This document shows, in pieces, positions 1-64,000 of a DNA stretch of 64,000 nucleotides. A program made the translations under genes and the position numbers. Below the pieces are notes generated by a model, which did not search any database, was not told the origin of the DNA, and saw only the letters and a list, made by a program, of their open reading frames with translations. The DNA is from Robertkochia aurantiaca (GTDB lineage: Bacteria > Bacteroidota > Bacteroidia > Flavobacteriales > Flavobacteriaceae), in NCBI RefSeq assembly GCF_020166495.1, contig NZ_JAINZS010000002.1:496001-560000 (forward strand). The letters are read 5' to 3'. Every line of letters begins with the position of its first letter. Position 1 is the stretch's first letter.

Positions 1-268
1 GTTCCTGCCCCTCATATTCAACACTCATCAATCCTTTTTTCTTTGCCACCACAGAAATTACCTGTGTATCCGGACTCACCTCAACTTCAAAATATCCCCT
101 GGCATTACTGGTTTGTCCGCTGAACTTTCCGTCTATATAAATACGGGCATCGGCTATGGGCTCGCGTTCATGATCTTTTACCGAACCCAGTAACTTAATC
201 TTTTCCTGAGCTCTCATATTCAACATCAGCATGAAGAACATGAGCACAACTACACCTATTTGTCTCAT
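1..268 (-). CDS. Partial secreted protein starting a carboxypeptidase-regulatory-like domain
   Basis: The reading frame starts at an ATG (complement of 266-268) and runs off the left edge, so only about 89 residues are visible. It opens with a hydrophobic signal peptide (residues 1-20, ending NMRAQ) and continues into a beta-rich segment with the pattern LLGSVKDHEREPIADARIYI followed by a G-rich turn. That is typical of the carboxypeptidase D regulatory-like domain placed at the N-terminus of many Bacteroidota outer-membrane receptors and surface proteins. The C-terminal part that would define the function is missing, so a TonB-dependent receptor and a stand-alone domain protein are equally possible. 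Confidence 0.6.
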   Translation of the reverse strand, partial: MRQIGVVVLMFFMLMLNMRAQEKIKLLGSVKDHEREPIADARIYIDGKFSGQTSNARGYFEVEVSPDTQVISVVAKKKGLMSVEYEGQE

Positions 269-322
269 TATCTTTGGTTTGCTATATAAGATAGCAAATT
301 TTAACCTGCTTTAAAACTATAA

Positions 323-1084
323 CTATCGTATAAAAACGGGCTCATTTTCTTTTTTGGTGTATTCTTCGCTATATGAGTAATCATCATAATCGAAGCCTTT
401 CAGGCCTTCGAGGCTTTCGACCTGGTTCTCGACCATATATCGCACCATAGATCCCCGGGCCTTTTTGGCATAAAAACTGATGATCTTTAGCTTCCCGTTC
501 TTCCAGTCTTTGAATACCGGGCTGATAACCGCTGTCTTTAGCTTTTTCTCATCAACAGCACCGAAATATTCCTTACTGGCCAGGTTTACAAAAAGCTCAT
601 TTTCCTTAAGCTCTTTATTGAGTTCAGCAGTTATGCGTTCTTTCCAGAAGTCGTAAAGATTCTTATTATTTCCTACCGAGAAATTCGTGCCCATTTCAAG
701 GCGGTATGGCTGCATAAGATCGAGTGGTTTTAAAACGCCATATAATCCGCTTAAGATTCTAACAGAATTCTGCAGATAATCGATGTTCTCTTCAGATATG
801 GTATAGGCGTCCAGACCTGTATAGACATCTCCGTCAAAAGCGAAGATCGCCTGCCTGGCGTTCTTTTTATCAAACGGAACCTCAAAATCCTGGTTGCGTT
901 GCCAGTTCAGTTCAGCCAGCTTTTCTGATATTCCCATCAGTTCCTGCAAGTCTGCGGGTGATTTTTCCCGCAGGGCCTTATTGAGCTTTACCGCCTCTTC
1001 GAGAAAAGCAGGCTCAGTTGCCTTGGCAACAGGCACTTCAGATTCGTAATTCAATGATTTTGCTGGTGATAAAACTAATTTCAT
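323..1084 (-). CDS. yaaA: Peroxide stress protein YaaA (DUF328/UPF0246)
   Basis: The 253-residue product has the family signature at its N-terminus ([12 protein letters not shown]) and the conserved [11 protein letters not shown] segment near residue 85, at the normal family length. In E. coli YaaA limits free intracellular iron during hydrogen peroxide stress; the role here is inferred by family. It lies 10 bases downstream of the VOC-family gene on the same strand, so the two are probably co-transcribed. The C-terminus is charged ([13 protein letters not shown]). No hairpin terminator is obvious between it and the next leftward gene. Confidence 0.9.
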
Positions 1085-1094
1085 AAAACAGGCA

Positions 1095-1751
1095 TTAACA
1101 TGTTACTGATTCTATTTTTCCATCTTTAAAGGCAAAATTATAATCTCCGGAGATAATAAAATCTGATTGCTCAACCGGGTCATCAGCCGGAAACCATGTT
1201 TTCTTCTCTCTGTCGACGATTATAAATAAGCCATTGGGATCTCCCACCGCGCAAAAGGAATCAAAATTACCATCATACATACCGACAGGCTTCAATTTCT
1301 GAAGGTTGTCGTAAAAGTCTTTGATATCAGAAACCGCCACCCCGATCTCACTGACGTTCAGGATGTCTTTTGCCGAGAACGCATCATTCACTCCGGGATG
1401 TGAAAGATCCCTGCGAGAGATGAATTCGACAATGTTTTTCTGACCATCATAAAAATAAAGCGCCCGGGCATTCCAGTTGGAAAAATCAATGATAGGTTCA
1501 TCTTCGAACGGTATCAACTCTACCCGATCCCGTAACCACTCTAAAGCTTTGTGCTCAGCATACGGAGGGATGTTAAATGCAAAATGAGTGGGAGATGCGT
1601 TTTTTCTGTAACAGAACCTCAGGATGGTATCGCCTGCGATTATTTCCAGGCCTTCCTCTGTTCTGCTGACCGGAAAACCCAGAACATCAGCATAAAACCT
1701 GAACTGTTGCTCAGGTACCGATGTGAATAATGTAAGTTCTCTGATGCGCAT
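1095..1751 (-). CDS. VOC (glyoxalase/bleomycin-resistance) superfamily protein
   Basis: The frame is open further upstream, but the ATG at 1751 ([16 protein letters not shown]) gives the usual beginning of a VOC beta-strand, so I use it; the product is 218 residues. Two paired VOC-like modules are visible, about 1-115 and 125-218, the second beginning [18 protein letters not shown]. The fold usually binds a divalent metal and acts on small molecules, but the substrate cannot be predicted. The gene sits between the rluD-type synthase and yaaA on the same strand. Confidence 0.75.
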
Positions 1752-1832
1752 GGAGTATATAAAGGTACTAAGTAAGCCTTTATCACCCAATGAAGCCCTG
1801 ACATTTTAATCTTATCAGCTCATAACAAACAC

Positions 1833-2858
1833 CTATGAAAGGTCCTGATGCCTGGCGTAGTTCCTCCACCGATCCAGGCATTCGGCCATATCCCTTGGTA
1901 TTTCTGAATCGAAACTCAACCATTCACCTGTTTCCGGATGTTCAAAAGAGAGCGTTTTGGCATGTAAGGCCTGTCTTGGAAGAGTCTTAAAGCAGTTCTC
2001 AACGAATTGCTTGTATTTGGTAAAGGTAGTTCCCTTCAGGATCTTATCTCCTCCGTAGCGCTCATCATTAAAGAGCGTATGTCCGATGTATTTCATATGC
2101 ACCCTTATCTGATGGGTTCGCCCCGTTTCCAAACGGCAGCTCACAAGAGTGACATAACCAAATCTTTCCAATACGCGATAATGGGTGACAGCTTCCTTCC
2201 CCTGATCGCCATCAGGAAACACCATCATTTGCAACCGGTTCTTAGGGTTGCGCCCGATAGCTCCCTCAACCGTACCTTCATCCTCTTCCACATTTCCCCA
2301 AACGAGAGCCACATATTCCCGCTCACTGGTTTTGTTGAAGAACTGTTTTGACAGATGATTCAATGCCTTCTCGGTTCGCGCTACCACCAGGAGACCACTG
2401 GTATCCTTGTCGATGCGATGTACCAGTCCCGGGCGCTCATCACTGTTCATTGGCAGATTCTGGAAATGATAGATCAGGGCATTGATAAGGGTGCCCGAAT
2501 AATTCCCATGACCGGGATGCACAACCATCCCTGCCTCTTTGTTCAGCACGATCAGGTCTTTGTCTTCGTAAACGATATCGAGAGGAATGTCTTCAGGCGT
2601 AAGCAGATATTCATGGGGCGGGTGCTCGAAAAGCACTTTCACCTCATCGTTGGCTTTTACCTTGTAGTTTTGTTTAACCACTGTACCGTTCACATGGATA
2701 TTGCCATTTTTGGCAGCCTGCTGAATTTTGTTCCGGGTGGCGTTTTCTATAAAGTTCATCAGGAACTTATCAACCCTCAGTGGCTCCTGCCCCTTCCCCG
2801 CTTTGAAACTGTAGTGTTCGTACAGTTCGTCATTTTCTTCTGTTTCGAAATCTGCCAT
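1833..2858 (-). CDS. rluD: RluD-type 23S rRNA pseudouridine synthase
   Basis: The protein has 341 residues. An S4 RNA-binding domain covers about residues 27-75 (LRVDKFLMNF onward). The RluA-type catalytic domain follows, with motif HRIDKDTSG at 147-155; Asp150 is the predicted catalytic residue. RluD converts uridines in helix 69 of 23S rRNA to pseudouridine; RluA/C/D paralogues are hard to separate by eye, but the S4 domain and length favour RluC/RluD. The start lies 9 bases after the stop of the PASTA gene, which indicates an operon. Confidence 0.9.
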   Translation of the reverse strand: MADFETEENDELYEHYSFKAGKGQEPLRVDKFLMNFIENATRNKIQQAAKNGNIHVNGTVVKQNYKVKANDEVKVLFEHPPHEYLLTPEDIPLDIVYEDKDLIVLNKEAGMVVHPGHGNYSGTLINALIYHFQNLPMNSDERPGLVHRIDKDTSGLLVVARTEKALNHLSKQFFNKTSEREYVALVWGNVEEDEGTVEGAIGRNPKNRLQMMVFPDGDQGKEAVTHYRVLERFGYVTLVSCRLETGRTHQIRVHMKYIGHTLFNDERYGGDKILKGTTFTKYKQFVENCFKTLPRQALHAKTLSFEHPETGEWLSFDSEIPRDMAECLDRWRNYARHQDLS

Positions 2859-2867
2859 TAGTTCTGT

Positions 2868-3437
2868 TTATTCAACCACAACCTCGGCCTCATTGCCGTT
2901 TCCGCAGACCAGTTCGACTTTAGTGGTTTTGGGCAGTTGATGTCCGGGATTGATGTTCTTACCCTCATGGCGAATGTAATACACCATGTCTTTCCCGATC
3001 TCATTAATATAGGTGACTTCTCCCACCTGCAGACCTACGGCCTTCAGCATGGATTCTGCATTTCTTCTTGTTTTCTGTATCACATCGGGAACGCTCACCG
3101 TGCGGTAGCCCGAAGGATTTATGGTCAGGTAGATCTTTCTTCCCTCCTTCACCTGTTTATTGGGTTTCGGGTTTTGCTCGATCACCGAAAAACGCGGATA
3201 ATCAGGGTTGAAATTAGTGGAATCCAGCACCACATAGTTCAACTGGGCCTGTTCGAGAATCTCATCGACCTGCCGAAGAGATTTTTTCGAAAGATCAGGT
3301 ACCAGAACGAACTCTCCGTGGTTGGTGGTGATCTTCAGGTATTGCATAATACCGATCACAAGTACCAGTACCACTGCAAATGCAAGCAGGACTTGTTTCA
3401 GGAAGACTTTACTCAGGACAAATTTGATCAATTTCAT
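2868..3437 (-). CDS. PASTA domain membrane protein
   Basis: The product has 189 residues. A single membrane anchor lies at about residues 14-36 after a short basic cytoplasmic tail. Two PASTA-like modules follow (about 43-110 and 111-182; FVLVPDLSKKS and TVSVPDVIQKT mark their starts), so they should be periplasmic. PASTA modules bind peptidoglycan or beta-lactam-like ligands in kinases and PBPs, but no kinase or transpeptidase domain is attached here. The gene is divergent from ddl, a peptidoglycan precursor enzyme, which fits a cell-wall role. The exact function is unknown. Confidence 0.85.
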   Translation of the reverse strand: MKLIKFVLSKVFLKQVLLAFAVVLVLVIGIMQYLKITTNHGEFVLVPDLSKKSLRQVDEILEQAQLNYVVLDSTNFNPDYPRFSVIEQNPKPNKQVKEGRKIYLTINPSGYRTVSVPDVIQKTRRNAESMLKAVGLQVGEVTYINEIGKDMVYYIRHEGKNINPGHQLPKTTKVELVCGNGNEAEVVVE

Positions 3438-3454
3438 CTATAAAATTTATGAGG

Positions 3455-3550
3455 CAAATATATAAAAACTACGAGGATAAAGCCTGTGAGGGATTTCGCT
3501 AAGACAGATAAATTTTCCCTTCATTACTTTCAGAATTAATAATACATTTG
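3455..3550. promoter_or_regulatory. Divergent promoter pair between PASTA gene and ddl
   Basis: On the minus strand TATATTTG (3462-3455) matches the Bacteroidota -7 box, 18 bases before the PASTA gene start. On the plus strand TACATTTG (3543-3550) matches it 31 bases before the ddl start. I do not see a clear TTG at -33 for either, so these rest on the -7 box and position alone. Confidence 0.55.
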
Positions 3551-3581
3551 GATAACGTAAGAACAGCCTGAATCAATATAA

Positions 3582-4577
3582 ATGAAAAAAAATATCGGAG
3601 TGATCATGGGAGGGTATTCTTCAGAATACCAGATCTCACTGAAAAGCGGACAAGTGGTCTGCGACAATCTTGACAGCGATCGCTATAATGCATTTCCCCT
3701 TCATATTCTGAAAGATAAATGGGCATGTGTCATGCCTGACGGAAAAGAGTACGCGATAGACCGTTCAGATTTCTCTGTAACGATAGAAGGAAAAAAAATC
3801 AACTTTGACTGTATATTCAATGCCATACATGGCACTCCGGGCGAAGATGGCTTTATGCAGGCTTACCTCAAATTACTCGGCATCCCTCAAACCGCCTGCG
3901 ATATGTACCAGGCGGCCCTTACCTTTAACAAAAGAGATTGCCTGGCGGCCCTGAAACCTTACGGTATCAAATGCGCCACTTCCTACTACCTGAATAAAGG
4001 AGACCAGGTTGACACCAGGGCAATCATTGAGAAAGTAGGTCTTCCCTGCTTCGTAAAGGCAAATAAGGCAGGTTCCAGTTTTGGAGTTTCAAAAGTACAC
4101 GAAGAGAGCACCCTTCAAAAGGCGATCGACAGCGCTTTCAATGAAGATGACGAGATCATCATCGAATCCTTCCTTGAAGGACGTGAGGTTTCTGTCGGTG
4201 TGATCAGATACCAGGGCAAGGTCACCGTACTCCCTATTACCGAGATCGTTACAGAGAACGACTTTTTTGATTATGAAGCCAAATACCAGGGCAAATCACA
4301 GGAAGTGACCCCTGCCGATCTCGATACTGAGCTGGAAGAAAAAATAAGGAATATCGCTGCCAAAGTATATCAGGTTTTAAAACTGAAAGGATTCAGCAGA
4401 AGCGAATATATATTGGTAAACAACGAGCCGCACTTACTGGAGGTGAACACCATTCCGGGCCTTACCCGTGAAAGCATACTTCCACAACAGGCAAGGGAAG
4501 CAGGCATCACACTTCCTGAGCTGTTCGGGAACGCGATAGAAGAAGCACTCAAAAGCGCTCATGCCATACAAGCGTGA
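3582..4577 (+). CDS. ddl: D-alanine--D-alanine ligase
   Basis: The 331-residue ATP-grasp enzyme joins two D-Ala molecules in the cytoplasm for the peptidoglycan pentapeptide. Visible signatures are the N-terminal GVIMGGYSSEYQISLKSG, the NAIHGTPGEDG substrate motif, the ATP-binding segment FVKANKAGSSFGVSKV, and the C-terminal metal/ATP region SRSEYILVN and LLEVNTIPGLT. Length is normal. It leads a two-gene unit with coaD, whose start follows 34 bases after the ddl stop. A -7 box lies at 3543-3550. Confidence 0.95.
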   Translation: MKKNIGVIMGGYSSEYQISLKSGQVVCDNLDSDRYNAFPLHILKDKWACVMPDGKEYAIDRSDFSVTIEGKKINFDCIFNAIHGTPGEDGFMQAYLKLLGIPQTACDMYQAALTFNKRDCLAALKPYGIKCATSYYLNKGDQVDTRAIIEKVGLPCFVKANKAGSSFGVSKVHEESTLQKAIDSAFNEDDEIIIESFLEGREVSVGVIRYQGKVTVLPITEIVTENDFFDYEAKYQGKSQEVTPADLDTELEEKIRNIAAKVYQVLKLKGFSRSEYILVNNEPHLLEVNTIPGLTRESILPQQAREAGITLPELFGNAIEEALKSAHAIQA

Positions 4578-4611
4578 ATTCGTATCTTTAAAAAAACGAA
4601 AGCCGACAACT

Positions 4612-5073
4612 ATGCGAAGAGCTATCTTTCCGGGATCTTTTGATCCCATTACTCTGGGGCATTACGATATTATTACCAGGGGCATCACCCTTTTTGATGA
4701 ACTTATCATCGCCATCGGTATCAATGCCGATAAGAAATATATGTTCCCCCTGGAACAGCGAATGCGATTCATCGAAGAGGCATTTAAACATGAGCCCCGA
4801 ATCAAAGTAATGACCTATGAAGGCCTCACCGTGGATTTCTGTCGGAAGGTGGAAGCAGAATTTATTCTGAGAGGTCTTCGAAACCCGGCTGATTTCGAGT
4901 TCGAAAAAGCAATCGCCCATACCAACCGGAAACTTTCAGAAATAGAGACGGTCTTCCTGCTTACCTCCTCCGGGAAAAGCTATATATCTTCATCGATCGT
5001 TCGTGATGTGATCAGAAATGGCGGTGACTATAGCGGACTGGTACCAGAAACGGTGAAGGTGGATGGGCAGTGA
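4612..5073 (+). CDS. coaD: Phosphopantetheine adenylyltransferase
   Basis: CoaD transfers AMP from ATP to 4'-phosphopantetheine, the penultimate step of coenzyme A synthesis. The ATG at 4612 gives MRRAIFPGSFDPITLGH, the universal CoaD start with the (T/H)xGH nucleotide motif; the earlier ATG at 4561 overlaps ddl and is not used. The ISSSIVRDV motif near the end is the second nucleotidyltransferase signature. The product is 153 residues. The stop codon TGA (5071-5073) coincides with the first unit of the octamer repeat array, so the last few residues (VDGQ) may have been reshaped by it. Confidence 0.95.
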   Translation: MRRAIFPGSFDPITLGHYDIITRGITLFDELIIAIGINADKKYMFPLEQRMRFIEEAFKHEPRIKVMTYEGLTVDFCRKVEAEFILRGLRNPADFEFEKAIAHTNRKLSEIETVFLLTSSGKSYISSSIVRDVIRNGGDYSGLVPETVKVDGQ

Positions 5074-5190
5074 GGTAGTGAGATAGTGAGATAGTGAGAT
5101 AGTGAGGTGGTCAGGTAGTCAGGTGGTCAAACAGTCAAATGGTCAGATGGTGAGATGGTGAGATAGTCAGAAGGTCAGGAAGTCAAAGGG
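5071..5190. repeat. Octamer tandem array (TCAGATGG-like), 15 units
   Basis: From the TGA stop of coaD onward the sequence falls into fifteen consecutive 8-base units such as TGAGATAG, TCAGGTGG, TCAAACAG and TCAGATGG. The same octamers recur at the start of modules B (from 5414), C (from 5611) and after C (from 5936), with different unit numbers. Module C carries three more units than A at the same place, which points to expansion and contraction by slippage or unequal exchange. Confidence 0.85.
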
Positions 5191-5413
5191 TTCGGGCTTT
5201 TCCATATTCCCGAATCCCCACACTCCATCCCGCTTCTCGCTTCCCGAGAAATAATCAAATAATACGTCTTTGCGAGCCTCAGGTAATGAGGCGAAGCAAA
5301 TCTTTCAAAGACTACTTAGACATTCAGTTAGAGATATCCATATACCTATGTACCCGTGTACCTCCATACCGAATTGGCAGATTCTTCGCTGCGCTCTGAA
5401 TGACGGTTTTCAT
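5104..5413. repeat. Repeat module A
   Basis: Octamers beginning GAGGTGGTCAGG are followed by a fixed segment holding two REP-like hairpins: one around 5270-5300 (GCCTCA..TGAGGC stem, followed by GAAGC) and one around 5376-5406 (TTCGCTGCGCTCTGAA). The module ends with CGGTTTTCAT, directly joined to module B. Confidence 0.85.
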
Positions 5414-5610
5414 GAGGTGGTCAGGTAGTCAAATGGTCAAATGGTCAGAAAGTCAAATAATACGTCTTTGCGAGCCTCAGGCAATGAGGCGAAGCAATCT
5501 TTCAAAGACCACTTAGAAATTCAGTTAGATATATCCATATACCAATGTACCCGTGTACCTCCATACCGAATTGGCAGATTCTTCGCTGCGCTCTGAATGA
5601 CGGTTTTCAT
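5414..5610. repeat. Repeat module B (shortened)
   Basis: It begins with the same GAGGTGGTCAGG octamers as A and C but has only a few units and lacks the middle segment (TTCGGGCTTTTCC..CCCGAGAA). The REP-like part and the terminal CGGTTTTCAT match A almost base for base. It looks like a module that has lost about 110 bases. Confidence 0.85.
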
Positions 5611-5935
5611 GAGGTGGTCAGGTAGTCAGCTGGTCAAACAGTCAAATGGTCAGATGGTGAGATGGTCAGATGGTGAGATGGTGAGATGGTGAGATAGTCA
5701 GAAGGTCAGAAAGTCAAAGAGTTCGGGCTTTTCCATATTCCCGAATCCCCGCATTCCATCCCGCTTCTCGCTTCCCGAGAAATAATCAAATAATACGTCT
5801 TTGCGAGCCTCAGGCAATGAGGCGAAGCAATCTTTCAAAGACCACTTAGAAATTCAGTTAGATATATCCATATACCCGTGTACCTCCATACCGAATCGGC
5901 AGGTCCTTCGCTGTGCTCTGAATGACGGTTTTCAT
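5611..5935. repeat. Repeat module C
   Basis: Full-length copy of module A with additional octamers and scattered substitutions (for example GGCAGGTCC where A has GGCAGATTC). It lacks about 8 bases of the CCTATGTACCCG stretch. It ends at the same TTTTCAT junction and is followed by another octamer run. Confidence 0.85.
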
Positions 5936-6000
5936 AAGGTGGTCAGGTAGTCAGGTGGTCAAACAGTCAAATGGTCAGATGGTGAGATGGTGAGGTGGTG

Positions 6001-6134
6001 AGATGGTGTGATTGATAAACAGTCACCATCAGTTATTGTCACCCTGAGCTTGTCGAAGTCACCCTGAGCTTGTCGAAGGGAGCCGGTAAAAGTGGACTGG
6101 TCTGCGGCTATCCAAAATAGTTTTATTCAGAGGG
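6001..6134. repeat. Repeat D1 with tandem CCCTGAGCTTGTCGAAG elements
   Basis: It contains two immediately successive copies of the REP-like word CCCTGAGCTTGTCGAAG, followed by a unique tail ending TTTTATTCAGAGGG. It is repeated almost identically as D2, 176 bases downstream. Confidence 0.85.
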
Positions 6135-6176
6135 TCAAAAGGCCAGGCAGTCAGTCGGTGAGGTGGTGAAATAGTG

Positions 6177-6312
6177 AGATGGTGTGATTGATAAACAGTC
6201 ACTACATCAGTTATTGTCACCCTGAGCTTGTCGAAGTCACCCTGAGCTTGTCGAAGGGAGCCGGTAAAAGCGGACTGGTCTGCGGCTATCTAAAATAGTT
6301 TTATTCAGAGGG
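6177..6312. repeat. Repeat D2
   Basis: Near-identical second copy of D1, differing by a two-base insertion (CACTACATC versus CACCATC) and a few substitutions. Octamer-like units separate it from D1, so the arrangement parallels modules A-C. Confidence 0.85.
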
Positions 6313-6387
6313 TTAAAAGGTCAGATAATCAGGCAATGAGGTAGTCACTATAAAAATGGATTGATAGACAGAATCCCGACATCCCTG

Positions 6388-6451
6388 CATAACCCCATAA
6401 CCTCATAACCTCATAACTCCATAATCCCATAACTCCATACCCTCATAACCC
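6388..6451. repeat. CATAACCT-like octamer array
   Basis: Eight or so imperfect 8-base units (CATAACCT, CATAACTC, CATAATCC) lie immediately before the terminator. This is a second, unrelated octamer array at the other end of the same block. Confidence 0.8.
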
Positions 6452-6458
6452 AAAAAAA

Positions 6459-6490
6459 ATACCCCCGGATTATCCGGGGGTATTTTTTTT
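6459..6490. terminator. Bidirectional terminator after the SulP gene
   Basis: The stem ATACCCCCGGA (6459-6469) pairs perfectly with TCCGGGGGTAT (6473-6483) around a TTA loop. It has A/T runs on both sides, so it works on either strand. It directly follows the SulP stop codon on the minus strand. Confidence 0.9.
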
Positions 6491-8081
6491 ATTCCATAAC
6501 CTGTGCCATGACGTGATATCTCGGGTCATCTATATCTTCTTCGATCACGGTAGCCAGTCTCGGAGAGGCTTTGATCATGAGTCGCTGACATTCTTCACTC
6601 AGGTGTTTGATGCGCACCTTTTTTCCCGCTGCCTCATATTTACCCACCAGGTTAAAAAGCGCTTCCAATGCTGAATGGTCGGCCACTCTTGATTCCATAA
6701 AATCGATCACCACATTATCGGGATCGTTCTTCACATCGAATTTACTGTTAAAAGCCTGTACACTTCCGAAGAAAAGAGGTCCCCAGATCTCATACACCTT
6801 GGTACCATCTTCCTGTACGGTCTTTCTGGCACGTATACGCTTGGCGTTCTCCCAGGAAAACACCAGGGCAGAGATGATCACCCCGGCGATCACTGCGATG
6901 GCCAGATCAAAAATCACGGTAAGTACAGAAACGGCTACCAGCACAATGGCATCAGACAAAGGAATCTTACTGATCTCGCGAAAACTTGACCAGGCAAAGG
7001 TTCCTATCACCACCATGAACATCACGCCAACCAACGCGGCAATGGGCACCCTTTCTATCAGGCTGCTGGCAAACAATATGAACAAAAGCAAGGTAATGGC
7101 GGCCACTATTCCTGAAAGCCGGGTTCTGCCTCCTCCCTTGATATTGATAATCGACTGCCCGATCATGGCACATCCGCCCATACCTCCGAAAAGTCCCGTT
7201 ACGATATTGGCACCTCCCTGCGCCATACATTCACGATTGGTATTTCCACGGGTCTCAGTAAGCTCATCGATAAGGTTCAGCGTCATCAGTGATTCAATGA
7301 GTCCGATCGCTGCCAGGATCAAAGCATATGGACCGATAAATCTCAAGGTTTCCAGATTCAACGGAACCTTTTCGAATATCTCCAGTTGCAACACGGGAAG
7401 CCCGCCTTTCAAACCGGTTCCTCCCCCATCACGAATAAAAGAACCCACTGTGGCTACATCGAGGTTTCCGATAATAACGATGGCAGACACCACCAGAATG
7501 GCGATCAGTGCTTCAGGTAATTTCTTATTGATCCTGGGCAGCCCCCACATGATCAGCATGGTCAGAGCCACGAAGCCGATCATGAGATACAATGACATAC
7601 CTGACATCCAGACACGTTCTCCCCCTGTAACTTCCTTAAACATTCCCAGTTGAGAAAGAAAAATAACAATGGCGAGACCATTTACGAATCCCATCATCAC
7701 AGGATGCGGTATCAAGCGTACGAATTTACCCAGCTTGAAGATACCTGCCAGCATTTGTATGATCCCCATCAGAATAACTGTGAGAAAGAGGTAGTATAAC
7801 CCCATATTTTCGTCGGGGGCACCCATGGCATTTCCCTGGGCCACCAGGCTTACCATGACTACTGCCAAAGCTCCCGTAGCGCCGGATATCATACCGGGTC
7901 GCCCTCCGAATATCGAGGTGATAAGTCCTACCATGAAGGCGGCATACAACCCTACCAGCGGCGGAACACCGGCTACAAATGCAAAAGCGACCGCTTCCGG
8001 TATGAGTGCCAAAGCCACCGTAAGACCGCTGAAAATATCGTTTTTAGCATTTGCCGCGCGCTTGCGAATAAATTCTGTCAT
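6489..8081 (-). CDS. SulP family inorganic anion transporter with STAS domain
   Basis: The 530-residue product has the SulP N-terminal core (FSGLTVALALIPEAVAFAF, GLYAAFMVGLI, GGRPGMISGATGA), about ten to twelve membrane helices to residue 410, and a C-terminal cytoplasmic STAS domain (about 425-520). Members carry sulfate, bicarbonate or other anions; the substrate cannot be read from sequence. It is a single-gene unit with a well-formed promoter at 8101-8130 and a strong terminator overlapping its stop. Confidence 0.9.
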   Translation of the reverse strand: MTEFIRKRAANAKNDIFSGLTVALALIPEAVAFAFVAGVPPLVGLYAAFMVGLITSIFGGRPGMISGATGALAVVMVSLVAQGNAMGAPDENMGLYYLFLTVILMGIIQMLAGIFKLGKFVRLIPHPVMMGFVNGLAIVIFLSQLGMFKEVTGGERVWMSGMSLYLMIGFVALTMLIMWGLPRINKKLPEALIAILVVSAIVIIGNLDVATVGSFIRDGGGTGLKGGLPVLQLEIFEKVPLNLETLRFIGPYALILAAIGLIESLMTLNLIDELTETRGNTNRECMAQGGANIVTGLFGGMGGCAMIGQSIINIKGGGRTRLSGIVAAITLLLFILFASSLIERVPIAALVGVMFMVVIGTFAWSSFREISKIPLSDAIVLVAVSVLTVIFDLAIAVIAGVIISALVFSWENAKRIRARKTVQEDGTKVYEIWGPLFFGSVQAFNSKFDVKNDPDNVVIDFMESRVADHSALEALFNLVGKYEAAGKKVRIKHLSEECQRLMIKASPRLATVIEEDIDDPRYHVMAQVME

Positions 8082-8100
8082 CCTTTAAATTTTAAGGGTG

Positions 8101-8130
8101 CAAAACTACTTGTTTTTTTCGTTTTGACAA
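8101..8130 (-). promoter_or_regulatory. Promoter of the SulP gene
   Basis: On the minus strand TTG (8130-8128), a 19-base spacer and TAGTTTTG (8108-8101) match the Bacteroidota -33/-7 consensus exactly. The -7 box ends 19 bases before the start codon. Confidence 0.8.
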
Positions 8131-8232
8131 GGCTGCAGAGAGAGAATGACGATTTGATAATGCAGAAGATGAATTCGCAATCGTTATAGTTTCAGCCTGA
8201 AGTAAGGAATTGAAAATCAATATGAAAAGCAA

Positions 8233-8835
8233 TCATTCAGAAACTGTCACCCTTTCGAAAAAACCTTTGATATTGGCGTATGAATTGCTCAGCGCCTCTT
8301 CGATCTGATCATCTGAAAGCCATACGGCTTTTTCGATCCCCTCATCACACTGAGGTATGAGCTCCCCTTTGTATTTGGTAGACATTTTATACCAGTGGGT
8401 TTCCTTGAGCTTGATCACTCCGTTTCTTTTAAACAGGTGGTAAGTCACTCCGAGCAGGTCTCCGAGTTTGAGTTTTTTAGCTCCCGTTTCCTCCGCCACT
8501 TCCCTGATGGCGGCTTCTTCGATAGACTCTCCCTTATCGACCTTGCCTTTGGGCAGATCCCATTTTCCGTTTCTGAAAATGAACAGGGTCTCACCCTGCT
8601 TGTTTTGGACCAGCCCTCCGGCAGCCACTACAAGCGGTGCTTTTTTGGTAAACTTCTTTAGGAGATCCTTCTTTTTTGGATGATAGATCTGCGCTCCCTG
8701 AATCTTTCCTTTTTGCAGTTGGCTGACCACATCTTCAAGGTCAACCGTATCCATGAGAAACAGTTTAAAATCGGTTTCCTTGGCGATTTCAGAGGTTAAA
8801 AAAAGACGATGATCGTTAGCAAAAACTTCATACAT
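8233..8835 (-). CDS. NUDIX hydrolase
   Basis: The product has 200 residues from the ATG at 8835 (MYEVFANDHR). Upstream in-frame ATGs at 8844 and 8997 would run into pyrE and are not used. A complete NUDIX box is present: G97, E103 and REVAEETG at 111-118. The first 65 residues form a separate lead domain of unknown role. NUDIX enzymes hydrolyse nucleoside diphosphates linked to another group; the substrate is not predictable. The start is only seven bases from that of the divergent pyrE, an unusually tight arrangement. Confidence 0.85.
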   Translation of the reverse strand: MYEVFANDHRLFLTSEIAKETDFKLFLMDTVDLEDVVSQLQKGKIQGAQIYHPKKKDLLKKFTKKAPLVVAAGGLVQNKQGETLFIFRNGKWDLPKGKVDKGESIEEAAIREVAEETGAKKLKLGDLLGVTYHLFKRNGVIKLKETHWYKMSTKYKGELIPQCDEGIEKAVWLSDDQIEEALSNSYANIKGFFERVTVSE

Positions 8836-8861
8836 TTGCACCATGATTTTTAACAAAGATA
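8831..8861. promoter_or_regulatory. Interlocked divergent -7 boxes for pyrE and NUDIX
   Basis: On the plus strand TACATTTG (8831-8838) precedes the pyrE ATG by 4 bases, so its transcript would be leaderless or nearly so. On the minus strand TATCTTTG (8861-8854) lies 18 bases before the NUDIX ATG. Each box lies inside the other gene's first codons. The -33 elements are weak on both sides. Confidence 0.6.
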
Positions 8862-9487
8862 CCGCCAGGAAAACAGCAGAACTTCTATTGCAAATAAATG
8901 CAATAAAATTGAATTCGAAAAATTTATTTACCTGGGCTTCGGGCTGGAAATCACCCATATACTGCGACAATCGCATCGTACTTTCATACCCGCCCATTCG
9001 AAACTATATCAGGGAACAGATGGCCCGACAGATCGAAGAGGTCTATGGAAAACCCGATGTTATAGCCGGAGTTGCCACAGGTGCTATCGGAATTGGTATG
9101 CTGGTTGCAGAATACATGAATCTGCCTTTTATTTATGTGAGGCCTGAACCTAAAAAACACGGACGGGGCAATCAGATCGAAGGACAATTGGAGCCGGGTC
9201 AGCACGTAGTGGTAGTAGAAGACCTAATAAGTACCGGCAAGAGCAGCCTCAACGCAGTAAAAGCCCTGAAAGAAGGAGGGGCTGTTATAAAGGGAATGAT
9301 CGCGATATTCACCTACGGTTTCGCAGTGTCTGAAGAAAACTTTGAAAAGGAAGGCGTTAGCCTGCATACGCTCAGCAACTACGATCATCTGCTGGAACAG
9401 GCCACCGAAACACATTATATTAACGAAAAAGAAATGAACACTCTGAAAGACTGGAGACTTAATCCTTCAGAGTGGAAACAGCAATAA
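8843..9487 (+). CDS. pyrE: Orotate phosphoribosyltransferase
   Basis: PyrE joins orotate to PRPP to give OMP in pyrimidine synthesis (cytoplasm). The 214-residue product starts MIFNKDTARKTAELLLQINA, a common N-terminus of Bacteroidota PyrE. It carries the flexible loop KKHGRGNQIEG (104-114) and the PRPP-binding motif VVVVEDLISTGKS (122-134). The following SRPBCC gene starts 2 bases after its stop, so they are co-transcribed. Confidence 0.95.
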   Translation: MIFNKDTARKTAELLLQINAIKLNSKNLFTWASGWKSPIYCDNRIVLSYPPIRNYIREQMARQIEEVYGKPDVIAGVATGAIGIGMLVAEYMNLPFIYVRPEPKKHGRGNQIEGQLEPGQHVVVVEDLISTGKSSLNAVKALKEGGAVIKGMIAIFTYGFAVSEENFEKEGVSLHTLSNYDHLLEQATETHYINEKEMNTLKDWRLNPSEWKQQ

Positions 9488-9489
9488 TT

Positions 9490-9882
9490 ATGACCATAGA
9501 AACTCCTAAAACCACAGTCAACAAATCTCCTGAAGAGCTGTTCAACTTTCTGAGCCAGGTGGAGAACTTCGAAACACTTATGCCTGACAACATCAGCAAA
9601 TTTGAGGTGTTGGAAGAAGGCAAATTTCTTTTTGCCCTTCAGGGAATGCCTGAGATCGTTCTAAAGCTTAAAGACCAGGACCCTCACAAGAAGGTCGTAT
9701 TAGGTGCCGCCAGCGACAAACTGCCTTTTACCCTGACAGCCGACATCGATGAAGCGGCAGACAATAAAAGCGAAGCTAAACTGGTATTCGAAGGAGAATT
9801 TAATGCCATGATGGGGATGATGATCAAGGGACCAATCACCAAATTCATCAATACCCTGACCGAAAACATGTCTAAACTTTAG
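9490..9882 (+). CDS. SRPBCC (START-like) family protein
   Basis: A 130-residue protein starting at the ATG 9490 (MTIETPKTTVNKSPEELFNFL); the frame is open 6 codons upstream into pyrE, but this start gives the usual beginning of the fold. The pattern of an N-terminal strand, a helix with SQVENFETLMPDNISKFEV, and a long C-terminal helix (GPITKFINTLTENMSKL) is characteristic of the helix-grip fold that holds hydrophobic ligands. The function is unknown. It is tightly coupled to pyrE and followed by a hairpin that overlaps the end of birA. Confidence 0.8.
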   Translation: MTIETPKTTVNKSPEELFNFLSQVENFETLMPDNISKFEVLEEGKFLFALQGMPEIVLKLKDQDPHKKVVLGAASDKLPFTLTADIDEAADNKSEAKLVFEGEFNAMMGMMIKGPITKFINTLTENMSKL

Positions 9883-9911
9883 ATATCAAACTTTTCGGCT
9901 TTAAACTCACA

Positions 9912-9940
9912 CCCTGCTAATACAGCAGGGTTATTTCTTT
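9912..9940 (+). terminator. Terminator of the pyrE unit, overlapping the birA stop codon
   Basis: CCCTGCT (9912-9918) pairs with AGCAGGG (9924-9930) around AATAC, followed by TTATTTCTTT on the plus strand. The last codons and stop of birA, on the opposite strand, are encoded within this hairpin. Confidence 0.7.
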
Positions 9941-10648
9941 AAGGTCAAATCGTTGCCGTACTTCGTCTTCAAGGCGAATAACAAGTTTCCCTCCGGTATC
10001 GACCCCCTCTATAAAACCCATTATCAGTGCTCCGTCGGGTTTTTTAAAAGTAGATGGCTTTTCTCTTCTGAAAAGCATGGACTCATACTCGCTTTTCAGC
10101 AGACCCAGTTCCCGGTTCTCAACCAGCTGTTCCATCTCGTTAATTCCTTTAATGATTCGCTGCATCACTTCATCACGGTTATAATGAATTCCTGTGATAC
10201 GTTTCATCGAAGAAGCGTTCAACAGATCTTCAAAGTCGAGCTGATTCACGTTCAACCCTATCCCGATTACAGAAGATCTCATTTGGTTTTCCTTAAAGAT
10301 GTTTTCTATGAGAATACCGCATATTTTGGCATTCCCTGACAAAATGTCGTTCGGCCATTTAATTCGCAGTGAAGGAATATCAAAGGTTTCCAGGCCTTTC
10401 AGAATACCCAGGGAAACAGCCATGCTAAGATAGAACTGCTCTTCCCTCTGCAGGCGCCTGATCTCCTTGAACAGGCTAAAGGTAAGGTTCTTACCGGGTT
10501 CACTGCGCCATACTGTTCCCATTTGACCCCTCCCTGAGGTCTGTTCATCACTGACCACCACGGTATTATCTGAGACCCCGCCGGAAGCGGCCATCTTCTT
10601 AAGATAGCTATTGGTCGAATCGATGGCATTAAGTTTGATAATGTTCAT
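9917..10648 (-). CDS. birA: Biotin--[acetyl-CoA-carboxylase] ligase
   Basis: The 243-residue enzyme attaches biotin to the carrier protein of acetyl-CoA carboxylase. The biotinyl-AMP loop is GRGQMGTVW (39-47), and KWPNDIL (97-103) carries the catalytic lysine/aspartate region. No N-terminal helix-turn-helix is present, so it is the monofunctional type that does not repress biotin genes. It is divergent from rsfS. A TACATTTT box (10672-10665) sits 16 bases upstream of its start. Confidence 0.92.
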   Translation of the reverse strand: MNIIKLNAIDSTNSYLKKMAASGGVSDNTVVVSDEQTSGRGQMGTVWRSEPGKNLTFSLFKEIRRLQREEQFYLSMAVSLGILKGLETFDIPSLRIKWPNDILSGNAKICGILIENIFKENQMRSSVIGIGLNVNQLDFEDLLNASSMKRITGIHYNRDEVMQRIIKGINEMEQLVENRELGLLKSEYESMLFRREKPSTFKKPDGALIMGFIEGVDTGGKLVIRLEDEVRQRFDLKEITLLY

Positions 10649-10713
10649 GAAAAGGGTTTCCTTTAAAATGTAATCTTATGTTAAGAGGGGAGCCCTGAAA
10701 AGATAAAAAATAA

Positions 10714-10721
10714 TAACTTTG
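10714..10721 (+). promoter_or_regulatory. -7 box of the rsfS-ftsH unit
   Basis: TAACTTTG matches the Bacteroidota -7 consensus and ends 18 bases before the rsfS ATG. No good TTG is seen at -33. Confidence 0.55.
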
Positions 10722-10739
10722 TGAAAATAAAATTTTTTA

Positions 10740-11108
10740 ATGGCAAAAGCGAATAGTAGTGCAGATCAGTTAATAACATTTATCTTAAAGGGAATTGAAG
10801 AGGTTAAGGGAAAGGATGTAAACATTTTAGATTTAAGAGATATAGAAAACACTGTTTGCGATTACTTCATTATCTGTAATGGTACTTCAAATACTCAGGT
10901 AAACGCCATCGTAAATTCCATCCAAAAAACGGTCAGTAAAGAGTTAAAAGACAAACCATGGCATGTTGAGGGAACTGATAATGCTGAATGGGTATTGATC
11001 GACTACGTCAACGTCGTGGTTCACGTGTTCCAGAAACACATCAGAGAATATTACGACATCGAAGGATTATGGGGTGATGCCAAGGTTACAGCTATCCCTT
11101 CCAATTAA
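10740..11108 (+). CDS. rsfS: Ribosome silencing factor RsfS
   Basis: The 122-residue protein shows the family core DLRDIENTVCDYFIICNG and the GLWGDAK end. RsfS binds ribosomal protein L14 and keeps the subunits apart in starvation. It is the first gene of a unit with ftsH, 16 bases apart. The pairing of rsfS with ftsH is common in this phylum. Confidence 0.93.
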   Translation: MAKANSSADQLITFILKGIEEVKGKDVNILDLRDIENTVCDYFIICNGTSNTQVNAIVNSIQKTVSKELKDKPWHVEGTDNAEWVLIDYVNVVVHVFQKHIREYYDIEGLWGDAKVTAIPSN

Positions 11109-11124
11109 ATTTAAGTTTTAGTAA

Positions 11125-13101
11125 ATGGCAAAAGAGAATAACAACAACAACAATAATAATACGCCCAAAAAACCCAGGTTCAGTTCATACTGGATCTATG
11201 GGGTGATACTGCTTTTCATCATTGGAATGCAGTTTTTTTCCGGAGGAAGTGGATGGTCTACTCCCCCTGACATCACACCGGCCAAACTCCAGGAATACCT
11301 GAGAGCGGGAGATGTTAAAAAAATACAGATTATTACCAATACCAGGCAGGCGAAGGTCTACCTGGATACGGAAGCTCTTGAAAAAGAAGTTCACAAGAAT
11401 GCACAGAGTAAATCCCTGCTGCCTTCAACTTCACAACTACCTCAATATCAGCTCAAGTTCGGTGACCTGCAGAATTTTGAGAATGAGGTCAGTACAACCA
11501 TACAGGAAAACGACCTGGAAACTTCTGTAGAGTTCGAGCAGGAATCCAACCTTCTGGGTGACCTGTTGCTCACACTGCTGCCATTTGTGCTGATCATCGG
11601 GATCTGGATATTCCTCATGAGAAGAATGTCAGGTGGTGCAGCCGGCGGTGCCGGAGGGCAGATCTTTAACATCGGTAAATCAAAGGCGAAGCTCTTTGAT
11701 GAAAAGACCGACATGAAGGTCAGCTTTAAGGATGTTGCCGGATTGGAAGGGGCTAAAGAGGAGGTTCAGGAGATCGTAGACTTTTTGAAGAACCCTGAAA
11801 AATATACTTCCCTTGGTGGTAAAATACCTAAAGGAGCCTTACTGGTAGGACCTCCGGGTACAGGTAAAACCCTGCTCGCGAAAGCGGTGGCAGGAGAGGC
11901 AAAAGTGCCTTTCTTCTCGCTTTCGGGTTCAGACTTCGTTGAGATGTTTGTAGGGGTGGGTGCCTCAAGGGTACGCGACCTGTTCAAACAGGCGAAAGAT
12001 AAAGCTCCGGCGATCATATTCATCGATGAGATCGATGCCATCGGTAGGGCTCGTGGTAAAAACAATTTCACCGGCAGTAACGATGAGCGGGAAAACACCC
12101 TCAACCAGCTGTTGACTGAAATGGATGGTTTTGGCACTAACACTAATGTGATCGTGATCGCAGCCACCAACCGTGCCGATGTCTTAGATAAGGCACTCAT
12201 GCGGGCGGGTCGATTTGACAGACAGATCTATGTCGATCTCCCTGATGTACGGGAACGCAAAGAGATCTTCGAGGTTCACCTCAGACCCATCAAGACCTCT
12301 GAAAAACTGGATATGGAGTTTCTCGCGAAACAAACCCCCGGCTTCTCAGGTGCAGATATCGCCAATGTTTGTAACGAAGCAGCCCTGATCGCTGCACGAA
12401 ACGGGAAAAAAGCCGTTGACAAACAGGATTTCCTGGATGCGGTAGACCGTATCGTTGGAGGATTGGAAAAAAAGAACAAGATCATCACCCCGGAAGAGAA
12501 AAAGACCATCGCCTTTCACGAGGCCGGTCACGCTACGGTAAGCTGGTTGCTTGAACATGCAGCTCCCCTGGTGAAGGTTACCATCGTTCCCCGCGGACAA
12601 AGCCTCGGTGCAGCATGGTACCTGCCGGAAGAACGATTGATCGTTCGCCCCGAGCAAATGCTTGACGAGATGTGTGCCACCATGGGTGGAAGAGCAGCCG
12701 AAAAAGTGATCTTCGATAAAATATCAACCGGTGCACTCAGCGATCTCGAAAAAGTGACCAAACAGGCCAGAGCCATGGTTACCATCTACGGACTGAATGA
12801 CCAGATAGGAAACCTCACTTATTACGATTCTACCGGTCAGACCGATTATAACTTCTCCAAACCATACAGTGAGGAGACGGCGAAGATCATCGACAAGGAG
12901 ATCTCCAGAATCATTGAAGAGCAGTACAAAAGGGCCATTGAGATACTGGAGAAGAACAAGGATAAACTCACAACCCTGGCAGAATATCTTCTTGACAAGG
13001 AAGTTATTTTCAAAGATGACCTTGAGCGCATCTTCGGCAAAAGACCTTTTGAAAAAAAGGACAAAGAAGAAGAGGAAGCTGAAGAGTTACAGGAAAACTA
13101 G
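11125..13101 (+). CDS. ftsH: ATP-dependent zinc metalloprotease FtsH
   Basis: The 658-residue membrane protease degrades misfolded and regulatory proteins. Order: an Asn-rich N-terminal tail (residues 5-12), TM1 about 22-38, a periplasmic domain to about 145, TM2 about 148-166, a glycine-rich linker, and the AAA domain with Walker A GPPGTGKT (242-249), Walker B IIFIDEID (297-304) and NRADVLDKALMRAGRFD. The zinc site HEAGH is at 465-469. The C-terminal tail is highly acidic. All catalytic residues are present. Confidence 0.97.
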   Translation: MAKENNNNNNNNTPKKPRFSSYWIYGVILLFIIGMQFFSGGSGWSTPPDITPAKLQEYLRAGDVKKIQIITNTRQAKVYLDTEALEKEVHKNAQSKSLLPSTSQLPQYQLKFGDLQNFENEVSTTIQENDLETSVEFEQESNLLGDLLLTLLPFVLIIGIWIFLMRRMSGGAAGGAGGQIFNIGKSKAKLFDEKTDMKVSFKDVAGLEGAKEEVQEIVDFLKNPEKYTSLGGKIPKGALLVGPPGTGKTLLAKAVAGEAKVPFFSLSGSDFVEMFVGVGASRVRDLFKQAKDKAPAIIFIDEIDAIGRARGKNNFTGSNDERENTLNQLLTEMDGFGTNTNVIVIAATNRADVLDKALMRAGRFDRQIYVDLPDVRERKEIFEVHLRPIKTSEKLDMEFLAKQTPGFSGADIANVCNEAALIAARNGKKAVDKQDFLDAVDRIVGGLEKKNKIITPEEKKTIAFHEAGHATVSWLLEHAAPLVKVTIVPRGQSLGAAWYLPEERLIVRPEQMLDEMCATMGGRAAEKVIFDKISTGALSDLEKVTKQARAMVTIYGLNDQIGNLTYYDSTGQTDYNFSKPYSEETAKIIDKEISRIIEEQYKRAIEILEKNKDKLTTLAEYLLDKEVIFKDDLERIFGKRPFEKKDKEEEEAEELQEN

Positions 13102-13125
13102 GACTTTGGTTAACAATATAAACTC

Positions 13126-13162
13126 CGGGCACAAAATTGTTTTTTGTGCCCGTATTTTATAA
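13126..13162 (+). terminator. Terminator after ftsH
   Basis: CGGGCACAAAA (13126-13136) pairs with TTTTGTGCCCG (13142-13152), then TATTTTAT. It separates rsfS-ftsH from the LUD-cdsA-psd unit. Confidence 0.75.
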
Positions 13163-13231
13163 ATAACCATATTATTTCATACTTTTAAGAACAGAGCAAG
13201 AAAGAATCACCGATACCCCCATTAATTTATA

Positions 13232-13843
13232 ATGAGCTTATTTAAACGACTTTTTGGAAAAAATTCTGGCAAGGATTCAAAACCTGAAGGCGCTGAACAG
13301 CGAGGTAAGTTCATGCCTGAAGTCAAGCTCCCCACCGATGAAAAGTTTACCATCAACTTCAAGAAAAACGGTGGTAAGTTTCTCTATTGTGATTCCATCG
13401 ACGAAATTCATGACTGCTTTGCCAATATCCTGCAAGAAAATCAATGGAATACAGAAGATATATGTTGCCTTGATGACTCTCTTAAAAAAAGCTTTCAACC
13501 TCCATTTAAACTTCCCTCCCGAAAGAACTGCAGGGGAGCCGAGGCTTTTCTAAGCCGTTGTGAGTACCTGGTGGCCGACAATGGCTCCCTGTTGATCAGC
13601 TCCAACCAAATAGGAGAAAGTAAACTTAATGAACTGCCCGGTAACTTTGTGATCTTTGCCACTACAAGCCAGTTAATCGACAATATCGGTGAAGGGCTTC
13701 GCGGAATCAAATCCAAAAACCGCAGCGTGATACCTACAAATATCACCACCATTAAGAACTTTACCATGAGCGAAGAAAAAGATTTCCTCACCTATGGTAG
13801 TAGTTCAAAAAACTTATATTTGCTCCTACTGGAAGATTTATAG
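13232..13843 (+). CDS. LUD domain protein (LutC/YkgG-like)
   Basis: The 203-residue product matches the LUD fold in its second half: VADNGSLLISSNQ, FVIFATTSQLIDNIGEGL and RSVIPTNITTIKNF. LutC-type proteins take part in lactate oxidation, but no lutA/lutB partners are here. The gene sits directly in front of cdsA with 1 base between stop and start. A role linked to lactate is therefore not supported by context. The N-terminal third is basic and less conserved. Confidence 0.75.
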   Translation: MSLFKRLFGKNSGKDSKPEGAEQRGKFMPEVKLPTDEKFTINFKKNGGKFLYCDSIDEIHDCFANILQENQWNTEDICCLDDSLKKSFQPPFKLPSRKNCRGAEAFLSRCEYLVADNGSLLISSNQIGESKLNELPGNFVIFATTSQLIDNIGEGLRGIKSKNRSVIPTNITTIKNFTMSEEKDFLTYGSSSKNLYLLLLEDL

Positions 13844-13844
13844 T

Positions 13845-14660
13845 ATGAGAGAACTTCTGAAGCGCTCGATCACCGGCGTTCTATACGTATTGTTACTTCT
13901 CGCAGCGGTTTTTTTGAGCAATGATGCTTTTGATTTTCTCTTCCTTATTTTTGGGCTGGTCTGCCTTTATGAATTCAAACGCATTATAAGACTCAGAGGA
14001 TACCTGGTCTTTATCGCCTTTCTGCTCTTATGGTGGGTGTATATCTATATACTGAATACCATTTCATACAAGGAGACCCTGAAGACCCTGTTGCTGATTG
14101 CCTGTATCTCTTTCGATCTCTTATTGCTTATCGACCTGTTCACCATCAAAAAGATCAGGTACAGCAACGAAATGAAATTCCTCACCAGCCTTTTCTATAT
14201 AGGAGGTGGCTGTATATTTCTGACCATGATACCTTATCGGATCGATCATTTTGCCAAACCTCTGATTATTGGTATTTTTATATTGATCTGGGTAAATGAT
14301 TCCTTCGCTTACCTGGTTGGAAAGACTTTCGGCAAACGAAAACTCTTTGAACGTGTTTCTCCAAAGAAAACTATAGAAGGCTTTCTAGGAGGTTTATTTT
14401 TTGCATTGCTTGCGGCCTATCTCCTATACAGATATGGTCATGAGTTAAACCTGGCTCAATGGATCCTGCTTGCACTGGTAGTGGTAATTACAGGCTCCCT
14501 TGGCGACCTGGTCGAATCGATGTTTAAAAGAAGAGCGGGAGTGAAAGACAGCGGAGCCATCCTGCCGGGTCATGGCGGATTGCTGGATCGGCTGGACAGC
14601 CTGGTTTTCGCCGCCCCTTTTGCTTATCTAATGCTACAAATTTTCAACTATGTTTCATAA
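13845..14660 (+). CDS. cdsA: Phosphatidate cytidylyltransferase
   Basis: CdsA makes CDP-diacylglycerol from phosphatidic acid and CTP in the inner membrane. The start at 13845 (MRELLKRSITGVLYV) lies 1 base after the LUD stop. The 271-residue protein has about eight membrane helices and the C-terminal signature SMFKRRAGVKDSG..LPGHGGLLDRLDS. It overlaps psd by 11 bases, so translation is probably coupled. Confidence 0.93.
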   Translation: MRELLKRSITGVLYVLLLLAAVFLSNDAFDFLFLIFGLVCLYEFKRIIRLRGYLVFIAFLLLWWVYIYILNTISYKETLKTLLLIACISFDLLLLIDLFTIKKIRYSNEMKFLTSLFYIGGGCIFLTMIPYRIDHFAKPLIIGIFILIWVNDSFAYLVGKTFGKRKLFERVSPKKTIEGFLGGLFFALLAAYLLYRYGHELNLAQWILLALVVVITGSLGDLVESMFKRRAGVKDSGAILPGHGGLLDRLDSLVFAAPFAYLMLQIFNYVS

Positions 14661-15297
14661 GGAAGGATACAAGATCATCATTATCACCCTTTTCTTGGTT
14701 ATAGCCGGGGTGTTATCAGCTCATTTTTATATCGACAAAGACTGGATCCGCATCCTGGTGCAGATGATATTTCTGGTCTTGCTCATTCTTATTTTGCAGT
14801 TTTTCCGCAATCCCAAAAGACTCATATCACCTGATGACGCAACAGTTATCGCTCCTGTAGATGGAAAAGTGGTGGTGATCGAAAAAGTATTCGAAAAAGA
14901 GTACTTCAAAGACGAGCGCATTCAGGTATCTATTTTCATGTCGCCCATCAATGTACACGTGACCCGGTATGCTATCGGAGGAAAGGTCACCTACAGTAAA
15001 TACCACCCGGGGAAATACCTGGTGGCATGGCATCCAAAATCTTCTGAAGAAAACGAACGTACCACTGTCGTGATCAAGAACCCGGTCTATGGGGAGGTTT
15101 TATACCGTCAGATTGCCGGAGCCATGGCCAAGCGTATTGTGAACTACGCCAGGGAAGGCCAGGAAGCCGTACAAGGCGCAGATGCCGGTTTTATAAAATT
15201 CGGATCTCGTGTCGACTTGTTTCTCCCGCTTGATGCCGATATAAAAGTCGCTCTGCATGAAAAGGTCAGAGGAGGCGTTGATGTTATCGCAACTTAA
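14650..15297 (+). CDS. psd: Phosphatidylserine decarboxylase (short, archaeal-like type)
   Basis: The 215-residue proenzyme decarboxylates phosphatidylserine to phosphatidylethanolamine. Two N-terminal membrane helices (about 8-27 and 33-51) precede the domain. The self-cleavage site is FGSRVDLFLP, with Gly185-Ser186; the serine becomes the pyruvoyl group. Other conserved parts are IAPVDGKVV and FMSPINVHVTR. It overlaps cdsA and is followed 10 bases later by an ACBP gene. The short length is normal for this subfamily. Confidence 0.92.
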   Translation: MFHKEGYKIIIITLFLVIAGVLSAHFYIDKDWIRILVQMIFLVLLILILQFFRNPKRLISPDDATVIAPVDGKVVVIEKVFEKEYFKDERIQVSIFMSPINVHVTRYAIGGKVTYSKYHPGKYLVAWHPKSSEENERTTVVIKNPVYGEVLYRQIAGAMAKRIVNYAREGQEAVQGADAGFIKFGSRVDLFLPLDADIKVALHEKVRGGVDVIAT

Positions 15298-15307
15298 AAA
15301 GTACAAC

Positions 15308-15583
15308 ATGAAAGGGAAGGAACTAGATAAGACCTTCAGGGAAGCAGTTGACCGTATCAACGAATATGACCAGATGCTGCCTGCAGACTTTTTATTACGG
15401 TTATACGCCTACTATAAGCGCGCTACAAGAAGCACAGACCCTCCGGGCAGTAAGCGATCGATCATCAATGCATTCAAAGCAAACGCGCTTTTTCAGGTTC
15501 AGGATATTTCTGAGAGCGAAGCCAAAAGAAAGTATATCGAACTGGTCAATTCGTATTTTGACAGTTTAGACTCCCAACCTTAA
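15308..15583 (+). CDS. Acyl-CoA-binding protein
   Basis: A 91-residue protein of the ACBP fold. The ATG at 15308 (MKGKELDKTFREAVDRIN) is chosen because earlier starts overlap psd and add a non-conserved tail. Hallmarks are LLRLYAYYKRAT (the acyl-CoA-contacting YxxYKQAT motif) and AKRKYIELVNSYF. It binds long-chain acyl-CoA in the cytoplasm. Its place after cdsA and psd fits lipid metabolism. Confidence 0.88.
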   Translation: MKGKELDKTFREAVDRINEYDQMLPADFLLRLYAYYKRATRSTDPPGSKRSIINAFKANALFQVQDISESEAKRKYIELVNSYFDSLDSQP

Positions 15584-15691
15584 TAATCACCTCCCGCTCC
15601 TTATACTCTCCCAGCTTACGTATAATTCTTAATTTTTGCCGGATTTATGGATTGCGATTTAACACGGCTGCTATACTCCATCAAATAAAAA

Positions 15692-15712
15692 AGAGGACCA
15701 CAGGGGTCCTCT
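15692..15712 (-). terminator. Terminator of valS
   Basis: AGAGGACC (15692-15699) pairs with GGTCCTCT (15705-15712). Read on the minus strand it is followed by a run of T, 39 bases after the valS stop codon. Confidence 0.8.
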
Positions 15713-15750
15713 CTTGATAAAATTTACAGCATCAAAACCGTATGAAGCTA

Positions 15751-18384
15751 TTACTGCAGGCCGGCAAGACTTTCTTTTAGGGTCTCTATCTTAGCCAGGG
15801 CATCAGCCTCTTTCTTTCGCTCCATTTCCACCACCTTTTCCGGGGCACTGTTTACGAATCTTTCGTTGGAAAGTTTTTTGCGTACGGTTTTAAGAAATCC
15901 TTCGGTATATGAAAGTTCTTCTTCTATTTTCTTCTTTTCACTCTCGACATCAACCGATCCCTCCATTGGAATGAAATATTCATTTGATCCGACCCTGAAA
16001 GATATAGACCCCTCTATCTTCTCATTGGTATAGGATAGCTTTTCAATATTTCCCAGTTTGGTAATTACCGGATCAAACTCTTTACCTGTACCCTCGTTAT
16101 CGAGCACATAAAGCTCGAGGCTGTTCTTCTGAGCGATATTTTTTTCTTTACGTACAGTTCTGATACCTGAAATCACTTCTGCAGCAAAAGCGAAACGGGA
16201 CACCAGCTGCTCATCAGCCTTTTCATACTCAGGCCAGGAAGCAACGATCAGGGCATCTTCCGGCATACGCTCCTCCATATGCTGCCAGATTTCTTCGGTG
16301 AGGAAAGGCATAAAAGGATGTAAAAGTTTGAGGTTGTCTTCAAACAGGGAGATCACCTCAGCGAATGTTTTCTTATTAACGGGTTGCTGATAGGCAGGCT
16401 TGACCATCTCCAGCAGCCATGAACAGAAGTCATCCCATATGAGTTTATAGATTGCCATGAGCGCATCTGAGATTCGGTATTTCTCAAAATGATCTTCTAT
16501 CTCAGCAAGTACGGTATTGAATTTATTCCTGTACCAACTTGTAGCTATGGCTGCATGTTCAGGCTGGCCTATCGTATCATCAATATCCCAACCCTTCACA
16601 AGTCTGAAAGCATTCCAGATCTTATTGGCAAAATTCTTTCCCTGCTGGCATAATGCCTCATCGAATAAGAGATCGTTACCCGCCGCAGAACTCAGTAAAA
16701 GTCCCACGCGCACCCCATCAGCGCCATAATCCCTGATCAACTGCAGGGCATCGGGTGAATTTCCGAGGGATTTCGACATCTTTCGACGTTGTTTATCCCT
16801 GACCAAACCGGTAAGATAAACGTTAGTGAAAGGCTTTTCGTCTCTGAACTCGTAGCCGGCAAAAATCATTCTGGCCACCCAAAAGAAAAGTATATCAGGA
16901 CCTGTGACCAGGTCGTTGGTCGGATAATAATATTTTATCTCCTCATTTTCGGGCTCTAGTATACCCCCAAAAACACTAATGGGCCATAACCATGATGAAA
17001 ACCAGGTATCTAATGAATCTTCTTCCTGTTTCAGATCCTCAGCCTGTAACTCCTCCTTTCCGGTAGCCTTTCTCGCAAGATCCAATGCTTCTTCAATAGT
17101 GGCTGCGACCACAAAATCTTCTTTCCCTTCTCCGTAATAAAAAGCAGGAATACGGTGTCCCCACCATAATTGACGGGAAATATTCCAATCTCTGATATTT
17201 TCGAGCCAGTGCTTGAAAGTGTTTTCGAACTTTTTAGGGAACAAACGTATATCCCCCGTTTCAAGAACGGCTTTAAGCGCCGGTTCAGAAAGATCTTTCA
17301 TCTTAAGAAACCACTGATCAGAAAGCCTGGGTTCGATCACCGCCTTTGTCCTTTCTGAAGTACCCACCTTATGCATATGGGGTTCGGTTTTTACAAGTGA
17401 TCCCAGGGATTCCAGCTCTTTCACGATGGCCTTACGAACCGCAAAACGATCCATGCCCTCATAATGGAGGCCGTTAGCATTAACACTGGCATCGTCATTA
17501 AAGATATCGACCACTTCAAGCCCGTGCTTGTCGCCGAGCATTTTATCATTTTCGTCATGGGCCGGGGTCACCTTAAGACAACCGGTTCCGAATTCCATGT
17601 CTACATATTCATCCTGAATTACAGGGATGGCCCTGTTCACAACAGGTACTATGACCTTCTTACCAGCGAGGTGTGTATATCTTTCATCATCAGGATGAAT
17701 ACAGATAGCCGTATCTCCTAAAATGGTCTCCGGGCGTGTAGTAGCGATGATTACTTTCTCATCACTGCCTTCGATCTGATAAGCCAGGTGGTACAGGTTA
17801 CCCTGACGCTCTTCATAGATAACCTCTTCATCTGAAAGAGTGGTTTTTGCTTCAGGATCCCAGTTCACCATTCGGTGACCCTTATAGATCAGCCCTTTAT
17901 TATATAATTCAACAAAGACCTTGATCACCGAAGCCGACATATCGTCATCCATGGTGAATTTGGTGCGTTCCCAGTCACAGGAACACCCCAGCTTTTTTAA
18001 CTGCTCCAGGATCACTCCACCATACTCGTGAGTCCAATCCCAGGCGTGTTCCAAAAACGATTCCCGTGTCAGGTCGCACTTCTCTATTCCTGCTGCTTTC
18101 AGCTTAGCGACGACCTTGGCCTCGGTAGCAATCGATGCGTGATCGGTACCGGGAACCCAGCAGGCATTGTAGCCTTTCAGGCGGGCCCGTCTTATAAGCA
18201 CATCCTGAATGGTATTATTCAGCATATGCCCCATATGCAGCACCCCGGTCACGTTGGGTGGCGGGATCACAATGGTATACGGCTCCCTTTCATCAGGAAC
18301 CGAGCGAAAATACTTGTTCTCCATCCAGTAATCATACCATTTTGATTCGGCTGAACCGGCATCATATTTCGAGGGAATCGTCAT
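15751..18384 (-). CDS. valS: Valyl-tRNA synthetase
   Basis: The 877-residue class I synthetase charges tRNA-Val. [13 protein letters not shown] (41-53) contains the HIGH box, the editing-domain motif TTRPET is at 215-220, KMSKS is at 535-539, and a C-terminal coiled coil (about 810-877, ending LKESLAGLQ) is typical of ValS. It is transcribed alone, divergent from the DUF1573 gene, with a -7 box TACTTTTG at 18420-18413 and a terminator downstream. Confidence 0.97.
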
Positions 18385-18412
18385 TTGTTATATGGATTTT
18401 TCAATGAAAATG

Positions 18413-18487
18413 CAAAAGTAGCACTATCGGCAGGATTTTAAAAGAAATCGATAAATTTTGCCGGTACACAGAAAGTGGTTAACTTTG
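18413..18487. promoter_or_regulatory. Divergent promoters of valS and the DUF1573 gene
   Basis: For the DUF1573 gene TTG (18458-18460), 19 bases and TAACTTTG (18480-18487) form a full match to the -33/-7 consensus. For valS only the -7 box TACTTTTG (complement of 18413-18420) is clear. Confidence 0.75.
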
Positions 18488-18510
18488 ATTCAATCTTAAA
18501 TCTTAGACTT

Positions 18511-18897
18511 ATGAAAAAATTACTAATGCTGATGTTTCTGAGCCTTGCCAGTATAGGCCTGTACGCTCAGGATACTCAAGCCAAGATCGAATTTAAGACC
18601 GACGTGATAGATTATGGAGAGATCGAGCAGGGAAGCGATGGCGTTCGTGTTTTTGAATTCACAAATACAGGTAATGCTCCTCTGGTAATCTCAAAGGTTT
18701 CATCTTCTTGCGGATGTACGATCCCTAAGAAGCCAGAAGAACCCGTAATGCCAGGTAAAACCGGAAAAATAGAAGTGAAATACGATACCAACAGAGTAGG
18801 TCCGATCAGAAAGACCATAATGGTTCTTTCCAATGCTTCCAATCCTACCGTAGCCCTGAAGATCAAAGGAAAAGTAGTTCCCTCTTCAGGTAAGTAA
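18511..18897 (+). CDS. Secreted DUF1573 protein
   Basis: A 128-residue protein with a signal peptide (MKKLLMLMFLSLASIGLYAQ) and one DUF1573 immunoglobulin-like domain: FKTDVIDYGEIEQGSDGVRV, VISKVSSSCGCTIPKKP and the C-terminal KIKGKV. The frame is open 12 codons upstream, but the ATG at 18511 begins the signal peptide and lies downstream of the promoter. The family is very common in Bacteroidota with unknown function. It is monocistronic, with a good promoter and terminator. Confidence 0.9.
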   Translation: MKKLLMLMFLSLASIGLYAQDTQAKIEFKTDVIDYGEIEQGSDGVRVFEFTNTGNAPLVISKVSSSCGCTIPKKPEEPVMPGKTGKIEVKYDTNRVGPIRKTIMVLSNASNPTVALKIKGKVVPSSGK

Positions 18898-18920
18898 GGT
18901 ATATAAACGAAGGTTTACAA

Positions 18921-18952
18921 AAACCGTCTGCCACCAAGCAGACGGTTTTTTT
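18921..18952 (+). terminator. Terminator after the DUF1573 gene
   Basis: AAACCGTCTGC (18921-18931) pairs with GCAGACGGTTT (18938-18948), followed by a T-run. Confidence 0.9.
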
Positions 18953-19004
18953 ATATGCCTAAACGGGAATCTGCTCAACAGTACCGGAGTCTTAACCAAT
19001 CGTT

Positions 19005-20153
19005 TCAGGCCACCTGGGGATAGCGGTCTTTCTTGGCACCACGTTCCCTGTTATACATCACCCATACACCCTTTGCTTTTCGGGTATGTCGGTATCCGAG
19101 CAGATGCCAGATCGAACGAGCCATAAAGTTAGCTACCGCAGGCTTGACAAGAAGGGCCTGCTTATCAGGGGTCGCCCAGGACACCCCGGGCAGGCAAACC
19201 AAAAGAGAGTCCAGCCTGAAACGGCGAAACCATCTTGACAGCATCAAGGCCCACCGGGGTATTTCCCTTATGAAAAAATAACCGTCAGCGCCTTGTTTTT
19301 GATATAATGGCATAAACAATACCTGCTTTTCTTCTGATTTGATAAGCTTTCCGTCTGACAAGGCAAGTTCAGTGCCTGCACTGATATGCTGAAAACTTTC
19401 GAAACCGGGTATCATTCTGAAATCCTCGTCCTTGTCAATCCCATAACGCTGGGTGATCTCATAAAAGGAGTCCTTTCCCTTCGAAGCCTCTGTCAGGGTA
19501 CGCCGATACGATTTGTTGATCCGCATACCCGAAGGAAGTAACCCGGCATATTCCAATGTCAGACACATAAAAGCTTCAGCATGAAGAACTGCACTTCTGC
19601 TTTGATGTTGTCCGGCCTCAAACCCCAGAGACACATAGCCCACACGATTGATAAAACTAAGCAGGGTACCGTTCAGGTACTCTTCGATGCCCAGCACCTT
19701 GGGAACCGGGAAGTGCTCAGAAAAGTTTCGGTTGATCATCGAATCGTCAATAGTGATAAAGGGTATGGAGGCGCTGGATGTGGTGTGAAAGTCGATGAAG
19801 TATAAAGGCCCCTCAATACGGCCCCAAATTTCATGGAGCATTTGCAGAATTTCCCGCATATCCAAATGCTCGGAAATAAAATCTTTATCAGCCTCAGCGA
19901 TTTTTTTGAGATGCAGATCGTCCCATATCCTGTTCAGATCGACATCCATATAACGCACCCCTTCCTTCAGCGCTGCGAGATTTCCTGACAGAACGTAAAG
20001 CGAACCCGAAAGATCCTTTTCCTCCAGAAAAGGCAGCAATTGCTCAAAAGCTCTTACACCGGCAGGTTCATTTCCGTGTATTCCGCAAAAAAACACCACA
20101 GCGGGCAGCTCGGGAGCGGCATCATATCTGTATAATACACGGTCTGGCTTCAA
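19005..20153 (-). CDS. Succinylglutamate desuccinylase/aspartoacylase family protein
   Basis: A zinc-carboxypeptidase-fold hydrolase of 382 residues. GIHGNEPAG (24-32) carries metal ligands His26 and Glu29; DVDLNR follows at 70-75 and FIDFHTTSS holds a third ligand. The frame is closed upstream by a stop with no ATG or GTG, so TTG at 20153 is the only reasonable start. It gives the expected 20 residues before the zinc motif. It follows the GCS2-CBS gene by 11 bases on the same strand. The family removes acyl or aspartyl groups from amino acids; the substrate is unknown. Confidence 0.8.
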   Translation of the reverse strand: MKPDRVLYRYDAAPELPAVVFFCGIHGNEPAGVRAFEQLLPFLEEKDLSGSLYVLSGNLAALKEGVRYMDVDLNRIWDDLHLKKIAEADKDFISEHLDMREILQMLHEIWGRIEGPLYFIDFHTTSSASIPFITIDDSMINRNFSEHFPVPKVLGIEEYLNGTLLSFINRVGYVSLGFEAGQHQSRSAVLHAEAFMCLTLEYAGLLPSGMRINKSYRRTLTEASKGKDSFYEITQRYGIDKDEDFRMIPGFESFQHISAGTELALSDGKLIKSEEKQVLFMPLYQKQGADGYFFIREIPRWALMLSRWFRRFRLDSLLVCLPGVSWATPDKQALLVKPAVANFMARSIWHLLGYRHTRKAKGVWVMYNRERGAKKDRYPQVA

Positions 20154-20164
20154 AAGATCAGGTT

Positions 20165-22009
20165 TTATAAATCATTTCGGGTCAATATCCCCACCAGGTA
20201 TTCATCCTGAACCACAGGCAGGCAACCTATGTCATGTTTCCGCATAAGCTCTCCTGCTTCTTTCATAGACCCCCAGGGCTCGATGGTGATCACATCCTTC
20301 TTCATCACCTCGGCAAGATATACGGGTTCCCCATCCAGACGTATCCGGTCGAGATCTGTAGAGGTCACAATACCTGTAAGTTTCCCGTGGCTGTCGATCA
20401 CAGGCATATGGTGAATTTTTCTCCAGCGCATTATTTCTCTCAGGAATGCAACATTATCTTCTTCCTGTGCCGTTTCAACAACCCGGTTCATATGCTGGTC
20501 GACCCGCTTCTCCTTCTCAAGGCTGATATCGACATCATCCTGCAGAATTCTCCATGACGAAACCGGATTTCCTTTTGACTGATAATGATATATGGCTGCT
20601 GTTAACGCCCGGCAGGCATCGGTCTTCTTAAACTTCTTGCGAAGATTCCTGTAACTTTTTCGCATCCATCTCGAAGCACCCTGATGCTCGATCCGACGGG
20701 TGATCACTTTAAGATAGAAATCGATATCCTCTTCTGAAACGCCTCTTTTCCTAAGACCTCTGCGGGCAACAGGTAATAAAATTTCCTGTACCAGCTTATC
20801 GAGACATAGCTGCTCCCCTTCCCAATAGATCTGACTCGACATACCATGTCTTGCAGCATTAAGGAAATTAGCTTTAACATCCCTGAATTCGAATAAATCC
20901 TGTACCCGGTCGTATTCGGCCGGTCTACCCGACATCATTCCAACCCAAAACATCATATTGGCAACCTCATCAATAACGGTAGGTCCGGCGGGCAGGTACC
21001 GGTTCTCTATACGAAGATGGGGTTTCCCGTCAGAAACACCATAACAAGGCCGGTTCCACCGATAGATGGTGCCATTATGCAGTCCCAGGGCCTTCAGCGA
21101 AGGTATTTTTCCGGAATCCAGCTCCTCCATGCTGGTTTTGCCGAAGTCTGAACTGATAATACTTCGAAACCGAATGATATCCTGTTTAAAGATATCGACA
21201 GGATCTCCCTGAGCCCAATCGTCTCCAAAACTCACCCGGGCCTCTCTTTCGTTAAGCTGAAATGAACTTGACCTGGTATCGGTACTTTGAGCGAAAAGGG
21301 CAATACGGGTTTCTTCCCATAATTCTTTCCCCATAAGCAAGGGCGAATTGGTTGAAATCGCCAATAAGGGTCCGGCTATCACCTGGGCCCAGTTGTAGCT
21401 TTTCACGAAGTCATCGGGCACCACCTGCAAATGTGCCTGAAAACTGGTATTACAGCCTTCAAACAATACTGAATCATGTTTTACAAGCAGTTCGTCTATT
21501 CCTTTGATATGAAGATCAAAATCCCTCCCCCTGATTTTTCTCAGGGTGCGGTCGAGCACTGCATAGCGCTCCAGGGGTGTCATGTATTCCGGAGCCAGAT
21601 GCTTTTTGCTGATAGTGGGTAAAATGCCTGTCAACAGTATGCGCACGTTCTTCCCCGCTGCATGTTTGGCCGCTTTATCGAGTAACCGCTCCAGCTCCCT
21701 CTGCATTTGGCTGAAACATTCTCCTCTTAAAACAATAGGGTCCAGATTTATCTCCAGGTTGTAACAGGCGATTTCTGTAGTAAAATGCGGGTCATCAATC
21801 GCCTCAAGAAGATCTGTGGCTAATGTGGAGGGGTACCAGTGGTTGTCGATCAGGCACAATTCCTGTTCTGCTCCGATACGAATGCAATCGGCCTCGAACA
21901 GTCTTTCATTGTAGATACGCTCGAGCGCAGCCACGTCAGAAAGCAGGTGTTTGTGATAGAGGGCGCGCTCCTCTGCCGAATCGATACTCTTCACGTACTT
22001 ATACCCCAT
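20165..22009 (-). CDS. Glutamate-cysteine ligase (GCS2)-like protein fused to two CBS domains
   Basis: The 614-residue product combines a GCS2-type ATP-dependent carboxylate-amine ligase domain (about 30-420; IRIGAEQELCLID, ALIDD-type ATP region, HLRIENRYLPAGPT) with a C-terminal CBS pair (about 500-614; MPVIDSHGKLTGIVTSTDL and CLPVVQDEYLVGILTRNDL). CBS pairs bind adenine nucleotides, so activity may respond to energy state. True glutathione synthesis is not implied. It forms an operon with an aspartoacylase-like gene, suggesting ligation and hydrolysis of the same amide-linked compound. The protein ends abruptly after the last CBS strand. Confidence 0.8.
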   Translation of the reverse strand: MGYKYVKSIDSAEERALYHKHLLSDVAALERIYNERLFEADCIRIGAEQELCLIDNHWYPSTLATDLLEAIDDPHFTTEIACYNLEINLDPIVLRGECFSQMQRELERLLDKAAKHAAGKNVRILLTGILPTISKKHLAPEYMTPLERYAVLDRTLRKIRGRDFDLHIKGIDELLVKHDSVLFEGCNTSFQAHLQVVPDDFVKSYNWAQVIAGPLLAISTNSPLLMGKELWEETRIALFAQSTDTRSSSFQLNEREARVSFGDDWAQGDPVDIFKQDIIRFRSIISSDFGKTSMEELDSGKIPSLKALGLHNGTIYRWNRPCYGVSDGKPHLRIENRYLPAGPTVIDEVANMMFWVGMMSGRPAEYDRVQDLFEFRDVKANFLNAARHGMSSQIYWEGEQLCLDKLVQEILLPVARRGLRKRGVSEEDIDFYLKVITRRIEHQGASRWMRKSYRNLRKKFKKTDACRALTAAIYHYQSKGNPVSSWRILQDDVDISLEKEKRVDQHMNRVVETAQEEDNVAFLREIMRWRKIHHMPVIDSHGKLTGIVTSTDLDRIRLDGEPVYLAEVMKKDVITIEPWGSMKEAGELMRKHDIGCLPVVQDEYLVGILTRNDL

Positions 22010-22091
22010 AATCCCGGTATTATTCAGTGAAAATAACTCATTTTAAAGGAGATAAACATGACAATTGTCAACCACAGGTATTTCAGAAATA

Positions 22092-23432
22092 TTAAAGTAC
22101 TTTTTTGAGCTGAAAGGCAAATTGAAGTTCCTTCCCGTCACGCTGAATGCGAAGTTTAAGTTTTTTACCCGGTTTTTCATTCAGAATCTCTCTCAGTTCC
22201 TGTATGCTGAACCGGTGTACAGGGGTTCCGTTGACCGATAGTATCACATCGCCCTTTCTGAGACCTACCTCCTTGGCAGGACTGTTCTCCCTAAGCTCAG
22301 CGATCTCAAGTGCCGGATGCAATTCTATGCTGTAATTTCGTTGCAGATCAAAGGTGATCCCCTGGCTGTTTTCATCTTTGTTTCGAAGATGATTAAAACT
22401 ACCTGAAATCTCGCGAACCAGTCTGAGCCCGTTGTGTTGCAGTTCGATCCCGCTCATATTGTATTTAAAGGGATCATTGAAGAATCGGTTCTTCCTCAGG
22501 GTGATCTTTCGATTGGGATAATCGAAAACCAGATTGAACCGTTTGATGATCTCGTTACCAACACTCCCGTTACGCGTACCCAGGTATTTAAGATTCTGGG
22601 TTGATGCCGAATCTGGAAAAGCCACCTTGGCCTGTTCCAGTTCAAAGTCACCGATGGCAAAACTGCGCACTCTGGAACGTTTCCCGTAGACATCACCGCT
22701 AAGCCCCCTTCCGATATAATCGTCAAAGTATTTTTCCGGCACGTTTATTCCCTGCTTTTCATCTTCAAAAAGCCATAGGGCATCGGTACTGCCTGTATCT
22801 ACCAGAAGGTACACCGGCAGATCCTGACTTTCGTTCAGGTCTATGAATCCTTTGATAAAGGGTTTATTAGCCACAATATCCATCTGATGGGTTTCGCATT
22901 TCCGGCAATTGCGGTAGGTATATGTGTCGGGCCGGTGAAATTCCAGACGCGCGCGGTTGTAGTTCACCTCGACCACAAAATTTTCAAACAAGTCATACCC
23001 TATGATACCGTTTACTGCGATACCCAATCTGGGAGACAGGTTAATATCAGTATCCATCAGGATATAGATCTCCTGATTCGGATTGTATATTTCTCCTATG
23101 CGGAAGGTGTTCCCTGATGATTTAATGGCCTGTATGGCCTCTCCGTCACCTAAGCCTTTGATAGTGATTTCTTCAAAGTTTCGAAGTGAAACAGAGTCGT
23201 TTTCGGAAAGATTAAAAAGAATGGGTTTGTTAACGCCGGTATCTACAATAAAAGACAGCTCTACCCCGTTCACCTCTATCGGTACGATCATCAGGTTATT
23301 GATGAAATCAAAACGCACCACCTCCTTCTCTTTTCCCTTTTGAAGATGAAAATCACCCTGGGAAAAAAGGAATACGGGGAACAAACCCCATAACAGGTAT
23401 ATCAGCAGCGAACGAAACAAAACGTAAATCAT
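22092..23432 (-). CDS. Secreted retropepsin-like aspartyl protease with PDZ domain
   Basis: The product has 446 residues and a signal peptide (about 1-25). There are two pepsin-like halves with active-site motifs FIVDTG (DTG at 64-66) and LLVDTG (DTG at 212-214), so a complete catalytic pair could form within one chain. A C-terminal PDZ domain (about 365-446; NSPAKEVGLRKGDVILSVNG) would bind peptide ends. The likely site is periplasm or surface. The physiological substrate is unknown. It is transcribed alone and divergent from the aminotransferase gene. Confidence 0.85.
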   Translation of the reverse strand: MIYVLFRSLLIYLLWGLFPVFLFSQGDFHLQKGKEKEVVRFDFINNLMIVPIEVNGVELSFIVDTGVNKPILFNLSENDSVSLRNFEEITIKGLGDGEAIQAIKSSGNTFRIGEIYNPNQEIYILMDTDINLSPRLGIAVNGIIGYDLFENFVVEVNYNRARLEFHRPDTYTYRNCRKCETHQMDIVANKPFIKGFIDLNESQDLPVYLLVDTGSTDALWLFEDEKQGINVPEKYFDDYIGRGLSGDVYGKRSRVRSFAIGDFELEQAKVAFPDSASTQNLKYLGTRNGSVGNEIIKRFNLVFDYPNRKITLRKNRFFNDPFKYNMSGIELQHNGLRLVREISGSFNHLRNKDENSQGITFDLQRNYSIELHPALEIAELRENSPAKEVGLRKGDVILSVNGTPVHRFSIQELREILNEKPGKKLKLRIQRDGKELQFAFQLKKVL

Positions 23433-23574
23433 TGATTGATGAACACTTAAGATACCAAAATCCTACGGTTATACCTAATGATTTAACATTTATGAAGCAT
23501 GGAACAAACCCCGGATCTCTTGGTCTCATTTTAAATATATTTCGCAAATTTGCAGCGTTTAAAAATCAGAGCTT

Positions 23575-24768
23575 ATGCCAACAATTTCTGCCAAAGGGCA
23601 CCAAATGCCCGAGTCACCTATAAGAAAACTGGTTCCTTACGCTGAAGACGCGAAAAAAAGGGGAATACATGTGTTTCATTTGAATATCGGACAACCCGAT
23701 ATTAAGACGCCCAGAGTAGCACTGGATGCGATCAAGAACAATACCATCGAAACACTTGCATACAGCCGAAGCGAAGGTTCAGAAGAATACCGACTGAAGC
23801 TGGCGGCTTACTATCGCAAGAACGGTGTGAATTGTGACGCTTCAGAGATCATCGTAACGACAGGAGGATCAGAAGCACTTATGTTTGCCATGGGAACGGT
23901 GGCAGATCAGGGAGATGAGATCATCATACCCGAACCGTTCTATGCCAATTACAACGGCTTTGCCACGGCATCAGGAGTGAAAGTGGTCCCTGTGGTTTCA
24001 GATATAGAAAACAATTTTGCCCTTCCTCCCATCGAAGATTTCGAGGCACTGATCACAGACAAGACCAGAGCGATCCTGATCTGTAATCCCGGGAACCCAA
24101 CCGGCTATCTCTATTCTAAAGAAGAGCTTGAAAAACTGGCCGCCATCGCCGTGAAACATGACCTTTTCATCATAGCAGATGAGGTATATCGCGAATTCAC
24201 CTACGATGGAGCAACACACCATTCCATTCTCAGCATAGACGGACTGAAGGATCATGCCATCGTGGTAGATTCAGTCTCTAAGCGTTACAGTATGTGCGGT
24301 GCCCGTATCGGTTGCCTTATCTCTAAGAACAAAAAGGTGATCGCTACAGCGCTGAAGTTTGCCCAGGCCAGACTTTCTCCGCCAACTTTCGCTCAGATAG
24401 CTTGTGAAGCGGCTCTGGACACCCCTCAGGAGTACTTTGACGAGGTTATCGAAGAATATGTTGAACGCAGAAACCTTCTTATCGAAGAACTGAGCAAGAT
24501 CGAAGGCGTACAAGTGGCAACTCCAAAAGGTGCTTTCTACTGCATCGCACAGTTACCGGTTGAAGATACCGATGATTTTGCACGCTGGATGCTCGAAAAC
24601 TTCGACCTTAACGGAGAAACAGTTATGGTAGCCCCTGCAGCCGGCTTCTATTCGACCCCCGGCATTGGAAAAAATCAGGTTCGCATCGCCTATGTGTTGA
24701 AGAAAGAAGACCTGGTCAGGGCAGTAACCATACTGAAAGAAGCCTTAAATCGCTATAATGCATCCTGA
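23575..24768 (+). CDS. Pyridoxal phosphate-dependent aminotransferase (class I/II)
   Basis: The 397-residue fold type I enzyme has the PLP-binding lysine in DSVSKRYSMCGAR (Lys236) and the CNPGNPTGYLYS substrate motif. It resembles aspartate/aromatic aminotransferases of Bacteroidota, which exchange amino groups with 2-oxoglutarate; the amino acid used cannot be fixed. It overlaps murB by 11 bases, so the two are translationally coupled. Confidence 0.9.
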   Translation: MPTISAKGHQMPESPIRKLVPYAEDAKKRGIHVFHLNIGQPDIKTPRVALDAIKNNTIETLAYSRSEGSEEYRLKLAAYYRKNGVNCDASEIIVTTGGSEALMFAMGTVADQGDEIIIPEPFYANYNGFATASGVKVVPVVSDIENNFALPPIEDFEALITDKTRAILICNPGNPTGYLYSKEELEKLAAIAVKHDLFIIADEVYREFTYDGATHHSILSIDGLKDHAIVVDSVSKRYSMCGARIGCLISKNKKVIATALKFAQARLSPPTFAQIACEAALDTPQEYFDEVIEEYVERRNLLIEELSKIEGVQVATPKGAFYCIAQLPVEDTDDFARWMLENFDLNGETVMVAPAAGFYSTPGIGKNQVRIAYVLKKEDLVRAVTILKEALNRYNAS

Positions 24769-25777
24769 TATACAGACAGATAAATCTCTAAAGGAATACA
24801 ACACTTTTAAAATTGACAGCAGGGCCAGGTTCTTTGTTTCGGTAAATACCGAAGAAGAATTGGCCCGGGTGTTACAATTAGAAGACTATCCCGAAAAATT
24901 CATTTTAGGAGGCGGCAGCAATTTATTGCTGACCACCGACCTCGATGCACTTGTTGTACATATCGGCATCAAAGGCAAAGAAGTGGTCGGTCATGAAAAG
25001 GGAAAAACCCTCGTTCGTATCGCTGCGGGTGAAAACTGGCATGAAACGGTATTATGGAGCCTGGAAAAACAGCTGGGAGGACTGGAAAACCTGAGTCTTA
25101 TTCCGGGGAATACCGGAACAGCTCCCGTTCAGAATATCGGGGCGTATGGTGTAGAACTCAAAGATGTGTTCGTCTCATGCGAAGCCATGGAGATAGCCAG
25201 CGGTAAAATAGTTACCTTCACCAAAGACCAATGTCGGTTCGGGTACAGAGATTCCATTTTTAAAAACGAAGCCAAAGGCAAGTTCATCATCACCTCTGTG
25301 GTGTTGGAGCTCACTTCAGAAGATCACCGACTCAACACTTCCTATGGCGCCATTGACAAGGAGCTGCAATCTATGGGCATAGATGAGCCCGGTATTGAAG
25401 ATGTATCAAAAGCTGTTATTCGAATCAGGCAGAGCAAGCTACCCGATCCCGCAGAAATTGGGAACAGCGGTAGTTTCTTTAAGAATCCGGTTATCGACCG
25501 TGTACAGTTCGAAAGATTACAAAAAAACCATCCCGATATGCCGCATTATGAGATCAGTCATAATGAGTTCAAGGTCCCTGCCGGCTGGCTCATAGAACAG
25601 TGCGGTTTTAAAGGAAAGCGGTTTGGCGATGCCGGAGTTCATGACAAACAGGCGCTGGTATTGGTCAACCACGGGAACGCTAAAGGCCAGGAGATTTACG
25701 ACCTGGCAATACACATCCAAAATACGGTTATGGAAACATTTGGCATAGCTATTGAGAATGAGGTGAACATTATCTAA
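24758..25777 (+). CDS. murB: UDP-N-acetylenolpyruvoylglucosamine reductase
   Basis: MurB reduces the enolpyruvyl ether to UDP-MurNAc in peptidoglycan synthesis, using FAD and NADPH. The 339-residue type I enzyme shows the FAD region FILGGGSNLLL, the LSLIPGNTGTAPVQNIGAYGVE signature region (described here in part: IPGNTGTAPVQNIGAYG), the proton donor serine in GNSGSFFKNP, and a C-terminal Glu in AIENEVNII. It overlaps the aminotransferase gene. Confidence 0.96.
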   Translation: MHPDIQTDKSLKEYNTFKIDSRARFFVSVNTEEELARVLQLEDYPEKFILGGGSNLLLTTDLDALVVHIGIKGKEVVGHEKGKTLVRIAAGENWHETVLWSLEKQLGGLENLSLIPGNTGTAPVQNIGAYGVELKDVFVSCEAMEIASGKIVTFTKDQCRFGYRDSIFKNEAKGKFIITSVVLELTSEDHRLNTSYGAIDKELQSMGIDEPGIEDVSKAVIRIRQSKLPDPAEIGNSGSFFKNPVIDRVQFERLQKNHPDMPHYEISHNEFKVPAGWLIEQCGFKGKRFGDAGVHDKQALVLVNHGNAKGQEIYDLAIHIQNTVMETFGIAIENEVNII

Positions 25778-25825
25778 TAAATTCTAAAATAGGCAGTTAT
25801 AAAGCATAATTACACGAATAATTAA

Positions 25826-25941
25826 TAAATTTGGCGCATATCCCGGGTTCTCGAACGACCGAAGCCTGAATGTAAAGCGCCACCCGTTGTAATCTATCGC
25901 ACCTGCTTAATGCCGGCCGCAGATAATCAAGCTAATACTGT
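25826..25941 (+). promoter_or_regulatory. -7 box and about 100-base leader of the ECF sigma gene
   Basis: TAAATTTG (25826-25833) matches the -7 consensus. About 100 bases lie between it and the start codon, much longer than other leaders here. The leader is GC-richer than the surrounding intergenic DNA, and I recognise no riboswitch class in it. Confidence 0.45.
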
Positions 25942-26484
25942 ATGAGCAAATTGCTGGAGAGAACCATAATAGACCATTTAAAAAACCGTGATGAACAAGG
26001 CATGAACCTGCTGTACGATCATTACGGAGATACGCTTTTTGGGGTGGCCATGAAAATCACCAAAGATGAAGACCTGGCCAAAGACGTACTTCAATTAAGC
26101 CTGATGAAGATTTGGGATAAGATAGAGACCTATAATCCTGAAAAATCAAAGCTGTTCACCTGGATGTTTCGCATTACCCGCAATACCGCAATCGATAAAA
26201 TAAGAAGTATTTCACTTAAGACAGACCAGGAGATCCAAATTGAAGTTTCAGACGTATATAATTTAGGCGTTCAGGGAGTAAACCCGGAACATATGGACAT
26301 TAAGAAACACTTGAACACTCTCGAAGACAAGTATGTTGAAGTTCTGGAAGCGCTCTTTTTTAAAGGTATGACGCAACAAGAGGCCAGCGAAGAGCTGAAT
26401 ATTCCGCTTGGAACGATCAAATCCCGCCTGAAAATCGGGTTACGAGAACTAAGAAAGATTTTCGACCCTGCCACCTTATCATAA
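25942..26484 (+). CDS. ECF RNA polymerase sigma factor
   Basis: The 180-residue protein has region 2 (LYDHYGDTLFGVAMKI, LFTWMFRITRNTAIDKIR) and region 4 with a helix-turn-helix (GMTQQEASEELNIPLGTIKS). It directs RNA polymerase to stress or envelope promoters. The next gene, 11 bases downstream, encodes its membrane anti-sigma factor. Such pairs usually autoregulate. The signal sensed is unknown. Confidence 0.93.
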   Translation: MSKLLERTIIDHLKNRDEQGMNLLYDHYGDTLFGVAMKITKDEDLAKDVLQLSLMKIWDKIETYNPEKSKLFTWMFRITRNTAIDKIRSISLKTDQEIQIEVSDVYNLGVQGVNPEHMDIKKHLNTLEDKYVEVLEALFFKGMTQQEASEELNIPLGTIKSRLKIGLRELRKIFDPATLS

Positions 26485-26495
26485 TTATCTGTAAA

Positions 26496-27275
26496 ATGAA
26501 AGATACGATACATACGGTATTAGAATCTGACCTGTTAGAGCGGTATTTAACCGGTGAGACCTCTGTAGAGGAGTCTCTTCGTGCAGAACACCTTATCGGA
26601 AAATATCCCGAGATCGAAAAGGAATACGAGATCCTGCAGGAAAACCTGGAGCTCTTCATCAGGTCATACGCTGTAGAAGCTCCTGAAGACCTCAGGAAAG
26701 AGATCGTTTCAGAGCTCGGCAAATCGCAAGCCGCTGACGATAAGAAGCCCGTATCCTGGCTTTTCATAGCAGCCTCGGTGGCAGCTATGATATTCGCCAT
26801 GGCTACCGTAACCCTCTGGAAGCAGAACAAACTGCTTTCTGATCAGAACAACACCGTTGCCACTCAGATCGAGGATTTGAAAAAAGATATCGTTCTGACG
26901 AATTCTAAACTGGAAAATGTAAAAAGCAAGTTTGCTGTTCTGAACAATCCGGAAACCAAAAAATACTATATTACCGGTAACGAAAGAGCAAAGAACCTGA
27001 AATCTGTTGCTTACATAAACTCTAAGGAACGATTAAGTGCCATCAACGTGTTGTCGCTTCCTGAACTACCGAAAGAGAAAGAACTTAAAATGTGGGCCGA
27101 GATCAATGGTAAAATGGTTTGCCTGGGTACTCTCGAACAGGCTGACAGAAAACTAATGGCCCTGCCATTTAACGAAGATGCAACGGCTTATAAAATCACA
27201 ATAGAATCTAAAGGAAACAATAATTTTGCCACCATCGATACAGAAGTAGCAGATATTCGTTTCGACCAGGAATAA
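26496..27275 (+). CDS. Membrane anti-sigma factor (RskA type)
   Basis: The 259-residue product has an N-terminal cytoplasmic sigma-binding part (LLERYLTGETSVEESLRAEH), a single membrane helix at about 86-107, a short coiled coil, and a periplasmic RskA C-terminal domain (about 145-255; NVLSLPELPKEKELKMWAEI). It holds the neighbouring sigma factor inactive. No cysteine/histidine zinc motif is seen in the N-terminal part, so it is a zinc-free type. Confidence 0.9.
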   Translation: MKDTIHTVLESDLLERYLTGETSVEESLRAEHLIGKYPEIEKEYEILQENLELFIRSYAVEAPEDLRKEIVSELGKSQAADDKKPVSWLFIAASVAAMIFAMATVTLWKQNKLLSDQNNTVATQIEDLKKDIVLTNSKLENVKSKFAVLNNPETKKYYITGNERAKNLKSVAYINSKERLSAINVLSLPELPKEKELKMWAEINGKMVCLGTLEQADRKLMALPFNEDATAYKITIESKGNNNFATIDTEVADIRFDQE

Positions 27276-27301
27276 TATACGATCTGATGATCAAATAACT
27301 G

Positions 27302-27331
27302 AAAAGCAGCTCAAACTGAGCTGCTTTTTTT
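27302..27331 (+). terminator. Terminator after the sigma/anti-sigma pair
   Basis: AAAAGCAGCTCA (27302-27313) pairs perfectly with TGAGCTGCTTTT (27317-27328), followed by more T. Confidence 0.9.
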
Positions 27332-27398
27332 GTATAGCTTTATGATATTTGATTCCAGAAATCAGGTGTTCTTTTGTAACTTTGCACAAAATTTGGTT

Positions 27399-27608
27399 AT
27401 GGAACTTATTTTGATCAGCATCGTACTTCTTGGTTTGGCATTCGCAGGTATAGCCATAAAGATCTGGGCGAAAAAAGACGGTAAATTTGCCGGCACCTGT
27501 GCCAGTCAGTCGCCTTTTCTTAACAAATCCGGTGAGGCCTGCAGTTTTTGCGGAAAGCTCCCCGATGAACAAGATTGCAAGAAATCAACTGATCCTCAGG
27601 TGAATTAA
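27399..27608 (+). CDS. Small membrane protein with cysteine-rich tail
   Basis: A 69-residue protein beginning at the ATG 27399 (MELILISIVLLGLAFAGIAI), one N-terminal membrane helix followed by a soluble tail with five cysteines (CASQSPF, CSFC, DCKK). The frame is open further upstream, but the -7 box TAACTTTG at 27377-27384 lies inside it, so the later start is preferred. The CxxC pair and spaced cysteines could bind a metal or Fe-S cluster. It looks like a known small flavobacterial membrane-protein type, but I cannot name its function. Confidence 0.7.
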   Translation: MELILISIVLLGLAFAGIAIKIWAKKDGKFAGTCASQSPFLNKSGEACSFCGKLPDEQDCKKSTDPQVN

Positions 27609-27699
27609 CCCCCTTCCCTTTCAAATATCTTTTTTTTGTCATTCCTGAAAAGAATGAAGACTGCATTTTCTTATCTTTAAAGCAAAGCGAAACACGAAC

Positions 27700-28260
27700 T
27701 TGAAGCAGGAAGAAAACGTAAAAGATCATATCGAAAAGGCAAAAGAAGGCGATCAAAAAGCCTTCAGTTTTCTCCTGAACCGCTTCTGGCCCGATGTCTA
27801 TCGTTTCCAATTGCTGAGAACCCATGATGAGAATCAGGCCGAAGACATCACTATCAGATCTTTTTCCCGCGCTTTCGACCGTATTGAAACCTATCGGGAA
27901 GAATACGAATTCAAAACCTGGCTTATCACCATCTCGAAGAACATTCACATCGATCTTCTGCGCAAAGAAAAGTCACGCATGATGCAACAGCTCGATGAGC
28001 AGGAACAGAACGGAATCTATCAGGTACCTGATGATGCCCCCACTGCCGAAGATCAGCTTATTAGCGAACAGGACTTGAATTCCCTGCTAAAACACATTCA
28101 AAAACTGAAACCTCATTATCAAAAGGTGATACATTTGAGGTACTTCCAGGAGATGACTTACGACGAAATCGCAAAGACGCTTGATGAGCCCCTGAATAAT
28201 ATTAAGGTGAAGCTGCTAAGAGCCAGGAAATTACTCGCCGACATCATTAAAAAAAATTGA
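27700..28260 (+). CDS. Second ECF-type RNA polymerase sigma factor
   Basis: The 186-residue product has region 2 (FLLNRFWPDVYRFQLLRTHDE, EFKTWLITISKNIHIDLLRK) and region 4 (LRYFQEMTYDEIAKTLDEPLNNIKV). No in-frame ATG lies near the expected N-terminus, so TTG at 27700 is the start. A box TATCTTTA (27672-27679) lies 20 bases upstream. No anti-sigma gene is adjacent; the next gene encodes an Nramp transporter, so partner and regulon are unknown. Confidence 0.88.
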   Translation: MKQEENVKDHIEKAKEGDQKAFSFLLNRFWPDVYRFQLLRTHDENQAEDITIRSFSRAFDRIETYREEYEFKTWLITISKNIHIDLLRKEKSRMMQQLDEQEQNGIYQVPDDAPTAEDQLISEQDLNSLLKHIQKLKPHYQKVIHLRYFQEMTYDEIAKTLDEPLNNIKVKLLRARKLLADIIKKN

Positions 28261-28334
28261 TCCTGATCAAGCTTTCGTCCCGGCCTCACTCCCCGTAAGA
28301 AGAAAAATTCCTACATTTCAGAAAAATTCAGCCT

Positions 28335-29549
28335 TTGAAAGATCTTATCAGAAAATTTGGTCCGGGCCTGCTTTTTGCCGGTGCCGCTATCGGAGTTTCA
28401 CACCTGGTTCAGTCAACCCGTGCCGGTGCCGATTTCGGCTTCGGACTTCTTTGGGCCCTCATGCTTTCAAATCTGTTTAAATATCCCTTCTTTGAATTCG
28501 GTCCGCGCTACGCCATGGCTACCGGAGAGAGCCTGCTGGCAGGATATAAAAGACTGGGCAGACCTGTGCTCTGGGCGTACTTTCTTATGACATTTGCCGT
28601 TATGTTCAGCATCCAAAGTGCTGTGACCATCGTAACGGCCGGACTGGCTGCCAACCTGTTCGGCATCAGTGCCGATGCCATCACCTGGAGTATCATAATT
28701 ACTCTGGTAAGTACGGTGATGTTGTTGGCAGGCCGCTATACCCTGCTTGATCGTATTATGAAAGTGATCATTCTGATCCTGACCATCTGCACAGTTACCG
28801 CAGTCATCATGGCAGCGGTAAGAAATAATCAGCCTGTGAATTTCGAACAGGTTTTCCCGGAAGAAGTGAGTGGGGTCGCCTTTCTGATCGCCTTTATGGG
28901 ATGGATGCCGGCACCCCTTGATATTTCGGTATGGCAATCGCTTTGGGTTCGGGAAAAGAACAGGATCGATTCAGAATACGACGCTAAAAGATCAGCTTTT
29001 GATTTTAATATAGGCTATATTTCAACGGTGATCCTGGGGGTCTTTTTTGTAAGTATAGGTGCCCTGGTTATGCATCAGAGCGGAGACACCTTTGAGAATG
29101 GTGCGGCGGGATTTGCTGCGCAGTTCATTTCGATGTATACCGAAATGCTTGGAGACTACGCTTTTGTGATCATAGCCCTGGCCGGATTTACCGCCATGTT
29201 CAGCACCACCCTTACCACTCTTGACGCCTCTCCACGGGCCATGGCAGAAACACTGCATCTTTTAACAGGCAAAAAATTCAGGTTTAACTATGAATTCTGG
29301 CTGGGTCTTCTGGCCGTCGGTACAGTGACCATCCTGATGTTCTTCCTTTCTGAAATGGCAACACTCATCGATATAGCCACTATTATTTCATTTGTTACCG
29401 CACCTTTCTTCGCCATCTTCAACTACACTCTTGTATGTTCCAGGCACATGCCTGCAAACGCAAAACCCGGACTTCTCATGCACATACTCAGCATTTCGGG
29501 AATTGTATTCCTGACAGGATTCACCGTATGGTACCTGTTTTTCATATGA
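28335..29549 (+). CDS. Nramp family divalent metal transporter
   Basis: The 404-residue protein has about eleven membrane helices and opens GPGLLFAGAAIGVSHLVQST, an Nramp-like TM1. The usual DPG metal motif is replaced by AAIGVSH, and MGWMPAPLDISVW is the TM6 region without the canonical MPH. This places it in a divergent branch, and transport of Mn/Fe is not certain. The only fitting start is TTG (28335). A TACATTTC box is at 28312-28319. No regulator site is recognisable. Confidence 0.8.
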   Translation: MKDLIRKFGPGLLFAGAAIGVSHLVQSTRAGADFGFGLLWALMLSNLFKYPFFEFGPRYAMATGESLLAGYKRLGRPVLWAYFLMTFAVMFSIQSAVTIVTAGLAANLFGISADAITWSIIITLVSTVMLLAGRYTLLDRIMKVIILILTICTVTAVIMAAVRNNQPVNFEQVFPEEVSGVAFLIAFMGWMPAPLDISVWQSLWVREKNRIDSEYDAKRSAFDFNIGYISTVILGVFFVSIGALVMHQSGDTFENGAAGFAAQFISMYTEMLGDYAFVIIALAGFTAMFSTTLTTLDASPRAMAETLHLLTGKKFRFNYEFWLGLLAVGTVTILMFFLSEMATLIDIATIISFVTAPFFAIFNYTLVCSRHMPANAKPGLLMHILSISGIVFLTGFTVWYLFFI

Positions 29550-29573
29550 GTATTTATTTAAAAGTATACTTCG

Positions 29574-29581
29574 TATCTTTG
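29574..29581 (+). promoter_or_regulatory. -7 box of lipA
   Basis: TATCTTTG ends 15 bases before the lipA ATG. No clear TTG is found at -33. Confidence 0.5.
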
Positions 29582-29596
29582 TGCTAAAATTGCAGT

Positions 29597-30475
29597 ATGA
29601 GCACAGACACTTTAACCAGTGTGGCACCTCCAAAGAAGGGTAAACCGAAATGGCTTCGGGTAAAGCTGCCTACCGGTAAAAAATATACCGAACTAAGAGG
29701 TCTTGTCGACAAATACAATCTTCACACTATATGTACTTCCGGAAGCTGCCCGAACATGGGTGAATGCTGGGGCGAAGGTACAGCCACTTTCATGATACTC
29801 GGAAATGTGTGTACCCGATCCTGCGGATTCTGCGGGGTGAAAACCGGAAGGCCTGAAACAGTAGACTGGGAAGAACCCGAAAAGGTGGCCCGATCGATCC
29901 GTATCATGAAGATCAAGCATGCCGTAATCACCTCTGTAGACCGTGACGACCTGAAAGATATGGGATCTATCATCTGGGCTGAAACCGTAAAAGCCATTCG
30001 CAGAATGAATCCGGAAACGACCCTTGAAACCCTTATCCCTGATTTTCAGGGTGTGGAAAGAAATATCGACCGGATCGTGGCCGTAAGTCCTGAAGTGGTG
30101 TCTCATAATATGGAAACCGTAAGAAGGCTTACCCGTGAGGTACGTATACAGGCTAAATACGACCGCAGTCTTGAAGTATTGAAATACCTTAAGCAACAAG
30201 GCATAAGAAGAACAAAATCGGGAATCATGCTCGGCCTGGGCGAACAGGAAGAAGAGGTAATCGAAACCCTTCATGATCTTCGTGCCGCAGATGTTGATAT
30301 CGTTACCATAGGGCAATACCTGCAACCCAGCAAAAAGCATTTGCCTGTAAAACAATTCATAACTCCCGACCAGTTCAAACGTTATGAAGAGATCGGCAAA
30401 GACCTTGGCTTCAGGCATGTGGAAAGCGGCGCCCTGGTTCGCTCTTCCTACAAGGCTCATAAACACATTGAATAA
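29597..30475 (+). CDS. lipA: Lipoyl synthase
   Basis: LipA inserts two sulfur atoms into protein-bound octanoate (radical SAM chemistry). Both [4Fe-4S] motifs are complete: auxiliary cluster CX4CX5C with Cys46, Cys51 and Cys57, and radical SAM CX3CX2C with Cys72, Cys76 and Cys79. The C-terminal RSSYKAHKH includes the conserved RSSY serine. The 292-residue length is normal. lipB is not in the window. Confidence 0.97.
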
Positions 30476-30508
30476 TTACAAGGAAATAACCAAAAGCTTA
30501 CATAAATA

Positions 30509-31510
30509 TTGAACACCACCAGAGTTGCCATTAACGGATTCGGACGTATTGGCCGTACCCTATTTCGCTTGCTGCTGGAAATACCTGAGATTTCAGTGGT
30601 CGCGATCAACGACCTTGCCGATGCCCCAACACTGGCACATCTGCTAAAGTACGATAGTATTCACGGGGTACTGCCCTTTCCTGTTAGTGCAGGGAAAGAC
30701 TTTATCACGGTCAAAGAGAACAACTTTCCCCTCTATAATGAAAGGTTACCTGAAAACATCCCCTGGGAAAATCACCAACCCGATATCATAGTCGAAGCTA
30801 CCGGGAAATTCAAGAACAGTCATTCCTTGCAAGGACATCTGTACAATGAAAAAGTACAGGTGATTCTTTCAGTTCCTCCTGAAGACGACGATATTCCCAT
30901 GGTGGTTCTGGGAGTGAACGACAGCATTCTTCAAGGCGATGAACGCATTATTTCTAACGCTTCCTGCACCACCAACAATGCAGCGCCTATGATCAAGGTT
31001 ATCAGGGATCTCTGCGGTATTGAACAAGCCTATATCACTACGGTTCACTCGTATACCACAGATCAGAGCCTCCATGACCAACCTCACAGGGACCTGAGAC
31101 GTGCCCGTGCTGCCTCTCAATCAATTGTTCCAACTACCACCGGAGCTGCAAAGGCCCTTACCAGCATTTTCCCGGATCTGAGCGAAGTGATCGGCGGATG
31201 CGGTATCAGAGTGCCGGTACCCGACGGTTCCCTGACCGATATCACCCTGAACGTTAAAAAGGAAACCGACATAGAAGCCGTGAATCAGGCCTTCAAAAAA
31301 GCCGCTGAAAATGAGCTCAGAGGCATCCTCGATTATACCGAAGATCCCATTGTTTCAGTCGATATAATCAATAACCCGGCATCCTGTACTTTTGATGCGC
31401 AAATGACCTCTGTGATCGGGAAAATGGTAAAGATTATAGGGTGGTATGATAACGAATTTGGCTACAGCAGCAGATTGGTCGATTTAATTAAACGTATAAG
31501 TAATAATTAG
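30509..31510 (+). CDS. gap: Type I glyceraldehyde-3-phosphate dehydrogenase
   Basis: The 333-residue enzyme oxidises glyceraldehyde-3-phosphate. The Rossmann motif is RVAINGFGRIGR, Asp35 in AINDL indicates NAD preference, and the catalytic cysteine is Cys153 in SNASCTTNNAAP. The frame offers only TTG (30509) as a start, 4 residues before RVAINGFGR. Proteins with this divergent sequence are often second GAPDH copies beside a main glycolytic one; that is not testable here. Confidence 0.92.
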   Translation: MNTTRVAINGFGRIGRTLFRLLLEIPEISVVAINDLADAPTLAHLLKYDSIHGVLPFPVSAGKDFITVKENNFPLYNERLPENIPWENHQPDIIVEATGKFKNSHSLQGHLYNEKVQVILSVPPEDDDIPMVVLGVNDSILQGDERIISNASCTTNNAAPMIKVIRDLCGIEQAYITTVHSYTTDQSLHDQPHRDLRRARAASQSIVPTTTGAAKALTSIFPDLSEVIGGCGIRVPVPDGSLTDITLNVKKETDIEAVNQAFKKAAENELRGILDYTEDPIVSVDIINNPASCTFDAQMTSVIGKMVKIIGWYDNEFGYSSRLVDLIKRISNN

Positions 31511-31539
31511 TTATATTTATAATCTCACGAGGAGAGAAG

Positions 31540-33762
31540 ATGAAAAAACTGGCCCTCAGGTACTTAATCCTTATGTTTCTGCTGCCATTAACTATGGCAG
31601 CACAGGATGAACTCGTGCTTCAGGACAGCCTTCAGTCTTTGATCGGCAAAATTTACCAATTCAAAAATCAGGGGGATTTCCAAAAAGCTGTTGAGGCTAT
31701 TGACCAGGGTAAAAGCGTGGCAAGCCTTCTTGATGACAGAGAGGCCATCGCCAAAATGCAGAATCTCCTGGCCCGTGTCTACATCGAACAGGGCAAAAAC
31801 TTTGATCCGGCAGAAATCCTGAGTAGGGCCCAGGACCTCTACGAAGTAAAGGATATCGAAAAAGAAAGAGCCGTGAGCAGTATTCTGCAGGCCTTTCTGG
31901 CGGCCAAGAACGGTAAGGAGGAAAGGGCTACAGAATTGATCCGTGAGGCATTTTCCGCTGCCGATTATTCAGATAAAAGCCATTTAAGCGTGCTTCTCTT
32001 TTACGAAGCCCGCAGCTACCAGGAACTCAACAAAAAAGAGAAGGCTAAGGTCACCTTTAAAAAACTCATCCCTCCATATCACCGTTTTGAACAGGAGTAT
32101 CTCTACTGTGCTTCTCAATATCATTTTGCTGAGCTTTACCTTGATATGGACAATAAGAAAAGTGCACGCCTGCTTTTGCAGAATACGCTAGATTATGCCT
32201 ACCGGTTCACCTTTCCCAAATACATGGTTTTCGCCAATAATAAGCTCTATGAATTGGCTGAAAATGATGGAGATTATAAACAAGCCCTGGCATTTTACAA
32301 AGCTGCCGACAGCCTTGAAAGAATCTATTTCAATGCAGAACTGCTGAAAGTTGAGAATGAGCTTGCGATGAAAAAGGTGACCGAAAGCATGCGAAACACC
32401 ATTAATCAGCTGGAAGAACAACAAGAAAAGTCTGACCAGGAGGTCAGTGTTTCGAAACTTACTTCTGTACTGAGTTCTGCTCTGCTGATCATCATCTCTT
32501 TGCTGACCATTTCTCTATACAGAAACAATCAGATCAAATTCAAGACCAATGATCTGTTACTTAAGAAAAACAACGAGCTGCAATTAGCCAAAGAGGAAGC
32601 GGAAAGAGCCATGAAGGCAAAAAGCCAGTTTCTTTCCACAGTAAGCCATGAGCTCCGAACCCCGCTATATGCCGTAACAGGTCTGACCCATCTCCTACTG
32701 GAAGAAGATCCGAAAGAAAGCCAGAAGGAACACTTGCAATCCTTGAAATTCTCGGGGGAATATCTGTTGAACTTCATCAATGATATTTTACAGATCAACA
32801 AGATCGACGCCAATAAACTGGCGTTAGAGCTGGAAGAGTTCGATCTCAGGCATACCATGGAAGATGTTTGTGCTGCCATGCATCAGACCGCCAAGCAGAA
32901 CGACAATGAGATCGTGGTCGAAATCGATCCCGATATACCCGACACCCTGATAGGCGACAAACTGAAACTGTCACAGATCTTTCTGAATCTGGTAGGTAAT
33001 GCCCTCAAGTTTACCGAAAACGGAAAGGTGACCATTATTGCAAAAACGCGGAAAAAACATGATGACAGCATCGATATTCACTTTGAGGTCAATGATGAAG
33101 GAATCGGAATTTCCAAAGAAATGCAGGAAAACATCTTTGAAAGCTTTTCCCAGGGATCGGTTCAGATAAACAGGAAATACGGGGGTACCGGCCTGGGACT
33201 TACTATCGTGAAGAGCCTGCTGGGGCTTTTCGACAGCAATATCTCGCTAAGCAGTGAACTCGGTGTGGGAAGTTCGTTCAGGTTCGACATCAGTTTCGAT
33301 TTGCCACAGACTCAGACTCAGGAAACACAACATGCAGTAAAACAAACGGCAGACGCTGAAGTTAAGGTCAGTGACGATTTCTTTAAAGGACTTCGCGTTC
33401 TGGTGGTTGAAGACAATAAGATCAACCAGGTGATTACCCAAAAGATGCTTGGCAAAAAAGACATTAGCTGTGAAATTGCGAATAACGGTTATGAAGCCAT
33501 AGACATGGCGAAAGAGAACAGTTATGACCTGATACTTATGGATATTCATATGCCTGGTATCAGCGGACTTAAAGCCACCGAAGAGATCAGGGAATTTGAC
33601 AAGGAAATCCCCATCATTGCCCTTACAGCGATTACCCTCGATGAAAGCCTCGATGATTTTTTCGCCTCCGGCTGCACCGACATTATCACCAAGCCCTTTA
33701 AGCCTGAAACCTTTTACGGGGTTATCGCCAAGGCCCTGCAGCAAAGAAAAAACTCTGCCTGA
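31540..33762 (+). CDS. Hybrid sensor histidine kinase with TPR-type input and receiver domain
   Basis: The 740-residue product has a signal peptide (to about 22), a helical TPR-like periplasmic region (about 25-290), one membrane helix (about 308-325), a coiled coil, HisKA with phosphate-acceptor His370 (VSHELRTPL), HATPase_c (NLVGNALKFTENG; GGTGLGLTI), and a C-terminal receiver domain with Asp668 (LILMDIHMPG). There is no DNA-binding output, so phosphotransfer to another protein is expected. No response regulator is adjacent. Confidence 0.93.
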   Translation: MKKLALRYLILMFLLPLTMAAQDELVLQDSLQSLIGKIYQFKNQGDFQKAVEAIDQGKSVASLLDDREAIAKMQNLLARVYIEQGKNFDPAEILSRAQDLYEVKDIEKERAVSSILQAFLAAKNGKEERATELIREAFSAADYSDKSHLSVLLFYEARSYQELNKKEKAKVTFKKLIPPYHRFEQEYLYCASQYHFAELYLDMDNKKSARLLLQNTLDYAYRFTFPKYMVFANNKLYELAENDGDYKQALAFYKAADSLERIYFNAELLKVENELAMKKVTESMRNTINQLEEQQEKSDQEVSVSKLTSVLSSALLIIISLLTISLYRNNQIKFKTNDLLLKKNNELQLAKEEAERAMKAKSQFLSTVSHELRTPLYAVTGLTHLLLEEDPKESQKEHLQSLKFSGEYLLNFINDILQINKIDANKLALELEEFDLRHTMEDVCAAMHQTAKQNDNEIVVEIDPDIPDTLIGDKLKLSQIFLNLVGNALKFTENGKVTIIAKTRKKHDDSIDIHFEVNDEGIGISKEMQENIFESFSQGSVQINRKYGGTGLGLTIVKSLLGLFDSNISLSSELGVGSSFRFDISFDLPQTQTQETQHAVKQTADAEVKVSDDFFKGLRVLVVEDNKINQVITQKMLGKKDISCEIANNGYEAIDMAKENSYDLILMDIHMPGISGLKATEEIREFDKEIPIIALTAITLDESLDDFFASGCTDIITKPFKPETFYGVIAKALQQRKNSA

Positions 33763-33773
33763 CCTGATAAAAT

Positions 33774-34784
33774 TTATTGTTGCGTCACAAATTCATTGAT
33801 GCGATTCTCGAATCCCTGCTGATCTTCGAGAAAACCTATCCTGATCGGCAGATACAACACCCCCTCTATCTTTTCTGATAGACGCGTATAATCTTTCTCA
33901 GTGGTCAGCAATACTTTTCCTGAATCCCGGTAGGTCTGAAACAGCCTGATCTCTTTTTCTGAGAATTCATGGTGATCTGCATAGGCCTTATGCATAAAAT
34001 CGAAACCTGAAGATTGCAGATACCTTACAAGAGGCGAAGGATCTGCGATTCCGGTAATAAGTACCAGCTGTTTCTGTTTCAATGTTTCAAGTGCTACAAT
34101 TTCTGCCCCTCCGGTATAATCTGAGTATTCAATAGTGGTAAAGAAAATTTGCTGTTTGCCTTCGGGCTTCAATCTTGATTTCAGCTCCTTCATCTGCGAT
34201 GCTGTGAGGTCAGCCGGACATTTGGTGACCACAAGCAGATCGGCGGCCGACGCCCTGTATTTCAAATCTCTTAAATTCCCTGCAGGCAATAGCATATCAT
34301 CAACATACAGATCTCCATATGCGGTAAGCAGCATAGACAATCCGGGAGCAACCTTTCTGTGCTGTAAAGCATCGTCCAGAATAACCACTTCTATATCGGC
34401 AGTATCACGTAATCGGGAAATGCCCCTCTTTCGGTTTTCATCAACCGCCACCGTCACTCCTTTGAGTTTTCGTGCATATTGAAAAGGTTCATCGCCCAGC
34501 TCCCTGACACCCATACCGGAACAAGCAACCAGAAATCCGCTTGTTTTTCGTCCGTACCCCCGGCTCAGTATCGCCGTTTTATGGTGCTCCTTCAACGAAG
34601 TAGCCAGGTATTCGGTCATAGGGGTTTTTCCGGTACCCCCGACGCGCAGGTTGCCCACACAGATCACTGGAAACGGGAAAGAAGCCGACGGAAAAACCCC
34701 CACATCATAGGCAAAATGCCGAATCCGCAGAACAAGCCCGTATATCAGTGAAAAGGGAAGTAGTAATTTTCTTAACCAACGCAT
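33774..34784 (-). CDS. lpxK: Tetraacyldisaccharide 4'-kinase
   Basis: LpxK phosphorylates the 4' position of lipid A disaccharide at the inner membrane. The 336-residue product has a hydrophobic N-terminus, the P-loop GNLRVGGTGKTP (44-55) and the RGYGRK motif. DDALQHRKV carries the catalytic Asp/His pair. It is convergent with the histidine kinase gene and divergent from the Nif3 gene. Confidence 0.94.
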   Translation of the reverse strand: MRWLRKLLLPFSLIYGLVLRIRHFAYDVGVFPSASFPFPVICVGNLRVGGTGKTPMTEYLATSLKEHHKTAILSRGYGRKTSGFLVACSGMGVRELGDEPFQYARKLKGVTVAVDENRKRGISRLRDTADIEVVILDDALQHRKVAPGLSMLLTAYGDLYVDDMLLPAGNLRDLKYRASAADLLVVTKCPADLTASQMKELKSRLKPEGKQQIFFTTIEYSDYTGGAEIVALETLKQKQLVLITGIADPSPLVRYLQSSGFDFMHKAYADHHEFSEKEIRLFQTYRDSGKVLLTTEKDYTRLSEKIEGVLYLPIRIGFLEDQQGFENRINEFVTQQ

Positions 34785-34804
34785 ACAAGCGAAATTAGAA
34801 TAAT

Positions 34805-34828
34805 TATCTTTGAAAAAAAACGGAGGAA
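34805..34828 (+). promoter_or_regulatory. -7 box and Shine-Dalgarno-like site of the Nif3 gene
   Basis: TATCTTTG (34805-34812) matches the -7 consensus, and GGAGG (34822-34826) sits two bases before the ATG. A purine-rich site of this strength is rare in the window, and the spacing is shorter than optimal. Confidence 0.5.
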
Positions 34829-35926
34829 ATGATTATTAAAGACGTAATGACCCTCATGCAATCCTGGGCTCCTTTAAATTATGCCGAAGATTTCGACAAT
34901 GTGGGGTTATTGGTTGGAGATCCCGACCGGGAACTAAAAGGTATACTGGTCACTCTTGATACTCTGGAGGCCACGGTAGATGAAGCTATTGAAAAAAACT
35001 GCAATCTCATCATCAGCTTCCACCCCATCATTTTCAAAGGATTGAAAAGCCTTACAGGAAAAACCTATGTCGAAAGAACTGTGATCAGGGCCATACAAAA
35101 TGACATTGCCATCTATGCCGTTCACACAGCTCTCGACAATCATTTTCAGGGGGTCAACGCCATGATCTGCAACAAACTGGGACTGATAAACCGAAAGGTT
35201 CTTATTCCTCAGCAGCATACCATCAAAAAACTACAGACCTATGTTCCCGACGATCACGCCGAATCCCTGCGTACGGCGCTTTTCGAGGCCGGTGCGGGAA
35301 ACATCGGGAATTATGATCATTGCAGCTTCAACCTTCAGGGTACCGGAACTTTCAGAGGCGGGGAAGGTTCAGACCCGGTGGTAGGTAAAAAGGGAGAATT
35401 GCATTTTGAGAAGGAAACCCAACTGAACATCACCTATCCGAAACATGCAGAAGGGCGTATTCTGAAAGCCCTGAAAGAGACCCATCCTTATGAAGAGGTG
35501 GCTTATGAAATATACGGTCTCGACAATAGCAACCAGCACATCGGGCTGGGAATGACAGGCGATTTGCCTGAAGCTATGAACGAATCATCATTCCTGAAAG
35601 ATATCACTCAGCAGATGAACACCCCCGGACTGCGGCACAGTGCCCTGAGATCAAAGCCGGTGAAAAAGGTAGCCGTTCTCGGAGGCAGCGGTGCTTTTGC
35701 CATTGAACAAGCCATCGCAGCAGGAGCGGATGTTTTTGTGACTGCCGACCTGAAGTATCATGACTTCTACCGCGCAGAGGGCAAGATCGTTTTAGCAGAC
35801 ATTGGCCACTATGAATCGGAACAATTTACAAAAGAACTAATAGTTAAGTATCTTACAAAAAAAATCACTAATTTTGCAGTCGTTTTATCAACTTGCAATA
35901 CAAATCCCGTCAAGTATTTATATTAA
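34829..35926 (+). CDS. Nif3-like dinuclear metal centre protein (long form)
   Basis: The 365-residue protein is the long Nif3/YqfO form with an inserted PII-like domain (about 125-235). Metal-binding histidines appear in IISFHPIIF and VHTAL in the first half and GHYESEQFT near the end. The family is universal; proposed roles include GTP cyclohydrolase I type 2, none secure. It is followed by the zinc-ribbon-like gene after 2 bases, a conserved flavobacterial pair. Confidence 0.9.
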   Translation: MIIKDVMTLMQSWAPLNYAEDFDNVGLLVGDPDRELKGILVTLDTLEATVDEAIEKNCNLIISFHPIIFKGLKSLTGKTYVERTVIRAIQNDIAIYAVHTALDNHFQGVNAMICNKLGLINRKVLIPQQHTIKKLQTYVPDDHAESLRTALFEAGAGNIGNYDHCSFNLQGTGTFRGGEGSDPVVGKKGELHFEKETQLNITYPKHAEGRILKALKETHPYEEVAYEIYGLDNSNQHIGLGMTGDLPEAMNESSFLKDITQQMNTPGLRHSALRSKPVKKVAVLGGSGAFAIEQAIAAGADVFVTADLKYHDFYRAEGKIVLADIGHYESEQFTKELIVKYLTKKITNFAVVLSTCNTNPVKYLY

Positions 35927-35928
35927 TT

Positions 35929-36708
35929 ATGGCAAAGAAAACCGAAGCTACCGTAGAAGAAAAGTTAAGGACATTATTCGATCTGCAACTTATCGATTCT
36001 CGCATTGATGAAATCAGAAACGTTCGCGGTGAGTTACCGTTGGAAGTAGAAGATCTTGAGGATGAGGTGGAAGGACTGAAAACCAGGCTCGAAAAGTTAC
36101 ACGGGAACCTTGATGAGATCCATGAGCAGATCAGCAATAAGAAAAATCTTATCGAGGAAGCCAAATCACTGATCAAAAAATATACTGAGCAGCAGAAAAA
36201 CGTTCGTAACAATCGCGAATTCAACTCGCTCTCTAAAGAAATCGAATACCAGGAGCTGGAAATTCAGCTGGCTGAAAAGAATATCAAGGAGTTCAAGGCT
36301 CAGATAGAGCAGAAGAAAGAAGTGATCGCTCAGACGAAAGAGAAATTGTCAGAGCGGGAAACACACCTGAAACACAAAAAGAGTGAACTGAACGATATCC
36401 TGGCTGAAACAGAAAAGGAAGAAAAGGCACTGATGGACAAAAGCGCCGAATATGAAGGGCTTATTGAACCCAGACTGCTTTCTGCCTACAAACGAATTCG
36501 TGGCAGCGTAAAGAACGGTCTCGCCGTAGTACCTATCGAAAGAGGTGCTTCAGGAGGATCTTTCTTCACTATTCCTCCTCAGGTTCAAATGGAAATCGCA
36601 TCCCGCAAAAAGATCATCACCGATGAGCACAGCGGACGGATCCTGGTTGACCCCGCACTGGCAGATGAAGAAAAAGTCAAGATGGATGAAATGTTCTCAG
36701 GATTTTAA
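35929..36708 (+). CDS. Coiled-coil protein of the DUF164/zinc-ribbon family lacking zinc cysteines
   Basis: The product has 259 residues from the ATG at 35929 (MAKKTEATVEEKLRTL). A long coiled coil (about 25-180) precedes a C-terminal module that in other bacteria is a C4 zinc ribbon. Here the expected cysteines are gone: the first knuckle reads GASGGSFFTIPPQ and the second TDEHSGRILVD. The fold outline (IPPQ, GRIL) is kept. A -7 box TAATTTTG at 35869-35876 lies inside the end of the Nif3 gene and could give extra transcripts. The function is unknown. Confidence 0.85.
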   Translation: MAKKTEATVEEKLRTLFDLQLIDSRIDEIRNVRGELPLEVEDLEDEVEGLKTRLEKLHGNLDEIHEQISNKKNLIEEAKSLIKKYTEQQKNVRNNREFNSLSKEIEYQELEIQLAEKNIKEFKAQIEQKKEVIAQTKEKLSERETHLKHKKSELNDILAETEKEEKALMDKSAEYEGLIEPRLLSAYKRIRGSVKNGLAVVPIERGASGGSFFTIPPQVQMEIASRKKIITDEHSGRILVDPALADEEKVKMDEMFSGF

Positions 36709-36735
36709 TTTCCTCTAACATCAAACAAGAATACG

Positions 36736-36764
36736 AACCCGCTTACCTTAAGCGGGTTTTTTTA
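36736..36764 (+). terminator. Terminator after the Nif3/coiled-coil genes
   Basis: AACCCGCTTA (36736-36745) pairs with TAAGCGGGTT (36749-36758), then a T-run. Confidence 0.85.
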
Positions 36765-36833
36765 TGCCTGCTCTCCGGGTAATGCCTTCTATAATATTCG
36801 TAACTTTCAGTAAATCAAATTTTAGATATTGCT

Positions 36834-37268
36834 GTGAGAACGATACTGACAATCCTGGTTTTGAGCATCTCTCTCGTAAGCCTTTCCCAAGAAACCCAAA
36901 AGATGAACCTGGAAACATACAAATGGAAGAACCGCCTGCTGCTGATCTTCCCTCAGCAAAACATCATTCCAACGCAATCTGAGCAGTATAAGGCATTTCA
37001 GGCAACGCCCGAAAAAATCCGTGACAGAGATATCCTGATCTTTACATTAACAACGGAGCAGGTCTATCTCTTCGAAGATAAGACAGAAATTTCACGGGAG
37101 CAGGTCATCAAAAAGCTGGATTTAGAAAGTCCCCCACCCATGCTGGTATTGATCGGAAAAGACGGAGGGATAAAATACAGATCCCGGAAATTGGTTGATC
37201 CGCTCATTATTTATGAGCTGATCGACAGTATGCCCATGAGACAACAGGAAATGAAAAACAAACGCTGA
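36834..37268 (+). CDS. DUF4174 family secreted protein
   Basis: A 144-residue product starting at GTG (36834); MRTILTILVLSISLVSLSQ is a signal peptide. The body (YKWKNRLLLIFPQQ, DRDILIFTLTTEQVYLF, MLVLIGKDGGIKYRS) matches the thioredoxin-like DUF4174 fold, without a CXXC. The function is unknown. It is followed 5 bases later by the ABC transporter gene, which suggests one transcript. Confidence 0.75.
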   Translation: MRTILTILVLSISLVSLSQETQKMNLETYKWKNRLLLIFPQQNIIPTQSEQYKAFQATPEKIRDRDILIFTLTTEQVYLFEDKTEISREQVIKKLDLESPPPMLVLIGKDGGIKYRSRKLVDPLIIYELIDSMPMRQQEMKNKR

Positions 37269-37273
37269 ATCTT

Positions 37274-39112
37274 TTGGCCAGAAGACTACCATCAATAAAG
37301 GAAACCAAAAAAGAACGGCCGGGCTTCAAAGACAGTTTCGCAGCCTTCCGCCTGATTCCTCGTTTTGCCAGGGAGATATGGAAAACCAGCTCTTCACTTT
37401 TCCTTATAAATATGATCACCAGGCTTATAAATGCCTTCAGTCCTGTGGTGGTTCTCTGGATCGGGAAGCTTATCATCGATGAGATCATTGGTATTGTAAA
37501 TTCCGGATCAGAAGATTATACGATCTTATGGAACTACGTATTGCTGGAATTCCTGATCGTGCTTCTGACCGATGTCCTGGGAAGGGTCATCACCCTCACC
37601 GACGGTTTACTGGGAGACCTCTATGCCAACAGTTCTTCAGTGGCAATCATTCAAAAGACCAAAGAAATCGGCATCAGCCAGTTGGAAGACGCCGTATTTT
37701 ACGATAAGCTTGAGAGAGCCCGCACCCAGACTACGGGCCGCGTAAACCTGATGTCTAATATCCTGAATCAGTTTCAGAGCCTTATCAGCATCGGTTCGCT
37801 GATCGCAGGACTGATATTTTTCGAGCCCGTACTGATCGTCATTCTCGTATTAAGCGTAATACCTTCTTTCATCAATGAGATTCGCTTTAGCTCGGCCTCC
37901 TACTCCCTGGCGCGATCCTGGACGGCAGAAAGAAGGGAACTGGATTACCTCAGGTATATTGGCGCCAACGACAAAACAGCAAAAGAGGTCAAGCTCTTTG
38001 GCCTCACAGATTTTCTTTCAGACCGGTTCAGCAGGCTCTCTGATGAGTACTACCGCCTCAATAAAAAACTGGCTGTGCAAAGAACGGCCTGGGGAGGCTT
38101 TTTCAATATGCTGGGAGTTTTGTCTTATTACGGCGCCTATATTTTGATCATCTACCGTGTTCTTACCGGCATGATTACCATCGGGGAACTCACCTTTCTC
38201 AGCGGCTCCTTCAACCGGCTCAGAAATGCCTTACAGGGCTTTTTCGGACGCTTTACCCGCATTACCGAAAGCGCGCTCTATCTGAAAGACTATTTTGATT
38301 TTATCGACATGGAAACCCCTCCCCCCGTAAAAGATCCCCTGCCTATACCCGACCCAATCAAAGAAGGATTTGAATTCAGAAATGTCTGGTTTTCATACCC
38401 GGGCAGTTCTCATCATGTCTTAAAGAATGTAAGTTTCCGTATCAAAGCAGGAGAAAAAATGGCATTTGTCGGTGAGAATGGCGCCGGAAAAACCACACTT
38501 ATCAAATTGCTGTTGCGCTTCTATGAACCTCAGCAGGGCGAAATCTGCCTGGATGGTATCAATATCAATCGTTTCGAGAGAGAGACCTACCAACAGGTCT
38601 TCGGAGTGATCTTCCAGGACTTTCTCAGATATGAATTTACATTACGTGAAAATATTGCAGTAGGTCGAATCGAAGATCTCCCGGATCTTGAACGCATTAA
38701 AAGAGCTGCAGAACTAAGCCTTGCCGATGATGTGGTCAGGGAACTCGAGGAAGGCTATGAGCAGCAACTGGGCCGAAGGTTTAAAAAGGGGAAGGATCTT
38801 TCCGGCGGACAATGGCAGAAAATCGCACTGGCCAGGGCCTATATGAAAGATGCCCGGGTGCTGGTGCTTGATGAACCTACCGCCGCTCTCGATGCCAAAG
38901 CAGAATTTGAAGTATTCGAACGATTTATCGGCCTGACCAGGGGAAAGACCAGTGTGATCATTTCTCACCGCTTCAGTACGGTCAGGATGGCTGACCGCAT
39001 CATCGTGCTTAAAAACGGTGAAATACTGGAAGAAGGTACTCACGAAGAACTTATGGAAAACGATCAGCTTTACGCAGAATTGTTTTCTCTTCAGGCATCA
39101 GGATACCAATAA
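37274..39112 (+). CDS. ABC transporter, fused permease and ATP-binding domains
   Basis: The 612-residue half-transporter (exporter type) has about six membrane helices up to residue 330. The nucleotide-binding domain (about 365-605) holds Walker A GENGAGKTT near 400, signature LSGGQ near 509 and Walker B VLVLDEPTAALD near 530. The start is TTG (37274), the only fitting codon. The substrate is unknown; members of this branch export peptides or lipids. It is convergent with a small lipoprotein gene 3 bases away. Confidence 0.9.
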   Translation: MARRLPSIKETKKERPGFKDSFAAFRLIPRFAREIWKTSSSLFLINMITRLINAFSPVVVLWIGKLIIDEIIGIVNSGSEDYTILWNYVLLEFLIVLLTDVLGRVITLTDGLLGDLYANSSSVAIIQKTKEIGISQLEDAVFYDKLERARTQTTGRVNLMSNILNQFQSLISIGSLIAGLIFFEPVLIVILVLSVIPSFINEIRFSSASYSLARSWTAERRELDYLRYIGANDKTAKEVKLFGLTDFLSDRFSRLSDEYYRLNKKLAVQRTAWGGFFNMLGVLSYYGAYILIIYRVLTGMITIGELTFLSGSFNRLRNALQGFFGRFTRITESALYLKDYFDFIDMETPPPVKDPLPIPDPIKEGFEFRNVWFSYPGSSHHVLKNVSFRIKAGEKMAFVGENGAGKTTLIKLLLRFYEPQQGEICLDGININRFERETYQQVFGVIFQDFLRYEFTLRENIAVGRIEDLPDLERIKRAAELSLADDVVRELEEGYEQQLGRRFKKGKDLSGGQWQKIALARAYMKDARVLVLDEPTAALDAKAEFEVFERFIGLTRGKTSVIISHRFSTVRMADRIIVLKNGEILEEGTHEELMENDQLYAELFSLQASGYQ

Positions 39113-39115
39113 CGA

Positions 39116-39313
39116 TCACCATCTTCCGCCATTATACAGGCCAACGCTCAGTTCCGGTTGTACCCTGGGACCTCCCGGGCCCCAAACCACATCAACCCCT
39201 GCACGGGTTCCCCAATGCGACCCGCCGCATGAAGAAAAAAGCATAGCCATGAGACTAAGTATGAATAAAAATAAGGCAAAGCGGTATATGTATTTTGAAG
39301 ATATCGTAACCAT
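39116..39313 (-). CDS. Small lipoprotein
   Basis: A 65-residue protein starting at the ATG 39313; an earlier ATG at 39340 is possible but overlaps the neighbouring gene. A hydrophobic signal ends in the lipobox LFSSC (Cys29), followed by a glycine- and tryptophan-rich tail (GTRAGVDVVWGPGGPRV) ending in GRW. Similar tiny Gly/Trp lipoproteins occur in flavobacteria. No function can be assigned. Confidence 0.65.
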   Translation of the reverse strand: MVTISSKYIYRFALFLFILSLMAMLFSSCGGSHWGTRAGVDVVWGPGGPRVQPELSVGLYNGGRW

Positions 39314-39318
39314 GTTTA

Positions 39319-40146
39319 TTAATTTAAATGTTGAACACAAATGATCGCTCCCATAGGATCCTGAAAGATGCCCACCTTCCCGTCGCGAATCTTGGCATCA
39401 GGAGACAATACGATGAATCCCCCGGCAGCTTCTGCTTTTCCGACAGCCGTTTCAGAGGAATTAACCTCCACATAGGGCACCCACTGCGTACCCTGATTGG
39501 TGAGCGGGTTTTTGATCATTCCGGCAAGTTTATGCGTACCCTTCTGAAAGATCCAGTATGGTTGGTTACCATAGTCTACTGATGCCGTCTGCACCTCAAA
39601 GGCGGTTTCATAGAATTCCCTGGCCTTGGCAGGATCTTCAGCCCACAGTTCTGACCAGGCCCAGGAACTGTTGTCTGCCGCAACTCCTGTGATCATGTCA
39701 CCGCTTCCCACTAGGGCGAACTCTTCACCGTCGACTCCCTCGAGTACCACCTGCATCCCTCTTCCGGGTACACGGGCAGGAGGCAATAAAACCTTTCCTC
39801 CCTGATCTTTCACTTTTGACACCCTGTTTTCCAGGTTATTCACATATACGGTTTTTAACCAAACCGATGTGTTAGCCTCCGGCACTTCAATAACCCCGGC
39901 TATGGGGCGGTCTCCGTCATAAATGGTCGCGAGTTGCAGACCTTTAACATCTATTTTTCGGAACTCCCAACCGAACACACTGTTATAAAAGGATTCTGAC
40001 TTCTCCATATCAGGAGTAACCAGGTCATGCCAGTAGAGGGGCACCTCGGTATAGAACCGATCGTAGGGCTCAGGCTCTGTAAAAGCCAGAAGGAAAAGGA
40101 AAAGAAAAGAAAGGGGCAGCATTTTAACAAGACGTACATCTTTCAT
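39319..40146 (-). CDS. Exported VOC family protein with two domains
   Basis: The product has 275 residues from the ATG at 40146 (MKDVRLVKMLPLSFLFLFL), a signal peptide of about 27 residues. Two glyoxalase-like domains follow: about 38-150 (YWHDLVTPDMEKSESFYNSV) and 160-275 (WSELWAEDPAKAREFYETAF). Export is uncommon for VOC proteins. The ligand is unknown. The frame is open upstream for 55 codons, but that stretch is low-complexity and not conserved-looking. Confidence 0.75.
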   Translation of the reverse strand: MKDVRLVKMLPLSFLFLFLLAFTEPEPYDRFYTEVPLYWHDLVTPDMEKSESFYNSVFGWEFRKIDVKGLQLATIYDGDRPIAGVIEVPEANTSVWLKTVYVNNLENRVSKVKDQGGKVLLPPARVPGRGMQVVLEGVDGEEFALVGSGDMITGVAADNSSWAWSELWAEDPAKAREFYETAFEVQTASVDYGNQPYWIFQKGTHKLAGMIKNPLTNQGTQWVPYVEVNSSETAVGKAEAAGGFIVLSPDAKIRDGKVGIFQDPMGAIICVQHLN

Positions 40147-40267
40147 AGCTGCGATTTTAATAGTTCGTACTTTCAGAAAATCAATATAAAAGTACTTTAA
40201 ATTTAATATATTTCGAACACGCAGAAGTTTAAAATCGCTGACATCCAGCTTTTTATGTATTAAAAAG

Positions 40268-41611
40268 CTATTTTTCCAGAAGAGAAAGAATCGTGTTTTC
40301 CACCCTCTCACTTTGCCAGTCTTCTGCGAGGTTTTCCATTTTCATCACCTCATCCATTATACGTTGCTGACGATCTCCTTCCTTTAGCGCTTCGGCATAA
40401 GGGTCGGTGGTAAAGGTCACCCGGCTGTAGAGGGGTTGCCATTTATCGGGATGTTTATCGGCAAACCATTTCTCTATCTTCTTTCTCAGGTGGAATTCAG
40501 CATTTGCAGTCTGAGAACTCATTTCAACAAAATTCCGGTAGCTCAGTTCGGCAATCGCATCTGCATTGGGTTTGCGTTTCTTCTGATACTCCTGAAAGAT
40601 CGTTTCCCAGTCATCGTTGTGAATATTCATTAACTCATTCAGGGCAGCGATGTCTTCAAAACCTGCATTCATTCCCTGGCCGAAAAAAGGAACGATTGCA
40701 TGAGCTGAGTCTCCTACCAGCGCCACCTTATCCCAATAGGTCCACGGATAGCATTTGATCGTTACTAAGGAACTGGTGGGATTCTTGAAAAAGTCCCGAA
40801 CCAGGTTTGAAATATCATCGATCACGTCGGGGAAGAAATTGCTGAAAAACGTCTCCACCTGCTCCCTGGTTTGCAGGGCCTCAAAAGAATAATCGCCCTC
40901 GAATGGAAGAAAAAGCGTACAGGTGAAACTACCATCGAGATTGGGCAGAGCGATCAGCATAAAATTTCCCCTGGGCCAAATGTGCAGAGAATGCTTATCA
41001 AGCTTGTGGGAACCATCAGCATTAGCCGGAATGGTCAGTTCTTTATAACCACTTTCAAGAAAATGCTGGCTGTAATTGAACATACTGCGCCGCTGCATTT
41101 TATGTCTGATTCGTGAAAAAGCCCCATCAGCCCCAAATACCACATCATACTGGTGAGGGGTCCAGGTCTCGTTTTCACTTTCTCCTGTAAACAAGGTAGC
41201 CTCAGGAAGTTTCACATCCCAAACCTTCGTATCAAATATGAAACGGGCCCCTGCCTCTTCGGCAAGATCGATCATTTTTTTATTCAGCACCCCTCTGGAA
41301 ATGGAATAGATAGCTTCACCATCCTTTCCGTAATACTGGTCAAAAACCGGTTCATCAAGCACATGTATGGTACGCTTGTGCATGGGAATAGCAAGCTTTC
41401 TGATCTCCTCCTCAATTCCGACATTTTCCAGAGCAGCCCATCCCCTGATAGACATGGCCAGATTGATCGAACGTCCTGAAAACTCGGTTCCCCTGATATC
41501 GGGTCTTCTGTCATAAACATCTACCTGGTGACCTCTTTTCATCAAATAAATCGCCAGAAGACTTCCTACGAGACCGCTACCGGTGATCGCAATTTTTTTG
41601 GGTTGCTGCAT
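40268..41611 (-). CDS. kmo: Kynurenine 3-monooxygenase
   Basis: KMO hydroxylates L-kynurenine to 3-hydroxykynurenine using NADPH, O2 and FAD. The 447-residue product has the dinucleotide motif GSGLVGSLLAIYL, SGRSINLAMSIRGWAAL (typical of KMO) and the FAD motif VGDSAHAIVPFFGQGMNAG. It lacks the C-terminal hydrophobic tail of mitochondrial KMO. kynU lies 9.5 kb away, so the pathway is split. The leader holds a -7 box and a hairpin. Confidence 0.93.
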   Translation of the reverse strand: MQQPKKIAITGSGLVGSLLAIYLMKRGHQVDVYDRRPDIRGTEFSGRSINLAMSIRGWAALENVGIEEEIRKLAIPMHKRTIHVLDEPVFDQYYGKDGEAIYSISRGVLNKKMIDLAEEAGARFIFDTKVWDVKLPEATLFTGESENETWTPHQYDVVFGADGAFSRIRHKMQRRSMFNYSQHFLESGYKELTIPANADGSHKLDKHSLHIWPRGNFMLIALPNLDGSFTCTLFLPFEGDYSFEALQTREQVETFFSNFFPDVIDDISNLVRDFFKNPTSSLVTIKCYPWTYWDKVALVGDSAHAIVPFFGQGMNAGFEDIAALNELMNIHNDDWETIFQEYQKKRKPNADAIAELSYRNFVEMSSQTANAEFHLRKKIEKWFADKHPDKWQPLYSRVTFTTDPYAEALKEGDRQQRIMDEVMKMENLAEDWQSERVENTILSLLEK

Positions 41612-41630
41612 GCAGTTAGTTATAAAAATT

Positions 41631-41657
41631 CCCGCATAAGCGGGATAAACAAAGTTA
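41631..41657 (-). promoter_or_regulatory. -7 box and leader hairpin of kmo
   Basis: On the minus strand TAACTTTG (41657-41650) is followed by the inverted repeat TCCCGC..GCGGGA (about 41632-41645) and then by AATTTTTATAA, before the kmo ATG. The hairpin plus T-rich stretch resembles a weak terminator within the leader. Confidence 0.45.
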
Positions 41658-41809
41658 ACAATTTCTTTTGTTTAAAATAATGTGATCGTATCTGACCAGG
41701 CCCCTTGAAAGACTACCCTCCTCTACGAACTGAAATGTCAGGAAATCTCCTCCAAATGAGCATGTTATTATTTTATTGTATATTATATAAAATCTTAAAC
41801 CTTAAAATT

Positions 41810-42052
41810 ATGGATCAAGCCAAACTCGATAGGATGCGAAAGATACTTTCGAAACTGGAAGACATTAAAAACACCCAGGAAAGCAGTATCGATAAGATCA
41901 ACCATGTGATCACAGATCTGTTTCAACATCCGGATGCCAAACTTGAAAAAGTTATGGAAGAAGCCCACCAACGAGCTTCTGACAACGTCGACATGGTACG
42001 TGAAGCCATTGAGAATTATGAAGAACGCATCAACAAAATGACACCTGAATAA
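41810..42052 (+). CDS. Small helical protein of unknown function
   Basis: An 80-residue soluble protein from the ATG at 41810 (MDQAKLDRMRKILSKLEDIK). Sequence is almost wholly helix-forming and charged, with no cysteine. It lies between kmo and the photolyase cluster, on the photolyase strand, and ends before a hairpin terminator. It resembles no family I can name. Confidence 0.6.
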   Translation: MDQAKLDRMRKILSKLEDIKNTQESSIDKINHVITDLFQHPDAKLEKVMEEAHQRASDNVDMVREAIENYEERINKMTPE

Positions 42053-42096
42053 TTTTGTTTAATATTAACACATTTTTCTTAGACAAAATGTATTTT

Positions 42097-42124
42097 AAAG
42101 GCCGATTGTTCGGTCTTTTTTTTT
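42097..42124 (+). terminator. Hairpin with T-run directly abutting the DUF2256 start codon
   Basis: AAAGGCCGA (42097-42105) pairs with TCGGTCTTT (42110-42118) with one G-T wobble. A run of nine T (42116-42124) ends at the ATG of the DUF2256 gene, so it may act as an attenuator for the photolyase operon. Confidence 0.65.
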
Positions 42125-42265
42125 ATGATTAAAAAACAACATCTCCCTGAAAAGATCTGTCCCGTTTGTCAACGTCCGTTCAGCTGGCGAAAAAAATGGG
42201 AGAAAGAGTGGAAAAACGTAAAATATTGTAGCAACAAATGCAGAAAACAGAAGAAAAAACAGTAA
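42125..42265 (+). CDS. DUF2256 zinc-ribbon protein
   Basis: A 46-residue protein, [19 protein letters not shown], with CPVC and CSNKC as zinc ligands and the family pattern WRKKWEKEW between them. DUF2256 proteins are frequently encoded next to cryptochrome/photolyase genes, here overlapping the DASH cryptochrome start by 28 bases. Role unknown; association with flavoprotein maturation or DNA repair is an inference from neighbourhood. Confidence 0.88.
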
Positions 42266-43554
42266 TGGTATGGTTTCGAAATGACCTGAGAGCGAGCGAT
42301 CAGGCATCGCTTTCAGAGGCTATCAATTCCGGACATGCTGTGATAGGTGTCTATTTTCTCGACCCAAGGCACTACCGTGAAACCCGGTACGGATTTAATA
42401 AAACCGGTTATTTCAGAACCAGGTTTCTGCTCGAAACTCTGAGAGAGCTTCGCGACAGTCTGGCTGAACTCAACATACCCCTGATTATTGAAAAAGGAAA
42501 GCCGGAAGAGCTTCTTCCGCAACTGTCAGACACATACAACATCACCGAAGTTCATTTACAGAGAGAATGGACCAGCGAAGAACTGGCCGTTAGTGAAAAG
42601 GTAAAAGCACAGCTCCATATTCCTGTAAAAGAACATTTTGATCAATTCCTGTTTCATCCCGATGATATTCCCTACGAAAATTTCGACCAAATCCCGGAGG
42701 TATTTACAGCTTTCAGAAAGACACTGGAAAAGCAATCCCCGGTAAGACCGGTGCAGAACATCGGGAAACCGAAAAAAAGTATTTCCCTCAACAAATCAGA
42801 TATCCCTGAACCTGAAGAACTGGGATTGGAGTCCAGAATTACCGATCACCGCACGGCCTTTCCCTTCCGGGGAGGTATGAAACAGGCTAAAAAACGACTG
42901 GAGTACTATATCTGGGACACTCAGAAAATCAAATATTATAAAAAGACCAGGAACGGTCTTGTGGGAACCGACTACAGTTCAAAGTTCTCACCCTGGCTGG
43001 CTAACGGAAGTCTTTCGCCCCGGGAGATCTATCATCAGATAAAGAAATTCGAAGACCGCGTTGCTGAAAATCAAAGTACCTATTGGCTCATATTCGAACT
43101 AATCTGGAGAGATTATTTTAAATATATCTCGTTGAAACACGGAGACAAAATCTTTCACCTGGGCGGTATTAAGAACAGGGATTATGACTGGGAGCGGGAT
43201 GAAAAAAAACTCGAATCCTGGATTTCAGGGTCAACGGCTGAGCCCTTCGTGAATGCGAACATGATTGAACTTCGGGAAACAGGATGGATGAGCAACAGGG
43301 GAAGGCAGAATGTGGCTTCTTACTGGGCCAAGGAACTTGCGCAGGACTGGCGTATTGGGGCTGCTTATTTTGAGAGTACCCTCATCGACTATGACGTACA
43401 CAGCAACTGGGGCAATTGGATGTACAACAGCGGAGTGGGCAATGATCCGAGGGATCGCAAGTTCAACATCAGCAGCCAGGCTGAAAGATATGATTCCAAC
43501 GGCAGATTCAGGCGTCTTTGGCTACAAGCTAACATTTTCAGAGAACTCGCATGA
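42238..43554 (+). CDS. DASH-type cryptochrome/photolyase
   Basis: The 438-residue flavoprotein starts at 42238, with [14 protein letters not shown] in its N-terminal antenna domain. The C-terminal FAD domain has [37 protein letters not shown] and [16 protein letters not shown], all characteristic of the DASH group. DASH proteins repair cyclobutane dimers mainly in single-stranded DNA. The photolyase gene follows after 13 bases. Confidence 0.92.
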
Positions 43555-43567
43555 CCAAATCAATTCT

Positions 43568-45100
43568 ATGGCCACGTTAAGACTTATTTTGGGAGACCAG
43601 TTGAATTATAACCACAGCTGGTTCAGGGAAACCAACGATAATATAACCTATCTCATGGCTGAAATGCGTCAGGAGACAGACTATGTAAAACACCATGTAC
43701 AAAAGGTCTGCGCCTTTTTCCTCGCCATGCGCTCTTTTGCAGATCACCTGAAAAAACAAGGCCTTCAGGTACATTATTACAAACTGGACATGGATGAAAA
43801 TCCGCATAAGCTCAAAACCCTGCTGGAAGATGAATTAAAGCAGGGCTCTTATGATCGTTTTGAATACATGGAACCTGATGAATTCAGACTTGATAAACAG
43901 CTGAAGGAAATCTGTAATGATCTCGACATCGATACCGGTATGACCGGAACCGAACATTTCTATACCGAACGTTCAGAGCTGTCTGAGTTCTTTAAGGGAA
44001 AGAAGCAACTGCTCATGGAAAATTTCTATCGCCATATGCGAAAGAAACACAAGGTGCTCATGAATAATGACAACCCGGAAGGTGGAGAATGGAATTACGA
44101 TCAGAGCAACCGAAAAAAGTGGAAGGGAGAACCAAAAATACCCGAACCACTGACCTTTGAGAATGATCCACGGCCCATTAAAGAGATGCTCGAAAAAAAC
44201 GGGGTTCGTACCATAGGGAATTTAGATGAAAATAACTTCAACTGGCCAGTGAACAGGGAGCAAACCCTGCAGTTACTGGATCATTTTTGCGATAGGTTGC
44301 TTCCTCATTTTGGAGACTACCAGGATGCCATGCATACCGAAACCACCTACCTGTTTCACTCGCGCCTCTCCTTTTCCCTTAACAGCAAGATGATCAATCC
44401 TGAGGAGATCGTTAATAAAGTCGAAGATCATTACTATCAGAACAAAGAAGAAATCGACATTTCACAGGCCGAAGGATTCATTAGGCAGATCCTGGGCTGG
44501 AGAGAGTATATGAGAGGAATATACTGGAAAGAAATGCCCGGATACAAATCAAAGAACGCACTGGATAACCATAATGACCTGCCTGGTTTTTACTGGACAG
44601 GTGACACCAGAATGAAGTGTCTGCAACATGCTATCAAACAGTCGCTCAACAATGCCTATGCACACCATATTCAACGGCTCATGGTAACGGGTAATTTCGC
44701 CTTATTGATGCAATGCGAACCTGAAGCGGTAGACGAATGGTACCTGGGAATTTATGCAGATGCCATAGAATGGGTAGAACTTACCAATACCAGAGGAATG
44801 AGTCAGTATGCCGACGGTGGCGTAATTGCCACCAAACCGTATATTTCCTCTGCCAATTACATCAATAAAATGGGTAATTATTGTAAGGAGTGTCATTATT
44901 ATCACAGTAAGAAAACCGGCGAACGGGCATGCCCCTTCAACGCTCTTTACTGGAACTTTCTGGAACAGAAAAGAGAGAGACTTAAGAATAATCCGCGTAT
45001 GGGAATGATGTACAGCCTGCTCGACAAAATGGACAAAAATCAATTGGAAGCGATCATGAAAAGAGCTGATAAGATCATGAAAAACCCCGATGAGTTTTAA
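43568..45100 (+). CDS. Iron-sulfur bacterial cryptochrome/(6-4) photolyase (PhrB type)
   Basis: The 510-residue protein starts at the ATG 43568 (MATLRLILGDQLNYNHSWF); the frame is open upstream inside the cryptochrome gene but this start fits the family. Four cluster cysteines are Cys351 (MKCLQHA), Cys439, Cys442 (YCKECHYY) and Cys455 (ACPF). Their spacing equals that of Agrobacterium PhrB (350/438/441/454). The family repairs (6-4) photoproducts. It is the last gene before the small-RNA array. Confidence 0.94.
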   Translation: MATLRLILGDQLNYNHSWFRETNDNITYLMAEMRQETDYVKHHVQKVCAFFLAMRSFADHLKKQGLQVHYYKLDMDENPHKLKTLLEDELKQGSYDRFEYMEPDEFRLDKQLKEICNDLDIDTGMTGTEHFYTERSELSEFFKGKKQLLMENFYRHMRKKHKVLMNNDNPEGGEWNYDQSNRKKWKGEPKIPEPLTFENDPRPIKEMLEKNGVRTIGNLDENNFNWPVNREQTLQLLDHFCDRLLPHFGDYQDAMHTETTYLFHSRLSFSLNSKMINPEEIVNKVEDHYYQNKEEIDISQAEGFIRQILGWREYMRGIYWKEMPGYKSKNALDNHNDLPGFYWTGDTRMKCLQHAIKQSLNNAYAHHIQRLMVTGNFALLMQCEPEAVDEWYLGIYADAIEWVELTNTRGMSQYADGGVIATKPYISSANYINKMGNYCKECHYYHSKKTGERACPFNALYWNFLEQKRERLKNNPRMGMMYSLLDKMDKNQLEAIMKRADKIMKNPDEF

Positions 45101-45194
45101 TAAAGTTTTAACGCAAAACCCACGGCTAATATCAACCCTTTCTTCGTATGTATTATACTTAGAAAATCCCGCTTTAAGCGTCTTAATAACCCGC

Positions 45195-45230
45195 ACAGGC
45201 TTTCTTATTATAAGAAAGCCTGTTTCTTTT
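45195..45230 (+). terminator. Strong hairpin 95 bases after the photolyase gene
   Basis: ACAGGCTTTCTTA (45195-45207) pairs perfectly with TAAGAAAGCCTGT (45211-45223), then TTCTTTTT. The stretch before it contains TTCGTATGTATTATA (from 45143), similar to boxes in front of the downstream RNA units, so it could also end a further small RNA. Confidence 0.85.
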
Positions 45231-45368
45231 TAACTATGGTTTTAAATCCCCGGTATAGCCATTTATTTATCTTCTGTAAAACTGCCGGTTCAGCTGGCGA
45301 TAATGTTAAAAATTCAAATTAATTCGCTCCAGAAGATCCGAAAAGAGCAATCGCTCGTATATAAAGTA

Positions 45369-45438
45369 ATCATTACATAGTAGTAGGTATTAGTTTAGGG
45401 AAAAAAGTCCTCTGTTCTTCGGATCGGAGGACTTTTTG
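45369..45438 (+). ncRNA. Candidate small RNA, copy 1
   Basis: The predicted transcript of about 70 bases begins with the 32-base block shared by all three copies (45369-45400; starts ATCATTACATAGTAG, ends TTTAGGG). It is followed by a 12-position stem (AGTCCTCTG.. from 45406 to 45433) closed by a C(TTCG)G loop, one of the most stable tetraloops, and a T-run. A TATATAAA box lies at 45358-45365. Confidence 0.65.
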
Positions 45439-45540
45439 TTTCCGGGCCTTTCTGTTTGGTAACGATAAAGCGTTCCTCATAAGTCATCAACTAACAACCT
45501 ACCCAAAAGAACCGACCGGGCTGATTTACCGTATATAATT

Positions 45541-45616
45541 ACAAGATGATTTAGCAGTATAGTTAGTTAGGTAAAAAAGCCTTGTGCAAATTTTAATGTT
45601 GCCGGGGCTTTTTTTT
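45541..45616 (+). ncRNA. Candidate small RNA, diverged copy
   Basis: The same layout with a different sequence. GTATATAA at 45531-45538, as in copies 1 and 2, is followed by a TAG-rich segment ending GTTAGTTAGGT. The terminator stem AAAAAAGCC/GGCTTTTTT (about 45573-45613) has an inner GCAA/TTGC stem. The distance from box to hairpin (41 bases) nearly equals that of copy 1 (43). Confidence 0.45.
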
Positions 45617-45745
45617 AACCTTGATGTATTTTTATTGGGCAGGTTGACCGAGCCCCGTTCAACACAATGTTAAAATTGTGTTATAAGACTCATTTTTAAT
45701 AATTTACGAAAACCAAGCAGCTTATTTCATTCGTATATAAAACAA

Positions 45746-45818
45746 ATCATTACATAGTAGTAGGTATTAGTTTAGGGTGAAAAGTCCTCTGTTCAATTTG
45801 GCAGAGGACTTTTTATTT
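45746..45818 (+). ncRNA. Candidate small RNA, copy 2
   Basis: The 32-base block at 45746-45777 is identical to copy 1. It is followed by AAAAGTCCTCTG (45780-45791) pairing with CAGAGGACTTTT (45802-45813) around a 10-base loop, then ATTTCT. A TATATAAA box precedes it at 45734-45741. Confidence 0.65.
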
Positions 45819-46004
45819 CTACCTAACACCCCGCCGTATTTCAAGCAGACTATGTAAGAAGTATTTTTTCAACAGGACCTCCGTTTATGAGAAAGGCTAT
45901 GCGCTTACTGACATCTTTTCTTACGGATTTTGTAGCCTTTGGTTCTTTAAAATAAAGAAAACGTTAAATAAACCTAAATATCTGATTTTTAGTCGTTTAT
46001 GTTA

Positions 46005-46034
46005 TTGAGAATCAGATCACACTCCTTATATTTA
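46005..46034 (+). promoter_or_regulatory. Promoter of small RNA copy 3
   Basis: TTG (46005-46007), a 19-base spacer and TATATTTA (46027-46034) match the -33/-7 consensus with one mismatch in the -7 box. The conserved 32-base block starts 6 bases downstream, where transcription should begin. Confidence 0.6.
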
Positions 46035-46039
46035 CATCA

Positions 46040-46113
46040 ATCATTACATAGTAGTAGGTATTAGTTTAGGGAAAAGGTCCTGTGGTCGCCAGATCACAGG
46101 ATCTTTTATTTTT
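46040..46113 (+). ncRNA. Candidate small RNA, copy 3
   Basis: The 32-base block at 46040-46071 is identical to copies 1 and 2. The hairpin (46072-46107; 16 pairs with two G-T, loop GCCA) differs in sequence: TCCTGTG/CACAGGA replaces TCCTCTG/CAGAGGA, a paired C-G to G-C change. A T-rich tail follows. Confidence 0.65.
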
Positions 46114-46191
46114 ATCTACCCTGAGTCTCGTCAATGCATCCATAAAAATACCTCTCATGTTTTTTCTGAAGAATACTGTACTTTTAATGAT

Positions 46192-46950
46192 ATGTGGAAC
46201 TTAGAAAACAGAAAAGCCCTGGTTACCGGAGGCAGTAAAGGTATTGGAGAGGCGATTGTTAAAGAACTGGCCTCACTTGGTGCGGAAGTACTATTTACCG
46301 GCAGGGATCAAACGGATATTGATAAAACCGAAGAGTCGTTAAAAAAAGAAGGATTGCAGGTATCAGGACTTCAGAGTGATGTCACTAAGGAAGAAGATCA
46401 GAAGGCGCTGGCAAAAGTTATAGAACAACGGTTTTCCAAACTGGATATCCTTGTCAATAATGCAGGAATGAACATCAGGAAATCATCTCATGAATACAGC
46501 CGTGAGGAGTACCAAAAGATAATTGATACAGACCTGACCGCTCCCTTTGAAATATCGGTGGTGATGTTACCGCTGCTAAAGAGAAGTCAGCATGCCTCGG
46601 TAATTAATATTTCCTCGGTTGCCGCCATAGTCGATGATCATACCGGAGCTCCCTACGGCATGGCAAAGGCCGGCTTGTTACAGATGACACGAAGTCTGGC
46701 CCGTGAATGGGCTGCTTATGGCATCAGGGTCAACGCAGTTTCTCCCTGGTTCACTTTAACTCCTTTGACAAAATCTCTGCTCGCCCAACCTGAAAAGATC
46801 GATCCGGTGCTTTCAAGAACTCCCATGAAAAGAGTGGCAAAGGCCGAAGAAATGGCGGGGGCGGTAGCATTTCTTGCCATGGACAAGGCTTCGTACATTA
46901 CCGGTCAGAACATCGTGATCGATGGTGGTATGAGCATTCATGCCCTTTGA
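46192..46950 (+). CDS. SDR family oxidoreductase
   Basis: A 252-residue classical short-chain dehydrogenase: coenzyme motif TGGSKGIGEAI (near residues 13-23), NNAGMNI, catalytic Ser in NISSV and the YGMAKAG motif with catalytic Tyr and Lys, and the C-terminal NIVIDGGMSIHAL. It resembles tropinone-reductase-like or 3-oxoacyl-ACP reductase-like enzymes; the substrate is unknown. It is convergent with the CDGSH gene. Confidence 0.9.
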   Translation: MWNLENRKALVTGGSKGIGEAIVKELASLGAEVLFTGRDQTDIDKTEESLKKEGLQVSGLQSDVTKEEDQKALAKVIEQRFSKLDILVNNAGMNIRKSSHEYSREEYQKIIDTDLTAPFEISVVMLPLLKRSQHASVINISSVAAIVDDHTGAPYGMAKAGLLQMTRSLAREWAAYGIRVNAVSPWFTLTPLTKSLLAQPEKIDPVLSRTPMKRVAKAEEMAGAVAFLAMDKASYITGQNIVIDGGMSIHAL

Positions 46951-46955
46951 AATCC

Positions 46956-47396
46956 TTAACCCTGGAAATTTTCACCTGTGTGACTCCCGTCGCAATAAGG
47001 CTTATTCTCAGAGTATCCGCAACGACAAAAGGCGGTTGCCTTCTTCTTCACCTCAGAAGACCCGTTAAAATGTTCTACATTGAGCTGCCCATAGACCATT
47101 AAAGGCCCGTTTTCTATTATCTCCACCTTAATTCCAGATGCTTCTTTTTCGTTCTGATCCATTAGTTCCTTCTTTTTTTCTTTATCATTCCAATAATAAT
47201 CAAGCGCACCTGAAGGACATTTTTTTACCTGATCTACGATAGCCTTCGAGGGGGCTGCCTCAGTTTGTATCCATGGCTTCTTATCAGGCTTAAAAACCTC
47301 TGAAAGGCCCTTGACGCAAACTTCAGAATGGATACACAAATCAGGCTTCCAGATCACCGTTACCTCCCCGTTAGAATATTCCTTTGTAGTTCCCAT
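46956..47396 (-). CDS. Iron-sulfur protein with ferredoxin-like and CDGSH domains
   Basis: The 146-residue protein joins two small Fe-S modules. The N-terminal Fer4_19-type part has CIHSEVC and KKCPSGAL. The C-terminal CDGSH part has FCRCGYSENKPYCDGSH, supplying the three cysteines and one histidine of a [2Fe-2S] cluster. The combination is common in bacteria and probably serves electron transfer or cluster handling. Partners are unknown. Confidence 0.9.
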   Translation of the reverse strand: MGTTKEYSNGEVTVIWKPDLCIHSEVCVKGLSEVFKPDKKPWIQTEAAPSKAIVDQVKKCPSGALDYYWNDKEKKKELMDQNEKEASGIKVEIIENGPLMVYGQLNVEHFNGSSEVKKKATAFCRCGYSENKPYCDGSHTGENFQG

Positions 47397-47504
47397 GCTT
47401 TTCTTTTAAAGATACAAAATAGCATAATAACATCCTGACTCCACAGAACTTGTGAGAAATTGATTCTCTTTTTAATATATTTACCGTAGACAAAATTTGC
47501 CGTT

Positions 47505-48176
47505 ATGACCAAACTATACCCCTTAGCTCTCGTTTTGCTTCTACTCATCTCCTGTAATGAAGAGACCGATAAAAAGCCCCTGTCAGCACCTGAAAAGATC
47601 GCCTATGCACATGGGTTCGAAAACTGGGATAAAATAGAGGAGATACAATTCACTTTTAATGTAGACCGGGATACCACCCATTTTGAGAGGCACTGGATCT
47701 GGCAGCCTAAGTCAGACGCAGTTACCATGATCTACGCTGAAGATACCGTATCCTATAATCGGGCAAGCATTGACAGCACCGTACTTCAGGCAGACAAAGC
47801 CTTTGTCAATGATGTATACTGGTTGCTCGCCCCTTACAAACTGGTTTGGGACAAGGGGTACGAATATGAAGAACCCTACCTTGATAAAGCACCAATCAGC
47901 AATGACAGCCTTCAAAAATTCAGCATAGTATATGTGGGGGAAGGCGGATATACCCCGGGTGATGGTTATGATTTTTACCTGGATCAGGAAAATAAGGTCA
48001 AAGAATGGGTATACCGAAAAGACAACGATACGGCTGTTTGCATGAAGACAACCTGGGAAGATTATGAAAATCTCGAAGGGCTTCAGATCGCCACCATGCA
48101 CCAGGATGAAACCGGTAAGTTCAAGCTTTATTTTACAGGACTGGAGGTCACTGCTTCAGAGACTCAGACCCCGTGA
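47505..48176 (+). CDS. Lipoprotein of unknown function
   Basis: A 223-residue lipoprotein (lipobox LLISC, Cys17). The mature part has a repeated pattern FERHWIWQPKSDAVTMIY and KLVWDKGYEYEE and resembles flavobacterial lipoproteins of about 200-240 residues with a lipocalin-like or LolA-like strand order. No catalytic motif is seen. It is convergent with the MFS gene 3 bases away. It is divergent from the CDGSH gene. Confidence 0.7.
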   Translation: MTKLYPLALVLLLLISCNEETDKKPLSAPEKIAYAHGFENWDKIEEIQFTFNVDRDTTHFERHWIWQPKSDAVTMIYAEDTVSYNRASIDSTVLQADKAFVNDVYWLLAPYKLVWDKGYEYEEPYLDKAPISNDSLQKFSIVYVGEGGYTPGDGYDFYLDQENKVKEWVYRKDNDTAVCMKTTWEDYENLEGLQIATMHQDETGKFKLYFTGLEVTASETQTP

Positions 48177-48179
48177 TAG

Positions 48180-49334
48180 TTACTTCTTTCTTGCCCACAA
48201 CAACAATGTGACAACAAACGCCATAACGGCTCCGGCCAGGAGGGTAACGAAACTGTACCGCAGACCGGTGACCTCAGCAATGAATCCCAGCGCTACGGGA
48301 CCTGAAAGAAAACCCAGGTAGCCTGTTCCCGCGATAAAACTAATACCCCTGGCCGGTGGTATACGGTCAAAACTCCCGGCCATCCTGAATAGTTCGGGTA
48401 CAATGACCGAAAAACCCATTCCCAGTAAACCAAAGCCCGCTATGGCTGTATATATGTCTGCGGAAAGTATCAGCAGATAACCTGCTATACCGGTCATCAA
48501 CCCGCCCAAAATCAATCTCACCGCCCCTTTTTTACTGCTGATCTCATCTCCCAGGAATCGCCCGACGGTCATGGTTACAGAGAATAGCGTATATCCCATT
48601 CCCGTTAACCAGGTGCTTTTTACGCTACTGACCTCCTGAAGGTATAAACCACTCCAGTCAACCACAGCACCTTCACTGGCCATGATAATAAATGATATAA
48701 TTGCGAGTCCCAACAAAGGTTTGAGAAAAGCAGGCACCCCGTCATTCTCATTTTGTTCAGTACCCTGAACTCCCTTGTAATTTCGCATTAAGATGAAATT
48801 CACCACGAACAACAAAAGGGATACGAGTAGCATATGATGGAACGGAAGTTTAAAAACCCCGGCCAAAATCCCTCCGACTCCTGCCCCGATTACGCCGCCA
48901 AGGCTGAAAAACCCGTGGGCAGCCGACATAATGGAAACATCATCCTGTTTTTCCTTTTCAGAAACCAGGGTATTCATTGCGATGTCGGTAAATCCCGATG
49001 CTGCTCCTGTGATGAAAAGAGCCATGGCGAGACTCCAGAAATCATAGGCAAGAAACGGAAACAGGAAAGCCACACAATAGAACAATATGCCAGCACCGGT
49101 TGCTCTGCCCGGACCATAACGCTTCAGAAGATATGGCGAAAGGGGAATGAAAGTAAGAGTACCCAGCGCAAAAAAGAACAGCGCCAGTCCCAGTTCCCCT
49201 TCGCTAAGAAGCAGTTCTTCTTTGATCTCCGGAATATAGATGGCCCAGGTACCGATGAGAATATTCAGGGAGGCAAAAACGCATGCCACCGAAATATAAA
49301 CAGGGTTCGACCATATTAAACGCAGTGCCTTCAT
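48180..49334 (-). CDS. MFS transporter
   Basis: The 384-residue membrane protein has twelve predicted helices and the MFS loop-2-like pattern ALFFFALGTLTF and PYLLKRYGPGRATGAG. It resembles the FucP/YbjJ-type branch, which includes sugar and drug transporters. The substrate cannot be predicted. It is divergent from the AraC regulator, 64 bases apart, so control by that regulator is plausible. Confidence 0.85.
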   Translation of the reverse strand: MKALRLIWSNPVYISVACVFASLNILIGTWAIYIPEIKEELLLSEGELGLALFFFALGTLTFIPLSPYLLKRYGPGRATGAGILFYCVAFLFPFLAYDFWSLAMALFITGAASGFTDIAMNTLVSEKEKQDDVSIMSAAHGFFSLGGVIGAGVGGILAGVFKLPFHHMLLVSLLLFVVNFILMRNYKGVQGTEQNENDGVPAFLKPLLGLAIISFIIMASEGAVVDWSGLYLQEVSSVKSTWLTGMGYTLFSVTMTVGRFLGDEISSKKGAVRLILGGLMTGIAGYLLILSADIYTAIAGFGLLGMGFSVIVPELFRMAGSFDRIPPARGISFIAGTGYLGFLSGPVALGFIAEVTGLRYSFVTLLAGAVMAFVVTLLLWARKK

Positions 49335-49398
49335 TAGATAAGTCTAAAATAGTTTATTTTTAAGTGCTGAGATCATCCCTTCGGGAAAGAAAAATATC

Positions 49399-50268
49399 AT
49401 GAAACTACTCGAATTCAAATCGGTACACAGGGATACCGGCTACTTTGTCGCTCAGAAGATCGAGAAGGGAAAGGATGCCGGGAAACCCAGGGATTTTGAT
49501 CCTCACAGTCATGATTATTACGTGATTATGATCATTACCGGGGGAACAGGAGAGCATCAGATTGACTTCAGGAACTATACCTATAATGCGGGATCTGTTT
49601 TCTTTCTGAGTCCCGGACAAGTACACCGTGTAAAGGAGACCGCTCCGAATTACGGTTATGTGATTGTTTTCAACCACGATTTTTTGATACGCTCAGGAAT
49701 AGATCCTGATTTTTTTGAGAATATCAATCTTTTCAGGCCGTACGGCGACAGTCCGCCTTTAGTGCCGGAGCCTGCTATCCTTGAAAAACTAGGCCACTAT
49801 GCCGAGGAAATGCTGAACTGTCAGGAAATGCAGGATACATTCAGGTATGAAGCGCTGGGGGCGAACCTTCGGTTATTCCTCATTCTCAGCAACAGCAGTT
49901 GTGACCTGGGTAAGAACCGTGACCACACGCTTGATAACGCCCTGATCACCATAAGAGAGTTCAGAAAACTCGTGAATCAAAACTATGCCGTATGGCATAA
50001 GGCGGGAGATTATGCACAGCAACTTTCCATCACCCCAAATTACCTCAACAAACTGGTAAAAACCTATCTGAGCAGCTCCACTAAAGATTTTATTCAGAAC
50101 AGGATTATCATAGAGGCTAAAAGAAGATTACTCAACCCTAAAAACTCGGTGAAGTCGGTCGCTTACGAACTTGGATACAGCAACCCTTCGCAGCTGAGCA
50201 AAATGTTTAAAGCCTGCACGGGAAAAACGCTTACTGAATTCAGAGAATCACTGGATGACTCATTTTGA
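49399..50268 (+). CDS. AraC family transcriptional regulator
   Basis: The 289-residue regulator has an N-terminal cupin (about 25-110; FDPHSHDYYVIMIITGG and VFFLSPGQVHRV) and a C-terminal double helix-turn-helix (about 185-285; QQLSITPNYLNKLVK, VKSVAYELGYSNPSQLSKMF). It is divergent from the MFS gene, a likely target, and upstream of the pirin gene on the same strand. Ligand unknown. Confidence 0.9.
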   Translation: MKLLEFKSVHRDTGYFVAQKIEKGKDAGKPRDFDPHSHDYYVIMIITGGTGEHQIDFRNYTYNAGSVFFLSPGQVHRVKETAPNYGYVIVFNHDFLIRSGIDPDFFENINLFRPYGDSPPLVPEPAILEKLGHYAEEMLNCQEMQDTFRYEALGANLRLFLILSNSSCDLGKNRDHTLDNALITIREFRKLVNQNYAVWHKAGDYAQQLSITPNYLNKLVKTYLSSSTKDFIQNRIIIEAKRRLLNPKNSVKSVAYELGYSNPSQLSKMFKACTGKTLTEFRESLDDSF

Positions 50269-50345
50269 CATCTTTATTCACGATTTCAACATTTACCGGC
50301 ATTCTGATTTTCCGGAACTTTGATCTGTTAATTAAAGAGAACATT

Positions 50346-51071
50346 ATGAAAACGGTTTTACACAAAGCAGAAAGCAGAGGTCATGCCAACCACGGATGGC
50401 TTGACAGTTATCACAGTTTCAGTTTTGCCAACTATTACAATCCTGAACGTATGCACTTCGGTGTATTAAGAGTACTCAATGACGATACGGTTGCTCCGGG
50501 ACGGGGCTTTGGAAAACACCCGCACGATAATATGGAGATCATTTCAATACCCCTTTACGGCGATCTTGAGCACGAAGACAGTATGGGCAACAAGAAGGTG
50601 ATCAAAGAAGGAGATGTACAATCTATGACAGCGGGCACCGGAATCTTCCACAGTGAATACAACCATAACGAAGATAAGGAGGTGAAATTTCTGCAGATCT
50701 GGATATTTCCAAAAGAGAGGAACGTAGCGCCTTCTTATGATCAGATCACTTTAAATCCCGAAGACAGCAAAAATAAACTGCAACAGATCGTTTCTCCGGA
50801 CTCTGATAGTGAAGGAGTAACCATCAACCAGGATGCCTGGTTCTATCTGGCCGATCTTGACCCGGATACGACCATCGAGCACCGTATAAAGCAAGAAGAG
50901 AACGGGGTATACCTGTTTGTCCTGGAAGGTAAGGCCGAGGTCAACGGAACCCAACTCGGTAAAAGAGATGGGTTGGGCATCAGCGAAACCGACTCGGTAT
51001 CGATCAAGGCTGTTGGTGGATCAAGGATACTTTTAATGGATATTCCCATGCGCTTACCGTCCCTGGGATAA
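50346..51071 (+). CDS. Pirin family protein
   Basis: A 241-residue double cupin. The ATG at 50346 (MKTVLHKAESRGHANHGWL) fits the family; the ORF extends 27 codons upstream without support. The metal site shows HPHDNMEIISIPLYG and TGIFHSEYN. Bacterial pirins act as quercetinase-like enzymes or regulators. It lies 77 bases after the AraC gene and shares a terminator with convergent kynU. Confidence 0.9.
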   Translation: MKTVLHKAESRGHANHGWLDSYHSFSFANYYNPERMHFGVLRVLNDDTVAPGRGFGKHPHDNMEIISIPLYGDLEHEDSMGNKKVIKEGDVQSMTAGTGIFHSEYNHNEDKEVKFLQIWIFPKERNVAPSYDQITLNPEDSKNKLQQIVSPDSDSEGVTINQDAWFYLADLDPDTTIEHRIKQEENGVYLFVLEGKAEVNGTQLGKRDGLGISETDSVSIKAVGGSRILLMDIPMRLPSLG

Positions 51072-51086
51072 ATTCACAAAAATCAG

Positions 51087-51124
51087 AAAATGACCGCAGG
51101 TTTTGGCCTGCGGTCATTTTTTAT
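51087..51124. terminator. Bidirectional terminator between pirin and kynU
   Basis: AAAATGACCGCAGG (51087-51100) pairs perfectly with CCTGCGGTCATTTT (51107-51120). T-runs on both strands serve the convergent genes; the kynU stop codon (51123-51121) lies at its right foot. Confidence 0.9.
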
Positions 51125-52386
51125 TCTGCCAGTATATTTTTCAATAGTTCCCCGAAGCGATACATCTCTTCAAAAGAATTATAAAACGGAGTCGGAGCTA
51201 ATCTGATCACATTTGGCTCTCTCCAATCGGTGATCACACCGCGGTTCATCAACTCGTGGAAGACCTGTTTTCCTTCCCCATGCAGAAAGACCGATAACTG
51301 ACAACCACGTTCTTTCGGAGTGATGATTTCAAAATTTCCTTTTACATCCCGCGCCACTTCCTTCATAATAAATTCCAGGTAGGCCGTAAGAATTGTGCTT
51401 TTGGCCCTTAGCCGTTCCATACCCACCTCTTCAAAGAGCGTCAGAGAGGCCAGGTACGGTGCCACCGATAAAATGGGAGCATTGCTCAGCTGCCATGCTT
51501 CTGCATTGGGCATAGGCTCGAATTCAGGTTCCATCAAAAACCTGCTTTCCTTGCGGGTACCCCACCAACCTTCAAAACGCGGTATATCTTTCATTCCATG
51601 GTAACGCTTGTGAATATAAACCCCTGAAACATTACCAGGCCCACTGTTCATATACTTGTAGCTGCACCAGGCTGCAAAATCAACATCCCAATCATGCAGT
51701 TTCAGCAAGACATTTCCTGCGGCATGGGCAAGGTCCCATCCTACAAAAGCCCCGGCCCGTTTACCGGCCCTAGTGATCTCTTCCATATCAAAGACCTGTC
51801 CGTTGTAATAATTGACCCCTCCTATCAGAACCAGGGCAAGCTCATCTCCCAGTTCTTCGATTTTTTGGATCACATCTTCAGTTCGCCAGTGGTGTTCTCC
51901 CTCACGTTTGGCCACCTCAACGATAGCCTCCTCGGGATCATACCCATGAAACCGCACCTGGCTGTTCAACATGTACTGATCAGAAGGAAAAGCCTTCTCT
52001 TCGCAAAGTATCTTAAATCTCTTTCCTTCCGGCCTGTAAAAACTGACCATCAATAAATGAAGGTTTACCGTTAAGGTGTTCATCACGGTAATCTCTTCCG
52101 GCAGTGCACCCACCACTGCAGATAAGGGTTCTGCAAGCCTTTCATGGTAATCCCACCAGGCCTTTTCAGCTTTGAAATGACCTTCTACCGCAAGACCGGC
52201 CCAGTCATTCATCACTTCATTTACGTATTCCTGGGTTCTTTTCGGTTGCAGACCCAGCGAGTTCCCGGTAAAATATATGGCCCGTTTGCCGTTGATAAGC
52301 GGACATATAAATTCATCCCGGTATGAAGAGAGCGGGTCTTCCCTGTCGAGTTGTTGAGAAAATTCAAGGGTATTCCTGAAATCCAT
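51121..52386 (-). CDS. kynU: Kynureninase
   Basis: KynU cleaves (3-hydroxy)kynurenine to (3-hydroxy)anthranilate and alanine. The product has 421 residues from the ATG at 52386 (MDFRNTLEFSQQL); the frame extends 27 codons upstream past the promoter and is not used. Conserved features are YFTGNSLGLQPKRT, GWDLAHAAGNV and the PLP lysine Lys244 in CSYKYMNSGPG. It acts after kmo, encoded elsewhere in the window. Confidence 0.95.
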   Translation of the reverse strand: MDFRNTLEFSQQLDREDPLSSYRDEFICPLINGKRAIYFTGNSLGLQPKRTQEYVNEVMNDWAGLAVEGHFKAEKAWWDYHERLAEPLSAVVGALPEEITVMNTLTVNLHLLMVSFYRPEGKRFKILCEEKAFPSDQYMLNSQVRFHGYDPEEAIVEVAKREGEHHWRTEDVIQKIEELGDELALVLIGGVNYYNGQVFDMEEITRAGKRAGAFVGWDLAHAAGNVLLKLHDWDVDFAAWCSYKYMNSGPGNVSGVYIHKRYHGMKDIPRFEGWWGTRKESRFLMEPEFEPMPNAEAWQLSNAPILSVAPYLASLTLFEEVGMERLRAKSTILTAYLEFIMKEVARDVKGNFEIITPKERGCQLSVFLHGEGKQVFHELMNRGVITDWREPNVIRLAPTPFYNSFEEMYRFGELLKNILAE

Positions 52387-52401
52387 GAGCTGCTTTTTGC
52401 A

Positions 52402-52463
52402 CAAAAATACAATTACTTTCTTCCAAGGCACAAGAACAGACAGCGTATAAAAATTTAACTTTG
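52402..52463. promoter_or_regulatory. Divergent promoters of kynU and the O-methyltransferase gene
   Basis: For kynU, on the minus strand, TTG (52433-52431), a 21-base spacer and TATTTTTG (52409-52402) match the consensus. For the methyltransferase, TAACTTTG (52456-52463) is the -7 box, 18 bases before the ATG. Confidence 0.65.
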
Positions 52464-52481
52464 TCAAAAAAAACAGAGAAT

Positions 52482-53126
52482 ATGCACTTCCTGCCCGACT
52501 CCATTGAAGAATATATTACTTTACACTCTGCCGGTGAACCTGAACTATTGCAGGAATTAAGCCGGGAAACTCATCTCAAGGTACTTCAACCACGTATGCT
52601 CAGTGGTCATTACCAGGGCCGTGTATTAAGTATGATCTCAAAATTGGTCAACCCCCGACAAGTTCTTGAGGTAGGAACATACACCGGGTACTCAGCACTC
52701 TGCCTGGCAGAAGGACTTCACCCCGAAGGAGAATTGCACACCATCGATGTGAATGAAGAACTCAAAGCGCTACAACGTCAATTCTTTGACCGTAGCGAAT
52801 ACCGAGATCAGATCTTCAGTTATACGGGCAACGCCATCGATATCATTCCCACCATCGACAAAAGGTTTGACCTGGTCTTTATTGATGCCGATAAAAAGAA
52901 TTATACACGCTATTTTGAACTGGTGATCGATAAGATGAACCCGGGAGGTATTATATTATCAGATAATGTTTTATGGAGCGGAAAAGTGGCAGAGGAAAAT
53001 CCGGGTAAAAAAGATCGGCAAACAGAAAGCATCAAAGCCTACAATGCGATGATCAATCAGGATCAAAGGGTGGAGACCGTCATTCTTCCTATACGCGATG
53101 GCCTGACGATCAGCCGGAAAAAATAA
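52482..53126 (+). CDS. O-methyltransferase (class I SAM-dependent)
   Basis: The 214-residue product has motif I LEVGTYTGYSALCLAEGL, acidic motif TIDVNEE, and VFIDADKKNYTRYFE with the metal-binding aspartates of caffeoyl-CoA/catechol O-methyltransferases. The ATG at 52482 is used because the earlier TTG belongs to the -7 box. The acceptor molecule is unknown. It is convergent with the PAP2 gene. Confidence 0.9.
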   Translation: MHFLPDSIEEYITLHSAGEPELLQELSRETHLKVLQPRMLSGHYQGRVLSMISKLVNPRQVLEVGTYTGYSALCLAEGLHPEGELHTIDVNEELKALQRQFFDRSEYRDQIFSYTGNAIDIIPTIDKRFDLVFIDADKKNYTRYFELVIDKMNPGGIILSDNVLWSGKVAEENPGKKDRQTESIKAYNAMINQDQRVETVILPIRDGLTISRKK

Positions 53127-53129
53127 ATT

Positions 53130-53687
53130 CTAACTGCGGGGAAGGAAATATCGCTGCTGGAATGAAAACATCAGACTTCCCATAAGAAGACCTACCAGGG
53201 CTCCCACGACAATATCTGTAGGATAATGTACGCCCACATAGATACGGCTGAAACTGAATAACAGCGGCCAGAGATAAAAAACAGGAGCCCAGCCATACTT
53301 TGAACGTACGGCAAGAACCACAAAGGTCGTCAACGCAAACGAATTGGCTGCATGTCCGGAAAAGAAGCTATAAGACTCTGCACTGGTGAGAACTCTCAAC
53401 AACTCTGTTAATTCTGATTCATTACTGGGACGCAGCCTTCTCACCAGATTCTTTACTGAAGCAGTAAGGGTCATGGTCAGTAAAAAAGTCAAAACCCCGA
53501 CTGCGATCTGCAACCAGGGTTTCTGATTTTTATAGGTGAAATAGATAAGAATTCCGAAAATGATGTAAAGGGGAACCCAGGTCTCAATCAGGGTGACGGT
53601 TGACCAAAAACGGTCGTAATCTTCCAGGCCCAGATTATTGAGAAAGATCAACAGCTCCCTGTCAGATTCCTCGATCAGTTCAAACAT
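53130..53687 (-). CDS. PAP2 family membrane phosphatase
   Basis: The 185-residue protein has about six helices and the three-part PAP2 site: KNLVRRLRPS, SFFSGHAANSF and SRIYVGVHYPTDIVVG. It dephosphorylates lipid phosphates such as undecaprenyl diphosphate or phosphatidic acid; the exact substrate is not clear. It starts immediately after the tatA stop codon with no gap, so co-translation is likely. Confidence 0.9.
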   Translation of the reverse strand: MFELIEESDRELLIFLNNLGLEDYDRFWSTVTLIETWVPLYIIFGILIYFTYKNQKPWLQIAVGVLTFLLTMTLTASVKNLVRRLRPSNESELTELLRVLTSAESYSFFSGHAANSFALTTFVVLAVRSKYGWAPVFYLWPLLFSFSRIYVGVHYPTDIVVGALVGLLMGSLMFSFQQRYFLPRS

Positions 53688-53960
53688 CTACAGTTTGCGT
53701 TTTACTGAGCCGGTAAAATCTTCAATATCATCTTTAACTTCGTCGATCTCCTTTTTGATATCCTTACTGAATTCGGTATCGATACCCTGCTTTTCCGCAC
53801 TGCGTTGTATTTCTGCCTTCACCTCGTTGGTGGCATCCTTGAGTTGACGCATACCCTTTCCAAGTCCTCTCGCGATCTCAGGTAACTTATCAGCTCCGAA
53901 AACCATGACAAGGATAAAGAGTATAAAAACGATCTCTCCGCCACTGATAAACAAAAACAT
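53688..53960 (-). CDS. tatA: Twin-arginine translocase subunit TatA/E
   Basis: The 90-residue protein has one N-terminal membrane helix (GGEIVFILFILVMVFGADKLPEI) shown here by its start GGEIVFILFI, an amphipathic helix (ARGLGKGMRQLKDA) and an acidic coiled tail. It forms the Tat pore. tatC is not in the window. The leader carries two back-to-back 12-base dyads. Confidence 0.92.
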   Translation of the reverse strand: MFLFISGGEIVFILFILVMVFGADKLPEIARGLGKGMRQLKDATNEVKAEIQRSAEKQGIDTEFSKDIKKEIDEVKDDIEDFTGSVKRKL

Positions 53961-53966
53961 ATTACT

Positions 53967-54013
53967 TCATTTAAATGATGTCAAATGACACCGCTCTCTT
54001 CACTGCAAATATA
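53967..54013 (-). promoter_or_regulatory. -7 box and paired palindromes in the tatA leader
   Basis: On the minus strand TATATTTG (54013-54006) is the -7 box. Between it and the ATG lie two adjoining dyads, TGTCAaaTGACA (53979-53990) and the perfect palindrome TCATTTAAATGA (53967-53978), together filling most of the leader. Confidence 0.5.
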
Positions 54014-54057
54014 AGCAAGATAAGATAGCTGTAAGGATTAAAATTCAGCTGTACTGA

Positions 54058-54624
54058 TTAATAGCCGTAGGGATTGGTATAGGGCTCACCTTTCAAAATC
54101 TTCAGCATATCGCTCTCCAGTGACTCCAGAGGAAATTCCACCATACGATTCATCTCCTCTCCGTTCTCATAAAAGATAAATGTCGGCACATTGATGATGT
54201 TCAATCCCTCTTCCAGGTTTTCGGGCGTGGTCTTATTCCGGTCCATAGTGATCAGGCGTACGTGATCTTCAGGGAAGCCCGCCTCATCAAGAATCCTGAA
54301 AAAGTGAGGGACCTCACGCTGACTGTCTCCGCACCAGGTACCCATAAAAATAGTAATGGTCTTACCTTTTAATTGCTCACTGATCTCAGGAAGCAAATCT
54401 TTATCTACTTTATAAGATTCATAGCCGGGCCCGAACCAATTCTGGTAAGGCGCAGCCTCGATAGCCTTTCTGGGCTGCTCGCCTGTAAGCACCTCCTCTT
54501 CCTGGCTTTCTGTTGAAATCTTTTCGACTTGCAGTTCAGCGGTTTCTTCCGTTTTTTGTTTTTCGGGATTACCTCCGCAAGCAAACAGGGAGAGCCCCAG
54601 TAAGCCGGTAATAAAATATCTCAT
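54058..54624 (-). CDS. Thioredoxin-fold lipoprotein with WCGDS site
   Basis: A 188-residue lipoprotein (lipobox LFAC, Cys16). After an acidic linker comes a thioredoxin fold with GTWCGDSQREVPHF: Cys98 is present but the second active-site cysteine is serine (Ser101). The cis-proline loop VPTFIFY is conserved. Such CXXS proteins may act as monothiol isomerases. It starts 2 bases after the gpmI stop and is probably co-transcribed. Confidence 0.8.
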   Translation of the reverse strand: MRYFITGLLGLSLFACGGNPEKQKTEETAELQVEKISTESQEEEVLTGEQPRKAIEAAPYQNWFGPGYESYKVDKDLLPEISEQLKGKTITIFMGTWCGDSQREVPHFFRILDEAGFPEDHVRLITMDRNKTTPENLEEGLNIINVPTFIFYENGEEMNRMVEFPLESLESDMLKILKGEPYTNPYGY

Positions 54625-54626
54625 AC

Positions 54627-56147
54627 TTAATCAATTAGGGATTTTTGGGTCATAGCTTCAGGTTGATCGACACCTATAAGTCGTAAAACAGTCGGAGCGA
54701 TATCACCGAGTTTACCACTTTTAACATTTTTTAAATCCGGATCCACCAAAATGATGGGAACAGGATTGGTAGTGTGAGCCGTATTTGGAGAACCATCGGG
54801 GTTGATCATTGTATCACAATTTCCATGATCGGCGATAATGATCGAGGTATAACCGTGTTCCAAACCGGTGTTAACAACATCCCTGGCACACGCATCGACC
54901 GTCTCACAGGCCTTAACGGCCGCTTCCATTACACCTGTGTGTCCTACCATATCAGGGTTGGCAAAATTAAGACAGACGAAATCAACACTGCCTTTCTTCA
55001 ATTCAGGAATGATCATGTCTCTTACGTCATAAGCGCTCATTTCCGGTTTCAGGTCGTAAGTCGCCACTTTTGGTGACGGACACAATATGCGCTCTTCTCC
55101 TTCGAAAGGCTCTTCCCTTCCGCCATTAAAAAAGAAAGTTACGTGGGGGTATTTTTCTGTTTCCGCGATACGTATCTGAGTTTTCCCTGCCTTTGAAAGC
55201 ACCTCTCCCAGCGTATCTTTAATATTCTCTTTGTCATAGATCACATGAACACCCTTAAAGGTTTCATCGTAATTGGTCATGGTGACATAGTAGAGATCGA
55301 GACGATGCATATTGTACTCGTGAAAATCTTTTTGGGTCAGGGCCTGGGTTATCTGTCGTCCGCGATCGGTACGAAAATTAAAGCTGATCACCACATCACC
55401 TTCTTCAATTAGTGTAACAGGATGATTATCGGCATCATGAACCACAATTGGTTTGATAAATTCATCGGTCACCCCCTGATCATAACTTTCCTGTATTCCC
55501 TCAAGGGCATTTTTATAAGGAGCCCCTTCTCCGCGAACCATAAGATCATAGGCAAGTTTCACCCGCTCCCAGCGCTTGTCCCTATCCATGGCATAATACC
55601 TTCCAATAACAGAAGCAAGTCTCGAATTGGTTTTAGCGGCATGCTTTTGCACTTCCTCTATAAAACCTTTCCCGCTCTTCGGGTCAACATCCCTTCCATC
55701 TGTAAAGGCATGCACATATACCTTTTCAAGTCCGTAATCATTAGCTGCCGTCATCAGTCCTTTGAGATGCTCGATATGTGAATGCACCCCACCATCACTC
55801 ACCAGACCGATCAGATGAACTTTCTTGTCGTTGTTGCGGGCATATTCGAAGGCATCGGTGAGAACTGCCTCATCGGCTAAGGTATTTTCCTTTACCGCCA
55901 TATTGATCTTTGCCAGATCCTGGTACACCACCCTTCCGGCTCCCAGGTTCATGTGCCCTACTTCACTGTTCCCCATCTGCCCTTCAGGCAAACCAACATT
56001 TAAGCCGTCAGTCTGCAAGGTAGCATGCGGGTATTGATCATAGAGACCGTCGATAAAAGGGGTATCAGCATTCTCAATAGCCGAAACCTTCGGATCGGGA
56101 GACATCCCCCAACCATCAAGTATCATGAGTATTACTTTCTTATTCAT
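54627..56147 (-). CDS. gpmI: 2,3-bisphosphoglycerate-independent phosphoglycerate mutase
   Basis: GpmI interconverts 3- and 2-phosphoglycerate with two Mn ions. The product has 506 residues from the ATG at 56147 (MNKKVILMILDGWGMS). Key parts are GNSEVGHMNLGAGR with the phosphorylated serine near residue 62, RYYAMDRDKRWERV and the C-terminal metal site ADHGNCDTM. A -7 box TATCTTTG is at 56173-56166. Confidence 0.95.
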   Translation of the reverse strand: MNKKVILMILDGWGMSPDPKVSAIENADTPFIDGLYDQYPHATLQTDGLNVGLPEGQMGNSEVGHMNLGAGRVVYQDLAKINMAVKENTLADEAVLTDAFEYARNNDKKVHLIGLVSDGGVHSHIEHLKGLMTAANDYGLEKVYVHAFTDGRDVDPKSGKGFIEEVQKHAAKTNSRLASVIGRYYAMDRDKRWERVKLAYDLMVRGEGAPYKNALEGIQESYDQGVTDEFIKPIVVHDADNHPVTLIEEGDVVISFNFRTDRGRQITQALTQKDFHEYNMHRLDLYYVTMTNYDETFKGVHVIYDKENIKDTLGEVLSKAGKTQIRIAETEKYPHVTFFFNGGREEPFEGEERILCPSPKVATYDLKPEMSAYDVRDMIIPELKKGSVDFVCLNFANPDMVGHTGVMEAAVKACETVDACARDVVNTGLEHGYTSIIIADHGNCDTMINPDGSPNTAHTTNPVPIILVDPDLKNVKSGKLGDIAPTVLRLIGVDQPEAMTQKSLID

Positions 56148-56165
56148 AAATGCATTTATCTGATT

Positions 56166-56173
56166 CAAAGATA
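56166..56173 (-). promoter_or_regulatory. -7 box of gpmI
   Basis: TATCTTTG on the minus strand, ending 18 bases before the start codon at 56147. The -33 region has no clear TTG. Confidence 0.5.
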
Positions 56174-56296
56174 CCACTAATAACAGTAAATAGGAAGTCC
56201 TGCCGGAAGCTGAACCGTGTAATATTCAAGAGCCACTCCTGAGACACCTGAAGGTAACACACTCATTTCAAATATCTTAAAAAGAAGATGCTGACG

Positions 56297-56323
56297 TTAA
56301 ATTATAGTTAAACACGGTTAAAA
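56297..56323 (+). promoter_or_regulatory. Three phased GTTAAA direct repeats upstream of the ankyrin gene
   Basis: GTTAAA occurs at 56297, 56308 and 56318, with starts 11 and 10 bases apart, close to one helical turn each. The arrangement suits a protein binding on one face of the DNA. It lies 60 bases before the ATG of the ankyrin gene. Confidence 0.4.
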
Positions 56324-56382
56324 AGTGAAACAACTATCATTATGAGACGTCTTTTAAGTAGCAACCATACAATAACAAGCCC

Positions 56383-56766
56383 ATGAAAGCTTTAATATAT
56401 TTTGTAATGCTTTTGTTTTTGGCATCACCGCTTAGCTCGGCAGCCAACAACAAGCGTATTGACCCGGAAAAGAAAAAAACTGTGGTTCTGACACATGATG
56501 TATCACCGTTCTGTATCGCAATTGCCCAGGATGATTTCGATATGGTAGTACGACTGATCGATCTGGGTACTGATCTTAACGAAACCTCAAGAGGAATGAC
56601 TCCACTTATGTACGCGGCCAGATATGACAGGGCTGTAATTCTCGAACTTCTGATCGAAAACGGGGCAGACCTCTCTAAGAAAGATAAAAGAACTGGCTTA
56701 ACCGCCCGTGATTACGCCGAACAATTCAACGCCACAGAAGTACTAAAGGTCCTGAATTCGGTATAA
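56383..56766 (+). CDS. Secreted ankyrin repeat protein
   Basis: A 127-residue protein with a signal peptide (MKALIYFVMLLFLASPLSSA) and two to three ankyrin repeats (MTPLMYAARYDRAVILELLIENGADL is the clearest; described here by MTPLMYAARYDRA and LLIENGADL). Ankyrin repeats mediate protein contacts; the periplasmic partner is unknown. It is monocistronic, with its own terminator and a phased repeat upstream. Confidence 0.85.
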   Translation: MKALIYFVMLLFLASPLSSAANNKRIDPEKKKTVVLTHDVSPFCIAIAQDDFDMVVRLIDLGTDLNETSRGMTPLMYAARYDRAVILELLIENGADLSKKDKRTGLTARDYAEQFNATEVLKVLNSV

Positions 56767-56805
56767 ATGTCTTTTTCGAGACAGCAATTGATTTTGATTT
56801 AGCAG

Positions 56806-56838
56806 AAAAAATCCCGCCAGTTGGCGGGATTTTTTTTA
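56806..56838 (+). terminator. Terminator after the ankyrin gene
   Basis: AAAAAATCCCGCC (56806-56818) pairs with GGCGGGATTTTTT (56823-56835) around AGTT. The A/T runs make it usable on both strands, and it lies just beyond the stop of the small minus-strand gene. Confidence 0.9.
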
Positions 56839-56840
56839 GG

Positions 56841-57011
56841 TCACTGAAATGTGAATCCGGTAAACAGGCGATAAAAAAAGGCGTAAAACACCAAAATGAG
56901 ACAGGTAAAGCAAAACCAGCTCATAACCTTTAACAAATTGGCGATAAACCTGTTTTCAAACTCCGTAAAAGAATTCACATAGATCTCTTTTAGAAGTAAT
57001 AATGTAGTCAT
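56841..57011 (-). CDS. Small membrane protein (DUF6747-like)
   Basis: A 56-residue protein, MTTLLLLKEIYVNSFTEF at its start, one membrane helix in the second half (MSWFCFTCLILVFYAFFY) and a short tail ending GFTFQ. It resembles a small family found throughout flavobacteria that I recall as DUF6747; the name should be checked. The ORF begins at 57011 and ends right before the bidirectional terminator. The function is unknown. Confidence 0.7.
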   Translation of the reverse strand: MTTLLLLKEIYVNSFTEFENRFIANLLKVMSWFCFTCLILVFYAFFYRLFTGFTFQ

Positions 57012-57237
57012 AAAAATTATTTAAAACTATTACACAAAAGTTGTTATAGCTTTAAATAGATTATTACAAAGTAGACATAGGGACCAAAAAGACAGAACTG
57101 CCTTTCTAATGTTCTTAAAATTATGGTTTTACAGACAAAATGTAAAAAAATTCGACAAATAAACGATGAAATACATATTATTCAGTTAAGATAATACGCT
57201 CAAAATCACTAAGAAATTTAGCTGAAAATCAGAATGT

Positions 57238-58014
57238 TTAATATGAATTGCCATATTTTTCGATGGCTTCTCTGATCTTCTCAATGCGGTTGTCAGGATC
57301 GGGGTGGGTACTCTGGAATTCAGGTACGCGGTTAGGGCCGGCTGCCTCTTTCAGGATTTCCTGAACCCTGATCATTTCATTCGGATCATAGCCTGCTCTG
57401 AGCATGAAAATCACTCCGAGCTCATCGCTTTCCAGCTCGTCTTCACGACCGTATTTCATATTGATCAGATTGGCTATTACGGCGGTCATCTGGGTAGCCG
57501 CCGCACTTTCACTCCCAACTGCCACCCCACTGATTATACCCTGGGTAAGGCCTTGTTTCGAAATACGGTCGGCAGAATGCCTGCCCACCACATGGCCAAT
57601 CTCATGACCGATGACCCCGGCCAGCTGATCTTCCGTTTCCAGACGTGAGAATAAGCCGTAAGTAATGAAAACCTGCCCACCCGGTAATGCAAATGCATTA
57701 ATGGTTCGCGGGTCTGCGAGAAGATGAAAATCATATTGATAAGGCGTTTCCCTGGCCACACTGTTATCTACCAGCCTTTCACCTATGGCATCGACCAAAG
57801 CCTGAGCCTTGCTGTCAGGGTAAAGTCCGCCATACTCGGCGGCCATTTGCGGGGCGCTTTGCAGCCCCAGTGCGATCTCTTCATCGGGAGAAATGGTAAT
57901 ATTCTGCATCTTTCCGGTATAGGGGTTCTCTTCTGAAGACGAGCAATATTTGACCAGGGCGAACAGAATGATCACCGCTCCTATAAAAAATCTGATTCCT
58001 GACCTGCTTCTCAT
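57238..58014 (-). CDS. M48 family metallopeptidase
   Basis: The 258-residue protein has one N-terminal membrane helix (about 8-22) and a periplasmic peptidase domain. The zinc site is HEIGH (137-141), and the third ligand Glu lies in DELESDELG. INAFALPGGQVFITYGL is typical of the BepA/LoiP-like branch, which handles outer-membrane proteins. It is 258 residues, without the TPR part of BepA. Confidence 0.92.
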   Translation of the reverse strand: MRSRSGIRFFIGAVIILFALVKYCSSSEENPYTGKMQNITISPDEEIALGLQSAPQMAAEYGGLYPDSKAQALVDAIGERLVDNSVARETPYQYDFHLLADPRTINAFALPGGQVFITYGLFSRLETEDQLAGVIGHEIGHVVGRHSADRISKQGLTQGIISGVAVGSESAAATQMTAVIANLINMKYGREDELESDELGVIFMLRAGYDPNEMIRVQEILKEAAGPNRVPEFQSTHPDPDNRIEKIREAIEKYGNSY

Positions 58015-58058
58015 TTGACTTGGATTTAGAGATCAGGGGCATGTTTAAAATTACGAAT

Positions 58059-58793
58059 TTATCGCGGAAGGAGTTCTTTGTTTATATCTAAAATGTTTTG
58101 ATCCAGGTATTTAGACATAAATGCATCACTGAGATATTCACTGCCTAAAAGATTTTCTTCCTGCAGGGTCTCCTTCAGATCAAGTTGAAGATAAGCCTTC
58201 AGCATCTCAATGGAGATCGGTGCATACGAATAATGCCAGGGTTCATATTTGAAACCCTTTCTGCCGGGTTCGTCGGTATATACCCGAACAAACCCGTAGG
58301 CACCTGCGTGCGCATCCATCCACTTTTTCAATTTATGAAAAGGCCCTCCCCTTTCGAACTTTTCAGCTACGAGCACATCTCCTGAATATTCAGCACCCCC
58401 ATCGATAATATCTATATCGGTTCCCCAGTGATGCCTGGAGGTTCCGGGTATGGTCGAATATTCTATAATGCGCTCTATGGCCTCTTCCGGACTTGCGCCT
58501 TCGCCGGTAAATCGATTGTATTTGCGCTCCCAGATTCCCTTCTGCCTGGCAAAATCCCTGAACCCGGAAACCACCCTGATCTCAATTCCTTCTTTGGCAG
58601 CAGCCTCCTTCATCCAGATGAACGACTCATAGGCTTCCTTTCTAAGGCCGATCCCTTCGCCCTCATAGACCTTTCCGCTCTTGCCGATAAGCTCTGCTCT
58701 GGTATAATCAGCTTGTGCATGACTCCCGGAGACGAAAGCGATCAGACAAACAAGAAGAAGGCAGAATGAGATTCGTGGAATTGATAAATTCAT
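58059..58793 (-). CDS. D-alanyl-D-alanine carboxypeptidase, M15 (VanY-like)
   Basis: The product has 244 residues from the ATG at 58793 (MNLSIPRISFCLLLVCLIAF), a signal peptide. The M15 zinc site is formed by RHHWGTDIDI (His and Asp) and EPWHYSY (His); SGFRDFARQKGIW is the substrate motif. The family trims D-Ala from peptidoglycan stem peptides. It extends longer at the C-terminus (about 60 residues) than the minimal domain. Confidence 0.9.
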   Translation of the reverse strand: MNLSIPRISFCLLLVCLIAFVSGSHAQADYTRAELIGKSGKVYEGEGIGLRKEAYESFIWMKEAAAKEGIEIRVVSGFRDFARQKGIWERKYNRFTGEGASPEEAIERIIEYSTIPGTSRHHWGTDIDIIDGGAEYSGDVLVAEKFERGGPFHKLKKWMDAHAGAYGFVRVYTDEPGRKGFKYEPWHYSYAPISIEMLKAYLQLDLKETLQEENLLGSEYLSDAFMSKYLDQNILDINKELLPR

Positions 58794-58849
58794 AAGATCA
58801 GGTATTAGTGCTGAAGGCTCAAATATAAACAAAAGCAGCTTTTATGTTC

Positions 58850-59791
58850 CTATTCCAGATCTTTCTTCATCAGAAGGTGAGGTCCGTGAACGGGAATGTC
58901 GAAGATCTCTCCAACCGGTTCATATCCCAGTCGCCGGTAAAAAGGGATGGCTTTTTCGCGGGCATTCAACCAAAGCCCTGGAAGCTTTCTTTCCCTGAGC
59001 TCTTCCTCAGCCATATTGACCATTTCTCCTCCCAAACCTCGTTTCCTGAAACGTTCCAGGACTGCCATCCCCCTTAACTGATAAGGATAATCTGTCTGAA
59101 GAATCTCTTTTGGATTTCTGATCATACTAAGCACCCCAGTAAGGGTGTTCCTGAAATACATACCAATATGGAAGGTGTCAGGATGGTTGTCTTCATCGAA
59201 AAAGGCAGACTCATATGGCAATCCCTTTCTCAGCACCGAATGCCTCACGGTACGTGCTTCCTCTGCGGTGATAAAATCACAGTTGTAATACGGGTTCTTC
59301 CTGACGTAGAGCAAAGCCTCCATACCGTCGTATTCGATTGGTTTAAGAAATACCATTCCCAGTTTTTCGAGTACCCGAACCGATGCCTGATTATCTTTAT
59401 GAACGTGAGCGTGAATCTCCGGTAAACCCAACTCAGCAAAACCATAATTTATCGAAGACCGCGCCGCTTCTGTCGCATAGCCTTCTCCCCAGTATTTACG
59501 GTAAAACCTGAACCCTACCTCGGTAAGCCGCTTATCAGGATGATATTTGAGACCACACCATCCCAGAAAAGCATCGTCTTCCTTTCGAATGACTGCCCAC
59601 CGGCCATAATTGAACCGTTCATACTGATCATAGTTCTTAACAAACTCGAAAGCTTCTTCTTTACTTTTAAAAGGAGGATCTCCGGTATATCTCAATACCA
59701 GGGGGTCACTGTTCATGTCGTAAAAATGATGTGCATCTTCGGTTGTGAATTCCCGTAAAAGCAATCGGGAAGTTTCGGCTATCTTATTCAT
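58850..59791 (-). CDS. Double GNAT acetyltransferase
   Basis: A 313-residue protein with two different GNAT domains. The first (about 1-165) is RimJ/RimL-like: TSRLLLREFTTEDAHHFY, YWGEGYATEAARS, NQASVRVLEKLGM. The second (about 170-313) resembles the ElaA/general GNAT type: QLRGMAVLERFRKRGLGGEM and PFYRRLGYEPVGEIFD. Each keeps its acetyl-CoA loop. The two are usually encoded separately; here they form one chain. Substrates unknown. Confidence 0.85.
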   Translation of the reverse strand: MNKIAETSRLLLREFTTEDAHHFYDMNSDPLVLRYTGDPPFKSKEEAFEFVKNYDQYERFNYGRWAVIRKEDDAFLGWCGLKYHPDKRLTEVGFRFYRKYWGEGYATEAARSSINYGFAELGLPEIHAHVHKDNQASVRVLEKLGMVFLKPIEYDGMEALLYVRKNPYYNCDFITAEEARTVRHSVLRKGLPYESAFFDEDNHPDTFHIGMYFRNTLTGVLSMIRNPKEILQTDYPYQLRGMAVLERFRKRGLGGEMVNMAEEELRERKLPGLWLNAREKAIPFYRRLGYEPVGEIFDIPVHGPHLLMKKDLE

Positions 59792-60080
59792 TAATGATGT
59801 CTTATAATAATAATGGCAGGCTTTTCGCTACAAGCTTCAACCGGCAGGCAGGTATTACAAATAATTTCAAGACCGGTTTTGCAGAGCATCACAGGGAGAA
59901 TTGACCAGGCAGTTTCGAAAACTCCTGCCGCCTTCTTTGTGAGGCTCAATTTAAAAGTACGCATAATTACGCAAATGCCGGCAGTATGAAATCCCGCTTC
60001 CTATAAGAGCTTAAGATCAAGTATGTTAATGAAAACACACAAAAGATTCCCGATATGACCCGGTAAATTCTTCTGATTTA
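59792..60080. other. Region without a clear gene before tRNA-Gly
   Basis: About 290 bases between the GNAT gene start and the tRNA promoter. I see no convincing gene, repeat or hairpin. One 58-codon open frame (59813-59989) is discussed among the rejected items. Confidence 0.6.
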
Positions 60081-60081
60081 T

Positions 60082-60113
60082 TTGGAAAGAATCTTTCATA
60101 TTATTTATATTTG
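60082..60113 (+). promoter_or_regulatory. Promoter of tRNA-Gly
   Basis: TTG (60082-60084), a 21-base spacer and TATATTTG (60106-60113) match the Bacteroidota consensus. The -7 box ends 12 bases before the mature tRNA. Confidence 0.8.
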
Positions 60114-60125
60114 CGCCCACGATAA

Positions 60126-60198
60126 GCGGGAGTAGCTCAGTTGGTAGAGCGTCAGCCTTCCAAGCTGAATGTCGCGAGTTCGAACCTCGTCTCCCGCT
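60126..60198 (+). tRNA. tRNA-Gly (anticodon TCC)
   Basis: A 73-base cloverleaf with acceptor arms GCGGGAG and CTCCCGC. The D-loop is AGCTCAGTTGGTAGAGC, the anticodon TCC is at 60159-60161, the T-arm has GTTCGAA, and the discriminator is T. CCA is not encoded. A promoter and a terminator frame it as a single-gene unit. Confidence 0.95.
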
Positions 60199-60201
60199 CT
60201 G

Positions 60202-60230
60202 AAAGCCCATCCTTTAGGTTGGGCTTTTTC
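60202..60230 (+). terminator. Terminator after tRNA-Gly
   Basis: AAAGCCCA (60202-60209) pairs with TGGGCTTT (60220-60227), with a further CC/GG inside, followed by T-rich sequence. Confidence 0.8.
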
Positions 60231-60243
60231 ATTTCTCTGCTTC

Positions 60244-60272
60244 TTGGTTTTCAATGAGATTCTGTAAGTTTG
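60244..60272 (+). promoter_or_regulatory. Promoter of rluF
   Basis: TTG (60244-60246), an 18-base spacer and TAAGTTTG (60265-60272) match the -33/-7 consensus. The start codon lies 21 bases downstream. Confidence 0.7.
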
Positions 60273-60293
60273 AGAAGCAATTTTCTGGCAATC

Positions 60294-61013
60294 ATGGAAA
60301 AGCGTATCAATAAATACCTGAGTGAGATCGGCTATTGCTCCAGAAGGGCAGCCGACAAACTGATCGAACAGGGCCGGGTCACCGTCAATGGTAAGGTCCC
60401 GGAAATGGGCACCAAAATATCTGAAAACGACCGTGTAGCCGTTGACGGGAAACCTGTTGGTGAACCCGATGAAGAAAGGATCTACCTGGCCTTTAACAAG
60501 CCTGTTGGCATTGTATGCACGACCGACACCCGGGTTGAAAAGAACAACATTATCGATTTCATCAATTACCCTGTACGCATTTTCCCCATAGGCAGACTGG
60601 ATAAACCCAGTGAAGGTCTTATACTTCTTACCAATGATGGTGATATCGTCAATAAGATATTAAGGGCACGCAATCATCACGAGAAGGAGTATATAGTTCG
60701 GGTCAATAAACCTATCACGCCTGATTTCCTCCATCGCATGAGAAACGGAATTCCTATTTTAGGTACGGTCACCCGAAAATGCGAGGTGGAACAAACCGGC
60801 AAAAATGAATTCAGAATCATACTCACCCAGGGACTGAACCGACAGATCAGAAGAATGTGCGAATACCTGGGTTACCGGGTCACCAGACTGAAGAGAATTC
60901 GCATCATGAATATCTCCCTCGATATACCTACAGGAAAATATCGCCCCCTGACAGAAAGAGAGTTCAGCGAACTTCAGGAACTTATTAAAGATTCTTCAAA
61001 GACCCACGAGTAA
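60294..61013 (+). CDS. rluF: 23S rRNA pseudouridine synthase RluF/RluB family
   Basis: The product has 239 residues from the ATG at 60294 (MEKRINKYLSEIGYCSRRAA). An S4 domain (about 1-50) precedes the RsuA-type catalytic domain with GRLDKPSEGLILLTND (catalytic Asp in GRLD) and GLNRQIRRMCEYLGY, which favours RluF (U2604). The earlier TTG is part of the -7 box and not a start. It is convergent with pepE. Confidence 0.9.
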   Translation: MEKRINKYLSEIGYCSRRAADKLIEQGRVTVNGKVPEMGTKISENDRVAVDGKPVGEPDEERIYLAFNKPVGIVCTTDTRVEKNNIIDFINYPVRIFPIGRLDKPSEGLILLTNDGDIVNKILRARNHHEKEYIVRVNKPITPDFLHRMRNGIPILGTVTRKCEVEQTGKNEFRIILTQGLNRQIRRMCEYLGYRVTRLKRIRIMNISLDIPTGKYRPLTEREFSELQELIKDSSKTHE

Positions 61014-61020
61014 AACTCAC

Positions 61021-61725
61021 TCAGAGTTCCAGATGACTTCCGGCCTCCAGTTCATAGGGCTGCCGGTCTTTCAAAAATATTCTTGCAGAAAGAGTTCCTC
61101 CAAGTGTGATATCATCATCATTTACCTCCAGCCAGCTTCCTTCCCTTAAACCTACCACGGGGATATCGTTCAGCACCTGAAATTCCCCGATTCGTGTTTC
61201 CCTGGTTTCTCCCATATGTTTACTGCCCGGCTCAGGGTCAAGGTAATGCGGATTGATGTTAAAAGGAACCGCTCCGAGGGTTTTAAAACTCGGCGGATAG
61301 ATCACAGGCATGTCATTGGTGGTTTGCATGGTCAGACCGGTGATATTCGATCCTGCACTGCTGCCCAGATAGGGCACTCCTGTAAATATAGCCTCCCGCA
61401 GTACCTGCATGATGCGATAGCGGTATAAATCATGCACCAATAAAAAAGTATTACCGCCCCCGGTGAATATGGCCTCTGCCTGAAGGATCGCCTGAGACCT
61501 GTCTTCAAATTCGTGTATGCCCTTCACCTCAATTCCCAGGGTATTAAAATAAACCGAAGCCCGGGCCGTATAATCATCCCAGCTAATCCCTCCCGGTCGG
61601 GCGTATGGGATAAAAATCAATTGCTTTACTCCCGACAGAAAGGTTTGCAGCCGGGGTTTTAAATATTCCAGGTACTCACCCCCAAATACGGTAGAGGTGC
61701 TGGCGATGATCATGTTGCGTTTCAT
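61021..61725 (-). CDS. pepE: Dipeptidase E (peptidase S51)
   Basis: The 234-residue cytoplasmic peptidase cleaves Asp-X dipeptides. The nucleophile serine lies in LGSSAGSNI. Other family marks are FTGGGNTFLLVHDLY, NDMPVIYPPSF and PHYLDPEPGSKHMGETR (catalytic histidine region), and GLREGSWLEV. Length is typical. No partner genes are adjacent. Confidence 0.93.
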   Translation of the reverse strand: MKRNMIIASTSTVFGGEYLEYLKPRLQTFLSGVKQLIFIPYARPGGISWDDYTARASVYFNTLGIEVKGIHEFEDRSQAILQAEAIFTGGGNTFLLVHDLYRYRIMQVLREAIFTGVPYLGSSAGSNITGLTMQTTNDMPVIYPPSFKTLGAVPFNINPHYLDPEPGSKHMGETRETRIGEFQVLNDIPVVGLREGSWLEVNDDDITLGGTLSARIFLKDRQPYELEAGSHLEL

Positions 61726-61853
61726 AATTTACAGTAAATACATTTGTATGGGTAATGAACAGGAATCACTGGAAAAATCCAATGCTTTTTTGTAAATTTA
61801 GTAACTCCATCAGGTACTGGCAAGCCTAAGCCATCTGATGAAAAAAAACAGCT

Positions 61854-62603
61854 ATGAACAGACACCTCATCACATTATTATTATTCTTTACACCGCTCCT
61901 GGCATTTTCTCAGGAAACGGAAAGAGTGCTCCTCAGGGGTACGGTTTTATATCAGAACAGTCCCGTTCAGGGTGAAAATGTAATCAATGCCACCACCGAA
62001 AGAGCCACCATCACCAACCAAAACGGAGAATTTGAGATCTGGGTGAGTCCGGGTGATGTTCTGGCATTCACCGCTTTGAACTACCAGTTCAAGACCTTGT
62101 TGATCACCCCTGAGATTTTAACCAATGCACGAGTAGTGGTCGAGGTCGATGAGAAAATTACCGAGTTGGATGAAATTGTAGTGAGTCCGTCGAATCGTGA
62201 AAAATTCCTCGAGCTTAAGGAGGAAGAATTCAAAGAGACCGCTTACGAGATCGACCCCTCCACTCCGGTCGAAAATGTTGCCCTTCCCCTGCAGGACAGA
62301 GGAATGAAATACGGCCTTAACTTCGTGAATATATTTAAGGCACTGTTCCAAAGCGCTCCTAATACCGATGGTGATCCCGCCAATAATCTCATGCCAAGCG
62401 ATGTGCTGAGGCAGGTTTATGACGACCGCTTCTTTGTGGTCGATCTGGATATCCCTCAGGATCGCATTTCTGAATTTCTCTTTTATATCGATGATCGCTT
62501 TCCCAGCAGGCAACTGCTAAAAAAAGATCAGGAATTTCAACTCATCGACTTCCTGGTGGAAGAGAGCAAGAATTTCAACGAACTTATCAAAGACCAGAAA
62601 TAA
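61854..62603 (+). CDS. Secreted protein with carboxypeptidase-regulatory-like domain
   Basis: A 249-residue protein with a signal peptide (MNRHLITLLLFFTPLLAFSQ) and a regulatory-like beta domain (about 27-110; LLRGTVLYQNSPVQGENVIN, ELDEIVVSP). The C-terminal half is charged and helical with no motif I know. It is the first of a three-gene group with DUF6702 and an M1 peptidase, an order I recall from other flavobacteria. Confidence 0.75.
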   Translation: MNRHLITLLLFFTPLLAFSQETERVLLRGTVLYQNSPVQGENVINATTERATITNQNGEFEIWVSPGDVLAFTALNYQFKTLLITPEILTNARVVVEVDEKITELDEIVVSPSNREKFLELKEEEFKETAYEIDPSTPVENVALPLQDRGMKYGLNFVNIFKALFQSAPNTDGDPANNLMPSDVLRQVYDDRFFVVDLDIPQDRISEFLFYIDDRFPSRQLLKKDQEFQLIDFLVEESKNFNELIKDQK

Positions 62604-62770
62604 TCTCATTCTGTAACCGGCTCCCCGATCTACAGCCGTTAATTCTGTATTAACATTGAGTCTTAAAAAAACCTGATCGCTATATTTGGCATCTCATGAC
62701 CCGCGTTGCCGGAAAAGTCTTTTTTTGACATTCGCGGAGATTGGCAGATTTTTTGCTAAACCTATTGATG

Positions 62771-63271
62771 ATGAAAAAGAATATCGCCCTCATATTAATT
62801 ACCCTGACCCTTTTCGGGTTTAGTGCCCATAAGTTTTACGTAAGCGTTACCGATATCAAATATGACAAGGAAGCGCAGGCTGTTCAAGTGATTTCGCGAT
62901 ATTTCATCGACGACATGGAAAACGTGATCAAGGCCCGTTACGGAGTTGACCCGAAGTTGACCTCGGGACAGGAGATCGACAATGCCGATTACTACATAGA
63001 ACGGTATCTGAGAGACAAATTCAAATTATTTGCCAATGGCAAGGAAGTCAGATGGAAATACCTGGGTAAGGAATATGATGTCGATGTGATCAAGGTCTAC
63101 CTGGAAGCTGAAAATGTACAGGACGAAACCTTGAAAAGCCTCGGCGTATACAGCCAGGTATTGTGCGACATGTACGAAGAACAACAGAATATCGTTCATT
63201 TTGAGGCAGGGAGCACAAAAGAAAGTTTCATGCTGCACAGCCAAAATGATAAAGCTATGTTAAACTTATAA
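62771..63271 (+). CDS. DUF6702 family protein
   Basis: A 166-residue exported protein starting at 62771 or the adjacent ATG 62768 (MKKNIALILITLTLFGFSAH). The body, HKFYVSVTDIKYDKEAQAVQ and FIDDMENVIKARYGVD, matches the family typically encoded just before M1 peptidases in flavobacteria. The function is unknown; linkage suggests a partner or chaperone for the peptidase. Confidence 0.8.
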   Translation: MKKNIALILITLTLFGFSAHKFYVSVTDIKYDKEAQAVQVISRYFIDDMENVIKARYGVDPKLTSGQEIDNADYYIERYLRDKFKLFANGKEVRWKYLGKEYDVDVIKVYLEAENVQDETLKSLGVYSQVLCDMYEEQQNIVHFEAGSTKESFMLHSQNDKAMLNL

Positions 63272-63333
63272 CAGAGGGGAGATTAAAATACTGAAATACA
63301 TTATTTTTTGCGCCGTTAAACTTAAATCAAATT

Positions 63334-64000
63334 ATGAATAAACTAAAGTACCTTGTATCTGCTATGTGCATTTTCGCGGCAGGGACTATCAACGCTCAGG
63401 AAGAAGAAAAACAGGAGCGACAGCCCGGTCACGAGAACACCAGCAAGTTCAGACAATTGTATGAGGAGTTCGCCACTCCCAATATGTTTCGTACCGGCGC
63501 CGGAGCCCCGGGACCTGCTTACTACCAGCAACAGGCCGACTACAATATGGCCATAGAGCTGGATGATAAGAACCAGAAGCTCTACGGAGAGGAAACGATC
63601 ACTTACACCAACAACTCACCCGATGTGCTTGAGTACCTTTGGGTACAGCTTGATCAGAACGTCAGAAAGAAAGACAGTCCTGCTCTTGACAGAGACGAGG
63701 AGTCTTTGGGTGAAACCGCTTATGCCGCCAGTTTTGCAGATAAATACCTGAGTGAGCCTTTTGACGGAGGCTTTAATATTCAACAGGTTCAAAATGAAAA
63801 AGGAAGAGATCTGCCCTACTTCATCAATCAAACGATGATGCGTATCGATATGCCTGAGCCGTTACAGCCAGGAGAACAATACACCTTCTCTATCAAATGG
63901 TGGTATAATGTGAACAACCACGTTACCAACCGGGCCAGAAGCGGATTCGAGCATTTCGAAGAAGACGGGAACAACGCTTATGTTATCGCGCAATTCTTCC
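63334..64000 (+). CDS. M1 family metallopeptidase, N-terminal part
   Basis: The frame starts at the ATG 63334 (MNKLKYLVSAMCIFAAGTIN, signal peptide to AQ) and runs off the right edge after 222 codons. The visible part is the N-terminal saddle domain: AYYQQQADYNMAIELDDKNQ, LYGEETITYTNNSPDVL and EYLWVQLDQN. The zinc motif (HEXXH) would lie beyond the window. Assignment rests on these segments and on the DUF6702 neighbour. Confidence 0.8.
   Translation, partial: MNKLKYLVSAMCIFAAGTINAQEEEKQERQPGHENTSKFRQLYEEFATPNMFRTGAGAPGPAYYQQQADYNMAIELDDKNQKLYGEETITYTNNSPDVLEYLWVQLDQNVRKKDSPALDRDEESLGETAYAASFADKYLSEPFDGGFNIQQVQNEKGRDLPYFINQTMMRIDMPEPLQPGEQYTFSIKWWYNVNNHVTNRARSGFEHFEEDGNNAYVIAQFF

Follow-up and report, generated by a model that had tools for sequence, protein, structure and literature searches.

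To our knowledge, the small RNAs (sRNAs) of Bacteroidota have been little charted apart from those of the gut genera. The closest described systems come from the enterobacteria and from the phylum itself. RybB and MicA of enterobacteria are sigma-E-dependent RNAs of 70-80 nt with a conserved genomic position; their ECF-sigma promoter is conserved together with the RNA, a 3' terminator is described in that paper for RybB, they depend on Hfq, and omp mRNAs are their proven targets (PMC1804206). FopS/GibS of Bacteroides are multi-copy paralogous sRNAs, with 12 to 15 copies per genome, in which a conserved single-stranded 5' stretch precedes a Rho-independent terminator; they are made from canonical sigma-ABfr promoters and have the RRM protein RbpB as partner (PMC11697453). 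As described in these two papers, both groups pair with 5' parts of mRNAs (PMC1804206, PMC11697453). In Flavobacterium psychrophilum, Rfp11 is a conserved regulatory-RNA candidate behind an ECF-type SM6 promoter with a CGT box, and the SM6 list of that species also includes an ECF sigma/anti-sigma pair (PMC9723704).

Here we describe SS1, a family of short units found in a window of Robertkochia aurantiaca DNA, that is, the whole analysed stretch of 64,000 nucleotides, to which all coordinates refer unless another place is named. Judged by its sequences, SS1 is very probably a real but so far undescribed regulatory RNA family, with what seems to be a stress-type promoter in most copies. Its predicted RNA resembles RybB and MicA in size, in conserved genomic position and in an ECF-type promoter conserved along with it (15 of 18 units, by sequence), and it shares a 3' terminator with RybB. 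No sequence relation is claimed, and the SS1 genomes differ in that Hfq was found in none of seven; the targets of SS1 are putative, whereas those of RybB and MicA are proven. With FopS/GibS it has in common several paralogous copies and a conserved 5' stretch, free of all but a weak predicted hairpin, in front of an intrinsic terminator. Contrary to FopS/GibS, however, SS1 comes in one to four units per genome, its promoters are ECF-like in 15 of 18 units and sigma-A-like in three, and RRM_1 was found in none of seven SS1 genomes. Rfp11 and SS1 can be compared by description only, and the typical independent transcribed region in that paper exceeds SS1 in length, with a median of 176 bp (PMC9723704).

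Structure of the SS1 units

The 32-nt block ATCATTACATAGTAGTAGGTATTAGTTTAGGG is present in three exact copies, at 45369, 45746 and 46040, just as an earlier note on this DNA had claimed. The first 15 bases of the block have three exact matches in the window and a fourth with two mismatches, compared with a mean of 0.10 in shuffled sequences. In the whole R. aurantiaca genome, a search allowing up to 3 mismatches over 24 bases returns three places, which are the window units 1-3; the reversed 24-base pattern, searched in the same way, returns none.

All units lie on the forward strand. Unit 1 consists of an ECF-like promoter at 45336-45361 (ATCC at 45336-45339, 16 nt, CGTATA at 45356-45361), the block at 45369-45400, which marks the predicted 5' end of the RNA, and a terminator hairpin with a T-run at 45402-45440. 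Unit 2 has its ECF-like promoter at 45711-45737 (AACC, 17 nt, CGTATA at 45732-45737), the block at 45746-45777 and the terminator hairpin with T-run at 45778-45819. In unit 3, a sigma-A-like promoter at 46005-46034 (TTG at 46005-46007, 19 nt, TATATTTA at 46027-46034) is followed by the block at 46040-46071 and by the terminator hairpin with T-run at 46072-46112. Each of the three hairpins is more stable than expected from shuffled sequences, with z of -4.4, -5.6 and -6.3 for units 1, 2 and 3, in agreement with the stable hairpins reported before.

The DNA between the blocks had been described as unrelated, which needs correcting in two respects. Units 1 and 2 resemble each other in their terminator hairpins too (a 55-nt repeat, 93%), so that the similarity extends past the block. 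Between these two units lies a fourth, diverged SS1 paralogue at 45510-45616 (forward strand), detected by a covariance model made from ten SS1 units (33.7 bits, E 4e-5 in the window). It starts with AACC at 45510, followed by N16, CGTATATAA at 45530, a body GATGATTTAGCAGTATAGTTAGTTAGG and a terminator whose hairpin reaches z -2.4 against shuffles; it keeps several UAGs and has lost the exact block sequence.

The 5' part of SS1, thought earlier to be probably unpaired, is so only roughly: a weak hairpin is predicted there, at -1.5 kcal/mol, with 27% of shuffles equally or more stable.

Distribution and conservation

Altogether we found 19 SS1 units, 17 with an identical block, one with a 3-nt insertion in it and one diverged (unit 4). 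The 17 exact copies occur in 12 genomes of Robertkochia and Galbibacter/Joostella (13 from a species scan, three from the window and one from a Galbibacter-group genome), and no exact block was recognised beyond these groups in the genomes searched. The species scan, which covered 84,980 species by one genome each, returned 18 stretches with an 18-mer from inside the block. The full 32-nt block is present in 12 of them, holding 13 copies: in Robertkochia the carriers are R. marina (two records), R. solimangrovi and R. sediminum, and in Galbibacter/Joostella G. pacificus, G. sp. EGI 63066, G. orientalis, G. marinus, G. mesophilus and J. atrarenae. The other six stretches share the 18-mer and little beyond, and we read them as chance. 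Since the 13 copies were found via the exact 18-mer, it is the other 14 positions of the block that are unselected in them. A pattern search with up to 3 mismatches over 24 bases matched all five genomes of the genus and, among 299 genomes sampled from the family, four; all 10 places that it found, in seven genomes, have zero mismatches.

The description of SS1 as a tandem family does not extend to its relatives: in other genomes the number ranges from a single copy, the usual case, to three, and a side-by-side pair was seen in one other genome, that of R. marina. The copy with the 3-nt insertion is an extra one in the genome with the G. pacificus copies, where it follows a primary-sigma-like (RpoD-like) gene.

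Across ten units the block is invariant and the hairpin variable. Among nine distinct hairpin sequences, 6 of 14 pairs are altered on both sides while 95.9% of cells pair; the covariation score was reached by none of 500 shuffles, a comparison in which related sequences can exceed shuffles. The 5' part is thus kept as sequence and the 3' part as structure. The block reaches from near the predicted +1 to the foot of the terminator. As a yardstick, we compared the window with five Galbibacter/Joostella loci and R. solimangrovi: two neighbouring genes encode proteins with identities of 84-90% and 56-62% across these loci, and the fourfold sites of both genes (first two bases the same) are 14-40% identical, with 18-48 sites per comparison. 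A block constant between genera and a hairpin with compensatory pairs bear out the earlier picture of a family of RNAs of about 70-75 nt, whose 5' part is conserved and whose 3' part is a terminator only. The family, its boundaries, its terminator and its distribution can be read directly from these sequences.

A wider family suggested by the covariance model did not hold up in the places inspected. At E 0.01 the model matched 40 of 393 genomes of the order (R. aurantiaca included); 29 of the 42 places outside R. aurantiaca were checked by eye and looked like ordinary terminators with the block missing, two of which share CATAGTAGTAG, there ending an apparent coding frame. Among 12 genomes bearing SS2, a second family described below, 11 matched at E 0.1; 15 of the 23 places were checked, and only three were SS1, all in one Galbibacter genome. 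A search of plasmids for SS1 gave no match. Two Listeria phage records match the terminator half only, and two viral contigs match the 18-mer with the remaining block missing; we take all four as chance.

At gathering thresholds, Rfam recognises nothing in the window except a tRNA. With E up to 10, the region 45100-46130 has 14 weak matches, all below the cut-offs; the best, BTnc231 (E 0.07, 21.7 bits against a cut-off of 80.4), is taken as chance. There is no meaningful match among 4227 Rfam families, in which the presence of a FopS model is unconfirmed. The flavobacterial Flavo-1 RNA, put forward earlier as one to compare, matches neither the window at gathering thresholds nor 45100-46130 with E up to 10. 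In the open-access literature searched (FopS, RbpB, Flavobacteria, Robertkochia, Galbibacter, ECF) we found no paper on the SS1 RNA. We take SS1 to be a new family of a known type of sRNA.

Two classes of promoters

The sigma-A -7 box of F. psychrophilum is described as TAnnTTTG, spanning -12 to -5, and ECF promoters as marked by a CGT within the -10 region (PMC9723704). By these two signatures, units 1 and 2 are ECF-like, while unit 3, whose box fits the TAnnTTTG consensus, is housekeeping-like. The boxes TATATAAA, TATATAAA and TATATTTA of units 1, 2 and 3 do begin 11, 12 and 13 bases 5' of the block, as reported before. Their assignment to sigma-A-like -7 boxes stands for unit 3; in units 1 and 2 the box belongs to CGTATATAAA which, with the ATCC or AACC upstream, makes an ECF-like promoter.

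As a family feature the sigma-A-like box has to be given up. We inspected the 45 bases 5' of every exact copy and of the copy with the 3-nt insertion, 18 units in all, and 15 of them carry A(T/A)CC, 16 nt (once 17), CGTAT(A/G), 7 nt (once 8) and then the block, an arrangement seen in 0.04% of 5,400 shuffled upstream stretches. In the three remaining units, namely unit 3 of the window and two copies of the G. pacificus type, TAnnTTT(G/A) takes its place. Two of the three show TTG-N17/21-TAnnTTT(G/A), present in 0.3% of shuffles; the third has the -7 box only, present in 2.4%. In the G. pacificus-type genome, SS1 copies with sigma-A-like promoters lie outside the usual site; the copy with the 3-nt insertion, behind the RpoD-like gene, is one of these.

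SS2, a companion family

The same intergenic regions contain a second short family, SS2, made of a promoter, a core around CCCGCTTTAAGCGTCTATATATAT and a terminator. The window copy (45145-45233, forward strand), just upstream of unit 1, has a CGTATG box, the core CCCGCTTTAAGCGTC and a terminator, and its promoter is degenerate and seemingly weakened. An ECF-like promoter, in a slightly looser pattern, precedes 15 of 19 distinct SS2 copies. Among 395 genomes sampled from the family, 14 contain the SS2 core with up to 2 mismatches. They represent 8 of the 203 genera, including the Galbibacter group, while the three Robertkochia genomes in the sample gave no match at this threshold. Rfam gave no match to SS2 in the six loci scanned.

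In 9 of 14 genomes SS2 lies within ~75 bases 3' of a gene for a lipoprotein-like protein of 221-225 aa, which by eye resembles one near SS1. The window has a 223-aa lipoprotein-like gene at 47505-48176, with no Pfam match, which is a frequent neighbour of both SS1 and SS2. Elsewhere in the R. aurantiaca genome, two near-identical repeats containing ATCCGCTAAGCGAAGTAACCCGTATAATTAAAAACTGTC lie ~490 bases apart, apparently between genes (C9, at ~187,900 and 188,391).

A candidate sigma and anti-sigma factor pair

The window also encodes an ECF-type sigma factor (25942-26484, forward strand), with matches to Sigma70_r2 and Sigma70_r4 and one to Sigma70_ECF at the cut-off, followed by an RskA-like anti-sigma factor gene (26496-27275, forward strand; RskA_C, 34.5 bits). 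Inside the sigma gene, at 26233-26260 of the same strand, we found the motif ATCC-N16-CGTATATA, a possible internal promoter for the anti-sigma gene. The motif is present within the sigma gene in 7 of 7 genomes, and in all seven a gene like that of the window's RskA_C protein stands directly 3' of it. The protein leaves much freedom of codon choice at this place. The amino acid is conserved at 114 codons, yet the codon itself is identical across all seven genomes at only 11; six of these frozen codons fall among the eight at the motif, GAA and GTT of the spacer included. A stretch as dense as this, located anywhere, arose in 6 of 20,000 permutations, a test that counts as after-the-fact evidence because the sigma gene was noticed through its pattern. 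The frozen sites of the motif, like the promoter class of the SS1 units, can be read from the sequences themselves.

The sigma gene is 16-39 kb from SS1 in six of the seven genomes and 1.4 Mb away in the seventh, of the Galbibacter group. The window holds a second ECF-type gene, at 27700-28260. The strict pattern A(A/T)CC-N16-CGTATATA has 26 places in the seven genomes: eight SS1 units, one SS2, unit 4, seven sigma-gene motifs (one per genome) and nine others. On reading, these nine gave no clear sRNA, most lying in coding-looking DNA or being ambiguous. One of the nine, in R. marina, stands where a lipoprotein-like gene begins, which may make this gene another target. A looser pattern, ATCC-N13/18-CGTATA, was uninformative in the R. 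aurantiaca genome (35 places, 26 in controls).

The sigma factor at 25942-26484 is likely the regulator of the ECF-like promoters of SS1. The plain reading of the sequences is that it would read both the promoters of the sRNAs and a promoter in its own gene that feeds its anti-sigma gene.

Proposed action of SS1 and its putative targets

We consider it fairly probable that SS1 is an ECF-driven family of trans-acting sRNAs, built like RybB/MicA and FopS. From the arrangement of the units we infer that SS1 is transcribed, as a non-coding RNA of about 70-75 nt whose 5' end would be at the block or a few bases from it. The conserved block would be the active part, and the intrinsic terminator would be free to vary in sequence. 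Most copies would be turned on by an ECF-type sigma factor, most likely that of the pair at 25942-27275, and a few by housekeeping (sigma-A-like) promoters; with two promoter classes, the same RNA may be made both on demand and at a basal level. As with RybB/MicA and FopS, the block would pair in trans with several mRNAs, in or close to the region where translation begins, and reduce their expression.

Searches for the paired mRNAs gave candidates and several null results. Antisense near-matches to the block, SS1 itself excluded, number 26 in one comparison and 25 in another, fewer than the 48 and 78 obtained with reversed patterns. Near-antisense 18-mers occur in 36 places, 10 of which are SS1 itself; 20 of the other 26 were read, and in six of them the ATG opens a long frame, encoding an Rrf2 protein, an outer-membrane efflux protein, a TPR/PD40 protein, an aquaporin-type protein, HsdR and one other. 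In a second Galbibacter-group genome, one further TPR/PD40 start is 3 nt off; it ranks first of 579 start regions there, at -25.1 kcal/mol against -19.8 for the next. The genes with near-antisense matches at the start codon mostly differ from species to species, and the likely counterpart of one such gene in the window genome has, by eye, no such stretch. A test of the register of the matches was weak (58 against a mean of 38 in shuffles, 28 of 300 shuffles being as high); like the ranking of 579 starts, it uses gene calls from a simple script that counts the first ATG as the start.

Among the start regions of 1,016 genes, 310 pair with the block at -12 kcal/mol, against a mean of 321 for shuffled blocks; at -16 kcal/mol the count is 77 against 62, and 12 of 60 shuffles reach 77. 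The sample of the window genome amounts to ~37% of the genome. Secreted-like genes make up 17 of the top 50, compared with 13.1 with shuffles, 5 of 45 of which are as high; neither of these two energy tests reaches significance. A prediction fixed beforehand, that PorP/SprF-like genes (named by eye) would be targets, failed: in one Galbibacter-group genome they rank 163 and 224 of 579. Pairing of SS1 with SS2 or with the start regions of its neighbours does not go beyond shuffles. These searches establish no target of SS1, and its base-pairing targets remain putative.

Several of these results also fit a second account, in which the RNA is real and its block is a platform for a protein, a sponge like RsmY/CsrA or one for an RRM protein with UAG-rich sites. 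As the sequence reads, the block is rich in UAG and long for a seed, and its 32-nt conservation, in excess of the usual seed length, counts against pairing; several copies per genome would suit titration, and complementary start regions are not significantly enriched. Two candidate partners, however, were not found in the genomes that were searched. Of the known partner classes, RRM_1 (PF00076) is the nearest; it was detected in 0 of 7, while the control was positive in 2 of 14, one of them a Bacteroides; Hfq (PF17209) was likewise found in 0 of 7, with a positive control in 5 of 14. A sponge for an RbpB-like RRM protein is set aside on the same count, and we regard a protein-binding platform in general as unlikely. 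Unit 4, with its UAGs kept and its exact sequence lost, does not decide between sponge and pairing.

Genomic neighbours and remaining alternatives

If SS1 is instead tied to its neighbours, it might form an sRNA cluster for the response to light or singlet oxygen. In the window, the order is DUF2256, DNA photolyase, DPRP photolyase, the SS2 and SS1 units and an SDR gene, and by eye DPRP-like and SDR-like genes flank SS1 in the same order in three other Robertkochia genomes. Two SS1 copies moreover have TGATCC at -35, which we take to be reminiscent of the ECF11/RpoE site. Yet no photolyase gene was seen beside SS1 in R. solimangrovi or in nine Galbibacter/Joostella loci, which shows that the tie to photolyases is not a general one. 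Six of these 10 loci have a DUF5670-like gene no more than 400 bases upstream of SS1. Of the shuffled blocks, 99.5% pair better than the real block with the DUF2256 start region, and 96% do so with that of the photolyase. We hold a light-response cluster to be improbable. The DUF5670-like neighbour encodes a 52-aa membrane protein, very similar between species, directly 5' of SS1.

Just as improbable, or by a shade more so, is a mere DNA repeat or a protein-binding DNA site with incidental hairpins. The perfect conservation of the block as DNA would agree with it. But the block was never met without its surroundings: 18 of 18 units have it between a recognisable promoter-like box and, by eye, a hairpin with a T-run. 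The compensatory changes in the hairpin and a conservation that sets in near the predicted +1 likewise argue for an RNA.

One frame of the block is free of stops, yet a very short translated ORF or an attenuator of the downstream gene is highly improbable, as the block reads without ATG, GTG or TTG, in keeping with the lack of coding capacity noted earlier, and the units precede different genes in different genomes, with the terminator in between.

Discussion

Taken as an ECF-driven, trans-acting sRNA family, SS1 is a compact case: it has sharp predicted boundaries, a defined promoter and a wider sister family, and its candidate sigma/anti-sigma pair sits in the same window. If this picture is right, SS1 gives the sigma-E/RybB/MicA logic a flavobacterial counterpart, and the sigma/anti-sigma pair has a promoter between its two members, inside the sigma gene. 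The acting sigma factor and the base-pairing action are inferred. The interest of SS1 lies in the invariant segment, in the use of two promoter classes, in a second family, SS2, under the same promoter, and in the motif frozen within the sigma gene.

A broader proposal is offered tentatively, and we hold it to be rather doubtful. One ECF sigma factor with its RskA-like anti-sigma factor may act largely through non-coding RNA, by way of a promoter placed before the unrelated SS1 and SS2 and, within the sigma gene itself, driving the anti-sigma factor as a built-in brake; the invariant 32-nt active segment of SS1 would be made from ECF-type and housekeeping promoters alike, in cells with no detected Hfq or RRM protein.
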